From Opitutus sp. GAS368 (lineage in GTDB: Bacteria > Verrucomicrobiota > Verrucomicrobiia > Opitutales > Opitutaceae), in contig NZ_LT629735.1 of assembly GCF_900104925.1 (NCBI RefSeq), positions 124,001 through 188,000 on the forward strand: DNA of 64,000 bases, written 5' to 3'. This document shows positions 1-64,000 of this stretch, one piece after another; position 1 is the first letter of the stretch, and every line of letters starts with the position of its first letter. The position numbers and the translations under genes are program-made. Below the pieces are notes generated by a model. It searched no databases. It saw only the letters and a program-made list of their open reading frames with translations, and was not told where the DNA came from.

Positions 1-749
1 AGCTCCTCAGCGCCGAGGTCATCTCCTTCGACGCCGCCTCCTCCAGCACAACCAAGGGCGAAACCCTCCGCGACACCGCGCAGAACATCCAGGCGCTCAA
101 CGCCGACATGATCGTCCTCCGCCACTCGGCCAGCGGCTCGCCGCTCTACCTCAGCCGCGTCCTCGGCATCCCGGTCGTCAACGCCGGGGATGGCGCCCAC
201 GAGCACCCGACGCAGGCCCTGCTCGACGTCTTCACGATGCGCGAGAAGCTCGGCAACCTGAAGGGCCGCAAGGTGGTCATCCTCGGCGATATCCTCTTCA
301 GCCGCGTGGCGCGCTCGAACATCCACGCGCTCACCAAGCTCGGCGCCGACGTCACCATCGTCGGCCCGTCCACCCTCGTGCCGCACTGGTTCGAGTCCCT
401 CGGCGTGAAGGTTTCGCACAATCTCCGCTCCGCCCTGGCCGACGCCGACGTCGTGATGCTGCTCCGCATCCAACATGAGCGCCAGGCCGCCGGCCATTTC
501 CCGTCCGTCGGCGAATACACCAGCATGTTCGGCCTCAACAAGACCCGCGCCGAGTGGATCAAGCCCGACGCCATCATCATGCACCCGGGCCCGATCAACC
601 GCGGCGTCGAGATTGACAGCGATCTCGCCGACTCCCCGCGCAGCGTGATCCTGCAACAGGTGACCAATGGGATCGCCGTCCGCATGGCCGTCCTCTACCT
701 CTGCGCCGGCGGCCAGCCCGAACACGTCACGACTCCATTGAGTGATTGA
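1..749 (+). CDS. pyrB: Aspartate carbamoyltransferase catalytic chain, 5' truncated
   Basis: This enzyme joins carbamoyl phosphate and L-aspartate to give carbamoyl aspartate, the first committed step of pyrimidine synthesis. The reading frame is open from base 3, so the N-terminus (about 60-70 residues) lies outside the window. The visible part has the carbamoyl-phosphate loop (STTKGET), the RHSASG segment, [10 protein letters not shown] at the domain hinge, and [10 protein letters not shown] near the C-terminus. All are typical of PyrB. An ATG at 108 is internal and is not the start. The gene is followed on the same strand by pyrC, separated by a repeat-filled gap of 162 bp. No regulatory chain gene (pyrI) is seen. 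Confidence 0.95.
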
Positions 750-772
750 ATCTCAACCAACCAAACTTTCTC

Positions 773-903
773 ACCACGGATTACACGGATAGAGTCCAAG
801 GCAGGGTTAACCACTAATGAACACTAAGACCTCACTAATTAGTGGCCCATTAGTGTGGATTAGTGGTGACCAACCATCCGTGTTAATCAGTGAAATCCGT
901 GGT
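773..903. repeat. Nested inverted repeat between pyrB and pyrC
   Basis: An outer pair of arms (773-790 and 876-903, built on ACCACGGATTACACGGAT) encloses an inner pair (810-827 and 850-867, built on ACCACTAATGAACACTAA). The inner pair encloses the palindrome CACTAATTAGTG. The element is AT-rich against a GC-rich background and would form one long nested hairpin in the pyrB-pyrC transcript. It could be a mobile miniature repeat or an intercistronic structure. The sequence cannot tell which. Confidence 0.75.
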
Positions 904-911
904 TAAATAAA

Positions 912-2198
912 ATGAGTCTACTCTGGATCAAACACGGCCGCGTCATCGATCCCGCCACCAAGCGGGACAAGGTCGGCGACGTTTTCATCGCCGACGGCAA
1001 GATCGCGGCCAGCCTCACCGCCGCGCAGAAGAAGTCCGCCAAGGTCATCGATGCCAAGGGCCTCGTCGTGTGCCCGGGCCTCGTGGACATCCACGTGCAT
1101 TTCCGCGAGCCGGGCCAGACGCACAAGGAGACCATCCTCACCGGTTCGCAGGCCGCGGCCGCCGGCGGGTTCACCACCGTCGTCTGCATGCCCAACACCT
1201 CGCCGGTCGCCGACAACGCCGGCACAATCGAGCTGATCAACAACGCCGCGCGCAAGGCCGCCGTCCATGTCTACCCGACCGGCTGCATCACCGTCGGCAT
1301 GAAGGGCCAGCAGCTCGCCCCGCATGGCTCGCTCAAGAAGGCCGGCGTCGTGGCCATCACCGACGACGGCCTGTGCGTCGAGAGCAACCAGCTCATGCGC
1401 AACGCGGTCGAATATGCCAAGATGTTCGACCTGCCCGTGCTCGACCACTGCCAGGACGAGTCCCTGACCAAGGGCGCCGTCATGAACGAGGGCACCGTCT
1501 CGACCCGCCTCGGCCTCAAGGGCTGGCCGCACGCCGCCGAGGACATCATCGTTGCGCGCAACATCATCCTCTCCGCCTACTCCGGCGCCCACATCCACAT
1601 GCAGCACATCAGCTCGGCCATGTCGGTCGGGCTCATGCGCCGTGCGAAGAAGGACGGCATCAACGTGACGGCCGAGGCCACGCCGCATCACATTGCGCTG
1701 ACCGAGGAAACGCTCGGCACCTACGACACCAACTTCAAGATGAACCCGCCGCTGCGCACCGAGCAGGATCGCAAGGCGATCATCGCCGGCCTGCGCGACG
1801 GCACACTCGATTGCATCGGCACCGACCACGCCCCGCACGCGCCGGACGAGAAGGACAAGGAATTCGATTTCGCCCCCAACGGCATCACCGGGCTCGAGAC
1901 CGCCCTGCCCGTGTGCCTCGACGTGCTCGTGCGGCAAAACAAGTTCAAGCTGCCCTTCGTCATCGACCTGATGACCCGCAAGGCCGCCAACCTCCTCAAG
2001 CTCCCCGCCGGCACGCTCGCGGAGGGCGCCCCGGCCGACGTCTGCATCTTCGATCCCAACGAGACCTGGCTCTACGACGCGAAACAGGGCTTCAGCAAGT
2101 CGCTCAACTCCCCCTGGTCCGGCCAGAAGCTGACCGGCCGCGTGAAGGCGACGGTCGTGTCCGGCCTAGTCGTCTTCCAGAACGGCAAGATGCTCTGA
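912..2198 (+). CDS. pyrC: Dihydroorotase, class I
   Basis: This zinc amidohydrolase cyclises carbamoyl aspartate to dihydroorotate, the step after PyrB. The 428-residue protein has the metal-binding HVHFREPG motif (His61, His63), Asp151 in the bridging position typical of type I enzymes, then His179, His232 and the catalytic GTDHAPH (Asp305). The length suits the stand-alone class I family. The start ATG lies just after the AT-rich repeat. It probably forms a pyrimidine operon with pyrB; pyrD lies 9 kb away on the other strand. The complete set of metal ligands suggests an active enzyme rather than the inactive DHOase-like partner found with some PyrB proteins. Confidence 0.95.
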   Translation: MSLLWIKHGRVIDPATKRDKVGDVFIADGKIAASLTAAQKKSAKVIDAKGLVVCPGLVDIHVHFREPGQTHKETILTGSQAAAAGGFTTVVCMPNTSPVADNAGTIELINNAARKAAVHVYPTGCITVGMKGQQLAPHGSLKKAGVVAITDDGLCVESNQLMRNAVEYAKMFDLPVLDHCQDESLTKGAVMNEGTVSTRLGLKGWPHAAEDIIVARNIILSAYSGAHIHMQHISSAMSVGLMRRAKKDGINVTAEATPHHIALTEETLGTYDTNFKMNPPLRTEQDRKAIIAGLRDGTLDCIGTDHAPHAPDEKDKEFDFAPNGITGLETALPVCLDVLVRQNKFKLPFVIDLMTRKAANLLKLPAGTLAEGAPADVCIFDPNETWLYDAKQGFSKSLNSPWSGQKLTGRVKATVVSGLVVFQNGKML

Positions 2199-2202
2199 GA
2201 TC

Positions 2203-2451
2203 ATGGCCCTCGAGCTCAGGCCCAACTGCGAATGCTGTGATCGCGACCTGCCGCCCGCGGCGGCGGCCTATATTTGCACCTTTGAGTGCACCTTCTGCCC
2301 GGACTGCGCCGGTAGGACGCTTGCCTTTGTCTGCCCGAATTGCGGCGGCGACTTGGTCCTGCGTCCCATCCGTCCCGCCGCCCAGCTCGCGAAGAACCCG
2401 CCCTCGGCCGTCCGCGTGCTCCGCGACCAGCGCTGCACGGCCAGGAGCTGA
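2203..2451 (+). CDS. DUF1272 small cysteine-rich protein
   Basis: An 82-residue protein starting MALELRPNCECCDRDLPP. It contains four pairs or near-pairs of cysteines (CECC, CTFCPDC, CPNC), which probably bind one or two zinc ions. The pattern LRPNCECCDRDLPPAA followed by FECTFC and CPNCGG is characteristic of the DUF1272 family. The function of that family is unknown. The start is four bases after the pyrC stop, so it is probably co-transcribed with pyrC. The C-terminal 25 residues are basic and lack the motif. Confidence 0.85.
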   Translation: MALELRPNCECCDRDLPPAAAAYICTFECTFCPDCAGRTLAFVCPNCGGDLVLRPIRPAAQLAKNPPSAVRVLRDQRCTARS

Positions 2452-2517
2452 CGCGTCAGCCGTCAGTGTTTCAGGTTGGTTTTTGCCGGGGAGCCCGCCA
2501 AGGATGACCCCGACTCC

Positions 2518-3435
2518 ATGCCCACCGAGCCCGCCCAGCTAGCCCTCGCCCTCTTCGAAGTCTGCCTGTTGCTGTCCGGCGCCGGGTTGGTGCTCTGGCT
2601 CGTTTTCAACCGCACCGCCCGCACCCGCTGGCTCGGCACCAACGCCCTGCCGGCCACGGCGACGAAGCTGCCGGATCTGATCCTCTGCGCGGGGCTGATC
2701 TTCCTGACCGGCTTCTCGTGCCAGGCCGTGGTGCAACTCTCCCTGGGGTCCGTTATCGCCCGGGCCCGGGATCACCAAGGCATCGCCCTCTTCGCCTACA
2801 GCGTGCCCAATTACGCCGGTGCCTTCCTGGCGTGGCGCTTCCTGTTTCCCTCGCTGCACCGCAGCTGGCGGGTTGAACCTGACGCGCCGACCCTCTTTCC
2901 CACGCTGCGCCGGAACTGGCTGGCCACGCCGGTGGTGGCAGCGGCGCCGGTGCCCGCGTTGCCCTGGTCCAAGGCCCTGCGTTATGCCGCCGGCACCCTG
3001 CTGGTCGCCCTGCCCCTGCTCAGCGGGATCAGCCTGGGCTGGAACTTCCTCGTCGAGAAAATGAACCTGTCGAACGTGCCGCAGGACGTCATCGCGATTT
3101 TCACCAGCACCCGGTCGCCCCTCGTCGTCACCGGGATGCTGCTCGTCGCCTGCGTGCTGGCACCCATCTACGAGGAGATGCTCTTTCGCGCCGGGCTCTA
3201 CCGCTTCTGCCGGCAAAAACTCGGCCGCGGCTGGGCGCTGGTGATCAGCGGCGTCTGCTTTGGCGCCCTGCACGGCAACTGGGCGGGCTTCGTGCCGCTG
3301 GCCATGCTGGGCATGGGCCTCGCGCTCGCCTACGAGGCCACCGGCTCGATCCGCGTGCCGATCATCGCCCACGGCCTGTTCAACCTGAACACCGTGCTCA
3401 TCCTGCTGTCGGGCCTGAAGGATCTCGCGACATGA
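2518..3435 (+). CDS. CPBP-family intramembrane metalloprotease
   Basis: A polytopic inner-membrane protein of about 305 residues with six to eight hydrophobic segments. It carries the three motifs of the CAAX protease/bacteriocin-processing (CPBP, Abi) family: EEMLFR (Glu219-Glu220), FGALHG (His252) and AHGLFNLN (His285, Asn289). These residues would form the intramembrane active site. Substrates of the bacterial members are mostly unknown. I chose the ATG at 2518; the frame stays open to a TTG at 2476, which would add 14 residues. It lies 67 bp after the DUF1272 gene. Confidence 0.85.
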   Translation: MPTEPAQLALALFEVCLLLSGAGLVLWLVFNRTARTRWLGTNALPATATKLPDLILCAGLIFLTGFSCQAVVQLSLGSVIARARDHQGIALFAYSVPNYAGAFLAWRFLFPSLHRSWRVEPDAPTLFPTLRRNWLATPVVAAAPVPALPWSKALRYAAGTLLVALPLLSGISLGWNFLVEKMNLSNVPQDVIAIFTSTRSPLVVTGMLLVACVLAPIYEEMLFRAGLYRFCRQKLGRGWALVISGVCFGALHGNWAGFVPLAMLGMGLALAYEATGSIRVPIIAHGLFNLNTVLILLSGLKDLAT

Positions 3436-3454
3436 CTCTTAAATCATACCCTCG

Positions 3455-3528
3455 ATGGAGTGCGTTGCCCTCAACGCGCTGGATCGAGGCGGCTTCGCCG
3501 CAACGCGTTGGGGACAACGCGTTCCACC
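3455..3528. repeat. REP/BIME-like multi-hairpin element upstream of thiL
   Basis: It begins with a TGGAG foot (3456-3460) and ends with GTTCCACC. Inside are the hairpins GCGTTG/CAACGC, GGCGGC/GCCGC and AACGCGTTG/CAACGCGTT. It belongs to the GGAG-type group seen again at 4734 and 21242. The thiL reading frame runs open through it, which creates a false upstream ATG at 3455. Confidence 0.7.
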
Positions 3529-3541
3529 TTCAAGCCGTCGC

Positions 3542-4495
3542 ATGAACCCGTTCACAAATAGCCGCGCCCAATCCGTCGCCGCCCGCGGCGAGCGGCGTCT
3601 GATCGCCGGCATCCGCTCGTGGCTGGGCCGGGCTTCGCCGGCCGCGCCGTTCGGCATCGGTGACGACTGTGCGGTCATTCCGCCGACCACGCATCACCAA
3701 CTGGTCACCACCGACCCGGTCATCTGGGGCCAGCATTTCGACGCCACCGTGCCGGCCCGCGCCGCCGGCGCCAAGCTCCTGAAGCGCAACCTGAGCGACA
3801 TTGCCGCCATGGGCGGCCGGCCGGTGGCGGCCGTCGTGTCGCTCGCGCTGGCACCGCAAACCAGCGTCCGCTGGCTCGAGGCATTCTACCGCGGCCTCGC
3901 GGCGTGCGCCCGGCAATATCGCGTCAAGATCGTCGGCGGCGATATCACCCAGGGGCCGGTGGGCTTCTTCGGTGCCTTCCTCACCCTGCACGGTGAATCC
4001 ACCGGCCGGCGGATCGTCACGCGCCGTGGCGCCCGGGCGGGCGACTCGATCTACGTCACCGGCGCGCTCGGAGGCAGCCTGCTGGGCCACCACTTCAAGT
4101 TCACGCCGCGGCTCGCCGAGGGCGCCTGGCTGGCCGGACGGACGGAGGTCCGCGCCATGATGGACGTGAGCGACGGCCTCGCAAAGGATCTCGCTGCGCT
4201 CACTCCCGCCGGGCTGGTGCCGGCGTTGGCCGCAGCCGCCATTCCGGTCAGCCCAGCGGCGCGCCGCCGCGCCAAAGCCACGAAGAAAAGCCCGCTCTTC
4301 CACGCGCTCGGCGACGGCGAGGATTACGAACTCTTGCTTGTTGTCCGGGCCAATGCCCCCCGGTTTGAGCGCGACTGGCGGAAGCGCTTCCCGCGGCTGA
4401 AGCTCACGCGCCTCGGCCGTTTCGCCCGGAAAAACCAACTGCCCGCCGGCTCGCTGCGCCTCGCGGACTATCACGGCTATGAACATCTGCGGTGA
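3542..4495 (+). CDS. thiL: Thiamine-monophosphate kinase
   Basis: It phosphorylates thiamine monophosphate with ATP to give the cofactor thiamine diphosphate, the last step of the pathway. The 317-residue protein has the AIR synthase-like fold signals: FGIGDDCAVIPP near the N-terminus, the NLSDIAAMGG segment, GGDITQG, MDVSDGLAKD, and GDGEDYELL near the C-terminus. The start chosen is the ATG at 3542. The frame also runs upstream to 3455, but that part lies in a palindromic repeat. The last 22 codons are duplicated downstream at 4662-4730. No other thiamine genes are nearby. Confidence 0.92.
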   Translation: MNPFTNSRAQSVAARGERRLIAGIRSWLGRASPAAPFGIGDDCAVIPPTTHHQLVTTDPVIWGQHFDATVPARAAGAKLLKRNLSDIAAMGGRPVAAVVSLALAPQTSVRWLEAFYRGLAACARQYRVKIVGGDITQGPVGFFGAFLTLHGESTGRRIVTRRGARAGDSIYVTGALGGSLLGHHFKFTPRLAEGAWLAGRTEVRAMMDVSDGLAKDLAALTPAGLVPALAAAAIPVSPAARRRAKATKKSPLFHALGDGEDYELLLVVRANAPRFERDWRKRFPRLKLTRLGRFARKNQLPAGSLRLADYHGYEHLR

Positions 4496-4661
4496 TCGCC
4501 CAAGACATTTTATGGCCACGAAGAGGCGCAAAAATGATTTTAGCCCGCGGCCGGGAATATTCCGTGCGCCTATAGGCGCCTTGAGAACCACGTCTGCCCT
4601 CGATTTCTTTGTGCCTTTTTGTGGCTAACCCGGCAGCCTTTTCTCCGCTTCATGATTTGTC
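4496..4661. repeat. Palindromic repeat with GCGCCTATAGGCGC core (copy 1)
   Basis: The 304-bp gap between thiL and tsaE holds no gene. Its first part is an inverted repeat: arms near 4513-4537 and 4608-4627 (GGCCACGAAGAGGCGCAAAA and its complement-like partner) flank the perfect palindrome GCGCCTATAGGCGC at 4566-4579. A second, inverted copy with the same core and the same flanking words (CTTGAG, GTCTGC) lies at 16669-16840. The remainder of the gap holds the thiL tail copy and a REP element. Confidence 0.7.
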
Positions 4662-4730
4662 CGAAAAAAACAATTGCCCGCCGGGGCGCTGCGCCTCGCG
4701 GACTATCTCGGCTATGAACACTTACGCTGA
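4662..4730 (+). pseudogene. Duplicated 3' end of thiL
   Basis: This segment matches the last 22 codons and stop codon of thiL (4427-4495) at 59 of 69 positions with no gap. Translated in the thiL frame it reads RKKQLPAGALRLADYLGYEHLR and then stop, against RKNQLPAGSLRLADYHGYEHLR in the gene. Most differences are synonymous or conservative, which suggests the copy came from a homologous thiL allele or was under coding selection for a time. It has no start codon of its own and no upstream gene body. It sits between two palindromic repeats. Confidence 0.85.
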
Positions 4731-4733
4731 ACC

Positions 4734-4788
4734 GGTGGAGCGCGGCCTCCGGACGCGCTCTCAACGCGCCCGGAGGTCGCGTTCCACC
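4734..4788. repeat. REP/BIME-like element upstream of tsaE
   Basis: The arms 4734-4757 and 4765-4788 are near-perfect inverted repeats with the feet GGTGGAG and GTTCCACC. The sequence family is the same as at 10863 and 38250 (shared CGGCCTCCGGACG core). It sits 12 bp before the tsaE start and may affect translation of that gene. Confidence 0.75.
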
Positions 4789-4799
4789 CCGATACAGCC

Positions 4800-5234
4800 A
4801 TGACGATTGTCGAAAGGCTCAAACAGGGCATCACGACCGAGTCGGCCGAGCAGACCCGCGTTCTCGCGGCGGAACTGGCCGCAGCGCTGCCGCCCGACAC
4901 CACGCTGGCGCTGCACGGCGACATGGGCGTGGGCAAGACGACCTTCGTGCAGGGCCTGGCCCAGGGCTTGGGCGTGCCGGAGCACGTGACGAGCCCGACT
5001 TTTGCGATCTACTCGGTTTACCAGGGCAAGGGCCGCAAGCTCGTCCACCTTGACGCCTACCGGCTGGAGAAGGAAGCGCAGCTCGAGGCGCTGCTGCTCG
5101 ATGAATTTCTGGTCAGCCCGTATGTGCTCGCCGTCGAGTGGCCGGAGAAAACCGGCGCGTGGCTGCCCAAGGATGCCTGGCATCTGACGCTGTCCATCGT
5201 CGACGGCGACAAACATCGGCTGGTCTTACTGTAG
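4800..5234 (+). CDS. tsaE: tRNA threonylcarbamoyladenosine biosynthesis ATPase TsaE
   Basis: TsaE is the ATPase that drives the TsaB-TsaD complex, which attaches threonylcarbamoyl to A37 of tRNAs reading ANN codons. The 144-residue protein has a Walker A loop GDMGVGKTT (residues 40-48), the family motif VTSPTFAI, LVHLDAYRLE with the Walker B-like acidic residues, and a VEWPEK segment. The length is normal. The ATG at 4800 follows a palindromic repeat; no strong ribosome binding site is visible. Confidence 0.93.
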   Translation: MTIVERLKQGITTESAEQTRVLAAELAAALPPDTTLALHGDMGVGKTTFVQGLAQGLGVPEHVTSPTFAIYSVYQGKGRKLVHLDAYRLEKEAQLEALLLDEFLVSPYVLAVEWPEKTGAWLPKDAWHLTLSIVDGDKHRLVLL

Positions 5235-5313
5235 CGGCGGTCTGTGACCGCCGATGACGGCGCTCATAGAGCGCCGCTACAGGCCGCGGTCCGGCGACTA
5301 GCGCCGACCCTAC
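5231..5313. repeat. REP/BIME-like element (GTAG type) after tsaE
   Basis: The feet TGTAG and CTACA (5230-5281) enclose two hairpins, CGGCGGTC-TGT-GACCGCCG and CGGCGCTC-ATAG-AGCGCCG. A further partial unit ending CCGACCCTAC follows up to about 5312. The gap lies between the convergent ends of tsaE and the next gene. Confidence 0.75.
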
Positions 5314-5318
5314 ACAAA

Positions 5319-5345
5319 GAAAAAGCCCGCTCCTGCGAGCGGGCT
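5319..5345 (-). terminator. Rho-independent terminator of the RGG-rich protein gene
   Basis: Read on the minus strand, a 9-bp GC stem AGCCCGCTC/GAGCGGGCT (5324-5332 with 5337-5345, loop of four) is followed by a T-run. It lies just after the stop codon of the gene that ends at 5353. Confidence 0.85.
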
Positions 5346-5352
5346 GGGAAGA

Positions 5353-7287
5353 TCAGGCTTGGGCCTCGGGCTTGGGCTCCTCGACGGGCGCCGCGGCGGC
5401 GGTTTCCGTTTCGGGGGCCGACTCGGCCGGCTCGCCAGCCGTAGGTCCAGCGGAGGCTGGAGCAGTCTCGGCCGGCTTCGCCTCGGCGACCGCGGGAGCA
5501 GGCGCGTCGGGGAAGTCTACCGGGTCGTGCTCGTCCTCGCCGGCCTCGGCCTTTTTGGCCTGCTGTGGCGCCATTGGCGGCGGGGCGAAGAGCTTGCCGT
5601 CGGAGAACTCGGTCACGTAACCCTCCATGACGAGCCAGCGGAGATCGTTGCTCATCTTGCGGAGCTTCTCGGCCTGCTCCGGCGCCAGCGCGGCGAACGG
5701 GGCCGGCGAGGGCGTGGCGCCCTCGACTGGAGCAGCCGCCGGGGCGGCCACCGGAATCTCGATGCTGAGGAAGTTCTTCGGCAGATCCTTCACGTGCACC
5801 ATCGGGTTCTTCTCGATGAAGTCGATGAGCGCGGAGATGGTCTCGGAGAACACCTGGCCCGGGACGCGGAAGCGGCGCTTGACGGCGCATACATAGGAGA
5901 CGCCGCGCGAACCCTTCTTGAAGATGGTGAAGCCCTCGCGGCGCAGGCGGCCGCGGAGTGCGTTGGCGGTGTCGAGCGGGAAGCGGCGCTGGCGCTCCAC
6001 GTGGCCCTCGAGGGCGCGGCGGATTTCGCCCGGCGGCAACTTCTCGATGAGCTTGCCGTGGAAACGGACGCTGTCGACGGCGCGCACAACCTTGTCGCGG
6101 GCGTTGGAGAGCAGGTGCAGACGGGCGTCCTCGATGTTGTCGAAGCTGATACCCGCCGGCGCGACCGGAGCCGCCTCGGCCGCGGGCTTGCCAGCCGCAG
6201 GCTCGGCGGAGGCTGGAGCCGGGGCTTCCGCCGCGAGAGTCTCGGGCGCAGTCTCGGCGGGAGCCGGAGCGGTGGGAGCGGCGGCAACTTCCATCGGCGG
6301 CGTGGTGGCGGTCTTGGCCACCGGCGGCTTCCAGGTGTAGCGCACGGCCTTCTTCATCTTCTCCAGCCAGGCGGCGGCGGTCTCGGGCTCCCGCACGGAG
6401 ACGATGCTCTCGCGGAAGCGCTCGAACGGCATGCGGCCGAGCTTGGCGGCGTGGTGCTGCTGGAGGATCTGCTGGTAGCGGTGATAGTTCGGCGGCCCGA
6501 GCAGTTCGCCCGTGATGCCACACTTGTTGATGATCGGGAAATTCCCCTTCGGGGCCTCGATCTCGACTTCCTGCATGTCGAAGAACGCGCCGAGGTTGTT
6601 GCCCAGCACGTGCTGGATGGCGGCGTCCTCGGTGTCGAACGGCAGGTGATCGGGCAGCGACATGAACACCGGGGCCGGCTTGGCGGGTGCGGCGCCCTCG
6701 GCCTGCTGCGGCCGGGCGCGCTGGACGACGATCACGAAACGATCGTTCTTCTCCAGCACGGCCTTGGTGATCTCGAACAGCTGGTAGGTGCGGCACGAGG
6801 CGCGCACGGCCTTCACCATCGCGGCGAAACCGGTGTCCTCGGGATAGCAGGTCGCCACGAAATACGGGCTGACATACGGGGCGCGGTCGAACTGGCCGCC
6901 GCCACCCTCGTGGCGCTCGCCGCCGCCGCGGAAATCGCGGCGCGGGCCGCCTGGGCCGCGGTCAAAGCGACCGCCGCGGTCGCCACCGGGTTGCTGACCC
7001 TCGCGGGCGGGAGCGCCCGGCGCCTGGCCGGGACCGCCCGGGCCGCCGGGGCCGGCCGGCTTGCGGAAGGCGCGGCGGTCGCGCGCGGGTGCGCCGTGCC
7101 CGCCCCCGCCGTCATCCCGGCGGGGAGGCCGGTCGCCGCGGTCGAAATCGCGTTCGCGACGTCCACCGGGGGATACCGGCTTCACCTCGGTCCATTGGGT
7201 GCCGAAGTTAAAGGTCTGCAACTGAGAGAGGTCGATTTTGTTCAACCCCTGCTCGTTGGGTTCGTTGGCAGGCTTGGAGTCGTCCAT
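5353..7287 (-). CDS. RGG-rich, Ala/Pro-rich protein of unknown function
   Basis: A 644-residue protein that I do not recognise. Residues about 42-125 are low-complexity and rich in Arg, Gly, Asp and Pro, with RGG/RGD-like repeats typical of disordered RNA-binding tails. A first ordered segment follows (PYVSPYFVATCYPED to VLEKNDRFVIVVQRARP, about 135-195), then another ordered block with NIINKCGITGELLG-like sequence. An Ala/Pro/Glu linker comes next. A basic ordered block (about 390-500) contains LRGRLRREGFTIFKKG and CAVKRRFRVPGQVF. The C-terminus is again Ala/Pro/Glu-rich. There is no signal peptide or membrane segment. It is a monocistronic gene with its own terminator. A role with RNA or ribosomes is only a guess from composition. 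Confidence 0.8.
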   Translation of the reverse strand: MDDSKPANEPNEQGLNKIDLSQLQTFNFGTQWTEVKPVSPGGRRERDFDRGDRPPRRDDGGGGHGAPARDRRAFRKPAGPGGPGGPGQAPGAPAREGQQPGGDRGGRFDRGPGGPRRDFRGGGERHEGGGGQFDRAPYVSPYFVATCYPEDTGFAAMVKAVRASCRTYQLFEITKAVLEKNDRFVIVVQRARPQQAEGAAPAKPAPVFMSLPDHLPFDTEDAAIQHVLGNNLGAFFDMQEVEIEAPKGNFPIINKCGITGELLGPPNYHRYQQILQQHHAAKLGRMPFERFRESIVSVREPETAAAWLEKMKKAVRYTWKPPVAKTATTPPMEVAAAPTAPAPAETAPETLAAEAPAPASAEPAAGKPAAEAAPVAPAGISFDNIEDARLHLLSNARDKVVRAVDSVRFHGKLIEKLPPGEIRRALEGHVERQRRFPLDTANALRGRLRREGFTIFKKGSRGVSYVCAVKRRFRVPGQVFSETISALIDFIEKNPMVHVKDLPKNFLSIEIPVAAPAAAPVEGATPSPAPFAALAPEQAEKLRKMSNDLRWLVMEGYVTEFSDGKLFAPPPMAPQQAKKAEAGEDEHDPVDFPDAPAPAVAEAKPAETAPASAGPTAGEPAESAPETETAAAAPVEEPKPEAQA

Positions 7288-7473
7288 GAAAGGGCGGAAA
7301 AACGGGCGTGGTTACCCGGTAAGTGTCGGAGGTGGGCTTGGTGTTCCGCTACGTCAGGTCGGGCGCGCGGTAAAGAGGCAGTTTGCCCCGAGAAGAAAGC
7401 ATGACGCAAGCGCATTTCGGGGCTTTACAAGCTTCGGGGGATTTACCTAAGTCACCGCTCCCATCGGTGGAAC

Positions 7474-7558
7474 GCTCGGGTGGTGGAATTGGTAGACACA
7501 CACGTTTGAGGTGCGTGTGCCGTAAGGCGTGCAGGTTCGAGTCCTGTCCCGAGCACCA
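7474..7558 (+). tRNA. tRNA-Leu (anticodon GAG)
   Basis: An 85-nt tRNA with an encoded CCA end. The acceptor stem GCTCGGG (7474-7480) pairs with CCCGAGC (7548-7554), and discriminator A is followed by CCA. The D-arm is TGGTGGAATTGGTAGACA. The anticodon stem CACGT/GCGTG holds the loop TTGAGGT, giving anticodon GAG, which reads CUC and CUU. The long variable arm GTGCCGTAAGGCGT is as expected of a class II leucine tRNA. The T-arm is GTTCGAGTC. Confidence 0.96.
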
Positions 7559-7638
7559 GCCTTCGCTCCTCTGGAGCTTCGGCTGGCTGGCCAGCTCCCG
7601 GAGAACGGAGAGACTGGCGCCGCGCGGCGGCGAAGGCT

Positions 7639-7670
7639 GCCGTCCGAAGCCTTGGCGTAGGACGGCTTTT
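7639..7670 (+). terminator. Hairpin with T-run after tRNA-Leu
   Basis: The stem GCCGTCC (7639-7645) pairs with GGACGGC (7660-7666) and is followed by TTTT. It could end tRNA transcription. The loop shares the words AGC-TTGGCG-AGG with repeats at 24179-24204 and 61992-62017, so it is also a member of a dispersed repeat family. Confidence 0.55.
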
Positions 7671-7686
7671 CACCCACACTGTCAGC

Positions 7687-7953
7687 ATGATCTACGTTTA
7701 CCTGCTGGAGAGCGTGCATCAGCGGCAGCAGCACTATGTCGGAGTGACCCACGACTTGAAGCAGCGTCTGCGCGATCACAATGAGGGTAAATCTCCGCAC
7801 ACCCGGAAGTTCAAACCCTGGCATCTGGTCGTTTATATCGGATTTGCTGACGAACAAACCGCCTGCTCATTCGAAAAATACCTCAAGAGCGGCTCGGGAA
7901 AGGCATTTCTAAAAAAACGCTTCCTGCCAACGAAGCCGTCGGAATCAGGCTGA
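7687..7953 (+). CDS. GIY-YIG nuclease-domain protein
   Basis: A small 88-residue protein made of a single GIY-YIG domain. It starts MIYVYLLES and has the paired motif HYVGVT, the conserved Arg in LKQRLRDHN, and the Glu in SFEKYLKSGSG. It resembles the UPF0213/YhbQ-type stand-alone domains, which may cut DNA. The biological role of such small members is unclear. It lies 128 bp after tRNA-Leu, separated from it by a hairpin. Confidence 0.85.
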   Translation: MIYVYLLESVHQRQQHYVGVTHDLKQRLRDHNEGKSPHTRKFKPWHLVVYIGFADEQTACSFEKYLKSGSGKAFLKKRFLPTKPSESG

Positions 7954-8006
7954 GCCTCACCCACCCAAGACACAGCTGGAGGGATGACATGCACCCCCGT
8001 CCGGCC

Positions 8007-9803
8007 CTATTGCTGGCTCATCCAAGGCGCAGGAACGCGAAAAAGCGAAGGCGTGCTGGGGATCTTGCCGGCCAGCATGTCGCGCAGCGCCGTCGCCCGG
8101 TCAAGTTGACCCGCGTCATCCAGGCCCGGTGCATCCTTGAAGACAAAAGTGACCGCTCCGATGGTTTTGCCCGGGGCGGTTTTCAGCGGAAGAACGATCT
8201 CCCGGGCCGCCGCGCTGCCGGACACCGGCCGTCGTGCGGTCTTGCCCTCCAACCAGGCGGCGGTTTCGTCCGGGCCGCTCGGCTCGCCCAGGGCGCGATT
8301 GCTCGCCGCCACCCGGGCCAGACCGTTCGTGCCTGCCTTGCGTGCGTGAATCTCCATGGCCGCAAGATCGGGGTTCGCCGCGAGCGTCTCATCGACCATG
8401 ACTTGGGAGTAAATCCGCCTTTCGCTGGAATTTGCCGGAAGAGACTCCGGGCGAGAAGTCCGGCCGGCGGGCAGCGCCATGGCGCCAACCGGCGCAAAGA
8501 TATCCGCCGGACCGGCCAGCTGCGCCTTGAGGCGATCGCGCAGGGCGGTCGCGATCTTCGCCAGGGCCGGTTCATCGCCGGAGGCGGAACGTTTCATGTC
8601 GACCACCAGCACCCCGGCCAGCGCATTCGTCCGGTCATAAAGCGGGAGTATGCCGCGACATGTTTTTCCCTCATTCCGCGCCACCCAGTTCTCCGCGCCG
8701 GTGGTCAGGACGTCGAAAACCTCCGTATCGGCCGGCTGGCCCATGCCGGCGGAATCGGTTGCCGCCACCTGATAGGTGCTGCTCACCGCGCCGTCCGGCG
8801 GTGGCGCATACACGGCGCAACGCACCACCGCCGCCTCGGTGGCGGCCTTGGCCTCGAGCAAGGCCTGCATCCGGATCTTCGCGGGCGGGACCGTCTCGGT
8901 GAACAGCGTGTCGTTGTCGGGAATAAGAACCTTCAAGGAATCGCGCAACGCGGCGGCTTTCGCATTCAACCCGGCCTCGCCTTCCTTGCCGGGATCGACG
9001 TAGCCGAGAATGAAGGCTCCGATCTGCACGCCTCTCCGGTCATAAAGCGGCAGGGCGCCCTTATACATCGGGACGGCGTTGAACGGGGTTTTGTCCCAGA
9101 AATAGAAAAGCGGCCGCCCGGTCGTGATCACACCGAAATCCTCATCGTGGTCGGAGTGGCTCCCGACCCGGTGCAACGGAAGCACGTCGGCGTAGGCGAT
9201 GTTCATGCTGTTCACGACCCGCGCCCGGGGCGGGATCGCATGGATGCTGCACCTGATCAGCTCGGGATGATCGGCGAGCACGCGCTCCATCAGGAACTGG
9301 GCGTAGATCCTGGCCGGCGTCCGCGGCGGGCCGGTGAGCGCGACCCCGTCGGGTATCTTGACTTTCAGCCCGTTGCGCAGCGCGGTCATGAGGTTGACCA
9401 ACCTGGCCTCGTCGGCGGGGTTGGCGTCCTGGCCGGCCAGGACGACGGCCCCGACCGGTTGATCGTTCCGATCGTAGAGCGTCAACGTGCCTTCAAAATC
9501 GCCGTTGGCCGCGCGGCCGAAGACGGCGGTGTCGGCCGAAAGTGCGGCCGCCGCCCGGCCACCGGCCGTGGCACCCGGATCGCTGGAAGCGATCACCCGC
9601 GCGCCGGCGGCTGATCCGGGGGTGGCCTGGAGGAGGACGCAGTGTGCGATGTCGCGCTCCGTGCGCATGAGCTCGTCGACGAGCACCTGGGCGTAATTCC
9701 CCGGCCCGGCGGCCGCCCGGCCTGAAAAGGCCAGGCCGGTGAGGATCGCCAACGGGCAGGCCAGCGCACGGCGGGTGAAAAATCGCCTGAAAGCGGGGGG
9801 CAT
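8007..9803 (-). CDS. Exported protein with four tandem Cache-like repeats
   Basis: A 598-residue protein with an N-terminal signal peptide (FFTRRALACPLAILTGLAFS, cut near AAAG) and no other membrane segment, so it is probably periplasmic. The mature part consists of four repeats of about 140 residues. Each starts with a helix (YAQVLVDELM, YAQFLMERVL, MQALLEAKAA, YSQVMVDETL) and holds a strand pattern ending in LYDR-x-VGA or an equivalent. Each closes with ALRNGLKVKIPD, ALRDSLKVLIPD, ALRDRLKAQLAG or ALRDMLAGKIPS. The LYDR/VG strand pairs recall PDC/Cache ligand-binding domains, but I cannot place it in a named family. It is monocistronic, convergent with the GIY-YIG gene. Confidence 0.8.
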   Translation of the reverse strand: MPPAFRRFFTRRALACPLAILTGLAFSGRAAAGPGNYAQVLVDELMRTERDIAHCVLLQATPGSAAGARVIASSDPGATAGGRAAAALSADTAVFGRAANGDFEGTLTLYDRNDQPVGAVVLAGQDANPADEARLVNLMTALRNGLKVKIPDGVALTGPPRTPARIYAQFLMERVLADHPELIRCSIHAIPPRARVVNSMNIAYADVLPLHRVGSHSDHDEDFGVITTGRPLFYFWDKTPFNAVPMYKGALPLYDRRGVQIGAFILGYVDPGKEGEAGLNAKAAALRDSLKVLIPDNDTLFTETVPPAKIRMQALLEAKAATEAAVVRCAVYAPPPDGAVSSTYQVAATDSAGMGQPADTEVFDVLTTGAENWVARNEGKTCRGILPLYDRTNALAGVLVVDMKRSASGDEPALAKIATALRDRLKAQLAGPADIFAPVGAMALPAGRTSRPESLPANSSERRIYSQVMVDETLAANPDLAAMEIHARKAGTNGLARVAASNRALGEPSGPDETAAWLEGKTARRPVSGSAAAREIVLPLKTAPGKTIGAVTFVFKDAPGLDDAGQLDRATALRDMLAGKIPSTPSLFRVPAPWMSQQ

Positions 9804-9937
9804 GGCTTCAGCGCATCCTCCAGTTCCCCCTCCGTCAATAGCTTAGGGCCCCGACGGCACCCGCGGGCCTGTATGACGGGAATCCCGCCCAAGGCATTTG
9901 ACCGCAGCGGGTTTCTGGCGATGCTTCCCCCGCCGCC

Positions 9938-10855
9938 ATGACACCCGACGCCATCAAGCAGGCCCTGCTCGAGTCCTATGCCCGCGATGGAGGGATCAAC
10001 CACCTCGACGGCGTCAACCTGCCCTCCCAAGACCGGGTGGCCGAGCTGGCCCGCGATTTCATGCACGTGCTGTTCCCGGGTTACTTCGAAAGCACCAGCC
10101 TGGCCAAGAACGACGTGCCGGCCTGGCTCGACCGGATGCTGGCCAAGATCGACGAGCGTCTGACCACCGAGCTCGAGAAAAGCCTCCTTTTTGCCAAGGA
10201 TCCCGCGCCCATTGCCAACGCCCGCCGCATCACCACCACCCTGCTGAGCAAGCTGCCGGAAATCCGCCGCGTGGTGCAGACTGACGTGCAGGCCGCCTAC
10301 ACCGGCGACCCGGCCGCGCGCAACGTCGAGGAGATCATCCTCGCCTACCCGTGCGTGCTGGCGATCTCGCTCCAGCGCATCGCCCACGAGCTCTACCGGC
10401 TCGGCGTGCCGCTGCTGCCGCGCATGCTCACCGAATACGGTCACGAACGCACCGGCGTGGACCTCCACCCCGGCGCGACGATCGGCACGCACTTCTTCAT
10501 CGACCACTGCGTCGGCGTCGTGATCGGCGAGACGGCCACCATCGGCAACCACGTGAAGCTCTACCAGGGCGTGACGCTCGGCGCAAAATCCTTCGAGGTC
10601 GACAACGCGGGCAACCCGGTGAAGGGCGTCAAGCGCCACCCCGACATCGGCGACCACGTGACCATCTACGCCCACGCCACCATCCTCGGTGGCGAGACGC
10701 GCATCGGTGAACACAGCGTCATCGGCGGCAACGTCTGGCTGCTCGAGTCCATCGCCGCCAACAGCATCGTGTATTTCAAGGGCGACGACCTCGTCGTGCG
10801 CCCGCGGAACAAGAAGGAACTGCTCGTCGCCGAGTCGGCCGACTGGGTGATCTGA
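9938..10855 (+). CDS. cysE: Serine O-acetyltransferase (EpsC/CysE family)
   Basis: It transfers acetyl from acetyl-CoA to L-serine to give O-acetylserine, the precursor of cysteine. The 305-residue protein has an all-helical N-terminal half (about 1-180) and a left-handed beta-helix built from hexapeptide repeats. Family motifs include GVDLHPGATIG, FIDHCVGVVIGETATIG (catalytic His), VTLGAKSF and KRHPDIGDHVTIYAHATILGG. The long N-terminal half fits the EpsC-like subgroup. It is monocistronic. Confidence 0.92.
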   Translation: MTPDAIKQALLESYARDGGINHLDGVNLPSQDRVAELARDFMHVLFPGYFESTSLAKNDVPAWLDRMLAKIDERLTTELEKSLLFAKDPAPIANARRITTTLLSKLPEIRRVVQTDVQAAYTGDPAARNVEEIILAYPCVLAISLQRIAHELYRLGVPLLPRMLTEYGHERTGVDLHPGATIGTHFFIDHCVGVVIGETATIGNHVKLYQGVTLGAKSFEVDNAGNPVKGVKRHPDIGDHVTIYAHATILGGETRIGEHSVIGGNVWLLESIAANSIVYFKGDDLVVRPRNKKELLVAESADWVI

Positions 10856-10862
10856 TTTTTAA

Positions 10863-10888
10863 GGTGGAACCCGGCCTCCGGACGGGTT
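10863..10888. repeat. Single REP-like hairpin (half element)
   Basis: A GGTGGAAC foot is followed by the hairpin AACCCG (10868-10873)/CGGGTT (10883-10888) with the loop GCCTCCGGA. It is the same hairpin as in the complete element at 38250-38321, but without its inverted partner. Confidence 0.7.
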
Positions 10889-10919
10889 GGGTGGAGGGCC
10901 GGCCGGTCAAGGCACCTTG

Positions 10920-10996
10920 TTGGAGGCGGGACTATCAGTCCCGCGGGTTTCTGCCATCGAGGACCATGTCCCGCGGGACTGATAGTCCCGCCTCCA
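10920..10996. repeat. REP/BIME-like element (GGAG type), perfect 27-bp arms
   Basis: The arms 10921-10947 and 10970-10996 are perfect 27-bp inverted repeats around a 22-nt spacer. Each arm is itself a hairpin: a GGAG foot, then GCGGGACT-ATC-AGTCCCGC. The element lies between the convergent ends of cysE and pyrD, where it could also end transcription from both sides. Confidence 0.85.
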
Positions 10997-10998
10997 AT

Positions 10999-12054
10999 TC
11001 ACACCCTCTGCCGCTGCGCCAGCGCGCGCGCGACCTCCGCGGCGAAGAACGGCCCGCGGTAGATCAGCCCGGTGTAGAGCTGCACGAGCGTGGCGCCGGC
11101 ATCGAGCTTCTCACCCGCCGCAGCCTCATCCATGATGCCGCCCACGCCGATGATCGGCAACCGGCCGTCGGTGGCGCGGGCGATGTAATTGATGATCTCG
11201 GTCGAACGCCGGCGCACGGGCGCCCCGCTCAGCCCGCCGGCCTCGTTCACCGCCGCCAGCGATCCCGGCCGGGTCAGCGTCGTGTTGGTGGCGATGATGC
11301 CGTCGAGCTTCAGGTCGGTGATGACCTGCAGCGCCGCGTCGATCTGCGGGAAGGAAAGATCGGGGGCGATCTTGAGCAGCAGCGGCCGGCGCGGTTTGCC
11401 CGCGGCGACTCGCGCCGAGTTCTCGCCGACCAGCGCCGCCAGCAGCGGCTGGAGCCAGGCGGCGTCCTGCAGTTCGCGCAGGCCCGGCGTGTTCGGGCTG
11501 CTGACGTTCACCACGACGTAGTCCGCGTGGTCGGCCAGCAGCCGGAAGCTGCCGAGATAGTCCTCGGTCGCCTGGTCCAGCGAGGTGACCTTGCTCTTGC
11601 CCAGGTTGATGCCGAGCGGGATGGAGCGCGGGCCGGACAGCTTCGCCAAGCGCGCGGCGAGCGCGGCGGCGCCCTCGTTGTTGAAGCCCATGCGGTTGAT
11701 CACCGCCTGTTCGGCGGGATAGCGGAAGGCGCGCGGCCGCGGATTGCCCGGCTGGGCGTGGAAGGTGACCGTCCCGATCTCGACGTGGCCGAAGCCCAGC
11801 GCGGCGGCGGCGGGCCACGCCCGGCCGTTCTTGTCGAAGCCCGCGGCCAGGCCGACCGCATTGGGAAATTTCAGCCCGAAAGCCTCGACCGGCCGGTGCA
11901 ACGCCGGGGCCAGCCGGTGGACCCGCTCCAGGACGGCGCACAGCGGGCGGAGCCGGCCGAGCAGCGCCAGCGCATCGACGCCCAGCTCGTGCGCGTGCTC
12001 CGGATCGAGACGGAAAAGCGCGGGTTTGACCGCGTGTTGATAGAGCCAGCCCAT
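10999..12054 (-). CDS. pyrD: Dihydroorotate dehydrogenase (quinone), class 2
   Basis: It oxidises dihydroorotate to orotate at the membrane, passing electrons to quinone through FMN. The 351-residue protein has the class 2 N-terminal helix (MGWLYQHAVKPALFRLDPE), LAAGFDKNGRAW, EIGTVTFHAQPGNPRPR, INRMGFNNEG, VNVSSPNTPGLR with the catalytic Ser, IATNTT, and a GVGGI phosphate-binding turn. The start chosen is the ATG at 12054; the frame continues 33 codons upstream, but the family begins at MGWLY. Unlike pyrB and pyrC it stands alone. Confidence 0.94.
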   Translation of the reverse strand: MGWLYQHAVKPALFRLDPEHAHELGVDALALLGRLRPLCAVLERVHRLAPALHRPVEAFGLKFPNAVGLAAGFDKNGRAWPAAAALGFGHVEIGTVTFHAQPGNPRPRAFRYPAEQAVINRMGFNNEGAAALAARLAKLSGPRSIPLGINLGKSKVTSLDQATEDYLGSFRLLADHADYVVVNVSSPNTPGLRELQDAAWLQPLLAALVGENSARVAAGKPRRPLLLKIAPDLSFPQIDAALQVITDLKLDGIIATNTTLTRPGSLAAVNEAGGLSGAPVRRRSTEIINYIARATDGRLPIIGVGGIMDEAAAGEKLDAGATLVQLYTGLIYRGPFFAAEVARALAQRQRV

Positions 12055-12273
12055 GTGTCGCGGACGATGGGTGGGGAACCCGGAACTTACAAGCGCCCGC
12101 CGGGAAAAACCGGCTGAAGTTTTTGGTCTTGTTATTTCGGACTTCAGGCCCACCCTGCCGGCGATTTTTGGCGCCCCCGGCGGGGCCGGAAAGATTTTCC
12201 AACTTTCTGCGTTTCAAGATTTGACAAGGCCTCAACCGGGCCCATTTCGTGCAGCGAAATCAGCAACACCCTT

Positions 12274-13089
12274 ATGGCGAAAGGCTCCCCCCAACTTGAA
12301 TGGTGCGTAGTGCGGCTCGGCGAAGACCACAATTGGTGGGTCGACGAGGTCAGTGATCCCGTGCACTGGGATGTCGACGGCCTGAGCATCATCGACCCCC
12401 GCCAGGTGGACCACATCATCGAGCTGATCGACCCGCTCCGCGAATACGGCTTCGACTCCGACCTGTTCGAGCGCGCCTTCATCCCCTTCCGCATCACCAA
12501 GGACCTCGGCAAGGGCAAGGTCCGCCTCGCCCGCACCAAGCAGCCGCTGCTCGAGTCCGAGGAGAAACTCTTCGCCCTGCCCGACGTGATCGACGAGGAG
12601 AACGGACCCTACGCCGACTTCCTCGACCACATCACCCGCCTACGCGTGAAGCTCATCAACGAGCTGCTCGACCTGGAGGAGAAGCTGACCGTCGACGAGG
12701 TCGAGGACCAGCTCCGCGAGTCCCAGAACAACGACTTCATCGAGGGCAAGGCCGTCCATCTCTTCGGCGAGATCACCGCCATCCTCGACTTTATGCCCGC
12801 CGGCCACGGCGAGGATGACGAGGAGGGCGACAAGGGTGCCGCCGAGGACGAGGAAGACGACCTGCCCGAGGTCGAGGAAGAGGACGAAGAGAAGCTCAAG
12901 AACGACTCCTCCCTCAAGTGGGACGAGGATGACGAGGAGGGCGACAAGGAAGACGGCGAAGCCAAGCCCGGCGCCAAGGGCAAGGCCGACGACGATGATG
13001 AGGACGAGGACGACGAGAAGAAGGACAAGGACGAAGACGACGCCGAGGACGAGGACGAAAAGCCGACCCGCAAGCGCGGCCGTGGCTGA
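12274..13089 (+). CDS. Conserved-looking protein with a long acidic tail
   Basis: A 271-residue protein that I do not recognise. Residues 1-175 look folded: [28 protein letters not shown], then a helical part with [28 protein letters not shown]. From about 178 the chain is almost only Glu, Asp, Lys and Gly, with runs such as [16 protein letters not shown] and [18 protein letters not shown]. It ends in the basic KPTRKRGRG. No signal peptide is seen. A palindrome ATTTCG-TGCAG-CGAAAT lies at 12244-12260, just before the start. Acidic tails like this occur in proteins that bind basic partners, but no function can be assigned. Confidence 0.75.
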
Positions 13090-13103
13090 TCGCGCAAGGC
13101 TGC

Positions 13104-13158
13104 GGTAGGGGCGCTTGCCCCCAAGCGCCCTGGGCCGTTGAGGGCAACGGCCCCTACC
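13104..13158. repeat. REP/BIME-like element (GTAG type)
   Basis: The feet GGTAGGGG and CCCCTACC enclose two hairpins, GGGCGCTT-GCCCC-AAGCGCCC and GGGCCGTTG-AGGG-CAACGGCCC. It lies between the acidic-tailed protein and the permease gene. Confidence 0.8.
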
Positions 13159-13250
13159 AATTCCCGCCGCCCGTGCGGCAATGCTTTCGCCGCGCCGGGA
13201 AAAGCCTTGTTGCCACGACCGGGCACGTCCGTCAGTCACGGGAGCAACTC

Positions 13251-14768
13251 ATGAGCCTCTTCCAGACCAAGCCCGTCGCGCAGCTGATTGCGGAGTCGGA
13301 ATCGACGGGTGAGCACCGGCTGAAGCGGGAGCTGGGGCCGCTCAACCTCATCAGCCTGGGCATCGGCTCGGTCGTCGGCGCCGGCATCTTCGTCCTGGCC
13401 GGCACCTCCGCCGCGAATTACGCCGGCCCGGCCATCGTGCTGTCCTACATCCTCTGCGGCATCTCGTGCCTCTTTGCGGGCCTGTGCTACGCCGAGTTCG
13501 CCACGATGATCCCCGTCGCGGGCAGCGCCTATACCTACACCTATGCGACGATGGGCGAATTCCTGGCGTGGATCATCGGCTGGGACCTGATCCTCGAATA
13601 TCTTTTCTCCGGCGCCGCGGTGGCCGTCAGCTGGTCGGGCGCGATCCAGGAGTTCCTCGCCGAGCCGTGGTTCGGCATCAAGATCCCCGCGGCCATCGGC
13701 TCGGCGCCCTTTGCCATCGACCGGGCCCAGACCATCACCACACACATCCTGGGCTTCGCCTACGAATACCACCCGCTGGTCACCACGGGCACCCTGATCA
13801 ACCTGCCCGCGGTCTTCATTTCGCTGGCGCTGACCGTCGTGCTGGTCATCGGCATCAAGGAGTCCGCCAACTTCAACAATTCGATGGTTTTCATCAAGGT
13901 GGGCGTCCTCGTGGTGCTCATCGGTTACGGCCTGTGGTGGATGCTCGGCCACCGCGACATCGTGGCGGCCAACTGGACGCCCTTCATCCCGCCCAACAAC
14001 GGCACCTTCGGGGAGTTCGGGTGGAGCGGCGTCTTCAAGGGCTCCGCCGTGATCTTCTTCGCCTACGTCGGCTTCGACAACGTCTCCGCCGCCGCGCAGG
14101 AGGCGAAGAACCCGCAGCGCGACATGCCGATCGGCCTGCTCGGCTGCCTCGCGGTCTGCTCGCTGCTCTTCATCGGCGTCTCGGCGGTGCTCACCGGCAT
14201 GGTCAAATACACCGGGCTCGGCGTCGACGCGCCGTTCATCTTCGCCCTCCAGCAGGTGCACGCCCCCGGCTGGCTGCGCATCAGCATCGAGATCGCCACG
14301 ATCGCCGGCCTGACCTCGGTCTGCCTGGTCTCGCTCCTCGGCCAGCCGCGCATCTTCTTCTCGATGGCGAAGGACGGCCTGCTGCCGCCCTCCTTCAGCA
14401 AGATCCACCCGCGCTTCCGCACGCCGCACATCACGACGATCCTCACGGGCGTGGTCTGCGCCATTGTCGCCGGCCTGCTGCCGCTCGACCTGCTGGGTGA
14501 ACTCATCTCGATCGGCACGCTCATGGCGTTTGCCCTCGTCTGCGCCGGCGTCTGGGTGCTGCGGGTGAAGCGCCCTGATTTGCCCCGCCCCTTCCGCACG
14601 CCGTGGCTGCCGCTCGTCTCCATTCTCGGCGTCGCCACCTGCCTGCTGCAGATGTATATGCTCCCCGTCGACACCTGGCTGCGGCTCGCCATCTGGATGG
14701 CCCTCGGGTTCGCCGTTTACTTCGGTTACAGCCGCCGGCACTCGAACCTGAGTCAGCCGAAAGGCTAA
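13251..14768 (+). CDS. APC-superfamily amino acid permease
   Basis: A 505-residue inner-membrane transporter with 12 or more hydrophobic segments. The N-terminal [20 protein letters not shown] is the substrate-binding unwound helix typical of the cationic amino acid transporter (CAT/YfnA) branch. [49 protein letters not shown] and a late [20 protein letters not shown] segment also fit that branch. The start is the ATG at 13251, preceded by a GGGAG ribosome binding site; the frame is open further upstream. The true substrate is unknown. Confidence 0.9.
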
Positions 14769-14776
14769 GACTCTCG

Positions 14777-14844
14777 GTAGGGTCGCCGCTTGCGGCGACC
14801 TCGCGATTGAGGTAAATCAAGGTCGTCGCAAGCGGCGACCCTAC
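14777..14844. repeat. REP/BIME-like element (GTAG type)
   Basis: A 25-nt unit at 14777-14801 and its near-perfect inverted copy at 14820-14844 each hold the hairpin GGTCGCCGC/GCGGCGACC (or GGTCGTCGC in the second). The feet are GTAG and CTAC. It fills the gap between the permease and the next gene. Confidence 0.85.
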
Positions 14845-14861
14845 AAAAGCTCAATCAATCC

Positions 14862-15539
14862 ATGCCCTTCCACTCCGCCAGCGCCGGTTCGCTCGCCGCC
14901 TTCGTCGCCATCGTTGTGGCGGTCGTGGTGGCTTTCCTTTGGGCGGTCCATCGCTCCTATCGCACCGGCAAAGCCGTGGCGCTCGCCGCCGCCGCTTTAG
15001 CCGTCTGGCTCGGCGGCCTCTCGGCGTTCATCGCCAGCGGCCGGATGGCGGCGCTGCCCTTTTCCGGCCTGCCGTTTTTCTTCGCCCCGATCCTGCTGAT
15101 CGGCCTCGGCGCCGGCCTTTCGCCCTTCGGGGCGCGGGTGGCCGCCGGGGTGCCGCTGGCCGCACTCGTAGGCTTCCAGACGTTCCGTCTCCCGCTCGAG
15201 CTGGTGCTGCATTCCTGGGCCGCGCAGGGCGTGGTGCCCGAGACCATGACCTGGACCGGACAGAATTGGGACATCATCAGCGGCACACTCGCACTGGCCG
15301 CCGCACCTTTCGCCTCCCGCTTCCCGGCAATTGTTCGTATTACGAACATTGTCGGCTTTGCCCTGCTCGTGAATGTCATGCGCGTGGCCCTCCTGTCGTC
15401 GCCCGTGCCCTTCGGCTGGGGCGCGGAGCCGCCGCTGCTGCTCGCGCTGCACCTGCCCTATGCCTTCATCGGGCCGGTGTGCGTCGGCGGCGCCCTGTTC
15501 GGACACGTGGTGCTGACGCGCGCGCTGTGGCGCAGGTAG
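14862..15539 (+). CDS. Polytopic membrane protein of unknown function
   Basis: A 225-residue protein with about six or seven predicted membrane segments (AAFVAIVVAVVVAFLWAV, AVALAAAALAVWLGGLSAFI, LPFFFAPILLIGLGAGL, and others toward the C-terminus). RLPLELVLHSWAAQGVVPETMTWTGQNWDIISG in the middle is a recurrent pattern in uncharacterised bacterial membrane proteins. I cannot name a family. Its coding sequence contains an odd-centred palindrome, TGTTCGTA-T-TACGAACA, at 15332-15348. It is flanked by REP elements on both sides. Confidence 0.75.
   Translation: MPFHSASAGSLAAFVAIVVAVVVAFLWAVHRSYRTGKAVALAAAALAVWLGGLSAFIASGRMAALPFSGLPFFFAPILLIGLGAGLSPFGARVAAGVPLAALVGFQTFRLPLELVLHSWAAQGVVPETMTWTGQNWDIISGTLALAAAPFASRFPAIVRITNIVGFALLVNVMRVALLSSPVPFGWGAEPPLLLALHLPYAFIGPVCVGGALFGHVVLTRALWRR
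15332..15348. repeat. 17-nt palindrome inside a coding region
   Basis: TGTTCGTA and TACGAACA are perfect arms around a single central T. It resembles the palindrome at 60425-60447 in layout (arms ending TA, central T, arms starting TA) though not in sequence. It encodes part of the segment VRITNIV. Confidence 0.6.
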
Positions 15540-15590
15540 GGCGGCGAGTCCCTTCGCCGCCTTGGCGCGGAGCGGAGTCCGCGCCCTACC
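15536..15590. repeat. REP/BIME-like element (GTAG type)
   Basis: The feet GTAGGG and CCCTAC enclose two hairpins, GGCGGCGA-GTCCCT-TCGCCGCC and GGCGCGGA-GCGGA-GTCCGCGCC. It lies between the convergent ends of the membrane-protein gene and hemB, reaching both stop codons. Confidence 0.8.
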
Positions 15591-16599
15591 CCTTCAACGC
15601 CCGCGCCACGTCCTTGGCGAAGTAGGTCAGGATCATGTCGGCACCGGCGCGCTTGATGGCCAGCAGCGACTCGTCGCGGCAGCGCGCGAGGTCGAGCCAA
15701 CCGAGCTTGGCGGCGGCGTGGATCTGCGCGTATTCGCCGGAAATCTGGTAGGCGGCCACGGGGGTGCGGGTCGAGTTGCGCACCTCGCGGATGATGTCGA
15801 GGTAAAGGCCGGCGGGCTTGACCATGACGATGTCGGCGCCCTCGGCCACATCGAGCTGCACTTCGCGCACGGCTTCGCGGCGGTTGGCCGGATTCATCTG
15901 GTAGGTGGCTTTGCTGAGCAGGCGGGTGCCGGCGGCCTTGGCGCTGCCGACCGCCTCGCGGAACGGACCGTAGTAGGCCGAATTGTATTTCGCCGAATAG
16001 GCCAGGATGCCGGTGTCCGTGTGGCCGGCGGCATCGAGCGCCTTGCGGATCGCGCCCACCCGGCCGTCCATCATGTCGGACGGCGCGACGAAATCCACGC
16101 CCGCCTCGGCCTGCAGCACGGCCATTTCGCAAAGGATCGCGACCGTGCGGTCGTTGTCCACATCGTCGCCCGCCGGCGTCAGCACGCCGTCGTGGCCGTG
16201 GCTGGTGTAGGGATCGAGCGCGACATCGGTGATGACGGTCAGCTCCGGCACCGCCGCCTTCACGGCGCGGACCGCGCGGAGGACCAGGGTCTTCGGGTTC
16301 AACGCCTCCGTGCCATCGGCATCCTTGAGCTTGGCGTCGAGCTTGGGAAAGAGGGCCACGGCCGGGATGCCCAGCTTGGAGAGCTCGCGACACTCGCGAA
16401 CCAGGTCGGTGATGTTGAAGCGGCTGACGCCCGGCATGGACGTGATGGGCTCAGGCCGGCCCTTGCCGTCCACCACGAAGAGCGGGGCGATGAGGTCGTC
16501 CGCCCGGAGGACGGTTTCCTCCACCAAGGCGCGGCGGCTGGGTTGCCGGCGCAGGCGGCGCGGACGGTGGGTCAGTTCGAGCTTGGTGGTCTTGGCCAT
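15586..16599 (-). CDS. hemB: Porphobilinogen synthase (delta-aminolevulinate dehydratase)
   Basis: It condenses two 5-aminolevulinate molecules to porphobilinogen, the second common step of heme synthesis. The 337-residue protein has the two active-site lysine regions (YSAKYNSAYYGPFREA and ADIVMVKPAGLYLDI) and SDMMDGRVGAIR. The metal site reads ALDPYTSHGHDG (about 127-138): Asp replaces the zinc-binding cysteines, as in the Pseudomonas-type magnesium-dependent enzymes. The start at 16599 gives MAKTTKLELTHRPRRLRR, a normal family start. It is monocistronic; hemH lies 24 kb away. Confidence 0.95.
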   Translation of the reverse strand: MAKTTKLELTHRPRRLRRQPSRRALVEETVLRADDLIAPLFVVDGKGRPEPITSMPGVSRFNITDLVRECRELSKLGIPAVALFPKLDAKLKDADGTEALNPKTLVLRAVRAVKAAVPELTVITDVALDPYTSHGHDGVLTPAGDDVDNDRTVAILCEMAVLQAEAGVDFVAPSDMMDGRVGAIRKALDAAGHTDTGILAYSAKYNSAYYGPFREAVGSAKAAGTRLLSKATYQMNPANRREAVREVQLDVAEGADIVMVKPAGLYLDIIREVRNSTRTPVAAYQISGEYAQIHAAAKLGWLDLARCRDESLLAIKRAGADMILTYFAKDVARALKG

Positions 16600-16659
16600 G
16601 GGAAGGCAGGACTAAATCAGTATTTCACCCAAATTCACGCTAATCTTTTCCCAGCCAAC

Positions 16660-16843
16660 CAAGACAGTTTGGCCACAAAAAGCACAAAAACGCAGACGGA
16701 TTTGACGCTCAAGGCGCCTATAGGCGCGCGAAAATCATTCGCCGGCAGGTGCGACGCTTTTTGCGCCTTTTTGCGGCTAAAAATCAGTCAGCCAATCCGG
16801 GATTGAAAGTTCTGCGCTTTTTGCGCCTTTTGTGGCCACTTCT
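16660..16843. repeat. Palindromic repeat with GCGCCTATAGGCGC core (copy 2, inverted)
   Basis: In the gap before cysS, arms built on GGCCACAAAAAGCACAAAAA (from 16670) and TTTTTGCGCCTTTTTGCGGC (near 16757-16782) flank the core GCGCCTATAGGCGC at 16714-16727. Another arm-like unit, TTTTTGCGCCTTTTGTGGCC, ends near 16838. Relative to the copy at 4496 the order of the flanking words is reversed, so this copy is inserted in the opposite direction. Confidence 0.7.
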
Positions 16844-16851
16844 CCTGTCCA

Positions 16852-18219
<1,368 letters not shown>

Positions 18220-18221
18220 GC

Positions 18222-18491
18222 TTACGAGGCCTTGCGCAGACTTTTCAGCGACACAATCTGATCTGGATTGACGACCAACGAAAACGGACCGTCATCAGGA
18301 TAAATTATCAGGTCGCGCGTATTCGGATGCATGTGCGCGTGGTCAGGGTGAGGGAGCAAATATTTCTCCCCGCTCGACAGGGTAATCTCCGCCGGAAAAT
18401 CCACCGGGCGTCCCAACAGGCGCTTGATCGACGCTCTCATGCCCGTAAAATACTGCAGACCCACTCCCGCGCAAGTCGCCAGTCGGCTCAA
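18222..18491 (-). CDS. Small conserved-type protein of unknown function
   Basis: An 89-residue protein; the ATG 17 codons later (MRASIKRLLG) may be the true start. The core reads RPVDFPAEITLSSGEKYLLPHPDHAHMHPNTRDLIIYPDDGPFSLVVNPDQIVSL. This matches the general pattern of small proteins common in Verrucomicrobiota and Planctomycetota (rPF-pF-i-lssG--y-vphPd, then a beta-rich end), for which I know no function. It is convergent with cysS, leaving a gap of two bases. Confidence 0.6.
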   Translation of the reverse strand: MSRLATCAGVGLQYFTGMRASIKRLLGRPVDFPAEITLSSGEKYLLPHPDHAHMHPNTRDLIIYPDDGPFSLVVNPDQIVSLKSLRKAS

Positions 18492-18529
18492 AACCGCCTG
18501 TAAAGAGGCGCTGTTTGGCGTCCGATTAG

Positions 18530-18582
18530 CTGGAGGGCCTAGCTTCAGCTAGGCCGCGACTCAGCTGGAGCTGAGCCCTCCA
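18530..18582. repeat. REP/BIME-like element (GGAG type) upstream of thrS
   Basis: The outer arms TGGAGGGC (18531-18538) and GCCCTCCA (18575-18582) enclose two hairpins, GGCCTAGC-TTCA-GCTAGGCC and CTCAGCT-GG-AGCTGAG. This gives a three-way junction. It lies in the 220-bp region before thrS. A TTGACA hexamer at 18634-18639 has no convincing -10 partner. Confidence 0.8.
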
Positions 18583-18711
18583 TTTAAGTTTCTTGTGCTT
18601 CTTATGGCCAACTTACCCAGCCGCACCCCGGCATTGACACCCGGCGAAATTCCCCGCCAATCTGCGCGTTCGGCCCTGCAATCGTAGGCAGGACCACAAC
18701 CAACCACCGTT

Positions 18712-20637
18712 ATGTCGATGACTCCGCTAGAAGAAATCCGCCACTCGGCCTCCCACGTGCTGGCGACCGCGCTCCTTCGTCTTTATCCGGACGCCAAACT
18801 CGACATCGGCCCGCCCACGGACACCGGCTTTTATTACGACGTCGACCTCGCCCACAAGCTGACCCTCGAGGACCTCGCCAAGATCGAGGAGGAGATGAAG
18901 AAGGTCATCGATGAAAACCAGCCGTTCACCCGCAAGGAGGTGTCCCGCGAGGAGGCCGTCGAGATCATCAAGGCCCGCGGCCAGGAGCGCTTCAAGCTCG
19001 GCCGCCTCGCCGACATTCCCGCGGACGAGAAAATCTCGTTCTACACCAACGGCGAGTTCTCCGACCTCTGCGCCGGCACCCACGTCCGCTACACAAAACA
19101 GATCAAGGCGTTCAAGCTCCTCTCCATCGCCGGCGCCTACCACCGCGGCGACGAGACGAAGCAGCAGCTGCAGCGCATCTACGGCACCGCCTTCCCCTCG
19201 AAGGACGAACTCGCCAACTATCTCACGCAGCTCGAGCAGGCCAAACTCCGCGACCACCGCAAGCTCGGCCGCGACCTCAAGCTGTTCCACATCGACGAGG
19301 ACGTCGGCCAGGGCCTGATCCTCTGGACGCCCAACGGCTCGATCGTCCGCCAGGAGCTGCAGACCTTCATCGCGGGCGAGCTCCGCAAGCAGGGCTACTC
19401 GCAGGTCTTCACGCCGCACATCGGCCGCCTCTCGCTCTACAAGACCTCCGGCCACTTCCCCTACTACAAGGACTCGCAGTTCCCGCCGGTCGTCGAGCGC
19501 GACTACCTCGACCAGCTCGTCTCCTCCGGCTGCTCCTGCGCCGAGATGTCGAACCGCATCGAGGCCGTCTCCGCGCATTTGGCCGAGAAGGTCAACAAGC
19601 TCACCGGCAAGGAGACGATCACCCCGGACCGCGTCCTGCCCGACGACCAGCTCATCGACGGTTTCCTGCTGAAGCCGATGAACTGCCCGCACCACATCAA
19701 GATCTTCGCCTCGCAACCGCACTCCTACCGCGACCTGCCCGTGCGCCTCGCCGAGTTCGGCACCGTCTACCGCTGGGAGCAGTCCGGCGAGCTCAACGGC
19801 ATGACCCGCGTCCGCGGCTTCACCCAGGACGACGCCCACCTCTTCTGCACGCCGGAGCAGGTCGGCCCCGAGATCATCGGCTGCCTCTCGCTCGTGAAGA
19901 CCATCCTGACGACGCTCGGCATGTCCGACTACCGCGTGCGCGTCGGCCTGCGCGATCCCGACAGCAAGAAGTTCGCCGGCGACCCCGAGAAGTGGGACCT
20001 GGCCGAGGCCGCGTGCCGCGAAGCCGCGAAAACCCTCGGCGTGCCCTTCACCGAAGAGCCCGGCGAGGCCGCCTTCTACGGTCCGAAGATCGACTTCGTC
20101 ATCAAGGACGTCATCGGCCGCGAGTGGCAGCTCGGCACCGTGCAGGTGGACTACGTGCTCCCCGTGCGCTTCGACCTCACCTACATCGGCGCCGACAACG
20201 CCGCCCACCGCCCCGTGATGATCCACCGCGCGCCCTTCGGCTCGATGGAGCGCTTCTGCGGCGTGCTGATCGAGCACTTCGGCGGCGACTTCCCGCTCTG
20301 GCTCGCGCCCGAGCAGGTCCGGCTCCTGCCCATCTCCGACAAGGTGATGGATTATGCGAAGACGATCTTCGACCAGTTCCTCGCGGCCGACCTGCGGGTG
20401 ACGCTCGACAGCCACTCCGACAAGCTCGGCGCCAAGATCCGCCGCGCCGAACTGGAGAAGGTGCCCTACGTGCTCGTGCTCGGCCAGAAGGAGGCCGAGG
20501 CCCTCAGCGCCTCGGTCCGCTCCCGCGCCAAGGGCGACGAAGGCGTCCACCCGGTCTCCGACCTCCTCGCCCGCTTCAAGAACGAGGTCGTCACCCGCGC
20601 CTTGCCGGAGAAGAAAGCCATAAGCGCAAAGCTGTAA
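18712..20637 (+). CDS. thrS: Threonyl-tRNA synthetase without TGS domain
   Basis: A class II synthetase that charges tRNA-Thr. The 641-residue protein starts directly at the editing domain (RHSASHVLATALLRLYPDAKLDIGPPTDTGFYYD, then DLCAGTHV and AGAYHRGD), so the usual N-terminal TGS domain of about 60 residues is missing. In the catalytic core, YKD and LKPMNCPHH are separated by 65 residues instead of about 14 in E. coli ThrRS. The extra segment (about 250-315) contains SSGCSCAEMSNR. Motif 2 (TVYRWEQSGELNGMTRVRGFTQDDAH) and the zinc ligands are present, and the anticodon-binding domain is complete. The last codons lie in an inverted repeat. Confidence 0.93.
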   Translation: MSMTPLEEIRHSASHVLATALLRLYPDAKLDIGPPTDTGFYYDVDLAHKLTLEDLAKIEEEMKKVIDENQPFTRKEVSREEAVEIIKARGQERFKLGRLADIPADEKISFYTNGEFSDLCAGTHVRYTKQIKAFKLLSIAGAYHRGDETKQQLQRIYGTAFPSKDELANYLTQLEQAKLRDHRKLGRDLKLFHIDEDVGQGLILWTPNGSIVRQELQTFIAGELRKQGYSQVFTPHIGRLSLYKTSGHFPYYKDSQFPPVVERDYLDQLVSSGCSCAEMSNRIEAVSAHLAEKVNKLTGKETITPDRVLPDDQLIDGFLLKPMNCPHHIKIFASQPHSYRDLPVRLAEFGTVYRWEQSGELNGMTRVRGFTQDDAHLFCTPEQVGPEIIGCLSLVKTILTTLGMSDYRVRVGLRDPDSKKFAGDPEKWDLAEAACREAAKTLGVPFTEEPGEAAFYGPKIDFVIKDVIGREWQLGTVQVDYVLPVRFDLTYIGADNAAHRPVMIHRAPFGSMERFCGVLIEHFGGDFPLWLAPEQVRLLPISDKVMDYAKTIFDQFLAADLRVTLDSHSDKLGAKIRRAELEKVPYVLVLGQKEAEALSASVRSRAKGDEGVHPVSDLLARFKNEVVTRALPEKKAISAKL

Positions 20638-20697
20638 GCTTTAAGCCTCTGACCTCTGACTCCGATGCTATGCTTACGGCTTAAAGCTTATCGCTTA
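20621..20697. repeat. Inverted repeat spanning the end of thrS
   Basis: The left arm (20621-20647, TAAGCG then AAGCTTTAAGCC) and the right arm (20679-20697, GGCTTAAAGCTTATCGCTTA) are complementary with one bulge. The left arm encodes the last residues of ThrRS (AISAKL). It could act as a processing or stability element, or be a repeat inserted at the gene end. Confidence 0.6.
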
Positions 20698-20702
20698 TCG
20701 CC

Positions 20703-21182
20703 ATGAGCGCTTGGCGCGAAGAATTAGACGCCATCGTCGGCGCGCGGGCCCACGGCCAGGCCGAGGAGATTTTCCCCCGGTTGCAAAAGCTCGATGCCAG
20801 GCACCCGAACGTCGCCGAGATCAACTACCAGCTCGCGTGGACCTGCGACGTCCTCGACCGCGCGGCCGACGCCCTGCCCTATTACGAGAAGGCCGTCGCC
20901 CTCGGCCTGCCGCCCAACGAGCTGTCCGGCGCGTTGATCGGGCTCGGCTCGACCCTGCGTTCGCTGGGGCAACTCGAGCGCTCCACCGAGGTGCTGCGCT
21001 CGGGCCAGGTGCAGTTTCCCGACAATCCCGAGTTCGCTGTCTTCCTCAGCCTTACCCTGCACGCGCAGGGCCGGGCCGCGGACGCGCTGCGCCTCGCGCT
21101 CGACACGCTTTGCGAGACGACCGACGACCCGGGCCTGACCGCCTACCAGCGCGCGATCCGTCACGCGGCCGCAAGATTGTAG
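20703..21182 (+). CDS. TPR-repeat protein
   Basis: A 159-residue cytoplasmic protein made of about three to four tetratricopeptide repeats: INYQLAWTCDVLDRAADALPYYEKAVALGLP, ALIGLGSTLRSLGQLERSTEVLRSGQVQFPDN, and FAVFLSLTLHAQGRAADALRLALDTL. It has no signal peptide. It resembles the tetratrico-repeat family TPR_5 found as stand-alone proteins in Firmicutes and others. It probably mediates protein contacts. It starts 65 bp after thrS. Confidence 0.8.
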   Translation: MSAWREELDAIVGARAHGQAEEIFPRLQKLDARHPNVAEINYQLAWTCDVLDRAADALPYYEKAVALGLPPNELSGALIGLGSTLRSLGQLERSTEVLRSGQVQFPDNPEFAVFLSLTLHAQGRAADALRLALDTLCETTDDPGLTAYQRAIRHAAARL

Positions 21183-21232
21183 GGTCGCCGCTTGCCGGCG
21201 GACCGCGGCCCGGCGACGAGCGCCGGCCCTAC
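21179..21232. repeat. REP/BIME-like element (GTAG type)
   Basis: The feet GTAGGG and CCCTAC enclose two imperfect hairpins (GGTCGCCG with CGGCGGACC; GGCCCGGCG with GCGCCGGCC). Confidence 0.7.
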
Positions 21233-21241
21233 AAAGGCACA

Positions 21242-21300
21242 GGTGGAGCGGCTTGACCCAAGACGCTGCCTTGAACGCGTTGGGGTCAACGCGTTCCACC
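21242..21300. repeat. REP/BIME-like element (GGAG type)
   Basis: It starts GGTGGAG and ends GTTCCACC. The right hairpin AACGCGTTG-GGGT-CAACGCGTT is nearly identical to that at 3502-3525, and the left part is more degenerate. Confidence 0.7.
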
Positions 21301-21363
21301 TCCTGTCCTGAATATTGACGATATGCGTGAGGGGCGCCGCCCCCCGCTTTCGTTTCCGCGCCT

Positions 21364-21389
21364 GGCGGCGAACGGAGTCGCCGCCCTAC
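21364..21389. repeat. Single inverted REP-like hairpin at the edge of a TPR remnant
   Basis: The stem GGCGGCGA/TCGCCGCC with the loop ACGGAG is followed by CTAC. It is a half element. The TPR-like reading frame becomes recognisable immediately after it. Confidence 0.7.
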
Positions 21390-21639
21390 CCTCTTACACC
21401 GGCTGCTTGAGAAACCTGGCGATGGCCGGCGAGTGCAAGTGCACCTGGCCAGCGCGCTGGCGCAGCTGAGCCGGTATGCGGAGGCAGGGCTGCATTTCGA
21501 GGCCACGCTGGCTCTCGATCCGGAACCGGCCGACGCGCATTTCCACGTCGCCCTGACCCTGCACTCACTTGGCCGCACGGCCGGGGCCAACGGACACTAT
21601 CAGGAAGCGGTGCGCCTGAATCCCGGCCTCGCACGCTAG
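21388..21639 (+). pseudogene. Remnant of a TPR protein
   Basis: Reading from about 21391, the frame gives LLHRLLEKPGDGRRVQVHLASALAQL and continues SRYAEAGLHFEATLALDPEPADAHFHVALTLHSLGRTAGANGHYQEAVRLNPGLAR with a stop at 21639. These are two canonical TPR units and the end of a third. There is no ATG start and no upstream body; the frame runs back into a REP-like hairpin. A GTG at 21433 could start a 68-residue protein, but that would begin within a repeat unit. It looks like the tail of a lost TPR gene. It overlaps the convergent stop of the next gene. Confidence 0.65.
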
Positions 21640-23225
21640 GCCACGGGATCGCGCGTGGTCTGGCCATTGACCATCCGGGCCAGCCCCAGCGCATTCGCGT
21701 CCTGCAGCTCCGGCGGGAGCAAATCATTCGCGAAGCCCTGGAAACAGATGAGCCGCGTCCAGCGGTTCAAGGCGCGCGTGCCGACCGACGTGCTGCGGCC
21801 GCCGTCACTCGTCGAGGGATACGGTCCGCCGTGCACGATGGCGTGGCTGACCTCCAGGCCCGTCGGATAACCATTGAGGATCAGGCGTCCGGCCTTGGCC
21901 GCGAGGATGTCCACCAGCGGGCCCTGCTCCTTCGCCTCGGCGGCACCGGCGTGCACCGTGGCGGTCAGGGTGCCCTCCAACTCGTGCGCCACCGACAGCA
22001 TCTCGGCCGCATCCCGGCACCAGATGACGAGCGAACTCGGCCCGAAGATTTCCTCGGACAGGGCGTGGTTGCCCAGAAACTCCTTGGCGCCGGTCTCGAA
22101 CCACACCGGCGCGGCGCTGCACATCGAGGTGGCGTTGCCCTGCGCCAGTACCTTCACACCCGGCTGGTGCGCGCGGGCCGTGGTGTTGGCGACAAAGTTT
22201 TTCCGGATGCCGGGCGTGAGCATCACGCCTTCCAGCGTCGCCGTGAGCCGCGCCGCCATGTCCTTGATGAACTGCTCCGCCGCCGGCGAGCGTTGCAACA
22301 CGATGAGCCCGGGATTGGTGCAGAACTGGCCGACCCCGACGGTGGACGAGGCATACAGGCCCTCGACCATCCCGGCCGCGCGCTCGGCGATGGCGCCGGG
22401 CAGGATGAACACCGGGTTGACGCTGCCCATCTCGGCATAGACCGGAATCGGTTCCGGCCGCGCCGCCGCCAAATCGGTGAGGGCCCGCCCGCCCCTGACC
22501 GAACCGGTGAATCCGACGGCCTTGACCGCCGGGTGTTTCACCAAGGCCTGGCCGACCTCGAAGCCGGCGTCGAACAGCAGGGAGAACGTGCCCTCGGGCA
22601 GGCCGCATTCCCGCACGGCGTGCAGGATCAGCCGGCCGACCATCTCGCTCGTGCCGGGATGCGCCGCGTGCGCCTTGACGATCACCGGACAACCGGCCGC
22701 AAAGGCCGACGCCACGTCGCCGCCCGCCACCGAGTAGGCAAAGGGAAAGTTGCTCGAACCGAACACCACGACCGGGCCGATCGCCCGCAGCATCGAGCGG
22801 TGGTCGGGCTTGGGCAGCGGCTTGCGGTCCGGCAGCGCCGTTTCGATGCGCGCATCGACCCAATCGCCCCGCTGCGCCGTCTCACCGTAGAGCCGGAGCT
22901 GGCCGGCGGTGCGGGTGACCTCGCCCTTGAGGCGCGCCTCGGGCAAACCCGTCTCCTGCATGGCGCGGGCCACCAGCTCGGCCGACCGGGCCTCGAGCTT
23001 TTCCGCAATGACGCTGAGAAACCTGTTGCGGGCGGCGCCGGGCAGCTTGGCCCAGGCGGGGGCGGCGGTAGCGGCCAGCTGGACGGCGCGAGCCACGTCC
23101 TCGGCATCCGCCGACAGGAAGGTCGGCTCGAGGTGGACGTTTTTCGCCGGATCAAAGGCCTTGAACGTAGCGCCACCGAGGCCGCTGGAACCGAAGCCGA
23201 TGAGGGAGCCGCCGTCGGGTTTCAT
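21636..23225 (-). CDS. Alpha-ketoglutaric semialdehyde dehydrogenase (NADP-type ALDH)
   Basis: It oxidises 2,5-dioxopentanoate to 2-oxoglutarate, the last step of hydroxyproline (and of some sugar acid) degradation. The 529-residue aldehyde dehydrogenase has the catalytic Glu265 (YAEMGSVNPVF) and Cys302 (GVGQFCTNPG). The GSSNFPFAYSVAGGDVASAFAAGCPVIVKAH segment and the C-terminal PYPSTSDGGRSTSVGTRAL are characteristic of the KGSADH branch. It follows the DapA-family gene directly (one base between them), which supports the hydroxyproline route. Confidence 0.88.
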   Translation of the reverse strand: MKPDGGSLIGFGSSGLGGATFKAFDPAKNVHLEPTFLSADAEDVARAVQLAATAAPAWAKLPGAARNRFLSVIAEKLEARSAELVARAMQETGLPEARLKGEVTRTAGQLRLYGETAQRGDWVDARIETALPDRKPLPKPDHRSMLRAIGPVVVFGSSNFPFAYSVAGGDVASAFAAGCPVIVKAHAAHPGTSEMVGRLILHAVRECGLPEGTFSLLFDAGFEVGQALVKHPAVKAVGFTGSVRGGRALTDLAAARPEPIPVYAEMGSVNPVFILPGAIAERAAGMVEGLYASSTVGVGQFCTNPGLIVLQRSPAAEQFIKDMAARLTATLEGVMLTPGIRKNFVANTTARAHQPGVKVLAQGNATSMCSAAPVWFETGAKEFLGNHALSEEIFGPSSLVIWCRDAAEMLSVAHELEGTLTATVHAGAAEAKEQGPLVDILAAKAGRLILNGYPTGLEVSHAIVHGGPYPSTSDGGRSTSVGTRALNRWTRLICFQGFANDLLPPELQDANALGLARMVNGQTTRDPVA

Positions 23226-23226
23226 G

Positions 23227-24120
23227 CTACAATTTTGGATGATCCTGCCGGGCCTTGGCGAGCACGGCCTGTGTCAATTCGAGGTCAACTCCGGCCAGCG
23301 GCAGCCGCGGCGGCCGGGTAAAGGGCGTGCCCCGCCCCACCTCGGCCTGGATCCACTTGATATGCTGGACGAACTTCGGGACCGTATCGAGCCGGAGCAA
23401 CGGCAGGAACCACTCGTAGAGGACCGCCGCCCGGGCCTTGTCGCCCCGGCTGGCCAGGTCGAACAACGCCACTGACTCCGCCGGGTAGGCGTTGACCAGG
23501 CCGGCAATCCAGCCCGTGGCTCCGGCGTAGATGCCCTCGACGATGGCATCGTCCATCCCCACGGCGATTTCCAGCCGGCGGCCGACGGCTGCGCGGATGG
23601 CGGTCACGCGGCGGACATCACCGCTGGATTCCTTCACCGCGTGCAGGTTGGCGTGCTCCTTGGCGAGCTCGGCGATCTGATCCGGCAGAAAGTCGGTTTT
23701 GTAGGCCGGCGGATTGTTGTAGAGCATGCACGACAACCTGGTCGCCGCGATGACGGCGCTCACATAGGCCTTCATCTCGCGCCAGTCCGAAGTATAGACG
23801 TAGGGCGGCAGCACCATCAGGCCCTGCGCCCCGGCCTGCTCGGCCGCCTTGGCCATTGCCACGGCCTCCAACGTGCTGAGCGAGGCGATGCCGAGCACGA
23901 CCGGCGCGCGGGCGCCCACCGCCGAGACGGCGGTGCGGACGACGGCAATCTTCTCGTCAAAGCTGAGGGTCTGCGCCTCGCCGAGGGAACCGCAGCACAC
24001 GATGCCCGTGCAGCCGCTGTCGATCATCCAGCGGCAGTGCGCTGCGAAGGCCTCGTGGTCGACGGACAAGTCGGTCTTCAAGTTGGTCGTGACGGCGGGC
24101 AGGACACCTTTCCAGTTCAT
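23227..24120 (-). CDS. DapA-family lyase/deaminase, probable 1-pyrroline-4-hydroxy-2-carboxylate deaminase
   Basis: The likely reaction converts pyrroline-4-hydroxy-2-carboxylate to 2-oxoglutarate semialdehyde and ammonia. The 297-residue protein has the DapA-type TIM-barrel signature: GSLGEAQTLSFDEK, Tyr134 in YNNPPAY, and the Schiff-base Lys163 in AVKESSGD. The family alone cannot separate deaminase from dihydrodipicolinate synthase. The assignment rests on the adjacent KGSADH gene and on the hydroxyproline epimerase and oxidase genes 5-7 kb upstream on the same strand. It heads a two-gene operon. Confidence 0.82.
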   Translation of the reverse strand: MNWKGVLPAVTTNLKTDLSVDHEAFAAHCRWMIDSGCTGIVCCGSLGEAQTLSFDEKIAVVRTAVSAVGARAPVVLGIASLSTLEAVAMAKAAEQAGAQGLMVLPPYVYTSDWREMKAYVSAVIAATRLSCMLYNNPPAYKTDFLPDQIAELAKEHANLHAVKESSGDVRRVTAIRAAVGRRLEIAVGMDDAIVEGIYAGATGWIAGLVNAYPAESVALFDLASRGDKARAAVLYEWFLPLLRLDTVPKFVQHIKWIQAEVGRGTPFTRPPRLPLAGVDLELTQAVLAKARQDHPKL

Positions 24121-24178
24121 GCCGGGATGATTTGGGCGGACCGGCCAAACTCAACCCCACAAAAACCCGTCCGGCTTG

Positions 24179-24222
24179 TCCGCCGTAGCTTTGGCGCAGG
24201 CGGAAGGCCGGGTTCCACCTTA
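24179..24222. repeat. Dispersed hairpin (AGC-TTGGCG-AGG type) joined to a half REP
   Basis: The arms TCCGCC (24179-24184) and GGCGGA (24199-24204) flank GTAGCTTTGGCGCAG; related hairpins occur at 7639 and 61992. It is followed at once by GGCCGGGTTCCACC, the right end of a GGAG-type REP element. Confidence 0.6.
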
Positions 24223-24238
24223 AGGCTCAACGCCGCAC

Positions 24239-24266
24239 AAAAAAAACACCCGGCATCTTGCGGGGT
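24239..24266 (-). terminator. Rho-independent terminator downstream of glnK (amtB operon)
   Basis: On the minus strand an 8-bp stem with one mismatch (ACCCCGCA/TGCCGGGT, loop AGA; 24248-24266) is followed by a run of eight T (24239-24246, one interruption). It lies between glnK and the start of the DapA-family gene. Confidence 0.7.
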
Positions 24267-24326
24267 ATTCCAGCTTGTATTTAGCCATGGTTTTTTCGGG
24301 TGGTTCGTTGGGGGAGAAAAGGGATA

Positions 24327-24353
24327 CGGCCCCTTTCACCACAAAAGGGGCCG
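24327..24353 (-). terminator. Hairpin after glnK, possible first terminator
   Basis: A perfect 10-bp stem CGGCCCCTTT/AAAGGGGCCG (24327-24336 with 24344-24353) lies about 50 bp after the glnK stop. The T-run on the minus strand is weak (TATCCCTTTT), so it may attenuate or protect the mRNA rather than terminate. Confidence 0.45.
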
Positions 24354-24402
24354 CATTTCTTATGAGCTATGAGCTAACCCAAATGCATGGAGGGGAACCG
24401 GC

Positions 24403-26269
<1,867 letters not shown>

Positions 26270-26326
26270 GTGATTTTGGGTGGGATTAATGGGTGTATTT
26301 GCCGGGCGGGAAACGACAGTGAGTTG

Positions 26327-26342
26327 AGCACGGCCGATGCCA
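26327..26342 (-). promoter_or_regulatory. Sigma-54-like (-24/-12) promoter of amtB-glnK
   Basis: Read on the minus strand the site is TTGGCATCGGCCGTGCT, compared with the consensus YTGGCACGNNNNTTGCW. The invariant GG and GC are separated by exactly 10 nt. The expected transcript start would leave a leader of about 45 nt before the amtB start at 26269. A site at the same distance precedes the second amtB gene. Confidence 0.55.
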
Positions 26343-26453
26343 AGCCTGTCGAAATAGTAAACGAATAATAAACAGCCTCCCTCTGACGGGCTGCCGCTGT
26401 GTGTCATATCCCCCGGCGATTGGTATGTTAACTGCATCATCGACCCTGTCCGA

Positions 26454-28061
26454 ATGCCACTCCCCCCGCCTTTCCCGCTGTCCTTTATGCGCCATTCACT
26501 TTTGTTTTCGAAAGTGGCGCCGGGAACGCGTCCCTCGGCGGATCCGCACAACCGGCCGGCCTACTGGATGCGGCGCGGGCTTTCGCCGGCCCGGGAGTAT
26601 CTCGAGGTGCTGGCGGTCATCGTCGCGGTCACCGTTGCCGGCTGGTTCACGCCCTTCAGCTACCATGCGCTCGGCCACGTCTATCTGCTGACGGTCATCA
26701 TGCTCTGCCTGCGCGTCGGCCGTTGGCCGGCGCTGGCGGCGGCGATTGTCAGCGGGCTGGTCTGGAACTTTCTCTTCATACCGCCCCGGCTTTCCTTTCA
26801 CGTGATCAACTTCGACGACGGCCTGCTGCTGGGCACGTATTTCGTGGTGGCCCTGATTGCCGGGCAGCTCACCGCCTTTATCCGCACGCAAGAACGCTTC
26901 GAGCGCCAGCGCGAGCAACGGGCCACGGCGCTGTTTCACCTCACCCGGGCGCTGGCCGGTGCGCACACCTTGGATGAAGGCGTGACCGCGGCCCTGCGGC
27001 AGGCCGATGATCTTTTCGAGGCGCAAACGGCACTCCTTTTGACCGGGGAAAACGGCACCCTCGCGCCCCACCCGGCCGGCTCCTGCAGCCTTGATCAGGC
27101 CGGGCTGTCCCTCGCCGCCTGGACGGCGCGCAACCGCCACGAGGCCGGCCGGTTCACCAACGTATCGCCGGAGGCGCCGGTCCTGCACCTGCCGTTGCTC
27201 CGGGCCGGGCAGGTGCTGGGCGTGCTGGTCGTGCGCCCTCCGGCCGGGGCGACCCGCTCGACACCCCGGCAACGCGACCTGCTCGAGGCTTTTGCGGCAC
27301 AGATCGCCTTGCTGGTCGAACGCGAACACCTGCGGGCCGCCGGCGAGCGCGCCAAGCTCCTGACGGAGTCCGACCGCCTGCACCGCACCCTGCTCGACAG
27401 TGTCTCCCATGAACTGAAGACCCCGCTGGCTGTGCTGCGCGCCGCCGCGGAAAACCTCGCCAAGGAAGGCGGCGCCCGGCGCGCGGACCTGCCGGGCGAG
27501 ATTCTCACCGCCACCAGCCGCCTGAACCGGGTCGTGGCCAACCTGCTCAGCCAAAGCCGGCTGGAAGCCGGCGCAGTCAAGCCGCAGCTCGACTGGTGCG
27601 ATGCCCGCGATCTGATCTCCGCGGCGCGTCGCGGACTGGGCGATGCCCTTGCCGGCCGGCCCTTCAAGCTGGAAATCCCCGCCGACATGCCGCTTTTCAT
27701 GGCGGATGCCCCGCTCATGGAGCAGGTGGTCACCAACCTCCTGCTCAACGCCGTGCTCTACACCCCCGCCGGCAGCCCGTTGTCCGTCTCCGCCGGCGTG
27801 GATCGTCAGAAAGCGCAGGTCTTCCTGACCTTTGCCGACCGGGGGCCGGGCATCCCGGCGGCGCTCAAGGCCCAGCTTTTCCAAAAATTCCGCCGCGGAG
27901 CCGACGCCCAGAGCGGCGGCCTGGGGCTCGGTCTGTCGATTGTCCGCGGCCTCATGCAGGCGCAGGGCGGCGACGTCACGATCGATGACCAGGCCGGACC
28001 GGGCGCCCGCTTCACCCTCCGCCTGCCCTGCAGCCCGCACGAGAGCGTGCCCCACGAATGA
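26454..28061 (+). CDS. Sensor histidine kinase, short KdpD type
   Basis: A 535-residue membrane histidine kinase that matches only the C-terminal half of KdpD. A DUF4118-like block of four membrane helices spans about 48-145 (YLEVLAVIVAVTVAGWFTPF onward). A GAF-like domain (about 165-290), HisKA with His319 in DSVSHELKTPLAVL, and an HATPase with DRGPGIP and GLGLGLSIVRGLM follow. The N-terminal KdpD sensor and universal-stress domains (about 370 residues in E. coli) are absent. It overlaps the response regulator gene by four bases and diverges from amtB. No kdpFABC genes are in the window, so the target is unknown. Confidence 0.87.
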   Translation: MPLPPPFPLSFMRHSLLFSKVAPGTRPSADPHNRPAYWMRRGLSPAREYLEVLAVIVAVTVAGWFTPFSYHALGHVYLLTVIMLCLRVGRWPALAAAIVSGLVWNFLFIPPRLSFHVINFDDGLLLGTYFVVALIAGQLTAFIRTQERFERQREQRATALFHLTRALAGAHTLDEGVTAALRQADDLFEAQTALLLTGENGTLAPHPAGSCSLDQAGLSLAAWTARNRHEAGRFTNVSPEAPVLHLPLLRAGQVLGVLVVRPPAGATRSTPRQRDLLEAFAAQIALLVEREHLRAAGERAKLLTESDRLHRTLLDSVSHELKTPLAVLRAAAENLAKEGGARRADLPGEILTATSRLNRVVANLLSQSRLEAGAVKPQLDWCDARDLISAARRGLGDALAGRPFKLEIPADMPLFMADAPLMEQVVTNLLLNAVLYTPAGSPLSVSAGVDRQKAQVFLTFADRGPGIPAALKAQLFQKFRRGADAQSGGLGLGLSIVRGLMQAQGGDVTIDDQAGPGARFTLRLPCSPHESVPHE

Positions 28062-28759
28062 TCACACCGGCCGCCAAGCCCGAGGTACTGGTGATCGACG
28101 ATGAAATCCAGATCCGCCGGCTGCTGCGCTTCACGCTGGAGGACGCGGGCTATGCCGTCCGCGAGGCTGAAACCGGACATGCCGGCCTGGTCGCCGCCGC
28201 CCACCGCCAACCCGATGCCATCATCCTCGACCTGGGGCTGCCGGACCTGCCGGGAGTGGAGGTGCTCCGTCGTCTGCGCGAATGGACCCCCCTGCCCGTG
28301 CTGATCCTGTCGGTCTTCGGCCAGGAAGACAGCAAGGTGGCCGGCCTTGATGCCGGCGCCGACGATTACCTGACCAAACCCTTTGGCGGCGCCGAACTCC
28401 TCGCCCGGTTGCGCGCACTCCTGCGGCGCGTCAAGCCGGCCGAACCGGCCGGCGTCGCCCGCTTTGGCGCGATCGAAGTGGACCTGATGAACCGGTCGGT
28501 CACGAAGGACGGCCGGAATCTGAAGCTCACCGCCAAGGAATATGCCTTGCTGCGCCTGCTGGTCGCCCACCGGGGCCGGATCCTGACCCACCGCCAGATC
28601 CTGCACGAAGTCTGGGGTCAGAAACTGGAGGGCCAGACGCATTATCTCCGGGTTTTCATGATGCGCCTGCGCCAGAAGCTGGAGGACGAGCCGGACGCCC
28701 CGAAATACCTCCTGACCGAGACGGGCATCGGCTACCGCCTGCTGAGCGATAATGCCTGA
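28058..28759 (+). CDS. KdpE-like OmpR-family response regulator
   Basis: A 233-residue regulator with a receiver domain (phospho-acceptor Asp58 in AIILDLGLPDLPG, KPFGGAELLARLRALLRR) and an OmpR-type winged helix (LTAKEYALLRLLVAHRGRILTHRQILHEVWG, then the YLRVFMMRLRQKLEDEP helix). The sequence style is that of KdpE. It is translationally coupled to the kinase gene (ATGA overlap). Candidate targets in the window are kup, for potassium, or the neighbouring genes; this is inference only. Confidence 0.88.
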   Translation: MITPAAKPEVLVIDDEIQIRRLLRFTLEDAGYAVREAETGHAGLVAAAHRQPDAIILDLGLPDLPGVEVLRRLREWTPLPVLILSVFGQEDSKVAGLDAGADDYLTKPFGGAELLARLRALLRRVKPAEPAGVARFGAIEVDLMNRSVTKDGRNLKLTAKEYALLRLLVAHRGRILTHRQILHEVWGQKLEGQTHYLRVFMMRLRQKLEDEPDAPKYLLTETGIGYRLLSDNA

Positions 28760-28844
28760 GTGCCTTGGACCCGAGCCGGTCCGGCTGCGTTTATATCCCG
28801 TTCACCCGCGGATTGAATCAAATTGTCGCCCCCAAAGCGCACCG

Positions 28845-30107
28845 CTAGGCGTAACGGTTGGGGTTGAGCAAAGAAAGGTCCACCGAGGGTTTGCGGCCGG
28901 CGAGCACTTCGGCGATGAGCAGGCCGGAGACGGGTGCCATCGTGAGCCCCAGCATCGCGTGCCCGCTCGCCGTGGCCAGGTTGGCGTAGCGCCCCAACCG
29001 GCCGATGTAGGGCAGCCCGTCGGGCGAAACCGGCCGGTAACCGAACCACGGCTTGACGCCGGCGAAGTCGGCCGCGGTCATTTCCGGGAAGAACGCCCGC
29101 GCCCCGGCGATGATCTGTTCGACCCGCTCCGGCCGCACCGTGTCGCTGTGGCCGCTGATCTCCATCGTGCCGCCGAAGCGCAGCTTGTCACCCATCGGCG
29201 TCACGGCCACGCGACGCTCGGTGAGGATGAGCGACTTGGTCAGCTGAAGCCGCGGCCGCTCCAGCGTGAGGCTGTAGCCCTTGCCCGCCTGCATCGGGAG
29301 TTTGATCTCCAGGTCCCGCACCATGGACGGCGACCATGAGCCGCCGGCCAGCACATATTCGTCGGCGACCAGGTCACCCGCCGTGGTCGACACCCCGGCG
29401 ATGCGGCCGTCCTCGGCGCGCCAGCCGTAGACGCTGGTGTTCCAGGAAAACTTCACGCCCATGTCCTTGAGGAGCGCGGTCAGGGCCGGGACGAACAGCC
29501 GCGGCGAGATGTGCGCATCGATCGGGAAATAGATCGCGCCGGCCACTTTCAGCTTCGCGCCCGGTTCGAGCGCGGCGGTCTGAGCCGCATCCAGGACGCG
29601 CGCCTCGATTCCGACCTCATTGCAGAGGGTGGCGAGGCCGTGGGTGTATTTGTCGAGCGTCTCCGGCAGCTGGCAAAGGTTCAGCAACCCTTCCTGCTTC
29701 AGCTCAAACGCGTCCCCGGTGATGTCCGACAACTCCACGAAAAGTTTCCGGCCGCCGAGGCATAGGTCGCGCAACACCGGGGCGGAGCGGCGCCGGTGCT
29801 GCTCCGTGCAATGTCGCGCAAACAGCCAGCCCCAGCGGATCAGGTCGCTGTCGAGCCGCGGCTTGATATAGAACGGGCTGCGCGAACTCATCATCCACTT
29901 CAGCCCCTTCCACACCATGCCGGGCGCCGAGATCGGCTCCACGTGGCTGGGCGAGATGTAACCGGCGCTGCCGTGCGCGCAGGAGTCCGTGCCCTCGGCG
30001 TTGCGCTCGACGAGCGTGACCCGCCAGCCCTCGCGCGCCAGGTAGTAGGCGCAGCTCAGGCCGATGACCCCGCCGCCACAGATGATGACCGACTTTGATT
30101 GACGCAT
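28845..30107 (-). CDS. FAD-dependent D-amino-acid oxidoreductase, probable cis-4-hydroxy-D-proline dehydrogenase
   Basis: A 420-residue DadA/DAAO-family flavoenzyme. The N-terminal dinucleotide fold reads VIICGGGVIGLSCAYYLAREGWRVTLVER (GxGxxG at 11-16). This is followed by GSAGYISPSHVEPISAPG and a C-terminal FAD contact WFGYRPVSPDGLPYIGRL with NLATASGHAMLGLTMAPVSG. With the upstream epimerase it probably oxidises cis-4-hydroxy-D-proline to the pyrroline. The start at 30107 fits the family; the frame is open further upstream. It is the second gene of the epimerase transcript, with a REP element between the two. Confidence 0.85.
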   Translation of the reverse strand: MRQSKSVIICGGGVIGLSCAYYLAREGWRVTLVERNAEGTDSCAHGSAGYISPSHVEPISAPGMVWKGLKWMMSSRSPFYIKPRLDSDLIRWGWLFARHCTEQHRRRSAPVLRDLCLGGRKLFVELSDITGDAFELKQEGLLNLCQLPETLDKYTHGLATLCNEVGIEARVLDAAQTAALEPGAKLKVAGAIYFPIDAHISPRLFVPALTALLKDMGVKFSWNTSVYGWRAEDGRIAGVSTTAGDLVADEYVLAGGSWSPSMVRDLEIKLPMQAGKGYSLTLERPRLQLTKSLILTERRVAVTPMGDKLRFGGTMEISGHSDTVRPERVEQIIAGARAFFPEMTAADFAGVKPWFGYRPVSPDGLPYIGRLGRYANLATASGHAMLGLTMAPVSGLLIAEVLAGRKPSVDLSLLNPNRYA

Positions 30108-30122
30108 GTTCAAGTTCTTCCC

Positions 30123-30190
30123 TGCAGGGTCGTCGCTTGCGACGACCCCGTTCGCGATATTCCAAGGTCGTCGCAAGCGACGACCCTGCA
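30123..30190. repeat. REP/BIME-like element, perfect 25-bp arms
   Basis: The arms 30123-30147 and 30166-30190 are perfect inverted repeats. Each contains the hairpin GGTCGTCGC/GCGACGACC. The feet here read GCAG and CTGC, a variant of GTAG/CTAC. It lies between the epimerase and oxidase genes. Confidence 0.85.
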
Positions 30191-30207
30191 TGAGGGGGAG
30201 ATCGAAT

Positions 30208-31137
30208 TCATCGGATGCCCCAGGCAAACGGATCGGCCGGATCGAGCAACAGGGTGGCCTCGGCCGTCACATGGGCCGTGGCGGCGATCGTCGGGACGAT
30301 CTTGTCGCCCTGCCGGCGGTATTTCGCGCGGAACGTGCTGCCGACGATGCTCTCCTGCACCCATTCGGCGCCCGGGGCCAGTTTGTTGTCCGCCGCCAGG
30401 CACGCGAGCTTGGCGCTGGTGCCCGTGCCGCAAGGCGACCGGTCATAAGCCCCGCCGGGACAGAGGACGAAACTCTTGCTGCTCACGCCCGGCTTCGCCG
30501 ACGACCCAAACAGCTCGATGTGGTCCACCTCGGGAAAACCGGAATCGCTCACCGCCTGCCGGACGCGCAAGCAATAGTCGGTCAGCTGCGCGACATTGGC
30601 CAGTTCAAGCTTCTGTTCGTGCTGCTCGATCAAACAAAACCAGTTGCCGCCCCAGGCAATGTCGCAGGGGATATTGCCCACGCCCGGCAGGTAAAGCTCG
30701 AGGTCCTGCTGCTTGCGGTAGCTCGGCACGTTGTCGAAGGTGACCTCCCCGCCCGGCGCGAGCACGGCGGCGATGTAGCCGGCCGGCGTGTCGATCCGCA
30801 CCAATCCCGGCTGGACCATGCCGGCATGGGCCAGTGCGACGATCGAGCCGATGAGACCGTGCCCGCACATGCCCAGGTAGCCGACGTTGTTGAAGAAAAT
30901 CAGCCCGAAGTGGCAGGTCTGGTCGTGCGGCTCGACCAGCAGGGCGCCGACGAAGACATCCGATCCGCGCGGTTCCCCCACGATGGCCGTGCGAAAGGCG
31001 TCGTGCTTCTCCCGGAAGAGCTTCACGCGCTCGTTGAGCGGGCCGCGGCCGAGATCGGGACCGCCCTCCAGGACGAGCCGGGTGGGCTCGCCGCCGGTAT
31101 GCGTGTCGAGGATCCTGATTTTCTGCAAAGCGGACAT
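30208..31137 (-). CDS. 4-hydroxyproline 2-epimerase (proline racemase family)
   Basis: It probably converts trans-4-hydroxy-L-proline to cis-4-hydroxy-D-proline. The 309-residue protein has both catalytic cysteines of the family, Cys91 in GMCGHGLIG and Cys236 in SPCGTGTSAKLA. This separates it from the Thr-containing 3-hydroxyproline dehydratases. The N-terminus RILDTHTGGEPTRLV is canonical. It is the first gene of a minus-strand group with the FAD oxidoreductase. Proline racemase activity cannot be excluded by sequence, but the neighbouring pathway genes favour hydroxyproline. Confidence 0.87.
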   Translation of the reverse strand: MSALQKIRILDTHTGGEPTRLVLEGGPDLGRGPLNERVKLFREKHDAFRTAIVGEPRGSDVFVGALLVEPHDQTCHFGLIFFNNVGYLGMCGHGLIGSIVALAHAGMVQPGLVRIDTPAGYIAAVLAPGGEVTFDNVPSYRKQQDLELYLPGVGNIPCDIAWGGNWFCLIEQHEQKLELANVAQLTDYCLRVRQAVSDSGFPEVDHIELFGSSAKPGVSSKSFVLCPGGAYDRSPCGTGTSAKLACLAADNKLAPGAEWVQESIVGSTFRAKYRRQGDKIVPTIAATAHVTAEATLLLDPADPFAWGIR

Positions 31138-31208
31138 GAGGGCGCGGGAGAACCGGCAACATCACCCGCCCGGCCGCCGGTGAAAAGCAAAAAGCCGATA
31201 TCAGACCT

Positions 31209-31288
31209 GTAGGGCGGGGTCACCGCACCCCGCCTTCGTGCGAACATGATATCCCGTTCGAGGCGGGGTGCGGTGACCCCGCCCTACA
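31209..31288. repeat. REP/BIME-like element (GTAG type), perfect 28-bp arms
   Basis: The arms 31209-31236 and 31261-31288 are perfect 28-bp inverted repeats with the feet TGTAG and CTACA. Each arm folds as GCGGGGT/ACCCCGC. It is the cleanest copy of the family in the window. It lies between the epimerase start and the terminator of the second glnK. Confidence 0.88.
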
Positions 31289-31300
31289 ACGATCCAAAGC

Positions 31301-31330
31301 AAAAAAGCCGGTCCCGTGTGGGAGCCGGCT
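31301..31330 (-). terminator. Rho-independent terminator after the second glnK
   Basis: On the minus strand, AGCCGG-CTCCC pairs with GGGA-CCGGCT around an ACAC loop and is followed by TTTTTT. It lies about 25 bp after the glnK stop. A second T-run precedes it. Confidence 0.8.
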
Positions 31331-31355
31331 CGCAAAAAAAACGCGGACCCGGACC

Positions 31356-31724
<369 letters not shown>

Positions 31725-31813
31725 TCATCTTCCCCGGTAGGTCCGCTGATGTCCAGTTCTTCCTGTGGCCGCAGCCGCCCCGCTTGGCCCGGCCTAAAAG
31801 GCATCCTAATTGC

Positions 31814-31845
31814 AAAAAAGCCGGCCCCCATCTGGAGGCCGGCTT
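31814..31845 (-). terminator. Rho-independent terminator after the third glnK
   Basis: On the minus strand, the stem AAGCCGGCCTCC pairs with the GGGGGCCGGCTT region and is followed by TTTT. It lies 26 bp after the glnK stop at 31871 and separates this operon from the next glnK. Confidence 0.85.
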
Positions 31846-31870
31846 GAATTGATCCGAAGCGGCGCAGGCG

Positions 31871-32266
<396 letters not shown>

Positions 32267-32291
32267 TCATCAGGGCGGCCTGCCTGGAGTT

Positions 32292-33899
32292 TTAGTGTGA
32301 GGATGTTTTGGTGTCCGGATAAGCGGTGCCACCGTGCTCATGGAGATCGAGGCCTTCCAGCTCGCCCTCCTTGGAAAGGCGCAGGGTGCCGGTGGCGTTG
32401 ACTGCATACATGAGGACCATGGCGGCAATGAACACGCCGATGCCGATGGCCGCGTTGCCGATGACCTGGGCGACCAGCTGGTCGGTGCCGCCGCCGTAGA
32501 ACAGGCCCTTGACGATCGCGCCGGCCGAAGTGTCCGCGCCGGTGGGCGTCGGCGCACCGAACTGGCCGGTGGCAAAGAGCCCCAGGCTGATGGTGCCCCA
32601 GATGCCGCACGCCCCGTGGACCGGCCACGCGCCGCAGGGATCGTCGATGCGGAGGTATTCCAGCAAATCGGTCGCCAGAATCACAATCACACCCGCGACG
32701 GCACCCAGAAGAATGGCGCCCAAGGGCGACACCCAGTAGCACGGGCAGGTGATGGCCACCAGGCCCGCCAGCAGGCCGTTGACCGTGGCGCCGCAGTCCC
32801 ACTTCTTGAAGCGCGGATAGACAAAGAAGAGCGCGGCGAGACCGCCCGAGCAAGCGGCCAGCGTGGTGTTGGCGGCAACGCGGGCGATGCCGGCGGAATC
32901 CATGGCGGAAAGCGTGCTACCCGGGTTGAACCCATACCAGCCGAACCACAGGATGATGGCGCCCACCGACGCGATCGTCATGTTGTGGTAAGGCATGGGC
33001 CCGCCGCCGTCGCGCTTGAACTTGCGGCCCAACCGCGGGCCGAGGACGATGGCACCCGCGAGCGCAATCATGCCGCCGATGGTGTGAACGACGGTCGAGC
33101 CGGCAAAGTCATGGAACGGCGCGGCCTTCCAGAACGGGATCGCGTTGAGCCAGCCGTCCGGACCCCAGGCCCAGTGCCCGAAGATCGGATAGAGGAAGCC
33201 GCTGACCCCGATGCTATACCAAAGATCGCCCCAGAATCCCGTGCGGCCCAGCATGGCGCCGGACGTGATCGTCGAGCAGGTGTCGGCGAAGGCGAACTGG
33301 AAGAGGAAGAACGCCAGGGTCGCGACGCCCGTGGATTCGTAGGTGTCCGGCAGGTTCTGGAGGAAATACCAGGAGTGCCCGGCCCCGTCGCCCCAGCCGA
33401 TGTAGCCGTTGCCGTGACCGAACATCCACGCGAAGCCGAAGGCGTAGAACAGAATGCCGCAAAGGCAGGTGTCCACGATGCCCTCCAGCAGCACGTTGAT
33501 GGTTTCCCGCTCGCGCGCGAAGCCGGCCTCCAGGAACATGAATCCGGCCTGCATGAAGAACACGAGGAACGCGGTGACCAGGACCCACATCGTGTTGATC
33601 GCATTGACGTAGGGCGGATTCGGCACGTCCGCCGGCGCCGCAGCTGGAGCAGCTGCCGCAGCCGCCGGCGCGGCTGCGGGAGTCGCGGTGGCAGGTGCGG
33701 GAGTCGCTGGCGCCGGCGCCGGGGTGGTGGCCGCGGGCGCGGGCGCGGTTTGCGCCTGCGCCTTGGTTGAGGTCAGATAGGCGGAGACTCCGAAGATCAG
33801 CGCAAAGCAGAGCGCGAGGCCCAGCATCTTGCCGCCGAACAGGGCGTAAAACAACGTGCGTTGTTTCGGATCCTTCATCTTTTCGATAAATCTTTTCAT
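32292..33899 (-). CDS. amtB: Ammonium transporter Amt (second copy)
   Basis: A 535-residue Amt channel of a different subtype from the first. The N-terminal hydrophobic segment (about 15-45) is followed by a linker of about 45 residues made almost only of Ala, Pro and Thr. The channel follows: FLVFFMQAGFMFLEAGFARERETINVLLE, HDFAGSTVVHTIGG with one pore His, WFGWYGFNPGSTLS, and WPVHGACGIWGTISLG with the second. The C-tail ends SKEGELEGLDLHEHGGTAYPD. A sigma-54-like element lies 58 nt upstream. The two transporters may differ in affinity or regulation. Confidence 0.93.
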   Translation of the reverse strand: MKRFIEKMKDPKQRTLFYALFGGKMLGLALCFALIFGVSAYLTSTKAQAQTAPAPAATTPAPAPATPAPATATPAAAPAAAAAAPAAAPADVPNPPYVNAINTMWVLVTAFLVFFMQAGFMFLEAGFARERETINVLLEGIVDTCLCGILFYAFGFAWMFGHGNGYIGWGDGAGHSWYFLQNLPDTYESTGVATLAFFLFQFAFADTCSTITSGAMLGRTGFWGDLWYSIGVSGFLYPIFGHWAWGPDGWLNAIPFWKAAPFHDFAGSTVVHTIGGMIALAGAIVLGPRLGRKFKRDGGGPMPYHNMTIASVGAIILWFGWYGFNPGSTLSAMDSAGIARVAANTTLAACSGGLAALFFVYPRFKKWDCGATVNGLLAGLVAITCPCYWVSPLGAILLGAVAGVIVILATDLLEYLRIDDPCGAWPVHGACGIWGTISLGLFATGQFGAPTPTGADTSAGAIVKGLFYGGGTDQLVAQVIGNAAIGIGVFIAAMVLMYAVNATGTLRLSKEGELEGLDLHEHGGTAYPDTKTSSH

Positions 33900-33956
33900 G
33901 TCAGAATTGTTTGATGGTTTGAGCCGTGGATGGGTCCGGCCAATTTAGTTGCTGGC

Positions 33957-33972
33957 TGCGACGGCCGCGCCA
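33957..33972 (-). promoter_or_regulatory. Sigma-54-like (-24/-12) promoter of the second amtB
   Basis: Read on the minus strand the site is TTGGCGCGGCCGTCGCA, with two mismatches to YTGGCACGNNNNTTGCW and the exact GG-N10-GC spacing. It lies 58 nt before the amtB start at 33899, the same distance as for the first amtB. Confidence 0.55.
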
Positions 33973-34010
33973 AGGCGGCTGCTGCAGGCCATGGCGGCTT
34001 GCGCCAGGCT

Positions 34011-34036
34011 CGAAAACGCACCAAGGTGCGTTTTCG
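34011..34036. repeat. Perfect 12-bp hairpin upstream of amtB
   Basis: CGAAAACGCACC pairs with GGTGCGTTTTCG around a two-base loop. It lies about 40-80 bp upstream of the sigma-54-like site, where an activator could bind, but the arm sequence does not match a site I know. Confidence 0.5.
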
Positions 34037-34434
34037 CCAAAACTTCTGACACGACAGAACTGCAGAACAGCGCGAGCCTTGATTCGGCCGCGCGTAGCCA
34101 ATGCGATGGGAGGGGGCGTTTGCTCATAATCATTATCTGGTTCGGCTTTCCTTTGCGGTGCATGAACGACCCGCGCACCAGTGTGGTGTGATGATGCGCG
34201 GTGCCACCAGCGGCGCCGCCCGGACTGAGTTGTCCCGGCCTTGCCACTGGCAACAGCTTTGGTTCAGCAGCTGGTATGCCAAGGCGCGGAGGCGATAAAA
34301 AATCCGCTTCGCATCCGTGACATACGCCCCCTGGGCCGCCGTGTCCTGCCGTAACGCCCACGCGAGCGACCACTTGGCTGCGAAACTGCTTGGACTCGCC
34401 CGGGGCGGACGCAGAATGCGCGGCCTTTGGCTTC

Positions 34435-36354
34435 ATGAATTCCCAACCCCCTATGGACCTCCGCCGCAGCGCCCAGGCGGCTTTGGCGCTCGGCGCCCTC
34501 GGCGTCGTTTTCGGCGACATCGGCACGAGCCCGCTTTACACGATGCGCGAGTGCATGGCGCACCTGCCGACCGGTGTCACCCGGGAAGCGGGCGTCCTCG
34601 GCATCTGCTCCTTGATGTTCTGGTCGCTGGTCCTCGTCGTGTGCGTCAAATACCTGGCGTTCATCACCCGGGCGGACAACGAGGGCGAAGGCGGCATTTT
34701 TGCGCTGCTGGCCTTGATTCCGGGCCACGCGGCGGCGACCCGCGAAGGCAAGGAGGCCGGCTCCCGTCGCGGGCTGGGCGCGGCAGTGATCATGATTCTT
34801 ATCGGCGCGGCGCTGCTCTATGGCGACGGCATCATCACCCCGGCCATCTCGGTGCTGGGCGCGGCGGAAGGTTGCAAGGCGCTCAGTCCCGACTTCACAC
34901 AAAACCAGATCATGTGGCTCGCGTGCGCGATCCTCGCCGGACTGTTCTGGTTCCAGCACAAGGGGACGAAGCAGATCGGCAGCATCTTCGGCCCGGTCAT
35001 GCTGGTGTGGTTCATCGTCCTCGCCGGGCTCGGCCTCTGGCACATCAGCCATGCGCCCGGCGTGCTGCGGGCGCTCGATCCCCGGGCTGGTTTCGCTCTC
35101 CTCGCCCACCGCCCCGTCGAGGTCGCCACGCTGCTGGGCTCCGTCGTGCTCACGATCACCGGCGCGGAGGCGCTCTACGCCGACCTGGGCCACTTCGGCC
35201 GCCGCTACATCACGCTGGCCTGGTATGGCGCGGCGTTCCCGGGGCTGATCCTGAATTATTTCGGCCAGGGTGCCTACCTGCTGGCCAATCCGCAGTCCGC
35301 GGAAAACCCCTTCTTCATGCTCGCGCCGGCGGGCCTCGGCCGCGCCCTGCTCATCGGCCTTTCCATCGTCGCCGCCATCATCGCGAGCCAGGCGCTGATC
35401 TCGGGCGCGTATTCGCTGACGCGGCAGGCGATCCAGCTCGGCTATTTTCCCCGGCTCAAGATCAACTATACCAACCCCGATTTTTCCGGGCAGATCTATC
35501 TGCCGCTGGTCAACACCCTGCTCGCCGTCGGCTGCATCTATACCACGATCATGTTCAAGGCCAGCGACAACCTCGCCGCGGCCTACGGCATCGCGGTCAC
35601 GGGCACCATGGCAATCACCACCGTGGCATTTTTCCTGGTCGTCGTCCGCCGCTGGCACTGGCCACTCTGGCTGGCCGGGACGCTGTGCGGCGTTTTCCTG
35701 CTCGTTGACCTGGCCTTCCTGTTCGCCAACGCCCGCAAAATCACCGACGGCGGTTGGTTTCCCCTGGCCATCGGCGCCGTCGTGCTCGTGGTCATGCACA
35801 CGTGGAAGCGCGGCCGGGACGAGATCTACCAGCGCGTGCACAATCGCAGCATCACCGACTCGGAGCTCATGGGCATCGCCCGCAGCACGCACCTGGTCCG
35901 GGTGTCCGGCAGCGCGGTGTTCATGGTCGGGATGCCGCGCGGCACCCCGATCGTCTTGCTGCACCACGTGAAGGCCAACCGCTGCCTGCACAAGACGGTG
36001 GTGCTGCTCACCATCCTCACCGAGGAGGTGCCGACCATCCACCGGACCGAGCAGCTCGTGCTGAGCGGGCTCGGCGAGGGCATCTGGCGGGCCGTCGGAC
36101 GCTACGGCTACATGCAGACGGTGGACGTCGGCGAACTGATGGAGCGCATCCGCGCGCGCGGCGTGCCCGTCGTGCCGCAGTCCACGACCTTCATCTTCAA
36201 CCAGGAAATGATCTTCACCGACGGGAATGCCCCGATGTGGCTGTGGCAGAAAATGCTCTATCGTTTGCTCAGCCGCAATGCCCGCCCGGCGCGCGACTAT
36301 TACCGCCTGCCGCCGACCCAGATCATCGAGATCGGCCTGCCTCTGCAGCTCTGA
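34435..36354 (+). CDS. kup: Kup-family potassium uptake protein
   Basis: A 639-residue K+/H+ symporter of the inner membrane with 12 membrane helices in the first 430 residues and a cytoplasmic C-terminal domain. The diagnostic N-terminal ALGALGVVFGDIGTSPLYTMRE is present, followed by DNEGEGGIFALLALI and GDGIITPAISVLGAAEG. The C-terminal part includes TIVLLHHVKANRCLH-like sequence (PIVLLHHVKANRCLHKTVVLL). The start chosen is the ATG at 34435; a TTG at 34390 would add 15 residues. It diverges from the second amtB. Confidence 0.94.
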   Translation: MNSQPPMDLRRSAQAALALGALGVVFGDIGTSPLYTMRECMAHLPTGVTREAGVLGICSLMFWSLVLVVCVKYLAFITRADNEGEGGIFALLALIPGHAAATREGKEAGSRRGLGAAVIMILIGAALLYGDGIITPAISVLGAAEGCKALSPDFTQNQIMWLACAILAGLFWFQHKGTKQIGSIFGPVMLVWFIVLAGLGLWHISHAPGVLRALDPRAGFALLAHRPVEVATLLGSVVLTITGAEALYADLGHFGRRYITLAWYGAAFPGLILNYFGQGAYLLANPQSAENPFFMLAPAGLGRALLIGLSIVAAIIASQALISGAYSLTRQAIQLGYFPRLKINYTNPDFSGQIYLPLVNTLLAVGCIYTTIMFKASDNLAAAYGIAVTGTMAITTVAFFLVVVRRWHWPLWLAGTLCGVFLLVDLAFLFANARKITDGGWFPLAIGAVVLVVMHTWKRGRDEIYQRVHNRSITDSELMGIARSTHLVRVSGSAVFMVGMPRGTPIVLLHHVKANRCLHKTVVLLTILTEEVPTIHRTEQLVLSGLGEGIWRAVGRYGYMQTVDVGELMERIRARGVPVVPQSTTFIFNQEMIFTDGNAPMWLWQKMLYRLLSRNARPARDYYRLPPTQIIEIGLPLQL

Positions 36355-36375
36355 GCCGCGCCGCTGCCTTTCGGC

Positions 36376-38154
<1,779 letters not shown>

Positions 38155-38249
38155 GGGTGCGGAACGCTCAACCAAACGGCCCGCCCCACCCCGGGGCAAC
38201 CAGATTTTGAGCCCCTATGACACGGGGCCGGCAAAGAGCCGCTGGTGCA

Positions 38250-38321
38250 GGTGGAACCCGGCCTCCGGACGGGTTTGCTTGGCGTGCGCTCTGAAAACCC
38301 GCCCGGAGGTCGGGTTCCACC
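38250..38321. repeat. REP/BIME-like element (GGAA variant)
   Basis: The feet GGTGGAAC and GTTCCACC enclose two hairpins, AACCCG-GCCTCCGGA-CGGGTT and AACCCG-CCCGGAGGT-CGGGTT. The left unit is the same as the single hairpin at 10863. It abuts the gpmI stop codon and could serve as its terminator. Confidence 0.85.
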
Positions 38322-38322
38322 T

Positions 38323-39912
38323 TTATTCAAGCACCAGGCTCTCGCCGGTCATCTCCGCCGGCTTGGGCAAGCCCATGAGATACAGGACGGTCGGGGCGAT
38401 GTCCGCCAGCCGGCCACCGGTGCGCATCCTGGTCTGGCCAGCCACGAGCCCCTCGCCGACCGCGAAGACCTCGACGAGATTCAGCGTATGCGAGGTGTGC
38501 GGGGCGTTGTGCACCGGGTCCCACATCTGCTCGGCATTGCCGTGGTCGGCGAGGATGACGGCCTTGCCGTTCTTCGTGGCCAGCGCGGCAAGCAACTCCC
38601 CCAGCCCCTGGTCGGTCGCCTCGCAGGCCTTGATCGCGGCCGGCAGCGAGCCGGTGTGGCCGACCATGTCGGGATTGGCGTAGTTGACGACAATCAGGCC
38701 GTATTGGCCGGAGAGGATCGCGGCCTTGGCCTCGGCCGTCACCTGCGCGGCCGACATCTCCGGCTGCATGTCATAGGTCGGCACCTTCGGGCTCGCCGGA
38801 CAGGCGTTCACCTGACCGGGAAACGGTTCCTTGCGGTAATTGTTGAAGAAGAAAGTCACGTGCGGATTCTTCTCCGTCTCGGCGCAGCGGAACTGCCCGA
38901 TGCCGGCGTTGCTGACCACCTCGCCCAGGATGTTCTTCAGCGGGGCCGGCTTGCCCGAGATCACATGCACCGGCAAGCCGGACTCATACTCGGTCATCGT
39001 CGCATAGTAGAGGTCGAGCTTCGCGCCGCGATCGAACTCCTTGAAGCCGTCGATCACGAAGGCCTTCGTGATCTCGCGCGGCCGGTCGCCGCGGTAATTG
39101 TAGAAGAGCACCGCGTCGCCGTTGGCGAACGTCGCCACCGGCTGGCCGTCGGCGCCGACGACCCACGTGGCGGGCACGAACTCGTCGCCGTGCTGCGTCG
39201 GGCTGAGCGGTTTCTCGTAATAACTGGAAATGGCCTGCTCGGCGCTGGGCGCGGTCGCCTCGGCTTTTTTGCCGGTCAGCATGTCATAGGCCTTCTGCAC
39301 GCGCTCCCAGCGGTTGTCGCGATCCATGGCCCAGAAGCGGCCGCACACCGTGGCGATCCGGCCGGCGCCGATTTTTTTGCACTCGGCCTCGACCTGCCGG
39401 ATGTAGCCGAGTCCGCTCTGCGGCGGCGTGTCGCGACCGTCGGTAAAGCCGTGGATGAACACGCGGCCCGCCAGCCCGTCTTCCTTCGCCTGGCGCAGAA
39501 TGCCGTAGAGATGCTCCAGCATGCCATGGACGCCGCCGTCGGACACGATGCCCATCAGGTGCAGCTTGGCGGCGGGCTTCGATTTCAAGCGCGCGACGAG
39601 GGCGTGCCAGATTGGATTCCGCGCGAGCTGCTTCTCGGAGAAAAGTTTGTTCAGGCGCACCAGCTCCTGGTCGACGATCCGCCCGGCGCCGATGTTCTCG
39701 TGGCCGACCTCGCTGTTGCCCATCTGGCCGTCGGGCAGGCCGACGTCGAGCCCGCTGGCCGCGACGAGCGTGACGGGGGACCTGGCATGCAGCGCGTCGT
39801 CCGCGGGTTTTCTCGCCAGGTAAACGGCGTTGAATTTATTCTGCTCCGGGTGGGGATTCGCACCCCATCCATCGCGGATCACGAGCAGCACCGGAGCGGT
39901 CTTGGCAGGCAT
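38323..39912 (-). CDS. gpmI: 2,3-bisphosphoglycerate-independent phosphoglycerate mutase
   Basis: A glycolytic enzyme that interconverts 3- and 2-phosphoglycerate with two metal ions and a catalytic serine. The 529-residue protein has VLLVIRDGWGANP (metal Asp), GQMGNSEVGHENIGAGRIV with the catalytic Ser, HGFTDGRDTPPQSGLGYI, GRFWAMDRDNRWERV, and the late NYANPDMVGHTG and ILADHGNAEQM metal sites. The start is the ATG at 39912. The frame stays open for 1.2 kb more, antisense to hemH, but that part has no family match. It diverges from hemH. Confidence 0.93.
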   Translation of the reverse strand: MPAKTAPVLLVIRDGWGANPHPEQNKFNAVYLARKPADDALHARSPVTLVAASGLDVGLPDGQMGNSEVGHENIGAGRIVDQELVRLNKLFSEKQLARNPIWHALVARLKSKPAAKLHLMGIVSDGGVHGMLEHLYGILRQAKEDGLAGRVFIHGFTDGRDTPPQSGLGYIRQVEAECKKIGAGRIATVCGRFWAMDRDNRWERVQKAYDMLTGKKAEATAPSAEQAISSYYEKPLSPTQHGDEFVPATWVVGADGQPVATFANGDAVLFYNYRGDRPREITKAFVIDGFKEFDRGAKLDLYYATMTEYESGLPVHVISGKPAPLKNILGEVVSNAGIGQFRCAETEKNPHVTFFFNNYRKEPFPGQVNACPASPKVPTYDMQPEMSAAQVTAEAKAAILSGQYGLIVVNYANPDMVGHTGSLPAAIKACEATDQGLGELLAALATKNGKAVILADHGNAEQMWDPVHNAPHTSHTLNLVEVFAVGEGLVAGQTRMRTGGRLADIAPTVLYLMGLPKPAEMTGESLVLE

Positions 39913-40005
39913 GGCGCTGTTGTCCGGCTTCCAGCGAAAACGGGCAATCAAAAACCTCCTCCGGCCGGTTGACTTTCCAAGCGAAAACCCCACCTCTTTC
40001 ACCCC

Positions 40006-41040
40006 ATGCCCTCGCCGGCCGTCCTGCTGCTCAATCTCGGCTCCCCCGACTCCACCTCCGTCCCGGATGTGAAGCGCTACCTGCGCGAATTCCTCGGCGA
40101 CGAGCGTGTGATCGACAAGCCGGACAACGCTTTCCTGCGCTCGCTGCTGGTCAACTTCATCATTTCCCGCCGGGCCGCGGATTCCGCGCACGCCTACTCC
40201 ACCGTCTGGACCGCCGCGGGTTCGCCGCTGATCGCCACCAGCAAGCACACCCAGACCAAGCTGCAGGCGAAACTCGATCTGCCGGTCGAGCTGGCAATGA
40301 ACTACGGCAACCCGTCCATCCCGGATGTGCTGGCCAAACTCGCCGCGCAGGGCGTCACGGAGCTCCTGCTTTTCCCGCAATACCCGCACTACGCCATGTC
40401 GAGCTGGGAGACCGTCGTGGTGAAGGTCCGCCGCGAGGCCGCAAAGATTGCCCCGAAAATGCACCTCGAGTGCGTCGCGCCCTATTTTGCCGACGAGGAC
40501 TACATCACGGCGCTGGTCGAGAGCGCCCGGCCCCACCTCGCCCAGCCGCACGACCACCTGCTTTTCAGTTACCACAGCATTCCGGTGCGCCACCTGACCA
40601 AGGCCGACTCCTCGCAGGCACACTGCCAGGTCGTCGCCGACTGTTGCAACACCTGCAGCCCGGCCCACGCCACCTGCTACAAGGCGCAGATCACGCGCAC
40701 GACGCAGGCTTTCGCGAAAAAGGCCGGTCTCGACCCGGCGAACTGGTCCATCGCGTTCCAGTCCCGTCTCGCCAACGAGCCCTGGCTCGAGCCCTACACG
40801 GATTTCGAGTTCAAGCGCCTGGCCGCCGCGGGCAAAAAGCGCCTGCTGGTCATTACGCCGGCTTTCGTCACCGACTGCCTCGAGACCCTCGAAGAAATCC
40901 GCGGGCGCGGGGCCGAGGACTTCACGGCCGCGGGCGGCAAGTCGTTCCACCACATCCCGTGCCTGAACGACCAACCGGTGTGGATCGACTTCCTCGAGCG
41001 CCGGGTGCGCGCCTGGCAGGCTTCCGCGGCCCGCGCGTGA
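40006..41040 (+). CDS. hemH: Ferrochelatase
   Basis: It inserts Fe2+ into protoporphyrin IX, the last step of heme b synthesis. The 344-residue protein begins AVLLLNLGSPDS and has catalytic His190 in FSYHSIPVRHL and the Glu-rich ETLEEI segment near the C-terminus. A cysteine cluster (Cys207, 213, 214, 217, 224 in the AHCQVVADCCNTCSPAHATC segment) resembles the internal iron-sulfur ligand region of some bacterial ferrochelatases. Cluster binding is inferred. It is monocistronic, divergent from gpmI. Confidence 0.93.
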   Translation: MPSPAVLLLNLGSPDSTSVPDVKRYLREFLGDERVIDKPDNAFLRSLLVNFIISRRAADSAHAYSTVWTAAGSPLIATSKHTQTKLQAKLDLPVELAMNYGNPSIPDVLAKLAAQGVTELLLFPQYPHYAMSSWETVVVKVRREAAKIAPKMHLECVAPYFADEDYITALVESARPHLAQPHDHLLFSYHSIPVRHLTKADSSQAHCQVVADCCNTCSPAHATCYKAQITRTTQAFAKKAGLDPANWSIAFQSRLANEPWLEPYTDFEFKRLAAAGKKRLLVITPAFVTDCLETLEEIRGRGAEDFTAAGGKSFHHIPCLNDQPVWIDFLERRVRAWQASAARA

Positions 41041-41112
41041 CTGATTCAGGCGACCGGCCTTGCCGCCGCTTGTAAAAGTGATATAAAGTCCGCCACCTGC
41101 GCAATCGATTGC

Positions 41113-43833
41113 ATGTCTGGACTGGCGGCTGCTTTTCATAACTACAACCTACCAACCCGCTTGAGCACCCATTCCGCCCAGCACTCCGCGGCCAGGCTCC
41201 TGGCCACCGGCAGCAGCACCGTCTTGGTGCTGGATACGGACGGCCGCATCCAGGTGGCCAGTGCCGCGGCCTGCGCGCTGTGGCAGGCCGGCAATGCGGA
41301 GCTCGTGGGCGACCTGTTCCCCAATCTCTTCACCTTCGACGTCGTGTCGCGCGAGTCCGGCTGGGTGCAGTCGCAATGGGAGGTCCTGCTGATCGCCGCG
41401 CAGAGCCATCCCATCTCGCTCCGCCTGCAGCCCAAGGAGGCCGCCGCGTTCGACGTCAACGTCCGCCTCGAGAAAGCGGGCGACGCCCCGGGCCGCTACT
41501 TCGCCTTCATCACCCTGCCGGCGACCGCGGCACCGGCGGACACCACACCGGCCGACAATTTCCTCACCCAACTCCACGAGCGCAGCGCGCTCGGCTTCTT
41601 CGACCTCAACTTCCAGAAAAACGAGGTCTATTACTCACCGGTCTGGAAGCGCATGCTCGGCTACACCGAGGCGGCCCTGCCCAATACCTACGAGACGTGG
41701 CTGAACCTCATCCATCCCGACGACTCGTCCGCCGCCCCCGACCGCCAGGCCCGGGCCGGGGCGACCGGCACGCGCCAGTTTTCCCTCGAGTTCCGCCTGC
41801 GTCACGCCCAGGGCCACTATGTGTGGGTGCAGAGCGTCGGCCTGCAGGTCTTCGGGCCCAACGGCGCCCTGCAACGCGTCATCGGCGTGCACCTGGACAT
41901 CGCCGACCGCAAGGAATTCGAGGAGGCTACCCTGCGTGCCGAGGAACGCCTGCAGCAGCTCGGCGACCGCGGCCGCGTCGGCCTGTTCGATCTCGATTTC
42001 TCCGCCGGCCTTTATTGGCTGTCGCCGGGCTTCAAGTCCCTGCTCGGCTACTCGGACGCGGAACTCCCCGACACGATCGAGTCCGTCCTGCGCGCCCTGC
42101 CGATGGACGAGACCAGCGGCGGCCTGCCCGCCTACTTTCTCGCCCAGCACCCGAATCAGGTTTCCTATTTTGACACGCTCCGGTTGCGCCACCGGGAAGA
42201 CCGCGAGGTGCTCGTCCACGCCGGTATCGTGCGCCACATCTCCCGGCGCAAGGAACTGCAACGCGTCCTCGGCTTCGCCGTGCCGCTGGCCGAGGCCAGC
42301 GCGATCGCGGCCGGCCCGGGCCTGCCCGCCGCGCACCTCGCCCTCCTGCTCGCGGAGCTGCAGGAAGCGGTGCTCCTCGCCGACGCCGGCGGCCAGATCA
42401 TCCATCTCAACGCCAAGGCCGAGCAGCTGCTGGGCCGCACCAGCGAGGAAAGCATCGGCCTGCCCGCGTGGGAGCTTTTCCGCCTCGTCCACCGCGAGAG
42501 CGGCCAGCCGGGCGAAAGCCCCGTCGCCAAGGCCATCGGCACGGGCGAGGCCACGCCGCTCAACATGGAGTTCGCCCTCGATAACGGCTCCGGCCCGCCG
42601 CAACCCATCGCCTTCAGCACCCGGGCGGTGATCGACGCGGCCGGCCGGCCGGCCGGCGCCGTGCTGGTGTTCCGGCACCCGGGCGAGATGAGCCTGACGC
42701 CGGAGGAGCTGGTCCGCGCCAACCGCTTCGAGTCGCTCGGCCAGCTCGCGGGCGGCATCGCGCACGATTTCAACAACCTGCTCACGACCATCCTCGGCGG
42801 CGTGTCGCTGGCCAAGGACAACCGCGACCTCACGAGCCTCGAAAACAGCGAGCGCGCCTGCCTCGCGGCCAAGGCCCTCAGCAAGCAGCTGCTCACCTTC
42901 GCCAAGGGCGGCAGCGCCGTCCGCCAGGTCGTCAAGCCCGCCGACATCCTCGCCGAGGCCCACCGGCTCGCGGCCGCCGGGTCGACTGTGAAGGTCGAGC
43001 TTACCGTTGCGCCCGGCACCGGCACCATCTGCGTGGACCGCGCCCAGATGCTCCAAGTCTTCCAGAACCTGATCATCAACGCCATCCAGGCCATGACGAC
43101 CGGCACCGGGCAGATCTGGATCAACGCCGCCAACGCCGTCCTGACCGAGGGCCAGGTCGCCCCGCTCGCCGCCGGCACCTACGTGCAGATCGAGGTACAG
43201 GACAACGGCAGCGGCATCAAGCCCGAGCACCTCGAGAAGATCTTCGACCCCTTCTTCACCACCAAAAAATCCGGCACCGGGCTCGGTCTCGCCACCGTCC
43301 TCTCCATCGTCAAGCGCCACGGCGGCCAGATGGGCGTCGACTCCGAGGTCGGCCGCGGCACCGCGTTCACCGTGTTCCTCCCGTTGGCTGACCAGCCCGA
43401 GGAAGTCGCCGCCCGCCGCTCGCCCAGTTTGCGCTTCCGGGACGAGAAGATCGGCACCGGCCGCATCCTGTTCATGGATGACGACGAGCAGATCCGCGCG
43501 CTCACCAAGAACATGATCGAGAGCCTCGAATACAAGTGCGATATCGCCAAGGATGGCGACGAGGCCGTGCAGCTCTACAAGCGCTACCTCAACATCGGCC
43601 GGCCCTACGACATCATCATCATGGACCTGACCATCATCGGCGGCATGGGCGGCGAGCAGACGTTCAAGGTGCTGCGCGAACTGCATCCCGAGGTCTGCGC
43701 CATCATCGCCAGCGGCTACGACAACGAGGACATGGCCCGCCAGTTCCTCGCGATGGGTTTCTGCGGCTACCTGACCAAACCCTACCGCGTCGGCGACCTC
43801 GGCAAGATCATCCGCAAGGTGCTGGGCAAGTAG
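41113..43833 (+). CDS. PAS-rich hybrid sensor histidine kinase
   Basis: A 906-residue soluble hybrid kinase. It has about four PAS-type domains (about 25-130, 145-280, 285-390 and 405-535), of which the second is the clearest (SPVWKRMLGYTEAALP, WLNLIHPDD, LEFRLRHAQGHYVWVQS). These are followed by HisKA with His551 in QLAGGIAHDFNNLLTTILGG, an HATPase domain (DNGSGIKPEHLEKIFDPFFTTK), and a C-terminal receiver with Asp838 in DIIIMDLTIIGGMGG. The layout is like CckA-type hybrids. There is no signal peptide or membrane helix. No separate response regulator is adjacent, so phosphate may stay on the receiver or pass to an unlinked phosphotransfer protein. Confidence 0.9.
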   Translation: MSGLAAAFHNYNLPTRLSTHSAQHSAARLLATGSSTVLVLDTDGRIQVASAAACALWQAGNAELVGDLFPNLFTFDVVSRESGWVQSQWEVLLIAAQSHPISLRLQPKEAAAFDVNVRLEKAGDAPGRYFAFITLPATAAPADTTPADNFLTQLHERSALGFFDLNFQKNEVYYSPVWKRMLGYTEAALPNTYETWLNLIHPDDSSAAPDRQARAGATGTRQFSLEFRLRHAQGHYVWVQSVGLQVFGPNGALQRVIGVHLDIADRKEFEEATLRAEERLQQLGDRGRVGLFDLDFSAGLYWLSPGFKSLLGYSDAELPDTIESVLRALPMDETSGGLPAYFLAQHPNQVSYFDTLRLRHREDREVLVHAGIVRHISRRKELQRVLGFAVPLAEASAIAAGPGLPAAHLALLLAELQEAVLLADAGGQIIHLNAKAEQLLGRTSEESIGLPAWELFRLVHRESGQPGESPVAKAIGTGEATPLNMEFALDNGSGPPQPIAFSTRAVIDAAGRPAGAVLVFRHPGEMSLTPEELVRANRFESLGQLAGGIAHDFNNLLTTILGGVSLAKDNRDLTSLENSERACLAAKALSKQLLTFAKGGSAVRQVVKPADILAEAHRLAAAGSTVKVELTVAPGTGTICVDRAQMLQVFQNLIINAIQAMTTGTGQIWINAANAVLTEGQVAPLAAGTYVQIEVQDNGSGIKPEHLEKIFDPFFTTKKSGTGLGLATVLSIVKRHGGQMGVDSEVGRGTAFTVFLPLADQPEEVAARRSPSLRFRDEKIGTGRILFMDDDEQIRALTKNMIESLEYKCDIAKDGDEAVQLYKRYLNIGRPYDIIIMDLTIIGGMGGEQTFKVLRELHPEVCAIIASGYDNEDMARQFLAMGFCGYLTKPYRVGDLGKIIRKVLGK

Positions 43834-43936
43834 GTCCGGTGCCCGCCCGGACCAGGCGGCCCGTGCATCGTTTGATTGCGTGAGCCGGCGGATCGGCGCA
43901 GACTGCGGCCCATCCCATGAGCCATCCGCCCCACCG

Positions 43937-45706
43937 ATGAAGCCCTCCGATCCCCCGGGATACTGGCCGCTGCCGCCGTTGAGATTCCTGCCACGGACGA
44001 TCGCCTTGCTGCGCCAGCCCTACAGCCGGCAGCAGGCGGTGACGGACATCCTCGCGGGCATCACCGTGGGCCTGATCGCGCTGCCGCTCGCGCTGGCCTT
44101 GGGGGTGGCCAGCATCCCCCTCGGCGCCGCCACCCCTTTCCCCGCCCCGGCCATCGGCATTTTCACCGCGATCATCGGCGGCTTCATCGTCTCCCTGTTG
44201 GGCGGCAGCCGCGTGCAGGTCGCCGGCCCGACCGCAGCCTTCGTGACCGTGATCCTGCTGATCGTGGAGCGCCATGGTTTCGACGGCCTCCTGCTCGCCA
44301 CCATCATGGCCGGGGTGATGCTGGTCGTGATGGGCTTCAGCGGCCTGGGCACGTTGATCAAGTTTATCCCCTACCCGGTCACGAGCGGCTTCACCACCGG
44401 CATCGCCGTGGCCATTGCCACCGGTCAAGCCGCGGACTTCGCGGGGATCCACGCCGCCACTCCGCCACCCCGCGAATTCGTGGACAAGGTTCCCTGGCTG
44501 CTGACCCACCTGCCCCAGCTGAACCTGCCGACGCTGCTGCTGGCCGCCGCCTGCGCCGCGTTCATCCACTTTTGGCCGAGGTATCGCGCCCGGCTGCATG
44601 CCGAGCGGGTGCCGGGGGCCATCATCGCCATGGTCGTTTCCGCCGGACTGGTCGCTTGGCTCGGTTGGGACAAGTCGCGCGGCGTGGCCACCGTGGGCTC
44701 GCTGTTCGGCCCCGACGCCATTCCGCACGGCCTGCCGCCCTTCGTCTGGCCGGAGGTTTCCTTCGAGCGCATCCGCACGCTGCTGGGTCCGGCTTTCACG
44801 ATCGCGATGCTCGGCGCCATCGAGTCGCTCCTCTCGGCGGTGGTGGCGGACGGGCTGGTCAACGATCGGCACAATTCGAACACGGAATTGATCGCCCAAG
44901 GGGTCGCGAACATCGTCTGTCCCCTTTTCTGCGGCATGCCCGTCACCGGAGCCATCGCCCGCACCTCGGCCAACGTCAAGGCCGGCGGGCGCACCCCCGT
45001 CGCCGGCATGGTGCACGCCCTCACCCTGCTGCTGATCGTGCTCTTCTTCTCGCAATACGCGCGCTTTGTGCCGATGGGCGCCATCGCCGCCGTGCTCATC
45101 GTGGTCGCCTTCCGCATGGGCGAGTGGCACGAACTCACCCGGCTGGGCAAGATGCCGCGCAGCGACGCGGTCGTGCTGCTGGCCACCTTCAGCCTCACGG
45201 TCCTGTTCGACCTCGTCGTCGCGGTCGAGGTGGGCCTGATGCTGGCCGCCGTCCTCTTCATCAAGCGCATGGCCGAAACCACCGAGATCGCCCGGGTCAC
45301 CGCGCGCGACGAACTGGAAACCCCCGAGCAACTCGCCCACGGCAAGGACATCCCCGAAGGGGTGGTGGTCTACCGCATCTTCGGGCCCTTCTTTTTCGGC
45401 GCCGCCGAAAAGATGGAGGACGCCCTGCTGCGCGCCGGCACGCTGCCGCGCGTGCTCATCCTGCGCATGCAGCTGGTTCCGGCCATGGACGCCACGGCGC
45501 TCAACGCCCTGGAGAGCATCGTCGAGCGCATGCAGACCGCCGGCGGCACCGTCATCCTCAGCGGCCCGCACCGGCAGCCGCTCGACATGATGGTGAAGGC
45601 CGGCTTCATCGAACGGCTCGGCCGGCGCAACATCCGGGCGCATTTCGACGACGCGCTCGTCCGGGCCCGCGAACTGCTGCAGGCCGGTGACCGTCCTCCC
45701 TCCTGA
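43937..45706 (+). CDS. SulP-family anion transporter with STAS domain
   Basis: A 589-residue inner-membrane transporter. The N-terminal half has the SulP pattern DILAGITVGLIALPLALALGVASIPLGAATPFPAPAIG and SRVQVAGPTAAFVTVILLI, with 10-12 helices; the C-terminal about 120 residues form a STAS domain (VVVYRIFGPFFFGAAEKME, PAMDATALNALESIV). Substrates of this branch include sulfate, bicarbonate and dicarboxylates; sequence does not settle which. I chose the ATG at 43937; a GTG at 43880 would add 19 residues. It forms an operon with the DUF1275 gene three bases downstream. Confidence 0.9.
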   Translation: MKPSDPPGYWPLPPLRFLPRTIALLRQPYSRQQAVTDILAGITVGLIALPLALALGVASIPLGAATPFPAPAIGIFTAIIGGFIVSLLGGSRVQVAGPTAAFVTVILLIVERHGFDGLLLATIMAGVMLVVMGFSGLGTLIKFIPYPVTSGFTTGIAVAIATGQAADFAGIHAATPPPREFVDKVPWLLTHLPQLNLPTLLLAAACAAFIHFWPRYRARLHAERVPGAIIAMVVSAGLVAWLGWDKSRGVATVGSLFGPDAIPHGLPPFVWPEVSFERIRTLLGPAFTIAMLGAIESLLSAVVADGLVNDRHNSNTELIAQGVANIVCPLFCGMPVTGAIARTSANVKAGGRTPVAGMVHALTLLLIVLFFSQYARFVPMGAIAAVLIVVAFRMGEWHELTRLGKMPRSDAVVLLATFSLTVLFDLVVAVEVGLMLAAVLFIKRMAETTEIARVTARDELETPEQLAHGKDIPEGVVVYRIFGPFFFGAAEKMEDALLRAGTLPRVLILRMQLVPAMDATALNALESIVERMQTAGGTVILSGPHRQPLDMMVKAGFIERLGRRNIRAHFDDALVRARELLQAGDRPPS

Positions 45707-45709
45707 TCC

Positions 45710-46402
45710 ATGATCCGTGAACACACCACCCCCGCCTGGGTTTACCTCGGCGGCCTCGCCCTCGCCATCACCGCTGGCGTCATCAACGCCGTCGGCTTCC
45801 TCGGCGTCCATCACCAGGCGCTCAGCCACATGAGCGGCACCGTCACCCTGCTCGGCATGGAACTGGGCCGCGGCAATTATGCCGTGGCGCTGCATGCCCT
45901 GGCCATCCTCGCGGCGTTCTTCCTCGGTTGCCTGGTCAGCGGCGCACTCATCAGCCAAGGGCGCCTGCGCCTCGGCCGGCGCTACGGCGTGGCGCTCTCG
46001 CTCGAATCGACGGCCTTGTTTCTCGCGGTCTATTTCCTGCGCCGCGGCGCCAACGCCGGCGACTATCTGGCCGCGATGGCCTGCGGCCTCCAGAACGCCA
46101 TGGTGTCCAGCTATAGCGGCTCGACCATGCGCACCACGCACATGACCGGCATGGTCACCGATCTCGGCATCGCCTGCGGCCATTTCCTGCGCGGCGCCAC
46201 GGTGGACTGGTTCCGCTTCCGCCTCTACGGTGTCCTGCTGCTCGGGTTTTTCGCCGGCGGCATGACCGGCGCGCTGGGCTACGAACGCTATGGCTACGAC
46301 ACCCTGCTGTTCCCGGCCATCCTGAGCGGCATGACCGGCGTGGGCTACACGGCTTACAAGCACTACGAGCGCCACCACGCGCCGCCGTCCGCGACCGCCT
46401 GA
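45710..46402 (+). CDS. DUF1275 (YoaK) family membrane protein
   Basis: A 230-residue protein with about six membrane segments. It has the family pattern AITAGVINAVGFLGVHHQALSHMSGTVTLLG at the N-terminus and MACGLQNAMVSSYSGSTMRTTHMTGMVTDLGI in the middle. The function of the DUF1275 family is unknown. It starts three bases after the SulP gene, so the two are co-transcribed. Confidence 0.88.
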   Translation: MIREHTTPAWVYLGGLALAITAGVINAVGFLGVHHQALSHMSGTVTLLGMELGRGNYAVALHALAILAAFFLGCLVSGALISQGRLRLGRRYGVALSLESTALFLAVYFLRRGANAGDYLAAMACGLQNAMVSSYSGSTMRTTHMTGMVTDLGIACGHFLRGATVDWFRFRLYGVLLLGFFAGGMTGALGYERYGYDTLLFPAILSGMTGVGYTAYKHYERHHAPPSATA

Positions 46403-46418
46403 GGGCGGCCGGGAGCGG

Positions 46419-48368
46419 TTACCGCTTCACCGGGTGCAGCCGGGCGTCCTCCCAGCCGAGGCCGACGGTGAAGTCCCGCGTCATGAAATCGAGGAAGTCG
46501 CGGCCGCTGATCACGAGGCAGCTCGCGACCCTGCTGCGCACCGTCACCGTGGCGGTGGCGATGCCGTCGCCGAGCAGGCTCATCTCCCCGAAGCTGTCGC
46601 CCGGATGCAGCCGCCGCAGCTCCTCCTTGCCCTTGGTCACGGCAAACTCGCCGCGATGCACGAGGAAGAACCAGTGGTTGTTGGCGCCCTCCTGCACGAC
46701 CAGCGCGCCCTCGGCATACTCCAGCAGCTTCGTCCGCCGGGCGAAGGCCGCGAGCGTGGGCTGGCTCCAATTGCGCGTGAGCTCGAGGTGCTGCAGGAAG
46801 CCGACCTTCTGCACCGCGTCCTCCACCGCGGCGCGCGAGAGCTTCGAGAGCACGAGCCGCTCGAAGTCCGTTTTGTCCAGCCCCAGCAAAATGCTCTTGC
46901 CCAGCGCCCGGACGGACCGCGTGCGCACGCCGCCCTGCAGCAGGGCGATTTCGCCGAACGCGTCGCCCTCGCCCATCCCGGCCACGGGCTCCGACTTGCC
47001 GGGCGCGTAATCGCGTCGCACCTCGAGCCGGCCGGACAGCACCAGGTAGAGCCGCGCGCCGGGCTCGCCCTCGCGCACCACGTAGCTCCCGCGCTTGTGC
47101 TCCTCCGGTTTCACGGCGGCGGCCAGCGCCGCCAGGTCCGCCGCCGCCAGCTCGCGGAACAGCATCGTCCGGCCGAGCCATTGCGCGATGGTCTCGGGCG
47201 ACACGAGCACGGCCGACGGCCGCAGCTTCCGCTCCGCCCGCTCCCGCGCCCAGGCCCGCACATGCCGGAAGACGATCCACGCCGCCGCCCCCACCGACAC
47301 CGCCACGACCAGTCCGGCGCAGACCAGCAGCCCCAGCGCCGTGTAGCGCCAGCCGCCGGCGGCGTTGAACCGCTGCAGCAATTCCGTCGCGTTGGTCTGC
47401 AGCAACACACAGCCGCCGAGGAAGACCACCAGCAGCCAGACCACGGTCCCGGCGGCGCAGGCCAGCAGGTATTTCCCGTCGGCCATCTGCCGCCGCGCCC
47501 GCCCCAGCAGCGCGAACAGCCGGTCCTGGGCGAAGACAAAGTCGTAGGACGTCGTCAGCTGCGGGTCGCGGTAGAACACGGCGAGCAGCTCCTGCAGCGG
47601 TGAGGGCCACAGCGGCGACAGCTGCAGCAGGACGCCGGCGAGCGCCGGCACCAGCAGCTCGGGCAGGCGCCAGGCCGCCAGCGCGGCGAACAGGAACAGC
47701 GGGGCCAGCCGTGCCAGCGCCGCGTTGATCCGGGCCGCGCGTCCACACATCAGCCCGTCGTCAAGGTCCGCGATGAAGCGCGGGGCGAAAGTCTTCCAAG
47801 CGAAGCGCGGGTGATAGACCTCGCCGCCGGCCGCGCGCACCACGCCGGCCGCCAGGGCCCAGCCCGCGCTCGCCGCCGCGCAGACCGCCAGCCAGCCGAG
47901 CGCCAGCCACGCGGGGTGCTGCGGCAGATACACCGGGCGCCGCAGCAGGCAGACGACCGCGCCGAGGCCGAACACCAGCGTCGTCCAGCGCAGCAGGGCG
48001 CCATTGAGCCGCAATGCCCACTTCGCCGGCGCCACGGCCGGGGGCGGCGGGGTCACATCAGCCTGGAGGATTCCGGCCCGCACCGCTTTCACCACGAGCT
48101 CGTAAAATTCCCGCAGCGATGGACACCGCTGCGCCGAGATGACGGCACACAGCACCTGCGTCACGGTCCGGCCGGGGCCAAACTCCTGCAGCAGCGCCCA
48201 CTGCTGGGGCGTCAGCACGAGGTAACGGCGGCCCGGCACGTATTTGACGGCGAGCCGGTCGGCTGACAGTTCCGCCGTCCGCAGGTCCGGGCTGAGCCGC
48301 AGCACGGCCTGGTTCAGGAGCGGCGCGAGGTCGCCCGCCGGCGGCGGAGACTCTGGTGACAAGGGCAT
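46419..48368 (-). CDS. Membrane protein with PqqD-like, degenerate M50-like and two cNMP-binding domains
   Basis: A 649-residue protein. Residues about 15-110 look like a PqqD-type winged helix (LNQAVLRLSPDLRTAELS, WALLQEFGPGRTVTQVLCAV). Residues about 120-375 hold several membrane segments. One stretch, SAGWALAAGVVRAAGGEVYHPRF then a helix with RAARINAALARLAPLFLFAALAAW, matches the layout of PqqD-fused M50 (site-2) proteases. However, the HExxH metal motif is replaced by SAGWA, so proteolysis is unlikely. The C-terminal half has two cyclic-nucleotide-binding domains (FGEIALLQGGVRTRSV and FGEMSLLGDGIATATV). The start at 48368 is chosen because upstream codons lack family signal. It diverges from nothing and is convergent with the DUF1275 gene. 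Confidence 0.78.
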   Translation of the reverse strand: MPLSPESPPPAGDLAPLLNQAVLRLSPDLRTAELSADRLAVKYVPGRRYLVLTPQQWALLQEFGPGRTVTQVLCAVISAQRCPSLREFYELVVKAVRAGILQADVTPPPPAVAPAKWALRLNGALLRWTTLVFGLGAVVCLLRRPVYLPQHPAWLALGWLAVCAAASAGWALAAGVVRAAGGEVYHPRFAWKTFAPRFIADLDDGLMCGRAARINAALARLAPLFLFAALAAWRLPELLVPALAGVLLQLSPLWPSPLQELLAVFYRDPQLTTSYDFVFAQDRLFALLGRARRQMADGKYLLACAAGTVVWLLVVFLGGCVLLQTNATELLQRFNAAGGWRYTALGLLVCAGLVVAVSVGAAAWIVFRHVRAWARERAERKLRPSAVLVSPETIAQWLGRTMLFRELAAADLAALAAAVKPEEHKRGSYVVREGEPGARLYLVLSGRLEVRRDYAPGKSEPVAGMGEGDAFGEIALLQGGVRTRSVRALGKSILLGLDKTDFERLVLSKLSRAAVEDAVQKVGFLQHLELTRNWSQPTLAAFARRTKLLEYAEGALVVQEGANNHWFFLVHRGEFAVTKGKEELRRLHPGDSFGEMSLLGDGIATATVTVRSRVASCLVISGRDFLDFMTRDFTVGLGWEDARLHPVKR

Positions 48369-48450
48369 CGGCGGAAAATCCGGCCTGATGGACGTATTTT
48401 CGGCGCCGGAACTCAAGCGCGCACTTGCGGCGCGGTGGGAAAAGCGGGGC

Positions 48451-49029
48451 TTAGCCGCGCCACGTGAACGCGTGGCACAGCGCCACGCCGGCGGCGTCGG
48501 ACTCGTCAAATGCCAGCGCGCGGCCGTGGCCGAGCAGCGCCATGACCGTGCGCGCCATCTGGTCCTTGCTGGCCCGCCCCTGGCCCACCACCGCCTGCTT
48601 CACGCGCAGCGGCGCATATTCGAAGATCTCCTTCCGTTGCAGCGCCGCCGCCGCGATTGCCGCGCCGCGCGCCGCGCCGAGGATCTGCGCCGTCTGGAAA
48701 TTCTGCACGTAGATCGTCTGCTCCAGCGCCACGTGCCGCGGGTCGAAGTCGACCACGAAGGCCGCCACTGCCCGGTGAATCTCGCCGAGGCAGAAGGCCA
48801 TGGAGGCGCGGGGAGCGACCTTGACCGTCAGGCAACGCAGGAGCACCGGCGTCCGGCCGGGGGCGAACTCGATCAGCGCAAGCCCCGTGCCCCGCAAGCT
48901 CGGGTCGACGCCGAGCACGCGACCGGTGAATGCCGGTCGCGCCAGGGCCGGGGCGTCGGGCCAGGCCTTCGGTGCGAGGTTGCCCTCGAGCTTCGCCTTC
49001 CACATCTGCCTGACGGACGTCCGCGCCAT
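48451..49029 (-). CDS. ruvC: Holliday junction resolvase RuvC
   Basis: It cuts Holliday junctions with RuvAB during recombination. The 192-residue protein has the RNase H-like active site residues: Asp in [18 protein letters not shown], Glu in [12 protein letters not shown], and the acidic pair in [13 protein letters not shown]. It also has [20 protein letters not shown]. About 35 residues precede the usual start, possibly a local extension; the ATG at 49029 is the first that gives a plausible start. The frame remains open for 1.7 kb upstream, but that region is antisense to the TPR gene. ruvA and ruvB are not in the window. Confidence 0.92.
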
Positions 49030-49143
49030 AAGATGCCCCGGGGATACACCGAACACCGCGAAAGAAGAAGCGGAATGTTTCGCCCGGCCGAGCTTCCGGC
49101 TTGTTACGGTCCGGTCCTCCGGGCCACACTGCGGCCCGTCACC

Positions 49144-50943
49144 ATGGAACCGACCCGCCGCGCGCCGAGCACCCAGCGAACCACCACCCCGTTCGCCCGG
49201 CGCCCCCGGTCGGGCGGACTCCTCAATCCGCGTGACTGGTGGTGGTGGCTGCTCGACCTGTTCGAAGCGAGCCGGGCGGCGCGGGTCGCGTTGTATCTCG
49301 CCGCCACCACGCTCGTGGCCGGCGGCGCCCTGTGGTTCTGGGCCTACCCGGCGTGGAACAAGCGCAACGCCGTCCGGCTCGCCCGGCAATGGATGGCCTC
49401 CGGGCACCTGCGCTATGCGGCCGAGGCCGCCCAAAATGCCGCGGCCGCCGACCCCACCAATCCCGAGCCCTGGCTGATCGCCGCTGAACTGGCGCGCCTG
49501 GGCGGACAGAAGGCGGCGGCCTTGAACTACGCCCGGCGCGCGGCGGAACTCGCCCCGGCCGACCCGGCGGCCGTCATCGGCTGGGCGGCGGCCGCGCTCC
49601 GCGCCGACGAACTGGTCGAGGCCGACCGCGCCCTTGACCAGCTTCCGATCGAACAACAGGCACAATCGCCCCACGTCCAGCGCCTGCGCGGCGAACTCGC
49701 CCGGCGCGCGGAGCGGCTGACCGCGGCGATGCATTTCTTCGAGGCGGCCCGCCGGCTCGAGGGTCCGGCGGCGATCAACGAGGTGCCGCTGGGGCTCATC
49801 CTGCTCAACGCGGTGAATCCGCCGGAGCGCCAACGGGGCCTCACCCTGCTCCGCAAGTGGACCGCCGATCGCGAGTGGGGCGCCGCCGCCCTGCGCATGT
49901 TGCTCGAGGACGCACTGACCCGGAACGATCCCGCCGCGCTGCGGCAATGGGCCGGGGCCCTGCGGGCCCACCCGGGCTGCACCGTGGCCGACATGCCCCG
50001 CTGCCTGCTGGCGCTGGCGAAGGCGGACGAGCCGGGTTATGCGGCAATGCTCGCCACGCTGAAAAAAGACCACGCCGCCACCCCGCAGGGCGCGGCCCAG
50101 TTGCTCAGCTGGTTGAACCAGATCGGCCGCGGGGCGGATGCGACCAGCTGGATGCAAACCCTCCCGGCTGCCGGCATGCAGCGTCCCCCGCTGGTGGTGG
50201 AGGCGGCCGAAGCCCTGCGGCAGGCCGGCGACTGGCCGGCACTGCGCGCGTGGACCGAGGACAAGGACTGGGGGGCGGACGCAAATTTCCTGCGTTGGAC
50301 TTACGGCCTGCAGGCCGCCCACATGCTCGGCGAGAACCGGCCGGCCGGCGAACTCTGGGCCACCCTCTACAGTCACGCGTTGGTGAACGGCGTTCACGGG
50401 CTCTTTGCGGCTTCGCAGCTCTACAGCTGGGGCCGCGAGCAAGAGGCCGAGGATCTCTGGTGGCGCGTGGCGGGCCAGGAAGGGCAGGTCGCGACCGAGG
50501 CGCTCGGTTCGCTCGCGCGGCTTTATCAGGCGCGCCGCGACGCCGAGGGCCAGTATCGGGTGTTCCGCCAGCTGCATCTTTTGCGTCCGCAGGATCGTGC
50601 GATCGGCAACAACTTTGCCTTTTTCGCCGCGCTGACCGACCGCGATACGCGGGCGGCTGAGCTGGCCGCCCGCGACAACCTCGCGGCCGAGCCCGGCAAC
50701 CCGTTTTATGTCGCCACGCACGCCTTCGTTCTGCTCCGGCAAAGCCGGGCCGACGAGGCCCTGCTCCTGTTGCAGCCACTGGCGGCCGGCGCGGGTAAAT
50801 CACCGGCGATCGGGTTCGTCTACGGGCTGGCCTTGGCCGGGGCCAACCGGAAAGCCGAGGCGCGCCCGCTGCTGGAAAGACTGCCGCCGGAGACGCTCAC
50901 CCTGCGCGAGGTGGAGCTGATCAAGGCCGCCCTAGCCGACTGA
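49144..50943 (+). CDS. Membrane-anchored TPR protein
   Basis: A 599-residue protein with a cytoplasmic basic N-terminus, one membrane helix (about 47-70, [21 protein letters not shown]), and a long helical repeat region outside it. TPR-like units are visible at [69 protein letters not shown], and near the C-terminus ([28 protein letters not shown]). A role in envelope assembly or polysaccharide export would fit but is not shown. The start is the ATG at 49144; an in-frame ATG at 49075 would add 23 residues. It overlaps the next convergent gene by 12 bases. Confidence 0.78.
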
Positions 50944-51843
50944 CGACGATCCGGCCTCGCGCCGGCGGAAGCGCCGCCAGCCATATAGCCCGAGCGCCGC
51001 CACCACCGGAAGGATTGTCCCGACTTCCGGCACAGGCCTGCCGTCGATCGTCACGCCATTGCCCACTTGATAGACCAACAGGCCGCTGGCATTGAGCGCG
51101 GACGAGCCGCTGCTGCCGGTCTGGCTGTTGGTGTTGGCCACCACGACGTAGATATAATTCGTGCCGATGACGAAGGTGGAGTTGTTGGCCCCTCCGCCCG
51201 ACGTGCTGTTGCCCAGCGCGACGGAGCTGGTGTTGTTCCAAGCTGCGGTCCCGCTGGCTGACGCCGTGGTGCCGCCGGTGCTGATCGTGCCGGTGTTGTT
51301 GACCGTCGGGGAAGAGGCGGGATTGATGTAGATGGTGTAATTATCGTCCGCCGCCAGGGTCATCGAGATCTGGATGTTGTTAGTCACAGTGCCACTGCCC
51401 GTGCCGGTGATGGTGAAGGCCAGCCGGTAGACGTAGTAGGCGCTGTTGGTGCCGGAGGTGCCGTTGCCCGGGAGATAATCGCCGCCAACATTGGTCGTGC
51501 CGCCGGAAGCGGCCGTGCTCGCCCCGGGGGCGGTGATCCACTGCGCGGAGCTGGTGTTGGCCACGTAGGCCGCGTCAATGTAGCTGCTGCTCAGGACATA
51601 GGGCGCACCCGTGTAGGTGCTGGTGCCAGTGTAATTCGTGCCATTCACCCGCGCGTAGGTGACCTGCCAGTTTGCATCCGTTGAGCCGCCCGCGGCCAAA
51701 CCACCAGATGCGTTGTTTCCGGTGTAATAGAGCCCGGTGACATTGGTCGCGGAACCCGCATAGACTGAACCGCCGCACCAAACACCCAGCGTGGTAAGGA
51801 GGAGCAAGGCTCGGAAGGTGCAGCGGTTGTTCACGGCTCTCAA
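50932..51843 (-). CDS. Secreted protein with PEP-CTERM-like sorting tail
   Basis: A 303-residue protein with a signal peptide (FRALLLLTTLGVWCGGSVYA). It has a low-complexity body very rich in Gly, Ser, Thr and Asn, including many N-x-S/T sites. The C-terminus reads RPVPEVGTILPVVAALGLYGWRRFRRRE. This follows the PEP-CTERM plan (PEP-like motif, hydrophobic helix, Arg cluster), the signal handled by exosortase in exopolysaccharide-producing bacteria. The start is a TTG at 51843 with AGGA upstream; a GTG three codons later is the alternative. The 87-bp upstream region is unusually AT-rich. Beta-sandwich surface or matrix protein is a reasonable guess. Confidence 0.72.
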   Translation of the reverse strand: MRAVNNRCTFRALLLLTTLGVWCGGSVYAGSATNVTGLYYTGNNASGGLAAGGSTDANWQVTYARVNGTNYTGTSTYTGAPYVLSSSYIDAAYVANTSSAQWITAPGASTAASGGTTNVGGDYLPGNGTSGTNSAYYVYRLAFTITGTGSGTVTNNIQISMTLAADDNYTIYINPASSPTVNNTGTISTGGTTASASGTAAWNNTSSVALGNSTSGGGANNSTFVIGTNYIYVVVANTNSQTGSSGSSALNASGLLVYQVGNGVTIDGRPVPEVGTILPVVAALGLYGWRRFRRREAGSSSVG

Positions 51844-51930
51844 TATAGGGTGTATTTCCTATATATCAATAGGTATTTAAATCCAAACTATATCTTTCTT
51901 ATGGAGTGCAACTTATAGTGACATTTCCCC

Positions 51931-52677
51931 TCAGGAAAACAGCAATTTGAGCACCGCTAGCGCGGTTAGAAGCAACGCGGCGGTCTCAAACGCCTTTTGA
52001 TTGATGCGGGGCAGCACGGCGCGCCCGAGCAACGCGCCCGCGATCACCGCCGGCGCCAGCCAGAGGTTCAACCGCAGCGTGTCGCGATTCATCATACCGA
52101 GCTGGACCATGAACGGCACCTTGAACCAGTTGATCAGCATGAAAAACACCGCGCCGGTGCCGAGGAACTCCAGCTTCGGCAACCGCAGTGACAGCAGGTA
52201 GAGCGACATCACCGGGCCGGCCGCGTTGGCCACCTGGGTCGCGAAGCCGGCCAGCAACCCCGTCAGCGCCGAGAACCACCGGGGCGCATGGCCGACGGCC
52301 TCGGCCTCCGCGCCGGCGCGCGCCTTTCGCCAGAGATGCACGGCGAGCATGATCAGCATGATGCCGCCTACGAGCCGGACCGTCTGCCCGTCATTCAGGC
52401 TCCGCAGCACAAACCAGCCCAGCACGACGCCCGCGACCGTCGCGGGCAGCAACCGCCACAGGTGGCTCCACTGCGCGTGGCGCAGGTAAAGCGCGACCGC
52501 GAACAAGTCGCCCAGGATGAGCATCGGCAGCACGACGCCCGTCGCCTGGCGCACGGGCAGGACGTTGACGAAGATAGCGACGAACAGGATGCCCATGCCC
52601 GGAATGCCGGTCTTGGAAAAACCCGCCAGCAGGGCGCCCATGACCATCAATGCCCACTGCCACGATTCAAAAGTCAT
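51931..52677 (-). CDS. TauE/SafE-family membrane transporter
   Basis: A 248-residue protein with about seven to eight membrane helices. It has the family's two half-repeats: ALLAGFSKTGIPGMGILFVAIFVNVLP with LPMLILGDLFAVALY, and ALTGLLAGFATQVANAAGPVMSLYLLSL. Relatives export sulfite, sulfoacetate or other organosulfur anions; the substrate here is unknown. Its start overlaps the recF stop by four bases, so it is translated from the recF transcript. Confidence 0.88.
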   Translation of the reverse strand: MTFESWQWALMVMGALLAGFSKTGIPGMGILFVAIFVNVLPVRQATGVVLPMLILGDLFAVALYLRHAQWSHLWRLLPATVAGVVLGWFVLRSLNDGQTVRLVGGIMLIMLAVHLWRKARAGAEAEAVGHAPRWFSALTGLLAGFATQVANAAGPVMSLYLLSLRLPKLEFLGTGAVFFMLINWFKVPFMVQLGMMNRDTLRLNLWLAPAVIAGALLGRAVLPRINQKAFETAALLLTALAVLKLLFS

Positions 52678-53780
52678 GACGCGATGCTCCCGTTGACCAC
52701 CGACAAAATCTGCCAGCCGCCGTCGTTCGCGGGCCGGCTCGTGCCGGTCGCGATCACCTGTGGTTCGCCCTCGAGCGACGCCCAGAATTTCTCGCGCCGC
52801 CCCGGGTCCAGTTCACCCAGCACGTCGTCGCACAACAGCACCGGCGTGACGCCACCCTTGGCCCGGAAATACGCGGCCTGCGCCAGCCGCAGCGCGATGA
52901 CGAGGCAGCGCTGCTGGCCTTCCGAGGCGAACTGCCTGGCCGGCCGGCCGTTGAGGACCAATTCCAGGTCATCGCGGTGCGGACCGCGCTCGGTGGATTT
53001 CAACAGTGTGTCGCGCGGCCGGCATTTCACGAGCACCGCGGTGAACTCCCCCGCGGAGGCCACCACCGAATCCGGCGCGTAGACCAACCCGGCCCGCTCG
53101 CCTTCCGGCACGAGCCGCGCGTGGGCCGCGTGGAAAAATTCCCCGAGTTCAACCACCCCGGCGGTGCGCCTGGCCACGAGCGTCAGCGCATGTGCGGCCA
53201 GTTCGTGCTCGAAGGCCTCGAGCGCCCCGACGTCGCGTCCGCCCTGCTTGAGCAGCATGTTCCGCTCGGCCACGGCACGGGTGTAGCGCTGCAGGGCCGT
53301 CAGGTAGGCCGCATCCATCGCGGCCAGGGTGAGGTCGAGCCAGCGGCGGCGCAGCGAGGGTGAGCCACGCAAAAACTGGATGTCCTGCGACGAGAACACC
53401 ACGGTGGGAAACTTGCCGATGAAGTCCGCCAGCCGCGCCACCTTGCCGTGCTCCCACTCCACCACCCGGTCCTGCGGCGTCAGGGTGATCGTGAGCCGGC
53501 TCTCGCCAAAGGTCTCGTGCTCGACCGTGAAGGCCAGGCCGGCCTGCGGCTGGCCGAGACCCAGCAGCGCCCGCGATTCCGCCCCACGGAACGAGCGCAA
53601 CGCCGTCACGTAGCCCAGTGCCTCGAGGAAGTTGGTTTTCCCCTGCGCGTTGGCCCCGCACAGGAAAGTGCGCCGGCCCGCCAGCGTCACGTCGACGAGC
53701 GGCAGGTTGCGGAAGCCCTGAAGAGTGACCTTCGTGAAACGCACCCGGCCAGTCAGCCGGGCCGCCGGGTTCCTGTCCAT
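52674..53780 (-). CDS. recF: DNA replication and repair protein RecF
   Basis: An SMC-like ATPase that helps load RecA at gaps with RecO and RecR. The 368-residue protein has Walker A GANAQGKTN, the family TALRSFRGAESRALL segment, the SSQDIQFLRGSPSLRRRWLD motif, the signature ASEGQQR, and Walker B VLLCDDVLGELD. The N-terminal 14 residues before VRFTKVTLQGFRN may be extra; the ATG at 53780 is the most plausible start. It is not next to dnaA, dnaN or gyrB here, as it often is. It is coupled to the TauE gene. Confidence 0.93.
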   Translation of the reverse strand: MDRNPAARLTGRVRFTKVTLQGFRNLPLVDVTLAGRRTFLCGANAQGKTNFLEALGYVTALRSFRGAESRALLGLGQPQAGLAFTVEHETFGESRLTITLTPQDRVVEWEHGKVARLADFIGKFPTVVFSSQDIQFLRGSPSLRRRWLDLTLAAMDAAYLTALQRYTRAVAERNMLLKQGGRDVGALEAFEHELAAHALTLVARRTAGVVELGEFFHAAHARLVPEGERAGLVYAPDSVVASAGEFTAVLVKCRPRDTLLKSTERGPHRDDLELVLNGRPARQFASEGQQRCLVIALRLAQAAYFRAKGGVTPVLLCDDVLGELDPGRREKFWASLEGEPQVIATGTSRPANDGGWQILSVVNGSIAS

Positions 53781-53826
53781 TTGGTTCTTGCGGAACGGCG
53801 CCCACGGCTACTTTTTGTGAGCCTTT

Positions 53827-54342
53827 ATGAGCAATGCCTCCACCTCCGAAGTCGCCGTGCTGAAGACCAGCTATGGCGAGATCACCATCGCCTTCTGGTC
53901 CGACGTGGCCCCGAAGACCGTCGAAAATTTCAAGAAGCTCGCCCGCGAGCACTTCTACGACGGCACGGCCTTCCACCGCATCATCAAGGGCTTCATGATC
54001 CAGGGCGGCTGCCCCAACACCAAGGAGGGCGAGAACGGCCAGCCCGGCACCGGCGGCCCCGGCTACAAGCTCAAGGCCGAGTTCAACGCCAAGTCCCACG
54101 TCCGCGGTGTCGTCTCCATGGCCCGCTCGGCGCACCCTGACTCCGCCGGCTCGCAGTTCTTTATCTGCCACGGCGACGCCAAGTTCCTCGACCGCCAATA
54201 CACCGCGTTCGGCCAGGTCATCAAGGGCGACGAGGTGCTCGAGCAGCTGGCCAACGTCCCGACCAAGTCGGGCGGCGGCGGGGAAAAGAGCACGCCCATC
54301 GACCGCGTCGCGCTCGAGAGCGTGAAGATCGTCGTCCAGTAG
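53827..54342 (+). CDS. Peptidyl-prolyl cis-trans isomerase, cyclophilin type
   Basis: A 171-residue cytoplasmic cyclophilin that speeds proline isomerisation during folding. It has VENFKKLAREHFYDGTAFHRIIKGFMIQGG with the catalytic Arg, and SMARSAHPDSAGSQFFICHGDAKFLDRQYTAFGQV. No signal peptide is present, so it is the PpiB-like cytosolic type. It diverges from recF over 46 bp and has a clear terminator. Confidence 0.94.
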   Translation: MSNASTSEVAVLKTSYGEITIAFWSDVAPKTVENFKKLAREHFYDGTAFHRIIKGFMIQGGCPNTKEGENGQPGTGGPGYKLKAEFNAKSHVRGVVSMARSAHPDSAGSQFFICHGDAKFLDRQYTAFGQVIKGDEVLEQLANVPTKSGGGGEKSTPIDRVALESVKIVVQ

Positions 54343-54368
54343 TCGTAAGGCGTCCGCCTCCTTCTGTC

Positions 54369-54396
54369 AGCCCGCGCCACCCGCGCGGGCTTTTTT
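54369..54396 (+). terminator. Rho-independent terminator of the cyclophilin gene
   Basis: A 9-bp stem AGCCCGCGC/GCGCGGGCT (54369-54377 with 54383-54391, loop CACCC) is followed by a run of six T. It overlaps the last codon of the convergent LysR gene. Confidence 0.92.
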
Positions 54397-55324
54397 ATGC
54401 CGCCGCGCTGTCCGGCCCGGCGAACTCGGTGGTCACGCTCTGGCACAGCCCAACGAAGGTCTCCTCGCCCAGCGTCAGCCGCCGCCCGCGCAGGTAGGCC
54501 ACGCCCCAGCGGCGGCGCAGCTTGCGCCTGCCGAGCGGTAGTGACACCAACGCCCCGGCCGCCAGCTCGGCCCGCGCCACCCACGGCGCAAGCACGCCGA
54601 CGCCCAGACCGATCTTCACCAGCTCCTTGATCGCCTCCATGCTGCCGAGCTCGAGGAAATTGGCGAGTGGCAGGCCCTCGGCCTGGAAATATTCCTTCAC
54701 GAGGCGGAAGGTGTAGCTCGTCTGGTTGTAGAGGATCAGCGTCTCGCGCTCGAGCGTCTCGCGCTGCACCCGCCCGGCGCGGGCCCAGGCGTGCACCGGC
54801 GCGAGCAGGTAACGCATCTCGTCGACGAACAGCGGCACGAAGGCCAGGTCCTTCAGCCCGGCCGGCTCCAGCATCAGCGCCAGGTCGATCCGGTTTTGCT
54901 GCAGCAGCTCGACCTGCCGGGCGTGGTCGCCCGGGTCGATCGAGATGATGCATTTGGGGAAACTCTGCTTAAATTCCCGCAGCACCGTCGGCAGGATGTA
55001 TTGGCACGCCGTCGTGCTCGCGCCCAGCCGCAGCCGGCCGTGGCCCCAGCGCGACAGTTCCTCCAGCCCGTTGCGCGCGGACTTCATCTCGGCGAGGATC
55101 TTGTCCACGTGCCGCAGCAATTGTTCGCCGGCCTGCGTCAGGCTGACCCGGCGTCCCGAACGCTCGAACAGCCGGCAACCCGCCTGCTCCTCCAGCGCCT
55201 TGATGGCGTGGCTGATGGCGCTCTGCGTCAGAAAGAGCTCCTGCGCCGCCTGCGTGAAGCTGCCCAGCCGCGCAAGCGCGGCGAAGGCCAGCAGGTGGCG
55301 GGTGTCGAAGACGTTGGCTTTCAT
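54395..55324 (-). CDS. LysR-family transcriptional regulator of the nitrate cluster
   Basis: A 309-residue regulator. The N-terminal winged helix reads HLLAFAALARLGSFTQAAQELFLTQSAISHAIKALEEQAGCRLFERSGRR; a ligand-binding domain with GRLRLGASTTACQYILP and LGVGVLAPWVARAEL follows. Divergent placement from the nitrate genes, 121 bp apart, suggests that it controls them, like NtcB or CmpR in cyanobacteria. The effector is unknown. The start at 55324 gives a normal length; the frame is open 11 codons further. Confidence 0.9.
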   Translation of the reverse strand: MKANVFDTRHLLAFAALARLGSFTQAAQELFLTQSAISHAIKALEEQAGCRLFERSGRRVSLTQAGEQLLRHVDKILAEMKSARNGLEELSRWGHGRLRLGASTTACQYILPTVLREFKQSFPKCIISIDPGDHARQVELLQQNRIDLALMLEPAGLKDLAFVPLFVDEMRYLLAPVHAWARAGRVQRETLERETLILYNQTSYTFRLVKEYFQAEGLPLANFLELGSMEAIKELVKIGLGVGVLAPWVARAELAAGALVSLPLGRRKLRRRWGVAYLRGRRLTLGEETFVGLCQSVTTEFAGPDSAAA

Positions 55325-55361
55325 GGTGTCCCGGCCGGTTGCGTCGCGTATGAACACGACT

Positions 55362-55420
55362 CATGCCAGCCATGAATTCTTTGAAGAGCAGTAATCGGGC
55401 CAAGCCCGCTTGCTGGCATG
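55362..55420. promoter_or_regulatory. Nested inverted repeat in the lysR-nitrate intergenic region
   Basis: CATGCCAGC (55362-55370) and GCTGGCATG (55412-55420) are perfect 9-bp inverted repeats. Between them lies a small hairpin CGGGC-CAA-GCCCG (55396-55408). The position, between a LysR gene and its likely target, suits an operator or a leader structure. Neither role is shown. Confidence 0.45.
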
Positions 55421-55445
55421 TCACGCGCTTAAACAGGACGCAGCC

Positions 55446-56543
55446 ATGCCCGCCACCGTCCAGTCCCAAATCGCCGACCGGCACGCCTTGCGCCTGGGGT
55501 TCCTCGCGCTAACGGACGCCGCGCCGCTCGTCGCGGCGCAGGAGCTGGGCCTGTTCGCCCACCACGGCCTGCGGATCCAGCTCTGCCGCGAGGTTGGCTG
55601 GGCCACGATCCGCGACAAGGTGATCTACGGCGAGCTCGATGCCGCTCACGCCCCCGCGCCGATGCTCTGGGCGGCACAGCTCGGGCTCGATTGCGCGCCG
55701 GCGGATGTCTGCACCGGCCTCGTGCTCAATCTCCACGGCAATGCCATCACCCTTTCGAACCGCCTGTGGGCGGCCGGGGTGCGGGATACCGGCACGCTGC
55801 GCGAAGTGGCGCTCGGCCGGCGGGGCGAAAGCAAACTCACCTTCGGTGTGGTCTTCCCGTTCTCCACCCATCACCTGCAGCTGCGGCAGTGGCTGCAGGC
55901 CGCCGGCCTCGATCCCGAGCGCGACGTGCGTATCGCCGTCGTGCCGCCCGCGCAGATGTTCCGCAATCTCGCCGCCGGCACGCTCGACGGCTACTGCGCC
56001 GGCGAACCTTGGAACACCCTCGCCGTGCAGCAGAACGAGGGCTGGTGCCCCGCGTGGAGCGCGCAGCTCTCGCCGGGCCATGTGGAGAAGGTGTTGATGG
56101 TCCGCGCGACCTTCGCGAAGCAGCGCGCCCCGGAGCACGCCGCGCTGATCGCCGCGCTGGCCTCGGCCGCCGCGTGGTGCGACGAGCCGCGCCACCGCCT
56201 GCAGCTCGCGGACATGCTCGCCTCCCCGCACCACCTCAACCTGCCCGCCAAGGTCATCGCTCCCGCCTTGCTCGGTCGGTTCGCCACCGGTCACGGCCGG
56301 GTCGAGAGTGCGCCCGATTTCCATGTCTTCAGCCGCGGCGATGCCAGCGCCCCTACCCCGGCGCGCGCCGCGGCTTTGCAGTCCGAACTCGTCGCGGCCG
56401 GCCTCGTGCCGCGCGGGTCCGCCTCCGTCAGCTTACCCCGCCGTCTCTTTCGCGAGGACTTGTATCGCGAAGCTACCGTCAACCTCGACTACCATGCACA
56501 CATCCACACCAAGCTCCACGGCGGGGCACTCGTCTCCGCTTAG
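55446..56543 (+). CDS. NasS-like cytosolic nitrate/nitrite-binding protein (NrtA/CmpA fold)
   Basis: A 365-residue protein of the NrtA/CmpA/NasS family: LRLGFLALTDAAPLVAAQELGLFAHHGL, REVGWATIRDKVIYGELDAAHAPAPM, and VPPAQMFRNLAAGTLDGYCAGEPWN. It has no signal peptide, in contrast to the next gene, so it should stay in the cytoplasm. In Azotobacter and Paracoccus, NasS of this type senses nitrate and releases the RNA-binding antiterminator NasT. No nasT-like (ANTAR) gene is seen in the window. The start is the ATG at 55446, with AGGA seven bases upstream. It overlaps nrtA by 50 bases. Confidence 0.8.
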   Translation: MPATVQSQIADRHALRLGFLALTDAAPLVAAQELGLFAHHGLRIQLCREVGWATIRDKVIYGELDAAHAPAPMLWAAQLGLDCAPADVCTGLVLNLHGNAITLSNRLWAAGVRDTGTLREVALGRRGESKLTFGVVFPFSTHHLQLRQWLQAAGLDPERDVRIAVVPPAQMFRNLAAGTLDGYCAGEPWNTLAVQQNEGWCPAWSAQLSPGHVEKVLMVRATFAKQRAPEHAALIAALASAAAWCDEPRHRLQLADMLASPHHLNLPAKVIAPALLGRFATGHGRVESAPDFHVFSRGDASAPTPARAAALQSELVAAGLVPRGSASVSLPRRLFREDLYREATVNLDYHAHIHTKLHGGALVSA

Positions 56544-57792
56544 CCGCCGCCAATTCCTCACCCGCGGCGCAGCCCTGGCCGGCACCGCCGCCCTCTGGGC
56601 CGCCCTCGGCAACAAAAGTTGGGCCGCCACCGTCGGCGCCACCTCCGACGCGCCCGAGGTCACCGACCTCAACTTCGGCATGATCGCGCTGACTGACTGC
56701 TCGCCCATCGTCATCGCGCACGAGAAGGGCCTGTTCAAAAAATACGGCATCAACTCCACCGTCACGAAGGGCGCCAACTGGGCCGCCATCCGCGACAACC
56801 TCTCCACCGGTTCCATCCAGGCCACCCACATGCTGATCGGCATGCCGCTCGCCTCGACCATGGGCCTCGCCGGCTCGCCCAAGAAGCCGATGGTCATCCC
56901 GTGGCTGCTCAACCGCAACGGCCAGGCCATCTCGCTCAAGGCCGAGTGGAAGGGCAAGGTCGGCGCTGATCCCAAGGCCCTCAAGCCCTTCGCCGATCAG
57001 GCCAACAAGCTCGGCGAGCCGCTGACCTTCGCCCAGACTTTCCCGCCCGGCACCCACGCCATGTGGATGCGCTACTACCTCGCCGCCGGCGGCATCAATC
57101 CCGACAAGGATGTCTCCCTCATCGTCGTCCCGCCGGCCCAGATGGTCGCCAACATGAAGATCGGCAAGATGGACGGCTTCTGCGTCGGCGAGCCGTGGGG
57201 CGCCCGCGCCATCGCCGACGGCATCGGCTTCACCTCCGTCAGCACACAGGACATCTGGAAAGACCACCCTGAAAAGGTTTGCGCCTTCACCGAGGAGTTC
57301 GCCCTCAGGAACCCGAAGACCGTCAAGGCCGTCCTCAAGGCCCTGCACGAGGCCAGCGTCTGGCTCGACGACCTGGCCAACCGCCCCGAGCAATGCGAGA
57401 TCGTCTCCAAGGCCACCTACATCAACTGCCAGAAGGAGATCATCCTCGGCCGTCTGCAGGGCCACTACGATTACGGCGACGGCCGCAAGAAGGAGGATGA
57501 GTTCTACATGCACTTCAGCCGGCGGAACTGCAATTACCCGCAGGCCAAGTATGCCAAGTGGTTCCTCTCGCAATACCGCCGCTGGGGCATGGTGACCGGC
57601 ACGCCCGACTACGAGGGCGTGGCCAAGCGCGTCATGCGCGCCGATCTCTACGAGGAGGCCATGCAGGAAATCGGCTACGCCCACGGCGGCGCCGACCACT
57701 CCCCCGAGACGCTCTTCGACGGCGCCACCTTCGATCCCGCCAACCCCGAGGCCTACGCCACCGGCTTCGCGGTCAAGAACCTCAAGGGCTGA
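56494..57792 (+). CDS. nrtA: Nitrate ABC transporter substrate-binding protein with Tat signal
   Basis: A 432-residue periplasmic or lipid-anchored binding protein. The N-terminus has a twin-arginine signal (SRRQFLTRG followed by ALAGTAALWAALG). The body has the NrtA/CmpA pattern: DLNFGMIALTDCSPIVIAHEKGLFKKYGI, GANWAAIRDNLSTGSIQATHML, VVPPAQMVANMKIGKMDGFCVGEPWGARA. Nitrate or bicarbonate are the known ligands in the family; the nitrite reductase downstream favours nitrate/nitrite. It starts within the end of the NasS-like gene, suggesting translational coupling. Confidence 0.88.
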   Translation: MHTSTPSSTAGHSSPLSRRQFLTRGAALAGTAALWAALGNKSWAATVGATSDAPEVTDLNFGMIALTDCSPIVIAHEKGLFKKYGINSTVTKGANWAAIRDNLSTGSIQATHMLIGMPLASTMGLAGSPKKPMVIPWLLNRNGQAISLKAEWKGKVGADPKALKPFADQANKLGEPLTFAQTFPPGTHAMWMRYYLAAGGINPDKDVSLIVVPPAQMVANMKIGKMDGFCVGEPWGARAIADGIGFTSVSTQDIWKDHPEKVCAFTEEFALRNPKTVKAVLKALHEASVWLDDLANRPEQCEIVSKATYINCQKEIILGRLQGHYDYGDGRKKEDEFYMHFSRRNCNYPQAKYAKWFLSQYRRWGMVTGTPDYEGVAKRVMRADLYEEAMQEIGYAHGGADHSPETLFDGATFDPANPEAYATGFAVKNLKG

Positions 57793-57796
57793 CCAC

Positions 57797-58582
57797 ATGA
57801 AAACCTTCAAGCTCGACTGGCTCATCCTGCCTTTTGTCGGCTTCGGCATCGTGCTCGCGCTCTGGGCCATCTCCAGCAATACGTGGGCGCCCAACTTGCC
57901 CTCACCGGCCAAGACCTGGGAGGCCAGTCGGGAATATGTGCTGTCGCCCTTCGCCAAGCGCGGTGAGATGGACCAGGGCATCCTGCGCTTCACCTGGTAT
58001 TCGCTGATCCTCGTAGCCCAGGGTTACGCCGTCGCGCTGATCGTCGGCACGCCCATCGGCTTCTGCCTCGGTCTCTCGAAGACCTTCACGAAGATCTTCG
58101 ACCCGATCATCCAGATCCTGCGTCCGGTCTCGCCGCTCGCGTGGCTGCCGCTGGGTCTGGTGCTCTTCATGAACGCGGGCAAGGAGGCCGGCACCTACGG
58201 CGCGCTCTTCACCATCGCCATCTGCGCGATGTGGCCGACCGTGCTCAACACCGCCGTCGGTGTGCGCGCTGTGCCGCAAGATTTCCTCAACGTCGGCCGC
58301 GTCCTCAAGCTCTCGCGATGGAAGACCCTCACCAAGATCCTCATCCCGGCCACCCTGCCCTACATGTTCACGGGCTTCCGGCTGTCGCTCGGCATTGCGT
58401 GGCTGGCGATTGTCGCCGCGGAGATGCTCACCGGCCGGCCGGGCGCGGGCGGCTTCCTCTGGCAGGAATACAACGCGCTCATCTACGAGCACATCATCCT
58501 TTCGATCATCGTCATCGGCCTCGTGGGCTTCGGCCTCGACCGGCTGATGAGTCTCCTCGAACGCCGCTTCAAGAGTATCTGA
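57797..58582 (+). CDS. nrtB: Nitrate ABC transporter permease
   Basis: A 261-residue inner-membrane permease with six helices. It has the BPD-type transporter signature near [44 protein letters not shown] (the EAA loop). [22 protein letters not shown] is typical of NrtB/CmpB. It starts five bases after nrtA. It would form the membrane part of the transporter, probably as a homodimer, with the two ATPases downstream. Confidence 0.9.
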
Positions 58583-58586
58583 CCTC

Positions 58587-59480
58587 ATGGCCTTTCTCGA
58601 AATCACGAACGTCAGCAAGGGCTTCGGCGGGCCGCCGGTGCTCACCAACATCAACCTCGCCATCGAGCGCGGCGAATTCGTGGCCATCGTCGGTTATTCG
58701 GGTTCCGGCAAGACCACGCTCATCTCGCTGATCGCAGGCCTCACGCGCCCCGACACCGGCACCGTCAAGCTCAACGACCTCGAGATCACCGCACCCGGCC
58801 CCGATCGCGGCGTGGTGTTCCAAAATTACTCACTGCTGCCCTGGCTCACTGCGACGGAGAACATCGCCCTCGCCATCGACCAGGTCTTCCCGAACCACTC
58901 GGCCGAGAAGCGCCGGCTGATCGGCGAGACGGCCATCGCCACCGTCAACCTCGCGCCGCACGCCCACAAGCTCCCGCGCGAGCTCTCCGGCGGCCAGCGC
59001 CAGCGCGTCTCCGTCGCCCGCGCCCTGGCCATGGACCCGCAGATCCTGCTGCTCGACGAGCCGCTCTCCGCCCTCGACGCCCTTACCCGCGCCACGCTGC
59101 AGGACGAATTCGAACGCATCTGGGAAAAGGACAAAAAAACCGTCGTCCTCATCACCAACGACGTCGACGAGGCGCTCTTGCTCGCGGACCGCATCATCCC
59201 CCTCACACCCGGGCCGGGTGCGCATCTCGGACCGTCTTTCCCCGTCGCGCTTGCGCGCCCCCGTGATCGCAAGGCGCTCAACCATGACCCCGAGTTCAAG
59301 CGCCTCCGCGCCCTCATCTCCAACGAGCTGCTCGGCTACAACGCGCGCCGCAAGGCCACCGTCACGCGCAAACTGGTTCTGCCCGACATCCTGCCCGAGG
59401 ACCTGAACAATCCGTCGGGCCGCCGGCGTCCGCTCCGGCCCCACGAGATCAAGGAAGAGCAAGTCACCCTCAACCCATGA
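58587..59480 (+). CDS. Nitrate ABC transporter ATP-binding protein (NrtC-like, short)
   Basis: A 297-residue ABC ATPase. It has Walker [11 protein letters not shown]-loop [13 protein letters not shown], signature LSGGQRQRV and Walker [13 protein letters not shown]. The H-loop residue is Asn191 ([17 protein letters not shown]) instead of His, so one hydrolysis site may be weak. Cyanobacterial NrtC carries an extra NrtA-like C-terminal domain; this protein has only a C-terminal tail of about 60 residues and no such domain. It starts four bases after nrtB and overlaps the next gene by four bases. Confidence 0.87.
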
Positions 59481-60352
59481 GCGCCTTTCTCGACATCTCC
59501 CTGCTCGGCAAAACCTATGACACCCCGAAGGGCCCGGCCGTCATCGTCGAAAACTTCGACCTCAAGATCCGCAAGGGCGAGTTCATCACGCTCATCGGCC
59601 ACTCCGGTTGCGGCAAATCCACCGTCCTTTCCATGATCGCCGGGCTGACGGAAATCTCCACGGGTGGCGTGTTCCTCACCGGCAAGGAGGTCGCCGGAGC
59701 CGGACCGGACCGGGGCGTCGTCTTCCAGGCGCCCTGTCTGCTGCCGTGGCTCACCGCCTTTGAGAACGTCATGCTCGGCGTCGAGCAGGTCTATTACACC
59801 GCCGACCCCGAGGAGCGCCGCCAGATCGTCGAGTATTACCTGACCGTCGTCGGCCTGGGCGACGCCCTGCACAAGAAGCCCGCCGAACTTTCGCAGGGCA
59901 TGCGGCAGCGCTGCGGCATCGCGCGCGCCTTCGCCCTGTCGCCCAAGGTGCTCCTGCTCGACGAGCCCTTCGGCATGCTCGACTCGCTCACGCGCGTCGA
60001 ACTGCAGGAGGTGCTGCTCGACCTCTGGCAGAAGGACCAGAAGACCGCCCTCATGGTCACGCACGACGTGGACGAGGCACTGTTCCTCTCGGACCGCGTC
60101 GTTATGATGACCAGTGGTCCCGCCGCTACCATCGGCGAGATCCTTGAGATCAAGTTTCCCCGGCCCCGCTCGCGCAAGCAGTTGCTCGAAGACCCCGGGT
60201 ATTACCGCCTCCGCGAGGAGCTCATCGGCTTCCTCGAGGAGCGCTCGCACCACCGCCCGGCCCGCCCCGCCGGTTCCCCGCCCCCGCCGCCGACTGCGCC
60301 GCCCAAGCGCTCCGGCTTCAACCGCTTTCTTAGTGCGCTGACCCCGGTCTGA
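59477..60352 (+). CDS. Nitrate ABC transporter ATP-binding protein (NrtD-like)
   Basis: A 291-residue ABC ATPase. It has Walker [11 protein letters not shown]-loop [13 protein letters not shown], signature LSQGMRQRC, Walker [13 protein letters not shown] and an intact H-loop His ([17 protein letters not shown]). It probably pairs with the preceding ATPase as a heterodimer. The C-terminus is Pro-rich (about 265-280). The ATGA overlap with the upstream gene suggests matched translation of the two subunits. Confidence 0.88.
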
Positions 60353-60384
60353 CTTCCCGCCCACCTACCATCATTGCACACACC

Positions 60385-61953
60385 ATGAACCCACTCCACC
60401 GCACCCAGTCATCCGCCACCGTGCTTTGTAACCTATTAGGTTACAAATTCGCCGGCCGCCTTGCTCTTGCGCTCGCAAGCCTTGTCCCGGTCCTCCACGC
60501 CCAATACGTTCCGCCACCGCCGGCCCAGCCATTCCCCGGCTACATCAACCAAGCCCTTCGGGCTTCCGATCCCTACATGAACGTATGGGATCTTGGCGTA
60601 AACGTCCGCCTTCGCGAGGAGGACAAGAGCGGGGCCGGCACGACCAATGCCGGGTCCAGCTGGGATTTCTCCGAGCGGACGGTCGACTTCAACAATAACA
60701 ACTATCAGCTCACGCGCATCATGCCGCGCGTCGGCTACACGGCGAAGTGGTTCGCGGTCGCGATCGAGGGCCGTTCCAGCTACTCGCTGAACGATAACCG
60801 CTACAGCCCCACGGCCGCCGGCCACAACCTGCCTGAGCTCGACGGCCCGCTCGACCTTTACCAGGGCTATGTCGTCATCGGCAACCACAAGGAATTCCCC
60901 CTCTCCCTGAAGATCGGCCGTCAGGAACTCGTTTACGGCGACCAGCGCCTCGTCGGCCATGCCCGCTGGCTCAACGTCCCGCACACCTTCGATGCCGCGA
61001 AGCTGCGCTACCAGAACGCCTACGTCGGAGTTGATGTCTTCACCGGCGGCCTCGTCTACATCGCCAACGACCACCTCAGCAAGGCGAATTCGCAGGATGC
61101 GTTCTCGGGGGCGTATTTCAATTTTCCCAAGCTCTCGCAGAACCACAACGTGGAGGCCTACCTGTTTGCGCGCAACGTCGCCCGCGGCATCGTCACCGAC
61201 AACTGGTCGGCTTACGCCGCGCCGTGGCGCTTCCCCGCGCCGCAGGATCTCTACACCGCCGGTGTCCGCGTGAAGTCCAAGCCCGGCGTCGCCGGCCCCT
61301 GGGACTACACGGTCGAGACCATGTATCAGTTCGGCAGCCGCACCGCCGTTTTTCCCGCGACCACCGTCGCCGCCGCCCTGGCCGCGCCGCGCCTCACCCA
61401 GTCGGCCTACGCCGCCGTCGCCCAGCTCGGTTACTCCTGGGCGGGCAACCCCTGGCAGCCGCGCCTCGCCCTCATCGGCAGTTACGGCTCGGGCGACAAC
61501 AACCCGACCGACGGGACCAGCCACACCTTTCAGAACCTCTTCCCGTCCAACCACGGGCTATACGGCGCCATGGACCTGAGCAGCCTGCAGAATATCCGCG
61601 ACCTCCGGCTGGCCTACTCGGTCAAGCCCAAGACCAACATTTCGCTGGCCGTTGAAGGCCACCTGCAATGGCTCGATAACAGCAACGACTACTGGTATAA
61701 CGTCGCCGGGGTGCCGAGGAACTTCACGGGCGCCGCCGTGGGCAGCGGCAAGGGCTACCGGATCAATCCGTCCTACGGCTCCGCGCTCGGTTCGGAACTC
61801 GATCTGCTCGCCGGCTGGACGTTCATCCCCAGCGCCACGCTGGAACTGGGCCTCAGCCGCTACTTCCGTGGCGACTACATCAAGGAGTCGCTCTCGGCCG
61901 TCGGCTCGAAGGATGCCGGCTACTGCTACCTGCAGCTCACGCTGAACCTCTGA
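60385..61953 (+). CDS. Outer-membrane porin, alginate-export-like family
   Basis: A 522-residue protein with an N-terminal signal sequence (GRLALALASLVPVLHA) and a body of alternating beta strands. It ends in an aromatic/hydrophobic strand (YCYLQLTLNL), as expected for an outer-membrane barrel. The segment SLKIGRQELVYGDQRLVGHARWLNVPHTFDAAKLRY matches the alginate-export (AlgE-like) family, whose members also serve as general or specific porins. In this operon it probably passes nitrate or nitrite through the outer membrane. It lies between the ABC transporter genes and nirA. A 23-nt palindrome lies in the signal-peptide coding region. Confidence 0.82.
   Translation: MNPLHRTQSSATVLCNLLGYKFAGRLALALASLVPVLHAQYVPPPPAQPFPGYINQALRASDPYMNVWDLGVNVRLREEDKSGAGTTNAGSSWDFSERTVDFNNNNYQLTRIMPRVGYTAKWFAVAIEGRSSYSLNDNRYSPTAAGHNLPELDGPLDLYQGYVVIGNHKEFPLSLKIGRQELVYGDQRLVGHARWLNVPHTFDAAKLRYQNAYVGVDVFTGGLVYIANDHLSKANSQDAFSGAYFNFPKLSQNHNVEAYLFARNVARGIVTDNWSAYAAPWRFPAPQDLYTAGVRVKSKPGVAGPWDYTVETMYQFGSRTAVFPATTVAAALAAPRLTQSAYAAVAQLGYSWAGNPWQPRLALIGSYGSGDNNPTDGTSHTFQNLFPSNHGLYGAMDLSSLQNIRDLRLAYSVKPKTNISLAVEGHLQWLDNSNDYWYNVAGVPRNFTGAAVGSGKGYRINPSYGSALGSELDLLAGWTFIPSATLELGLSRYFRGDYIKESLSAVGSKDAGYCYLQLTLNL
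60425..60447. repeat. 23-nt palindrome inside the porin gene
   Basis: TTTGTAACCTA and TAGGTTACAAA are perfect 11-bp arms around a central T. It encodes CNLLGYK in the signal-peptide region. Its AT-rich sequence differs from the codon use around it, which suggests an inserted or selected motif rather than chance. Confidence 0.7.
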
Positions 61954-61961
61954 ACCGACTG

Positions 61962-63770
61962 ATGTCCGACACGCCCCACCATGCCGGCCTGCCCCCCGTA
62001 GCCTTGGCGAAGGAGGGTCCCTTCTCGCCCGAGCAGAAGGAGTATTTGCAGGGCTTCATGGCCGGGGTCTTGGCGAGCAGCGCTTTCGTCGGCACCAACG
62101 CGGCCGGTCAGCTGACGGCCGATGCCGCGACCGCCACGGGCGGCAATCTCGCCGCTCCCGAGGCCAGCTTCCACGGCACGCCGCTCGGCGACCTCTGCAA
62201 GGAGGAGCGCTGGAAATACGACGAGAACCCGCTTGACGCGTGGGAGCGCCTGCTGCGGCACGCCGACGAGGACAAGTTTCCCGATCCGGAGAACACCTAC
62301 CGCTTCAAGTTCCACGGGCTCTTCTACGTCGCCCCGGCACAGGACAGCTTCATGCTCCGTCTGCGCGTGCCGGCCTGCGAAATCACGTCCGGGCAAAGCC
62401 ACGGCCTCGCCGACCTCGCGCAGGAGTTCGGCGGCGGCTACCTGCACATCACCACCCGCGGCAACCTCCAGATCCGCGAGTTCAAGCCGCGCGACCTGAT
62501 CCTGGTGCTGACCCGCATCCAGGAACTCGGGCTCACTTCCCGCGGTGCCGGCTGCGACAACATCCGCAACGTCACCGCCTCGCCCAATAGCGGCTTTGAC
62601 CCGGGCGAGCTGCTCGACGTGCGCCCCTTCGCCAAGGGCCTGCATCACTACATCCTCAACCAGCGCGACCTCTACGGCCTGCCGCGCAAGTTCAACGTCG
62701 CCTTCGACAACGGTGGCAGCATCTCCGTCGCCGCCGCCACCAACGACATCGGCTTCATCGCCTGCCGCGTCACGGAGAAATCCCTCGCCGCGCTCGACCA
62801 GGCACCCGTGGCGCCCGGCGTCTACTTCCGCGTCCAGCTGGGCGGCATCACCGGCCACCTCGATTTCGCCCGCGACACCGGCCTGCTCGTCACCCCGGCA
62901 CAAGCCGTGGCCGTCGCCGCCGCGATGATCCGCGTATTCGCGGACAACGGTGACCGCACCAACCGCAAGAAGGCGCGGCTCAAGTATCTGCTGGAGAAGT
63001 GGGGCGTGGAAAAGTTCCTCGAGGAAACCCAGACGAAACTCGCCTTCCCGCTTGTCCACCTGCCGCTCACGGCCTGCGAACCGCGCCGTCCCGTCCTCAA
63101 GCAGGGCTGGCTCGGCGTCCATCGCCAGACCCAGCGCGGCTTCAATTCCCTCGGCATCGGCGTTCCGGTCGGCCGCTTGAGCGCGAAGCACCTCCACGCC
63201 CTCGCCGACCTCGCCACCAATTACGGCAAGGGCGAGCTGCGTCTGACCGTCTGGCAGAGCGTGATCATCCCGCACCTGTCCGACGCCTTTGTTCACACGG
63301 CCCGCCGCGCGGTGCAGCGGCTCGGCTTCTTCACCGAGCCGCACAGCCTGGCGGGCGGTATCATTGCCTGCACCGGCAACCGCGGCTGCAAGTATTCCGC
63401 CGCCGACACCAAGGCCCACGCCGTCATCCTGCAAAAGCGCCTCGCCGCGCTCCCGGAGGACGCCCCGCCGCTCAACATCCACTTCACCGGCTGCCCGCAC
63501 TCCTGCGCCCAGCACTATTGCGGCGATCTCGGCTTCGTGGCCACCAAGCTCACCGACGGCGACGAGGGCTACCATGTCGTCCTCGGCGGCGGCATGGACC
63601 ACGAGCAGGGCATCGGCCGCGAGATCTTCCGCGGCGTCCGCGCAACCGAGATCAACCCGTTGGTTGAAAAAATCCTGGCGACCTACCAAGACCGCCGCCA
63701 CTCGGGCGAAACCTTCGTCCAGTGGTCACGCCGCCACTCCGTCAAGGAACTGCAGGAATTCCTCTCCTGA
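61962..63770 (+). CDS. nirA: Ferredoxin-type assimilatory nitrite reductase (siroheme, 4Fe-4S)
   Basis: It reduces nitrite to ammonium with six electrons. The 602-residue protein has two nitrite/sulfite reductase half-domains and the cluster motif CTGNRGC (Cys470, Cys476) with GCPHSC (Cys511, Cys515), which bind the 4Fe-4S centre and siroheme. The substrate-site segment is GLFYVAPAQDSFMLRLRVPACEIT. Before the catalytic part lies FSPEQKEYLQGFMAGVLAS, a motif also found at the start of the flavoprotein downstream. The codons for PPVALAKEG form part of a dispersed repeat (61992-62017). Sulfite reductase is the main alternative; the nitrate transporter genes favour nitrite. Confidence 0.9.
   Translation: MSDTPHHAGLPPVALAKEGPFSPEQKEYLQGFMAGVLASSAFVGTNAAGQLTADAATATGGNLAAPEASFHGTPLGDLCKEERWKYDENPLDAWERLLRHADEDKFPDPENTYRFKFHGLFYVAPAQDSFMLRLRVPACEITSGQSHGLADLAQEFGGGYLHITTRGNLQIREFKPRDLILVLTRIQELGLTSRGAGCDNIRNVTASPNSGFDPGELLDVRPFAKGLHHYILNQRDLYGLPRKFNVAFDNGGSISVAAATNDIGFIACRVTEKSLAALDQAPVAPGVYFRVQLGGITGHLDFARDTGLLVTPAQAVAVAAAMIRVFADNGDRTNRKKARLKYLLEKWGVEKFLEETQTKLAFPLVHLPLTACEPRRPVLKQGWLGVHRQTQRGFNSLGIGVPVGRLSAKHLHALADLATNYGKGELRLTVWQSVIIPHLSDAFVHTARRAVQRLGFFTEPHSLAGGIIACTGNRGCKYSAADTKAHAVILQKRLAALPEDAPPLNIHFTGCPHSCAQHYCGDLGFVATKLTDGDEGYHVVLGGGMDHEQGIGREIFRGVRATEINPLVEKILATYQDRRHSGETFVQWSRRHSVKELQEFLS
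61992..62017. repeat. Dispersed repeat within the nirA N-terminal coding region
   Basis: The sequence around CGTAGCCTTGGCGAAGGAGG has the same core (AGC-TTGGCG-AGG) as the intergenic hairpins at 7639 and 24179. Here it is in frame and encodes PPVALAKEG between the start codon and the first conserved motif, so an insertion there would be tolerated. Confidence 0.5.
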
Positions 63771-63772
63771 CC

Positions 63773-64000
63773 ATGACCTCAGCTCCGCTCATCCCCGACA
63801 CCGCACCCTTTACGCCCGAGCAGCGCGCCTGGCTCAACGGCTTCTTTGCCGGCGTTTTCTCCCGGGCGGCTGCCGCGCCGCAATCCGCCGCGGTGGTCGC
63901 CGCGGCCCTCCAACCCCTGACGATCCTCTTCGGTTCCCAGACCGGCACCGCCGAGGGTCTGGCCAAGAAGGCCGCCAAGGAGGCCGGCAAGCGTGGCTTC
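63773..64000 (+). CDS. Flavodoxin-domain reductase (CysJ-like), 3' truncated by window end
   Basis: Only the first 76 residues are visible. They read FTPEQRAWLNGFFAGVFSRA and then, after an Ala-rich linker, LTILFGSQTGTAEGLAKKAAKEAGKRGF. The last part is the FMN-binding loop of a flavodoxin domain (SQTGTAE), as in CysJ-type sulfite reductase flavoproteins and cytochrome P450 reductases. It starts two bases after the nirA stop and is probably the NADPH electron donor for the nitrite reductase. The rest lies outside the window. Confidence 0.85.
   Translation, partial: MTSAPLIPDTAPFTPEQRAWLNGFFAGVFSRAAAAPQSAAVVAAALQPLTILFGSQTGTAEGLAKKAAKEAGKRGF

Follow-up and report, generated by a model that had tools for sequence, protein, structure and literature searches.

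A doubled thiL gene end in front of tsaE in Opitutus sp. GAS368, probably a readable scar of recombination between two allelic junctions

Known recombination events and the thiL–tsaE locus

In homology-facilitated illegitimate recombination (HFIR), an incoming linear DNA fragment is joined by homology at one end and illegitimately at the other, and such events are reported in Streptococcus pneumoniae, Acinetobacter baylyi and Pseudomonas stutzeri, with a low-frequency occurrence in E. coli conjugation (PMC3240628). Genetic exchange can also give rise to partial duplications, as in the merodiploids generated by transformation of S. pneumoniae, in which part of the chromosome is duplicated (PMC3784515). 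In addition, a strong enrichment of GTAG-tagged REP palindromes is reported for O. terrae, which belongs to the Verrucomicrobia (PMC3733652).

The thiL–tsaE region of Opitutus sp. GAS368 has features in common with each of these. By analogy, the anatomy proposed here for its doubled thiL end matches that of HFIR, with the differences that the event is read from a natural scar, that the homologous end was not located, that the donor was not found and that there is no clear microhomology at the joint. Unlike the pneumococcal merodiploids, GAS368 has doubled only a 75-nt gene tail, without a second working gene (PMC3784515). The two repeat families at the locus, here called REP1 and REP2, are dispersed and intergenic like the REP palindromes, and the genome contains Y1 transposase-type genes; however, they flank the scar without explaining it, and we liken them to published REPs by general character, not by family assignment (PMC3733652). 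We regard the locus as a legible natural example of how an exchange between diverged species may leave a non-coding gene fragment behind while the genes on both sides remain whole. Annotation can be misled by such relics, which also serve as useful markers of past recombination. The scar would reflect an ordinary kind of event with an unusually readable anatomy, and implies no new mechanism or function.

The doubled gene end and its surroundings

The window is the whole stretch of DNA that was analysed, 64,000 nt in length, and the features of the locus are collected in Table 1. Both genes were recognized in profile searches, thiL with 209.4 bits against the TIGR01379 curated cut-off of 184.15 and tsaE with 103.6 bits against the TIGR00150 cut-off of 60.1, PF02367 being matched as well.

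Table 1. Positions of features at the thiL–tsaE locus of GAS368, counted from the first base of the window
Feature	Position	Strand	Remarks
thiL (thiamine-phosphate kinase)	3542-4495	+	full length, 317 aa and stop; TIGR01379
Tail 1, working thiL 3′ end, first repeat copy	4421-4495	+	repeat scan, base count
REP1, dispersed inverted-repeat element	~4500-4641	+	arms ~4515-4534 and ~4606-4625; boundaries approximate
CATGA, corresponding to the start of tsaE in the REP1-type allele	4651-4655	+	directly ahead of the joint 4655|4656
Tail 2, repeat of the thiL 3′ end including the stop codon, untranslated	4656-4730	+	
REP2, near-perfect palindrome from a different dispersed family	4734-4788	+	directly behind tail 2
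CATGA at the present tsaE start	4799-4803	+	
tsaE (tRNA threonylcarbamoyladenosine ATPase subunit)	4800-5234	+	TIGR00150, PF02367

An earlier note on this DNA had described a recurrence of the thiL end 235 bp downstream at 59/69 identity without frame disruption. This proved exact for a 69-nt core (4427-4495 and 4662-4730), and repeat scan and base count extend the two tails to 75 nt with 63/75 positions identical (84%) at a spacing of 235, two of the 12 differences lying in the first six bases. Comparison of a 4-kb slice with itself by BLASTN gave an E value of 2.4e-18 for the best 60 nt of the pair, so the resemblance is not due to chance, and tail 2 has kept both the reading frame and the stop codon. 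The pair is one of seven direct-repeat families returned by a plain repeat scan of the window. Another pair in the window, at 31356-31655 and 31871-32170 (300 nt each, 84% identity), looks by eye like two minus-strand genes of the PII type (glnB/glnK) in tandem.

The palindromic repeat that the same note had placed between the copies stood up in part: the element there does belong to a dispersed family and its arms match at 16/20 positions, but the repeat scan listed no inverted pair at REP1 at the settings used, and 4496-4662 folded as DNA no better than shuffles (z −0.63). We term REP1 a palindrome because of the match between its arms and its membership of the dispersed family. Judged from its copies, which are spread through the genome and several of which end in CCAAG.../...CCTTGG, REP1 appears to be a miniature element of ~140 nt with terminal inverted repeats. 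The copies in L133-L146 have GGCCAC...GTGGC arms, and an inner GCGCCTATAGGCGC-like hairpin was seen in most of the 14 shown.

REP2, which the earlier note does not mention, has a left arm of which 26 nt recur identically at six other places in the genome, among the matches listed (40 of 144 candidates scored), and folding of 4732-4790 as RNA gave −49.3 kcal/mol, a single value without a shuffle control. The genome has nine matches to the Y1 transposase family PF01797, and two of these lie ~0.9-1.6 kb from REP2 copies (G000:C1:1183741 with 1185314, and G000:C1:3395165 with 3396105, G000 being the GAS368 genome); the match at 1185314 has an internal stop.

A scan of 4300-4900 found no promoter or terminator, and the only Rfam match at gathering thresholds in the whole window was a tRNA. 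Read by eye, 4652-4717 forms a frame of ~21 codons that starts with an ATG stranded at the joint, does not share the register of the thiL tail and shows nothing gene-like. A further palindrome, tagcggcggtc...gcgccgctaca, lies at 5232-5285 and begins at the tsaE stop codon.

Allelic layouts in relatives and the joint at 4655|4656

Of the 150 genomes in the family sample, 140 contained thiL, as did 20 of the 21 of the genus, GAS368 included. The locus comparison covered 80 loci with named records, the best 80 of 129; compared loci carry L-numbers, some of which (e.g. L133-L146) denote stretches of the GAS368 genome itself. The named records are mostly titled Opitutaceae or Verrucomicrobia, some being labelled Lacunisphaera, and it is from these titles that we infer the genus name Lacunisphaera.

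Comparison of sister species, as the earlier note had proposed, brought out both half-layouts, thiL–REP1–tsaE in L053 and thiL–REP2–tsaE in L054 and L055. L053 (87% protein identity), the nearest relative in most gene comparisons, has thiL, REP1, a spacer ending in CTTCATGA and at once tsaE, and reads CTTCATGACCATTGTT... into tsaE where GAS368 has its first CATGA; its REP1 loop resembles that of GAS368, the spacer up to CATGA is common to both, and there is no second tail. L062 has a REP1 arm with a different loop, also without a second tail, and in L054 and L055 thiL is followed by a REP2-type palindrome and then by tsaE. The GGCCAC arm of REP1 starts exactly 18 nt past the thiL stop codon in four genomes, namely GAS368, L053, L062 and the more distant L060. 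In L060 the sequence between stop codon and arm differs despite this offset, so that agreement in position is no proof of shared descent; the constant offset may reflect either this or a preferred insertion point. Differing inverted repeats were also noticed in the thiL–tsaE spacers of L053, L054, L055, L060, L062 and L065. A strict repeat detector flagged eight of 77 distinct spacers in which the TsaE motif was found, REP1 of GAS368 and of L039 (which is from the L053 genome) being half matches only.

When the 79 distinct thiL tails from L009-L132 that have ≥200 nt of sequence behind them were compared, only that of GAS368 was followed by a second tail, the next best ungapped match reaching 40/75; eight ‘short’ matches to the tail motif comprised the same GAS368 tail in overlapping loci (three) and unrelated motif matches (five). 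The distance from the thiL stop codon to the TsaE P-loop, 421 nt in GAS368, was the largest among the rows examined, which count some genomes twice and have a median of 100 nt. In half or more of these rows thiL and tsaE overlap or lie close together, whereas in GAS368 the spacer between them measures 304 nt. We also scanned 101 records (1,010,683 bases: the window, the 80 relatives’ loci and 20 stretches of the GAS368 genome, of which L145 overlaps the window) for scars of the same class, i.e. 35-400-nt repeats at ≥72% of which one copy contains a gene end and the other has the corresponding stop codon outside a long frame. The doubled GAS368 thiL tail, which reads as a recombination scar of a known kind, was the sole case.

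GAS368 follows the L053 layout through 4655, and from 4656 it continues with the interior of a thiL tail, REP2 and tsaE, a switch of layout that points to an end-to-end joint of two allelic versions. The sequences that meet at the joint are non-homologous, the counterpart of a tsaE start abutting the interior of a thiL tail, as at an illegitimate junction. The illegitimate joint in HFIR carries a short microhomology; at 4655|4656 nothing clear was seen by eye in the relatives’ sequences.

On this comparison of layouts, the duplication is probably a scar left when two alleles of the thiL–tsaE junction, from related Lacunisphaera-like lineages, recombined. Version 1 would have consisted of thiL with tail 1, REP1, the spacer and the tsaE start, and version 2 of thiL with tail 2, (REP2) and tsaE. 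One version would have been resident and the other would have arrived as a DNA fragment, via transformation or another route; one end of this fragment would have recombined homologously in thiL or tsaE, whereas at the other the tsaE start of version 1 (CATGA, to 4655) would have been fused illegitimately with the version 2 thiL tail (4656 onwards). Since an entire thiL would have come with version 1 and an entire tsaE with version 2, neither gene would have been broken, and tail 2 would have been left as an untranslated relic. We infer that REP2 was already in version 2 on arrival, that the other end was homologous and by what kind of route the fragment came. GAS368 has a ComEC-type DNA uptake channel (PF03772, 161.2 bits), which is weak evidence, being matched in 10 of 14 control genomes too; it would permit transformation as the route and does not show it. 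REP2 begins 3 nt past the tail 2 stop codon, and the REP2-type palindromes of L054 and L055 lie 2 and 1 nt past the thiL stop codon respectively; because the inside of REP2 behind tail 2 is of a subfamily common in GAS368, not of the L054/L055 type, and because REP2-like elements lie ≤5 nt from a stop codon on one side in 5/15 of the genome’s own cases and 1/7 in relatives, this position is weak evidence for the joining of alleles.

Divergence of tail 2 and competing explanations

At sites where tail 1 and L053 agree, seven of the eight changes private to tail 2 are synonymous, against a neutral expectation of 26-32% (P 0.0006-0.002, or 0.002-0.006 with a three-way site added as nonsynonymous), and all 12 differences between the tails lead to only four amino-acid changes (P 0.01-0.03 under neutrality). 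The remark in the earlier note that many of the changes are silent was thus right, and can now be put in numbers. The lone private nonsynonymous change, His to Leu, gives a residue present at this position in none of 80 distinct tails and fits later decay. Since the private changes are so largely synonymous, tail 2 probably diverged for the most part as a working gene end elsewhere; decay in place is disfavoured by the same bias. The source was probably another lineage, because beyond thiL and tail 2 the GAS368 genome has no further thiL match at E 0.001. For a foreign origin of the incoming DNA, the coding-like divergence of tail 2 speaks in favour and phylogenetic placement does not decide.

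These data bear most directly on an in-place tandem duplication in the GAS368 lineage, after which REP1 would have been lost from behind the new copy, REP2 inserted and the copies left to diverge neutrally. Such a history would require no donor, and of all tails examined tail 1 is indeed the nearest to tail 2, but we consider it unlikely, as neutral divergence sits badly with the synonymous bias and with the small number of amino-acid changes. Moreover, a simple tandem duplication would predict REP1 behind tail 2, where no trace of it was found, so that an extra deletion and an insertion have to be invoked.

Very unlikely is a double tail ancestral to GAS368, L053, L054 and L055, of which L054 and L055 would have lost half by recombination between the tails and L053 by a CATGA–CATGA deletion. 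Both half-layouts do occur in relatives, and CATGA stands on both sides of 4656-4803, the stretch absent from L053; against this, several precise deletions would be required, 78 of the 79 distinct tails have no second tail, and an old tail 2 should have evolved without coding constraint, contrary to what its changes indicate.

As REP1 sits between the tails, and as tail 1 resembles those of L062 and L066 unusually closely, L062 sharing the REP1 offset, one might suppose that the element makes a long target-site duplication (69-75 bp) on insertion or delivers a gene end of its own as a cassette. This is more improbable still, because a fresh target duplication would be identical and not 84% alike, and because L053 and L062 carry REP1 at the site without any duplication; as REP1 lies at an equal distance in L053 with no second tail, its insertion alone does not explain the duplication. 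We also looked for direct repeats (≥40 nt, E <1e-3, starts within 1200 nt) in 20 other repeat stretches of the GAS368 genome, 14 chosen for matches to REP1 and six for matches to REP2, and in none did a duplication flank the repeat. The sole hit, in L139 (52 nt, 77%, 680-731 and 1821-1872), has both copies on the same side of its REP1 copy (~2022-2146) and hence does not flank it. The double tail therefore looks like a one-off, present in one of 79 thiL tails and none of the 20 stretches. Repeat-driven target duplication is rejected on account of L053, L062 and these stretches, which likewise do not support the suggestion in the earlier note of a repeat insertion followed by repair; the similar tail duplications for which that note proposed to look at other repeat insertions were not seen in the 20 stretches. 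Its second suggestion, recombination with a diverged thiL allele, gains support from the joint at a tsaE start, the different sequence behind tail 2 and the coding-like divergence.

Possible traces of yet another process, in which a gene end and REP1 would travel between species of the genus as a unit and the element would swap the 3′ end of its host gene while the old end stays, are the likeness of tail 1 to L062 and L066, unlike the rest of thiL, and the 18-nt offset in four genomes; we give this idea hardly any credence. Least credible is an assembly artefact, for the one assembly examined is a single contig of 4,150,783 bases with a completeness of 100 and contains no other thiL-like sequence, and a doubled read is improbable with copies that differ at 16% of positions.

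If two alleles were joined, as we favour, the data lean slightly towards version 1 as the resident and tail 2 as the incoming sequence. The earlier note had asked whether the downstream copy is the ancestral end and the upstream one the acquired end, and on this the findings pull in both directions. A resident tail 1 is favoured by the likeness to L053, which has REP1 too, with a similar loop, and also the spacer as far as CATGA. For the reverse speaks that tail 1 is 88% identical to the tail of L062 and 85% to that of L066, where the rest of the gene predicts 75% and 76% respectively; these are the largest and second-largest residuals in an analysis of 190 pairs from 20 sequences, a selection from the loci. 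Gene trees were built with up to 19 relatives chosen from the 80 loci (7 to 19 per gene), and no weight is placed on their support labels, which shift on re-rooting. Maximum-likelihood placement of tail 1 on the thiL tree put L062 first, and tail 2 took no definite place. For both tails the placements of interest survived the AU test, that of tail 1 with L053 among them (p 0.265); of six named relatives the test excluded only L068, for tail 2 (p 0.047). After tail 1, the tails nearest to tail 2 are those of L053 (60/75) and of L062 and L055 (57 each), and no donor was found among the tails compared.

Sliding identities along thiL and tsaE were noisy and gave no clear breakpoint for the homologous end. 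The divergence between GAS368 and L053, relative to other pairs, was 0.35-0.63 in 10 of 12 hyp5353 windows (0.78 and 0.95 in the other two), 0.60-0.89 in nine windows of thiL and tsaE, and ranged from 0.17 to 0.94 in pyrC windows, a noisy pattern that is compatible with local exchange. Further along the window, identity over 9871-10850 is slightly higher with L055 (83.7%) than with L053 (82.3%), a pattern not seen in the other genes of the comparison, and the stretch may represent a further exchange.
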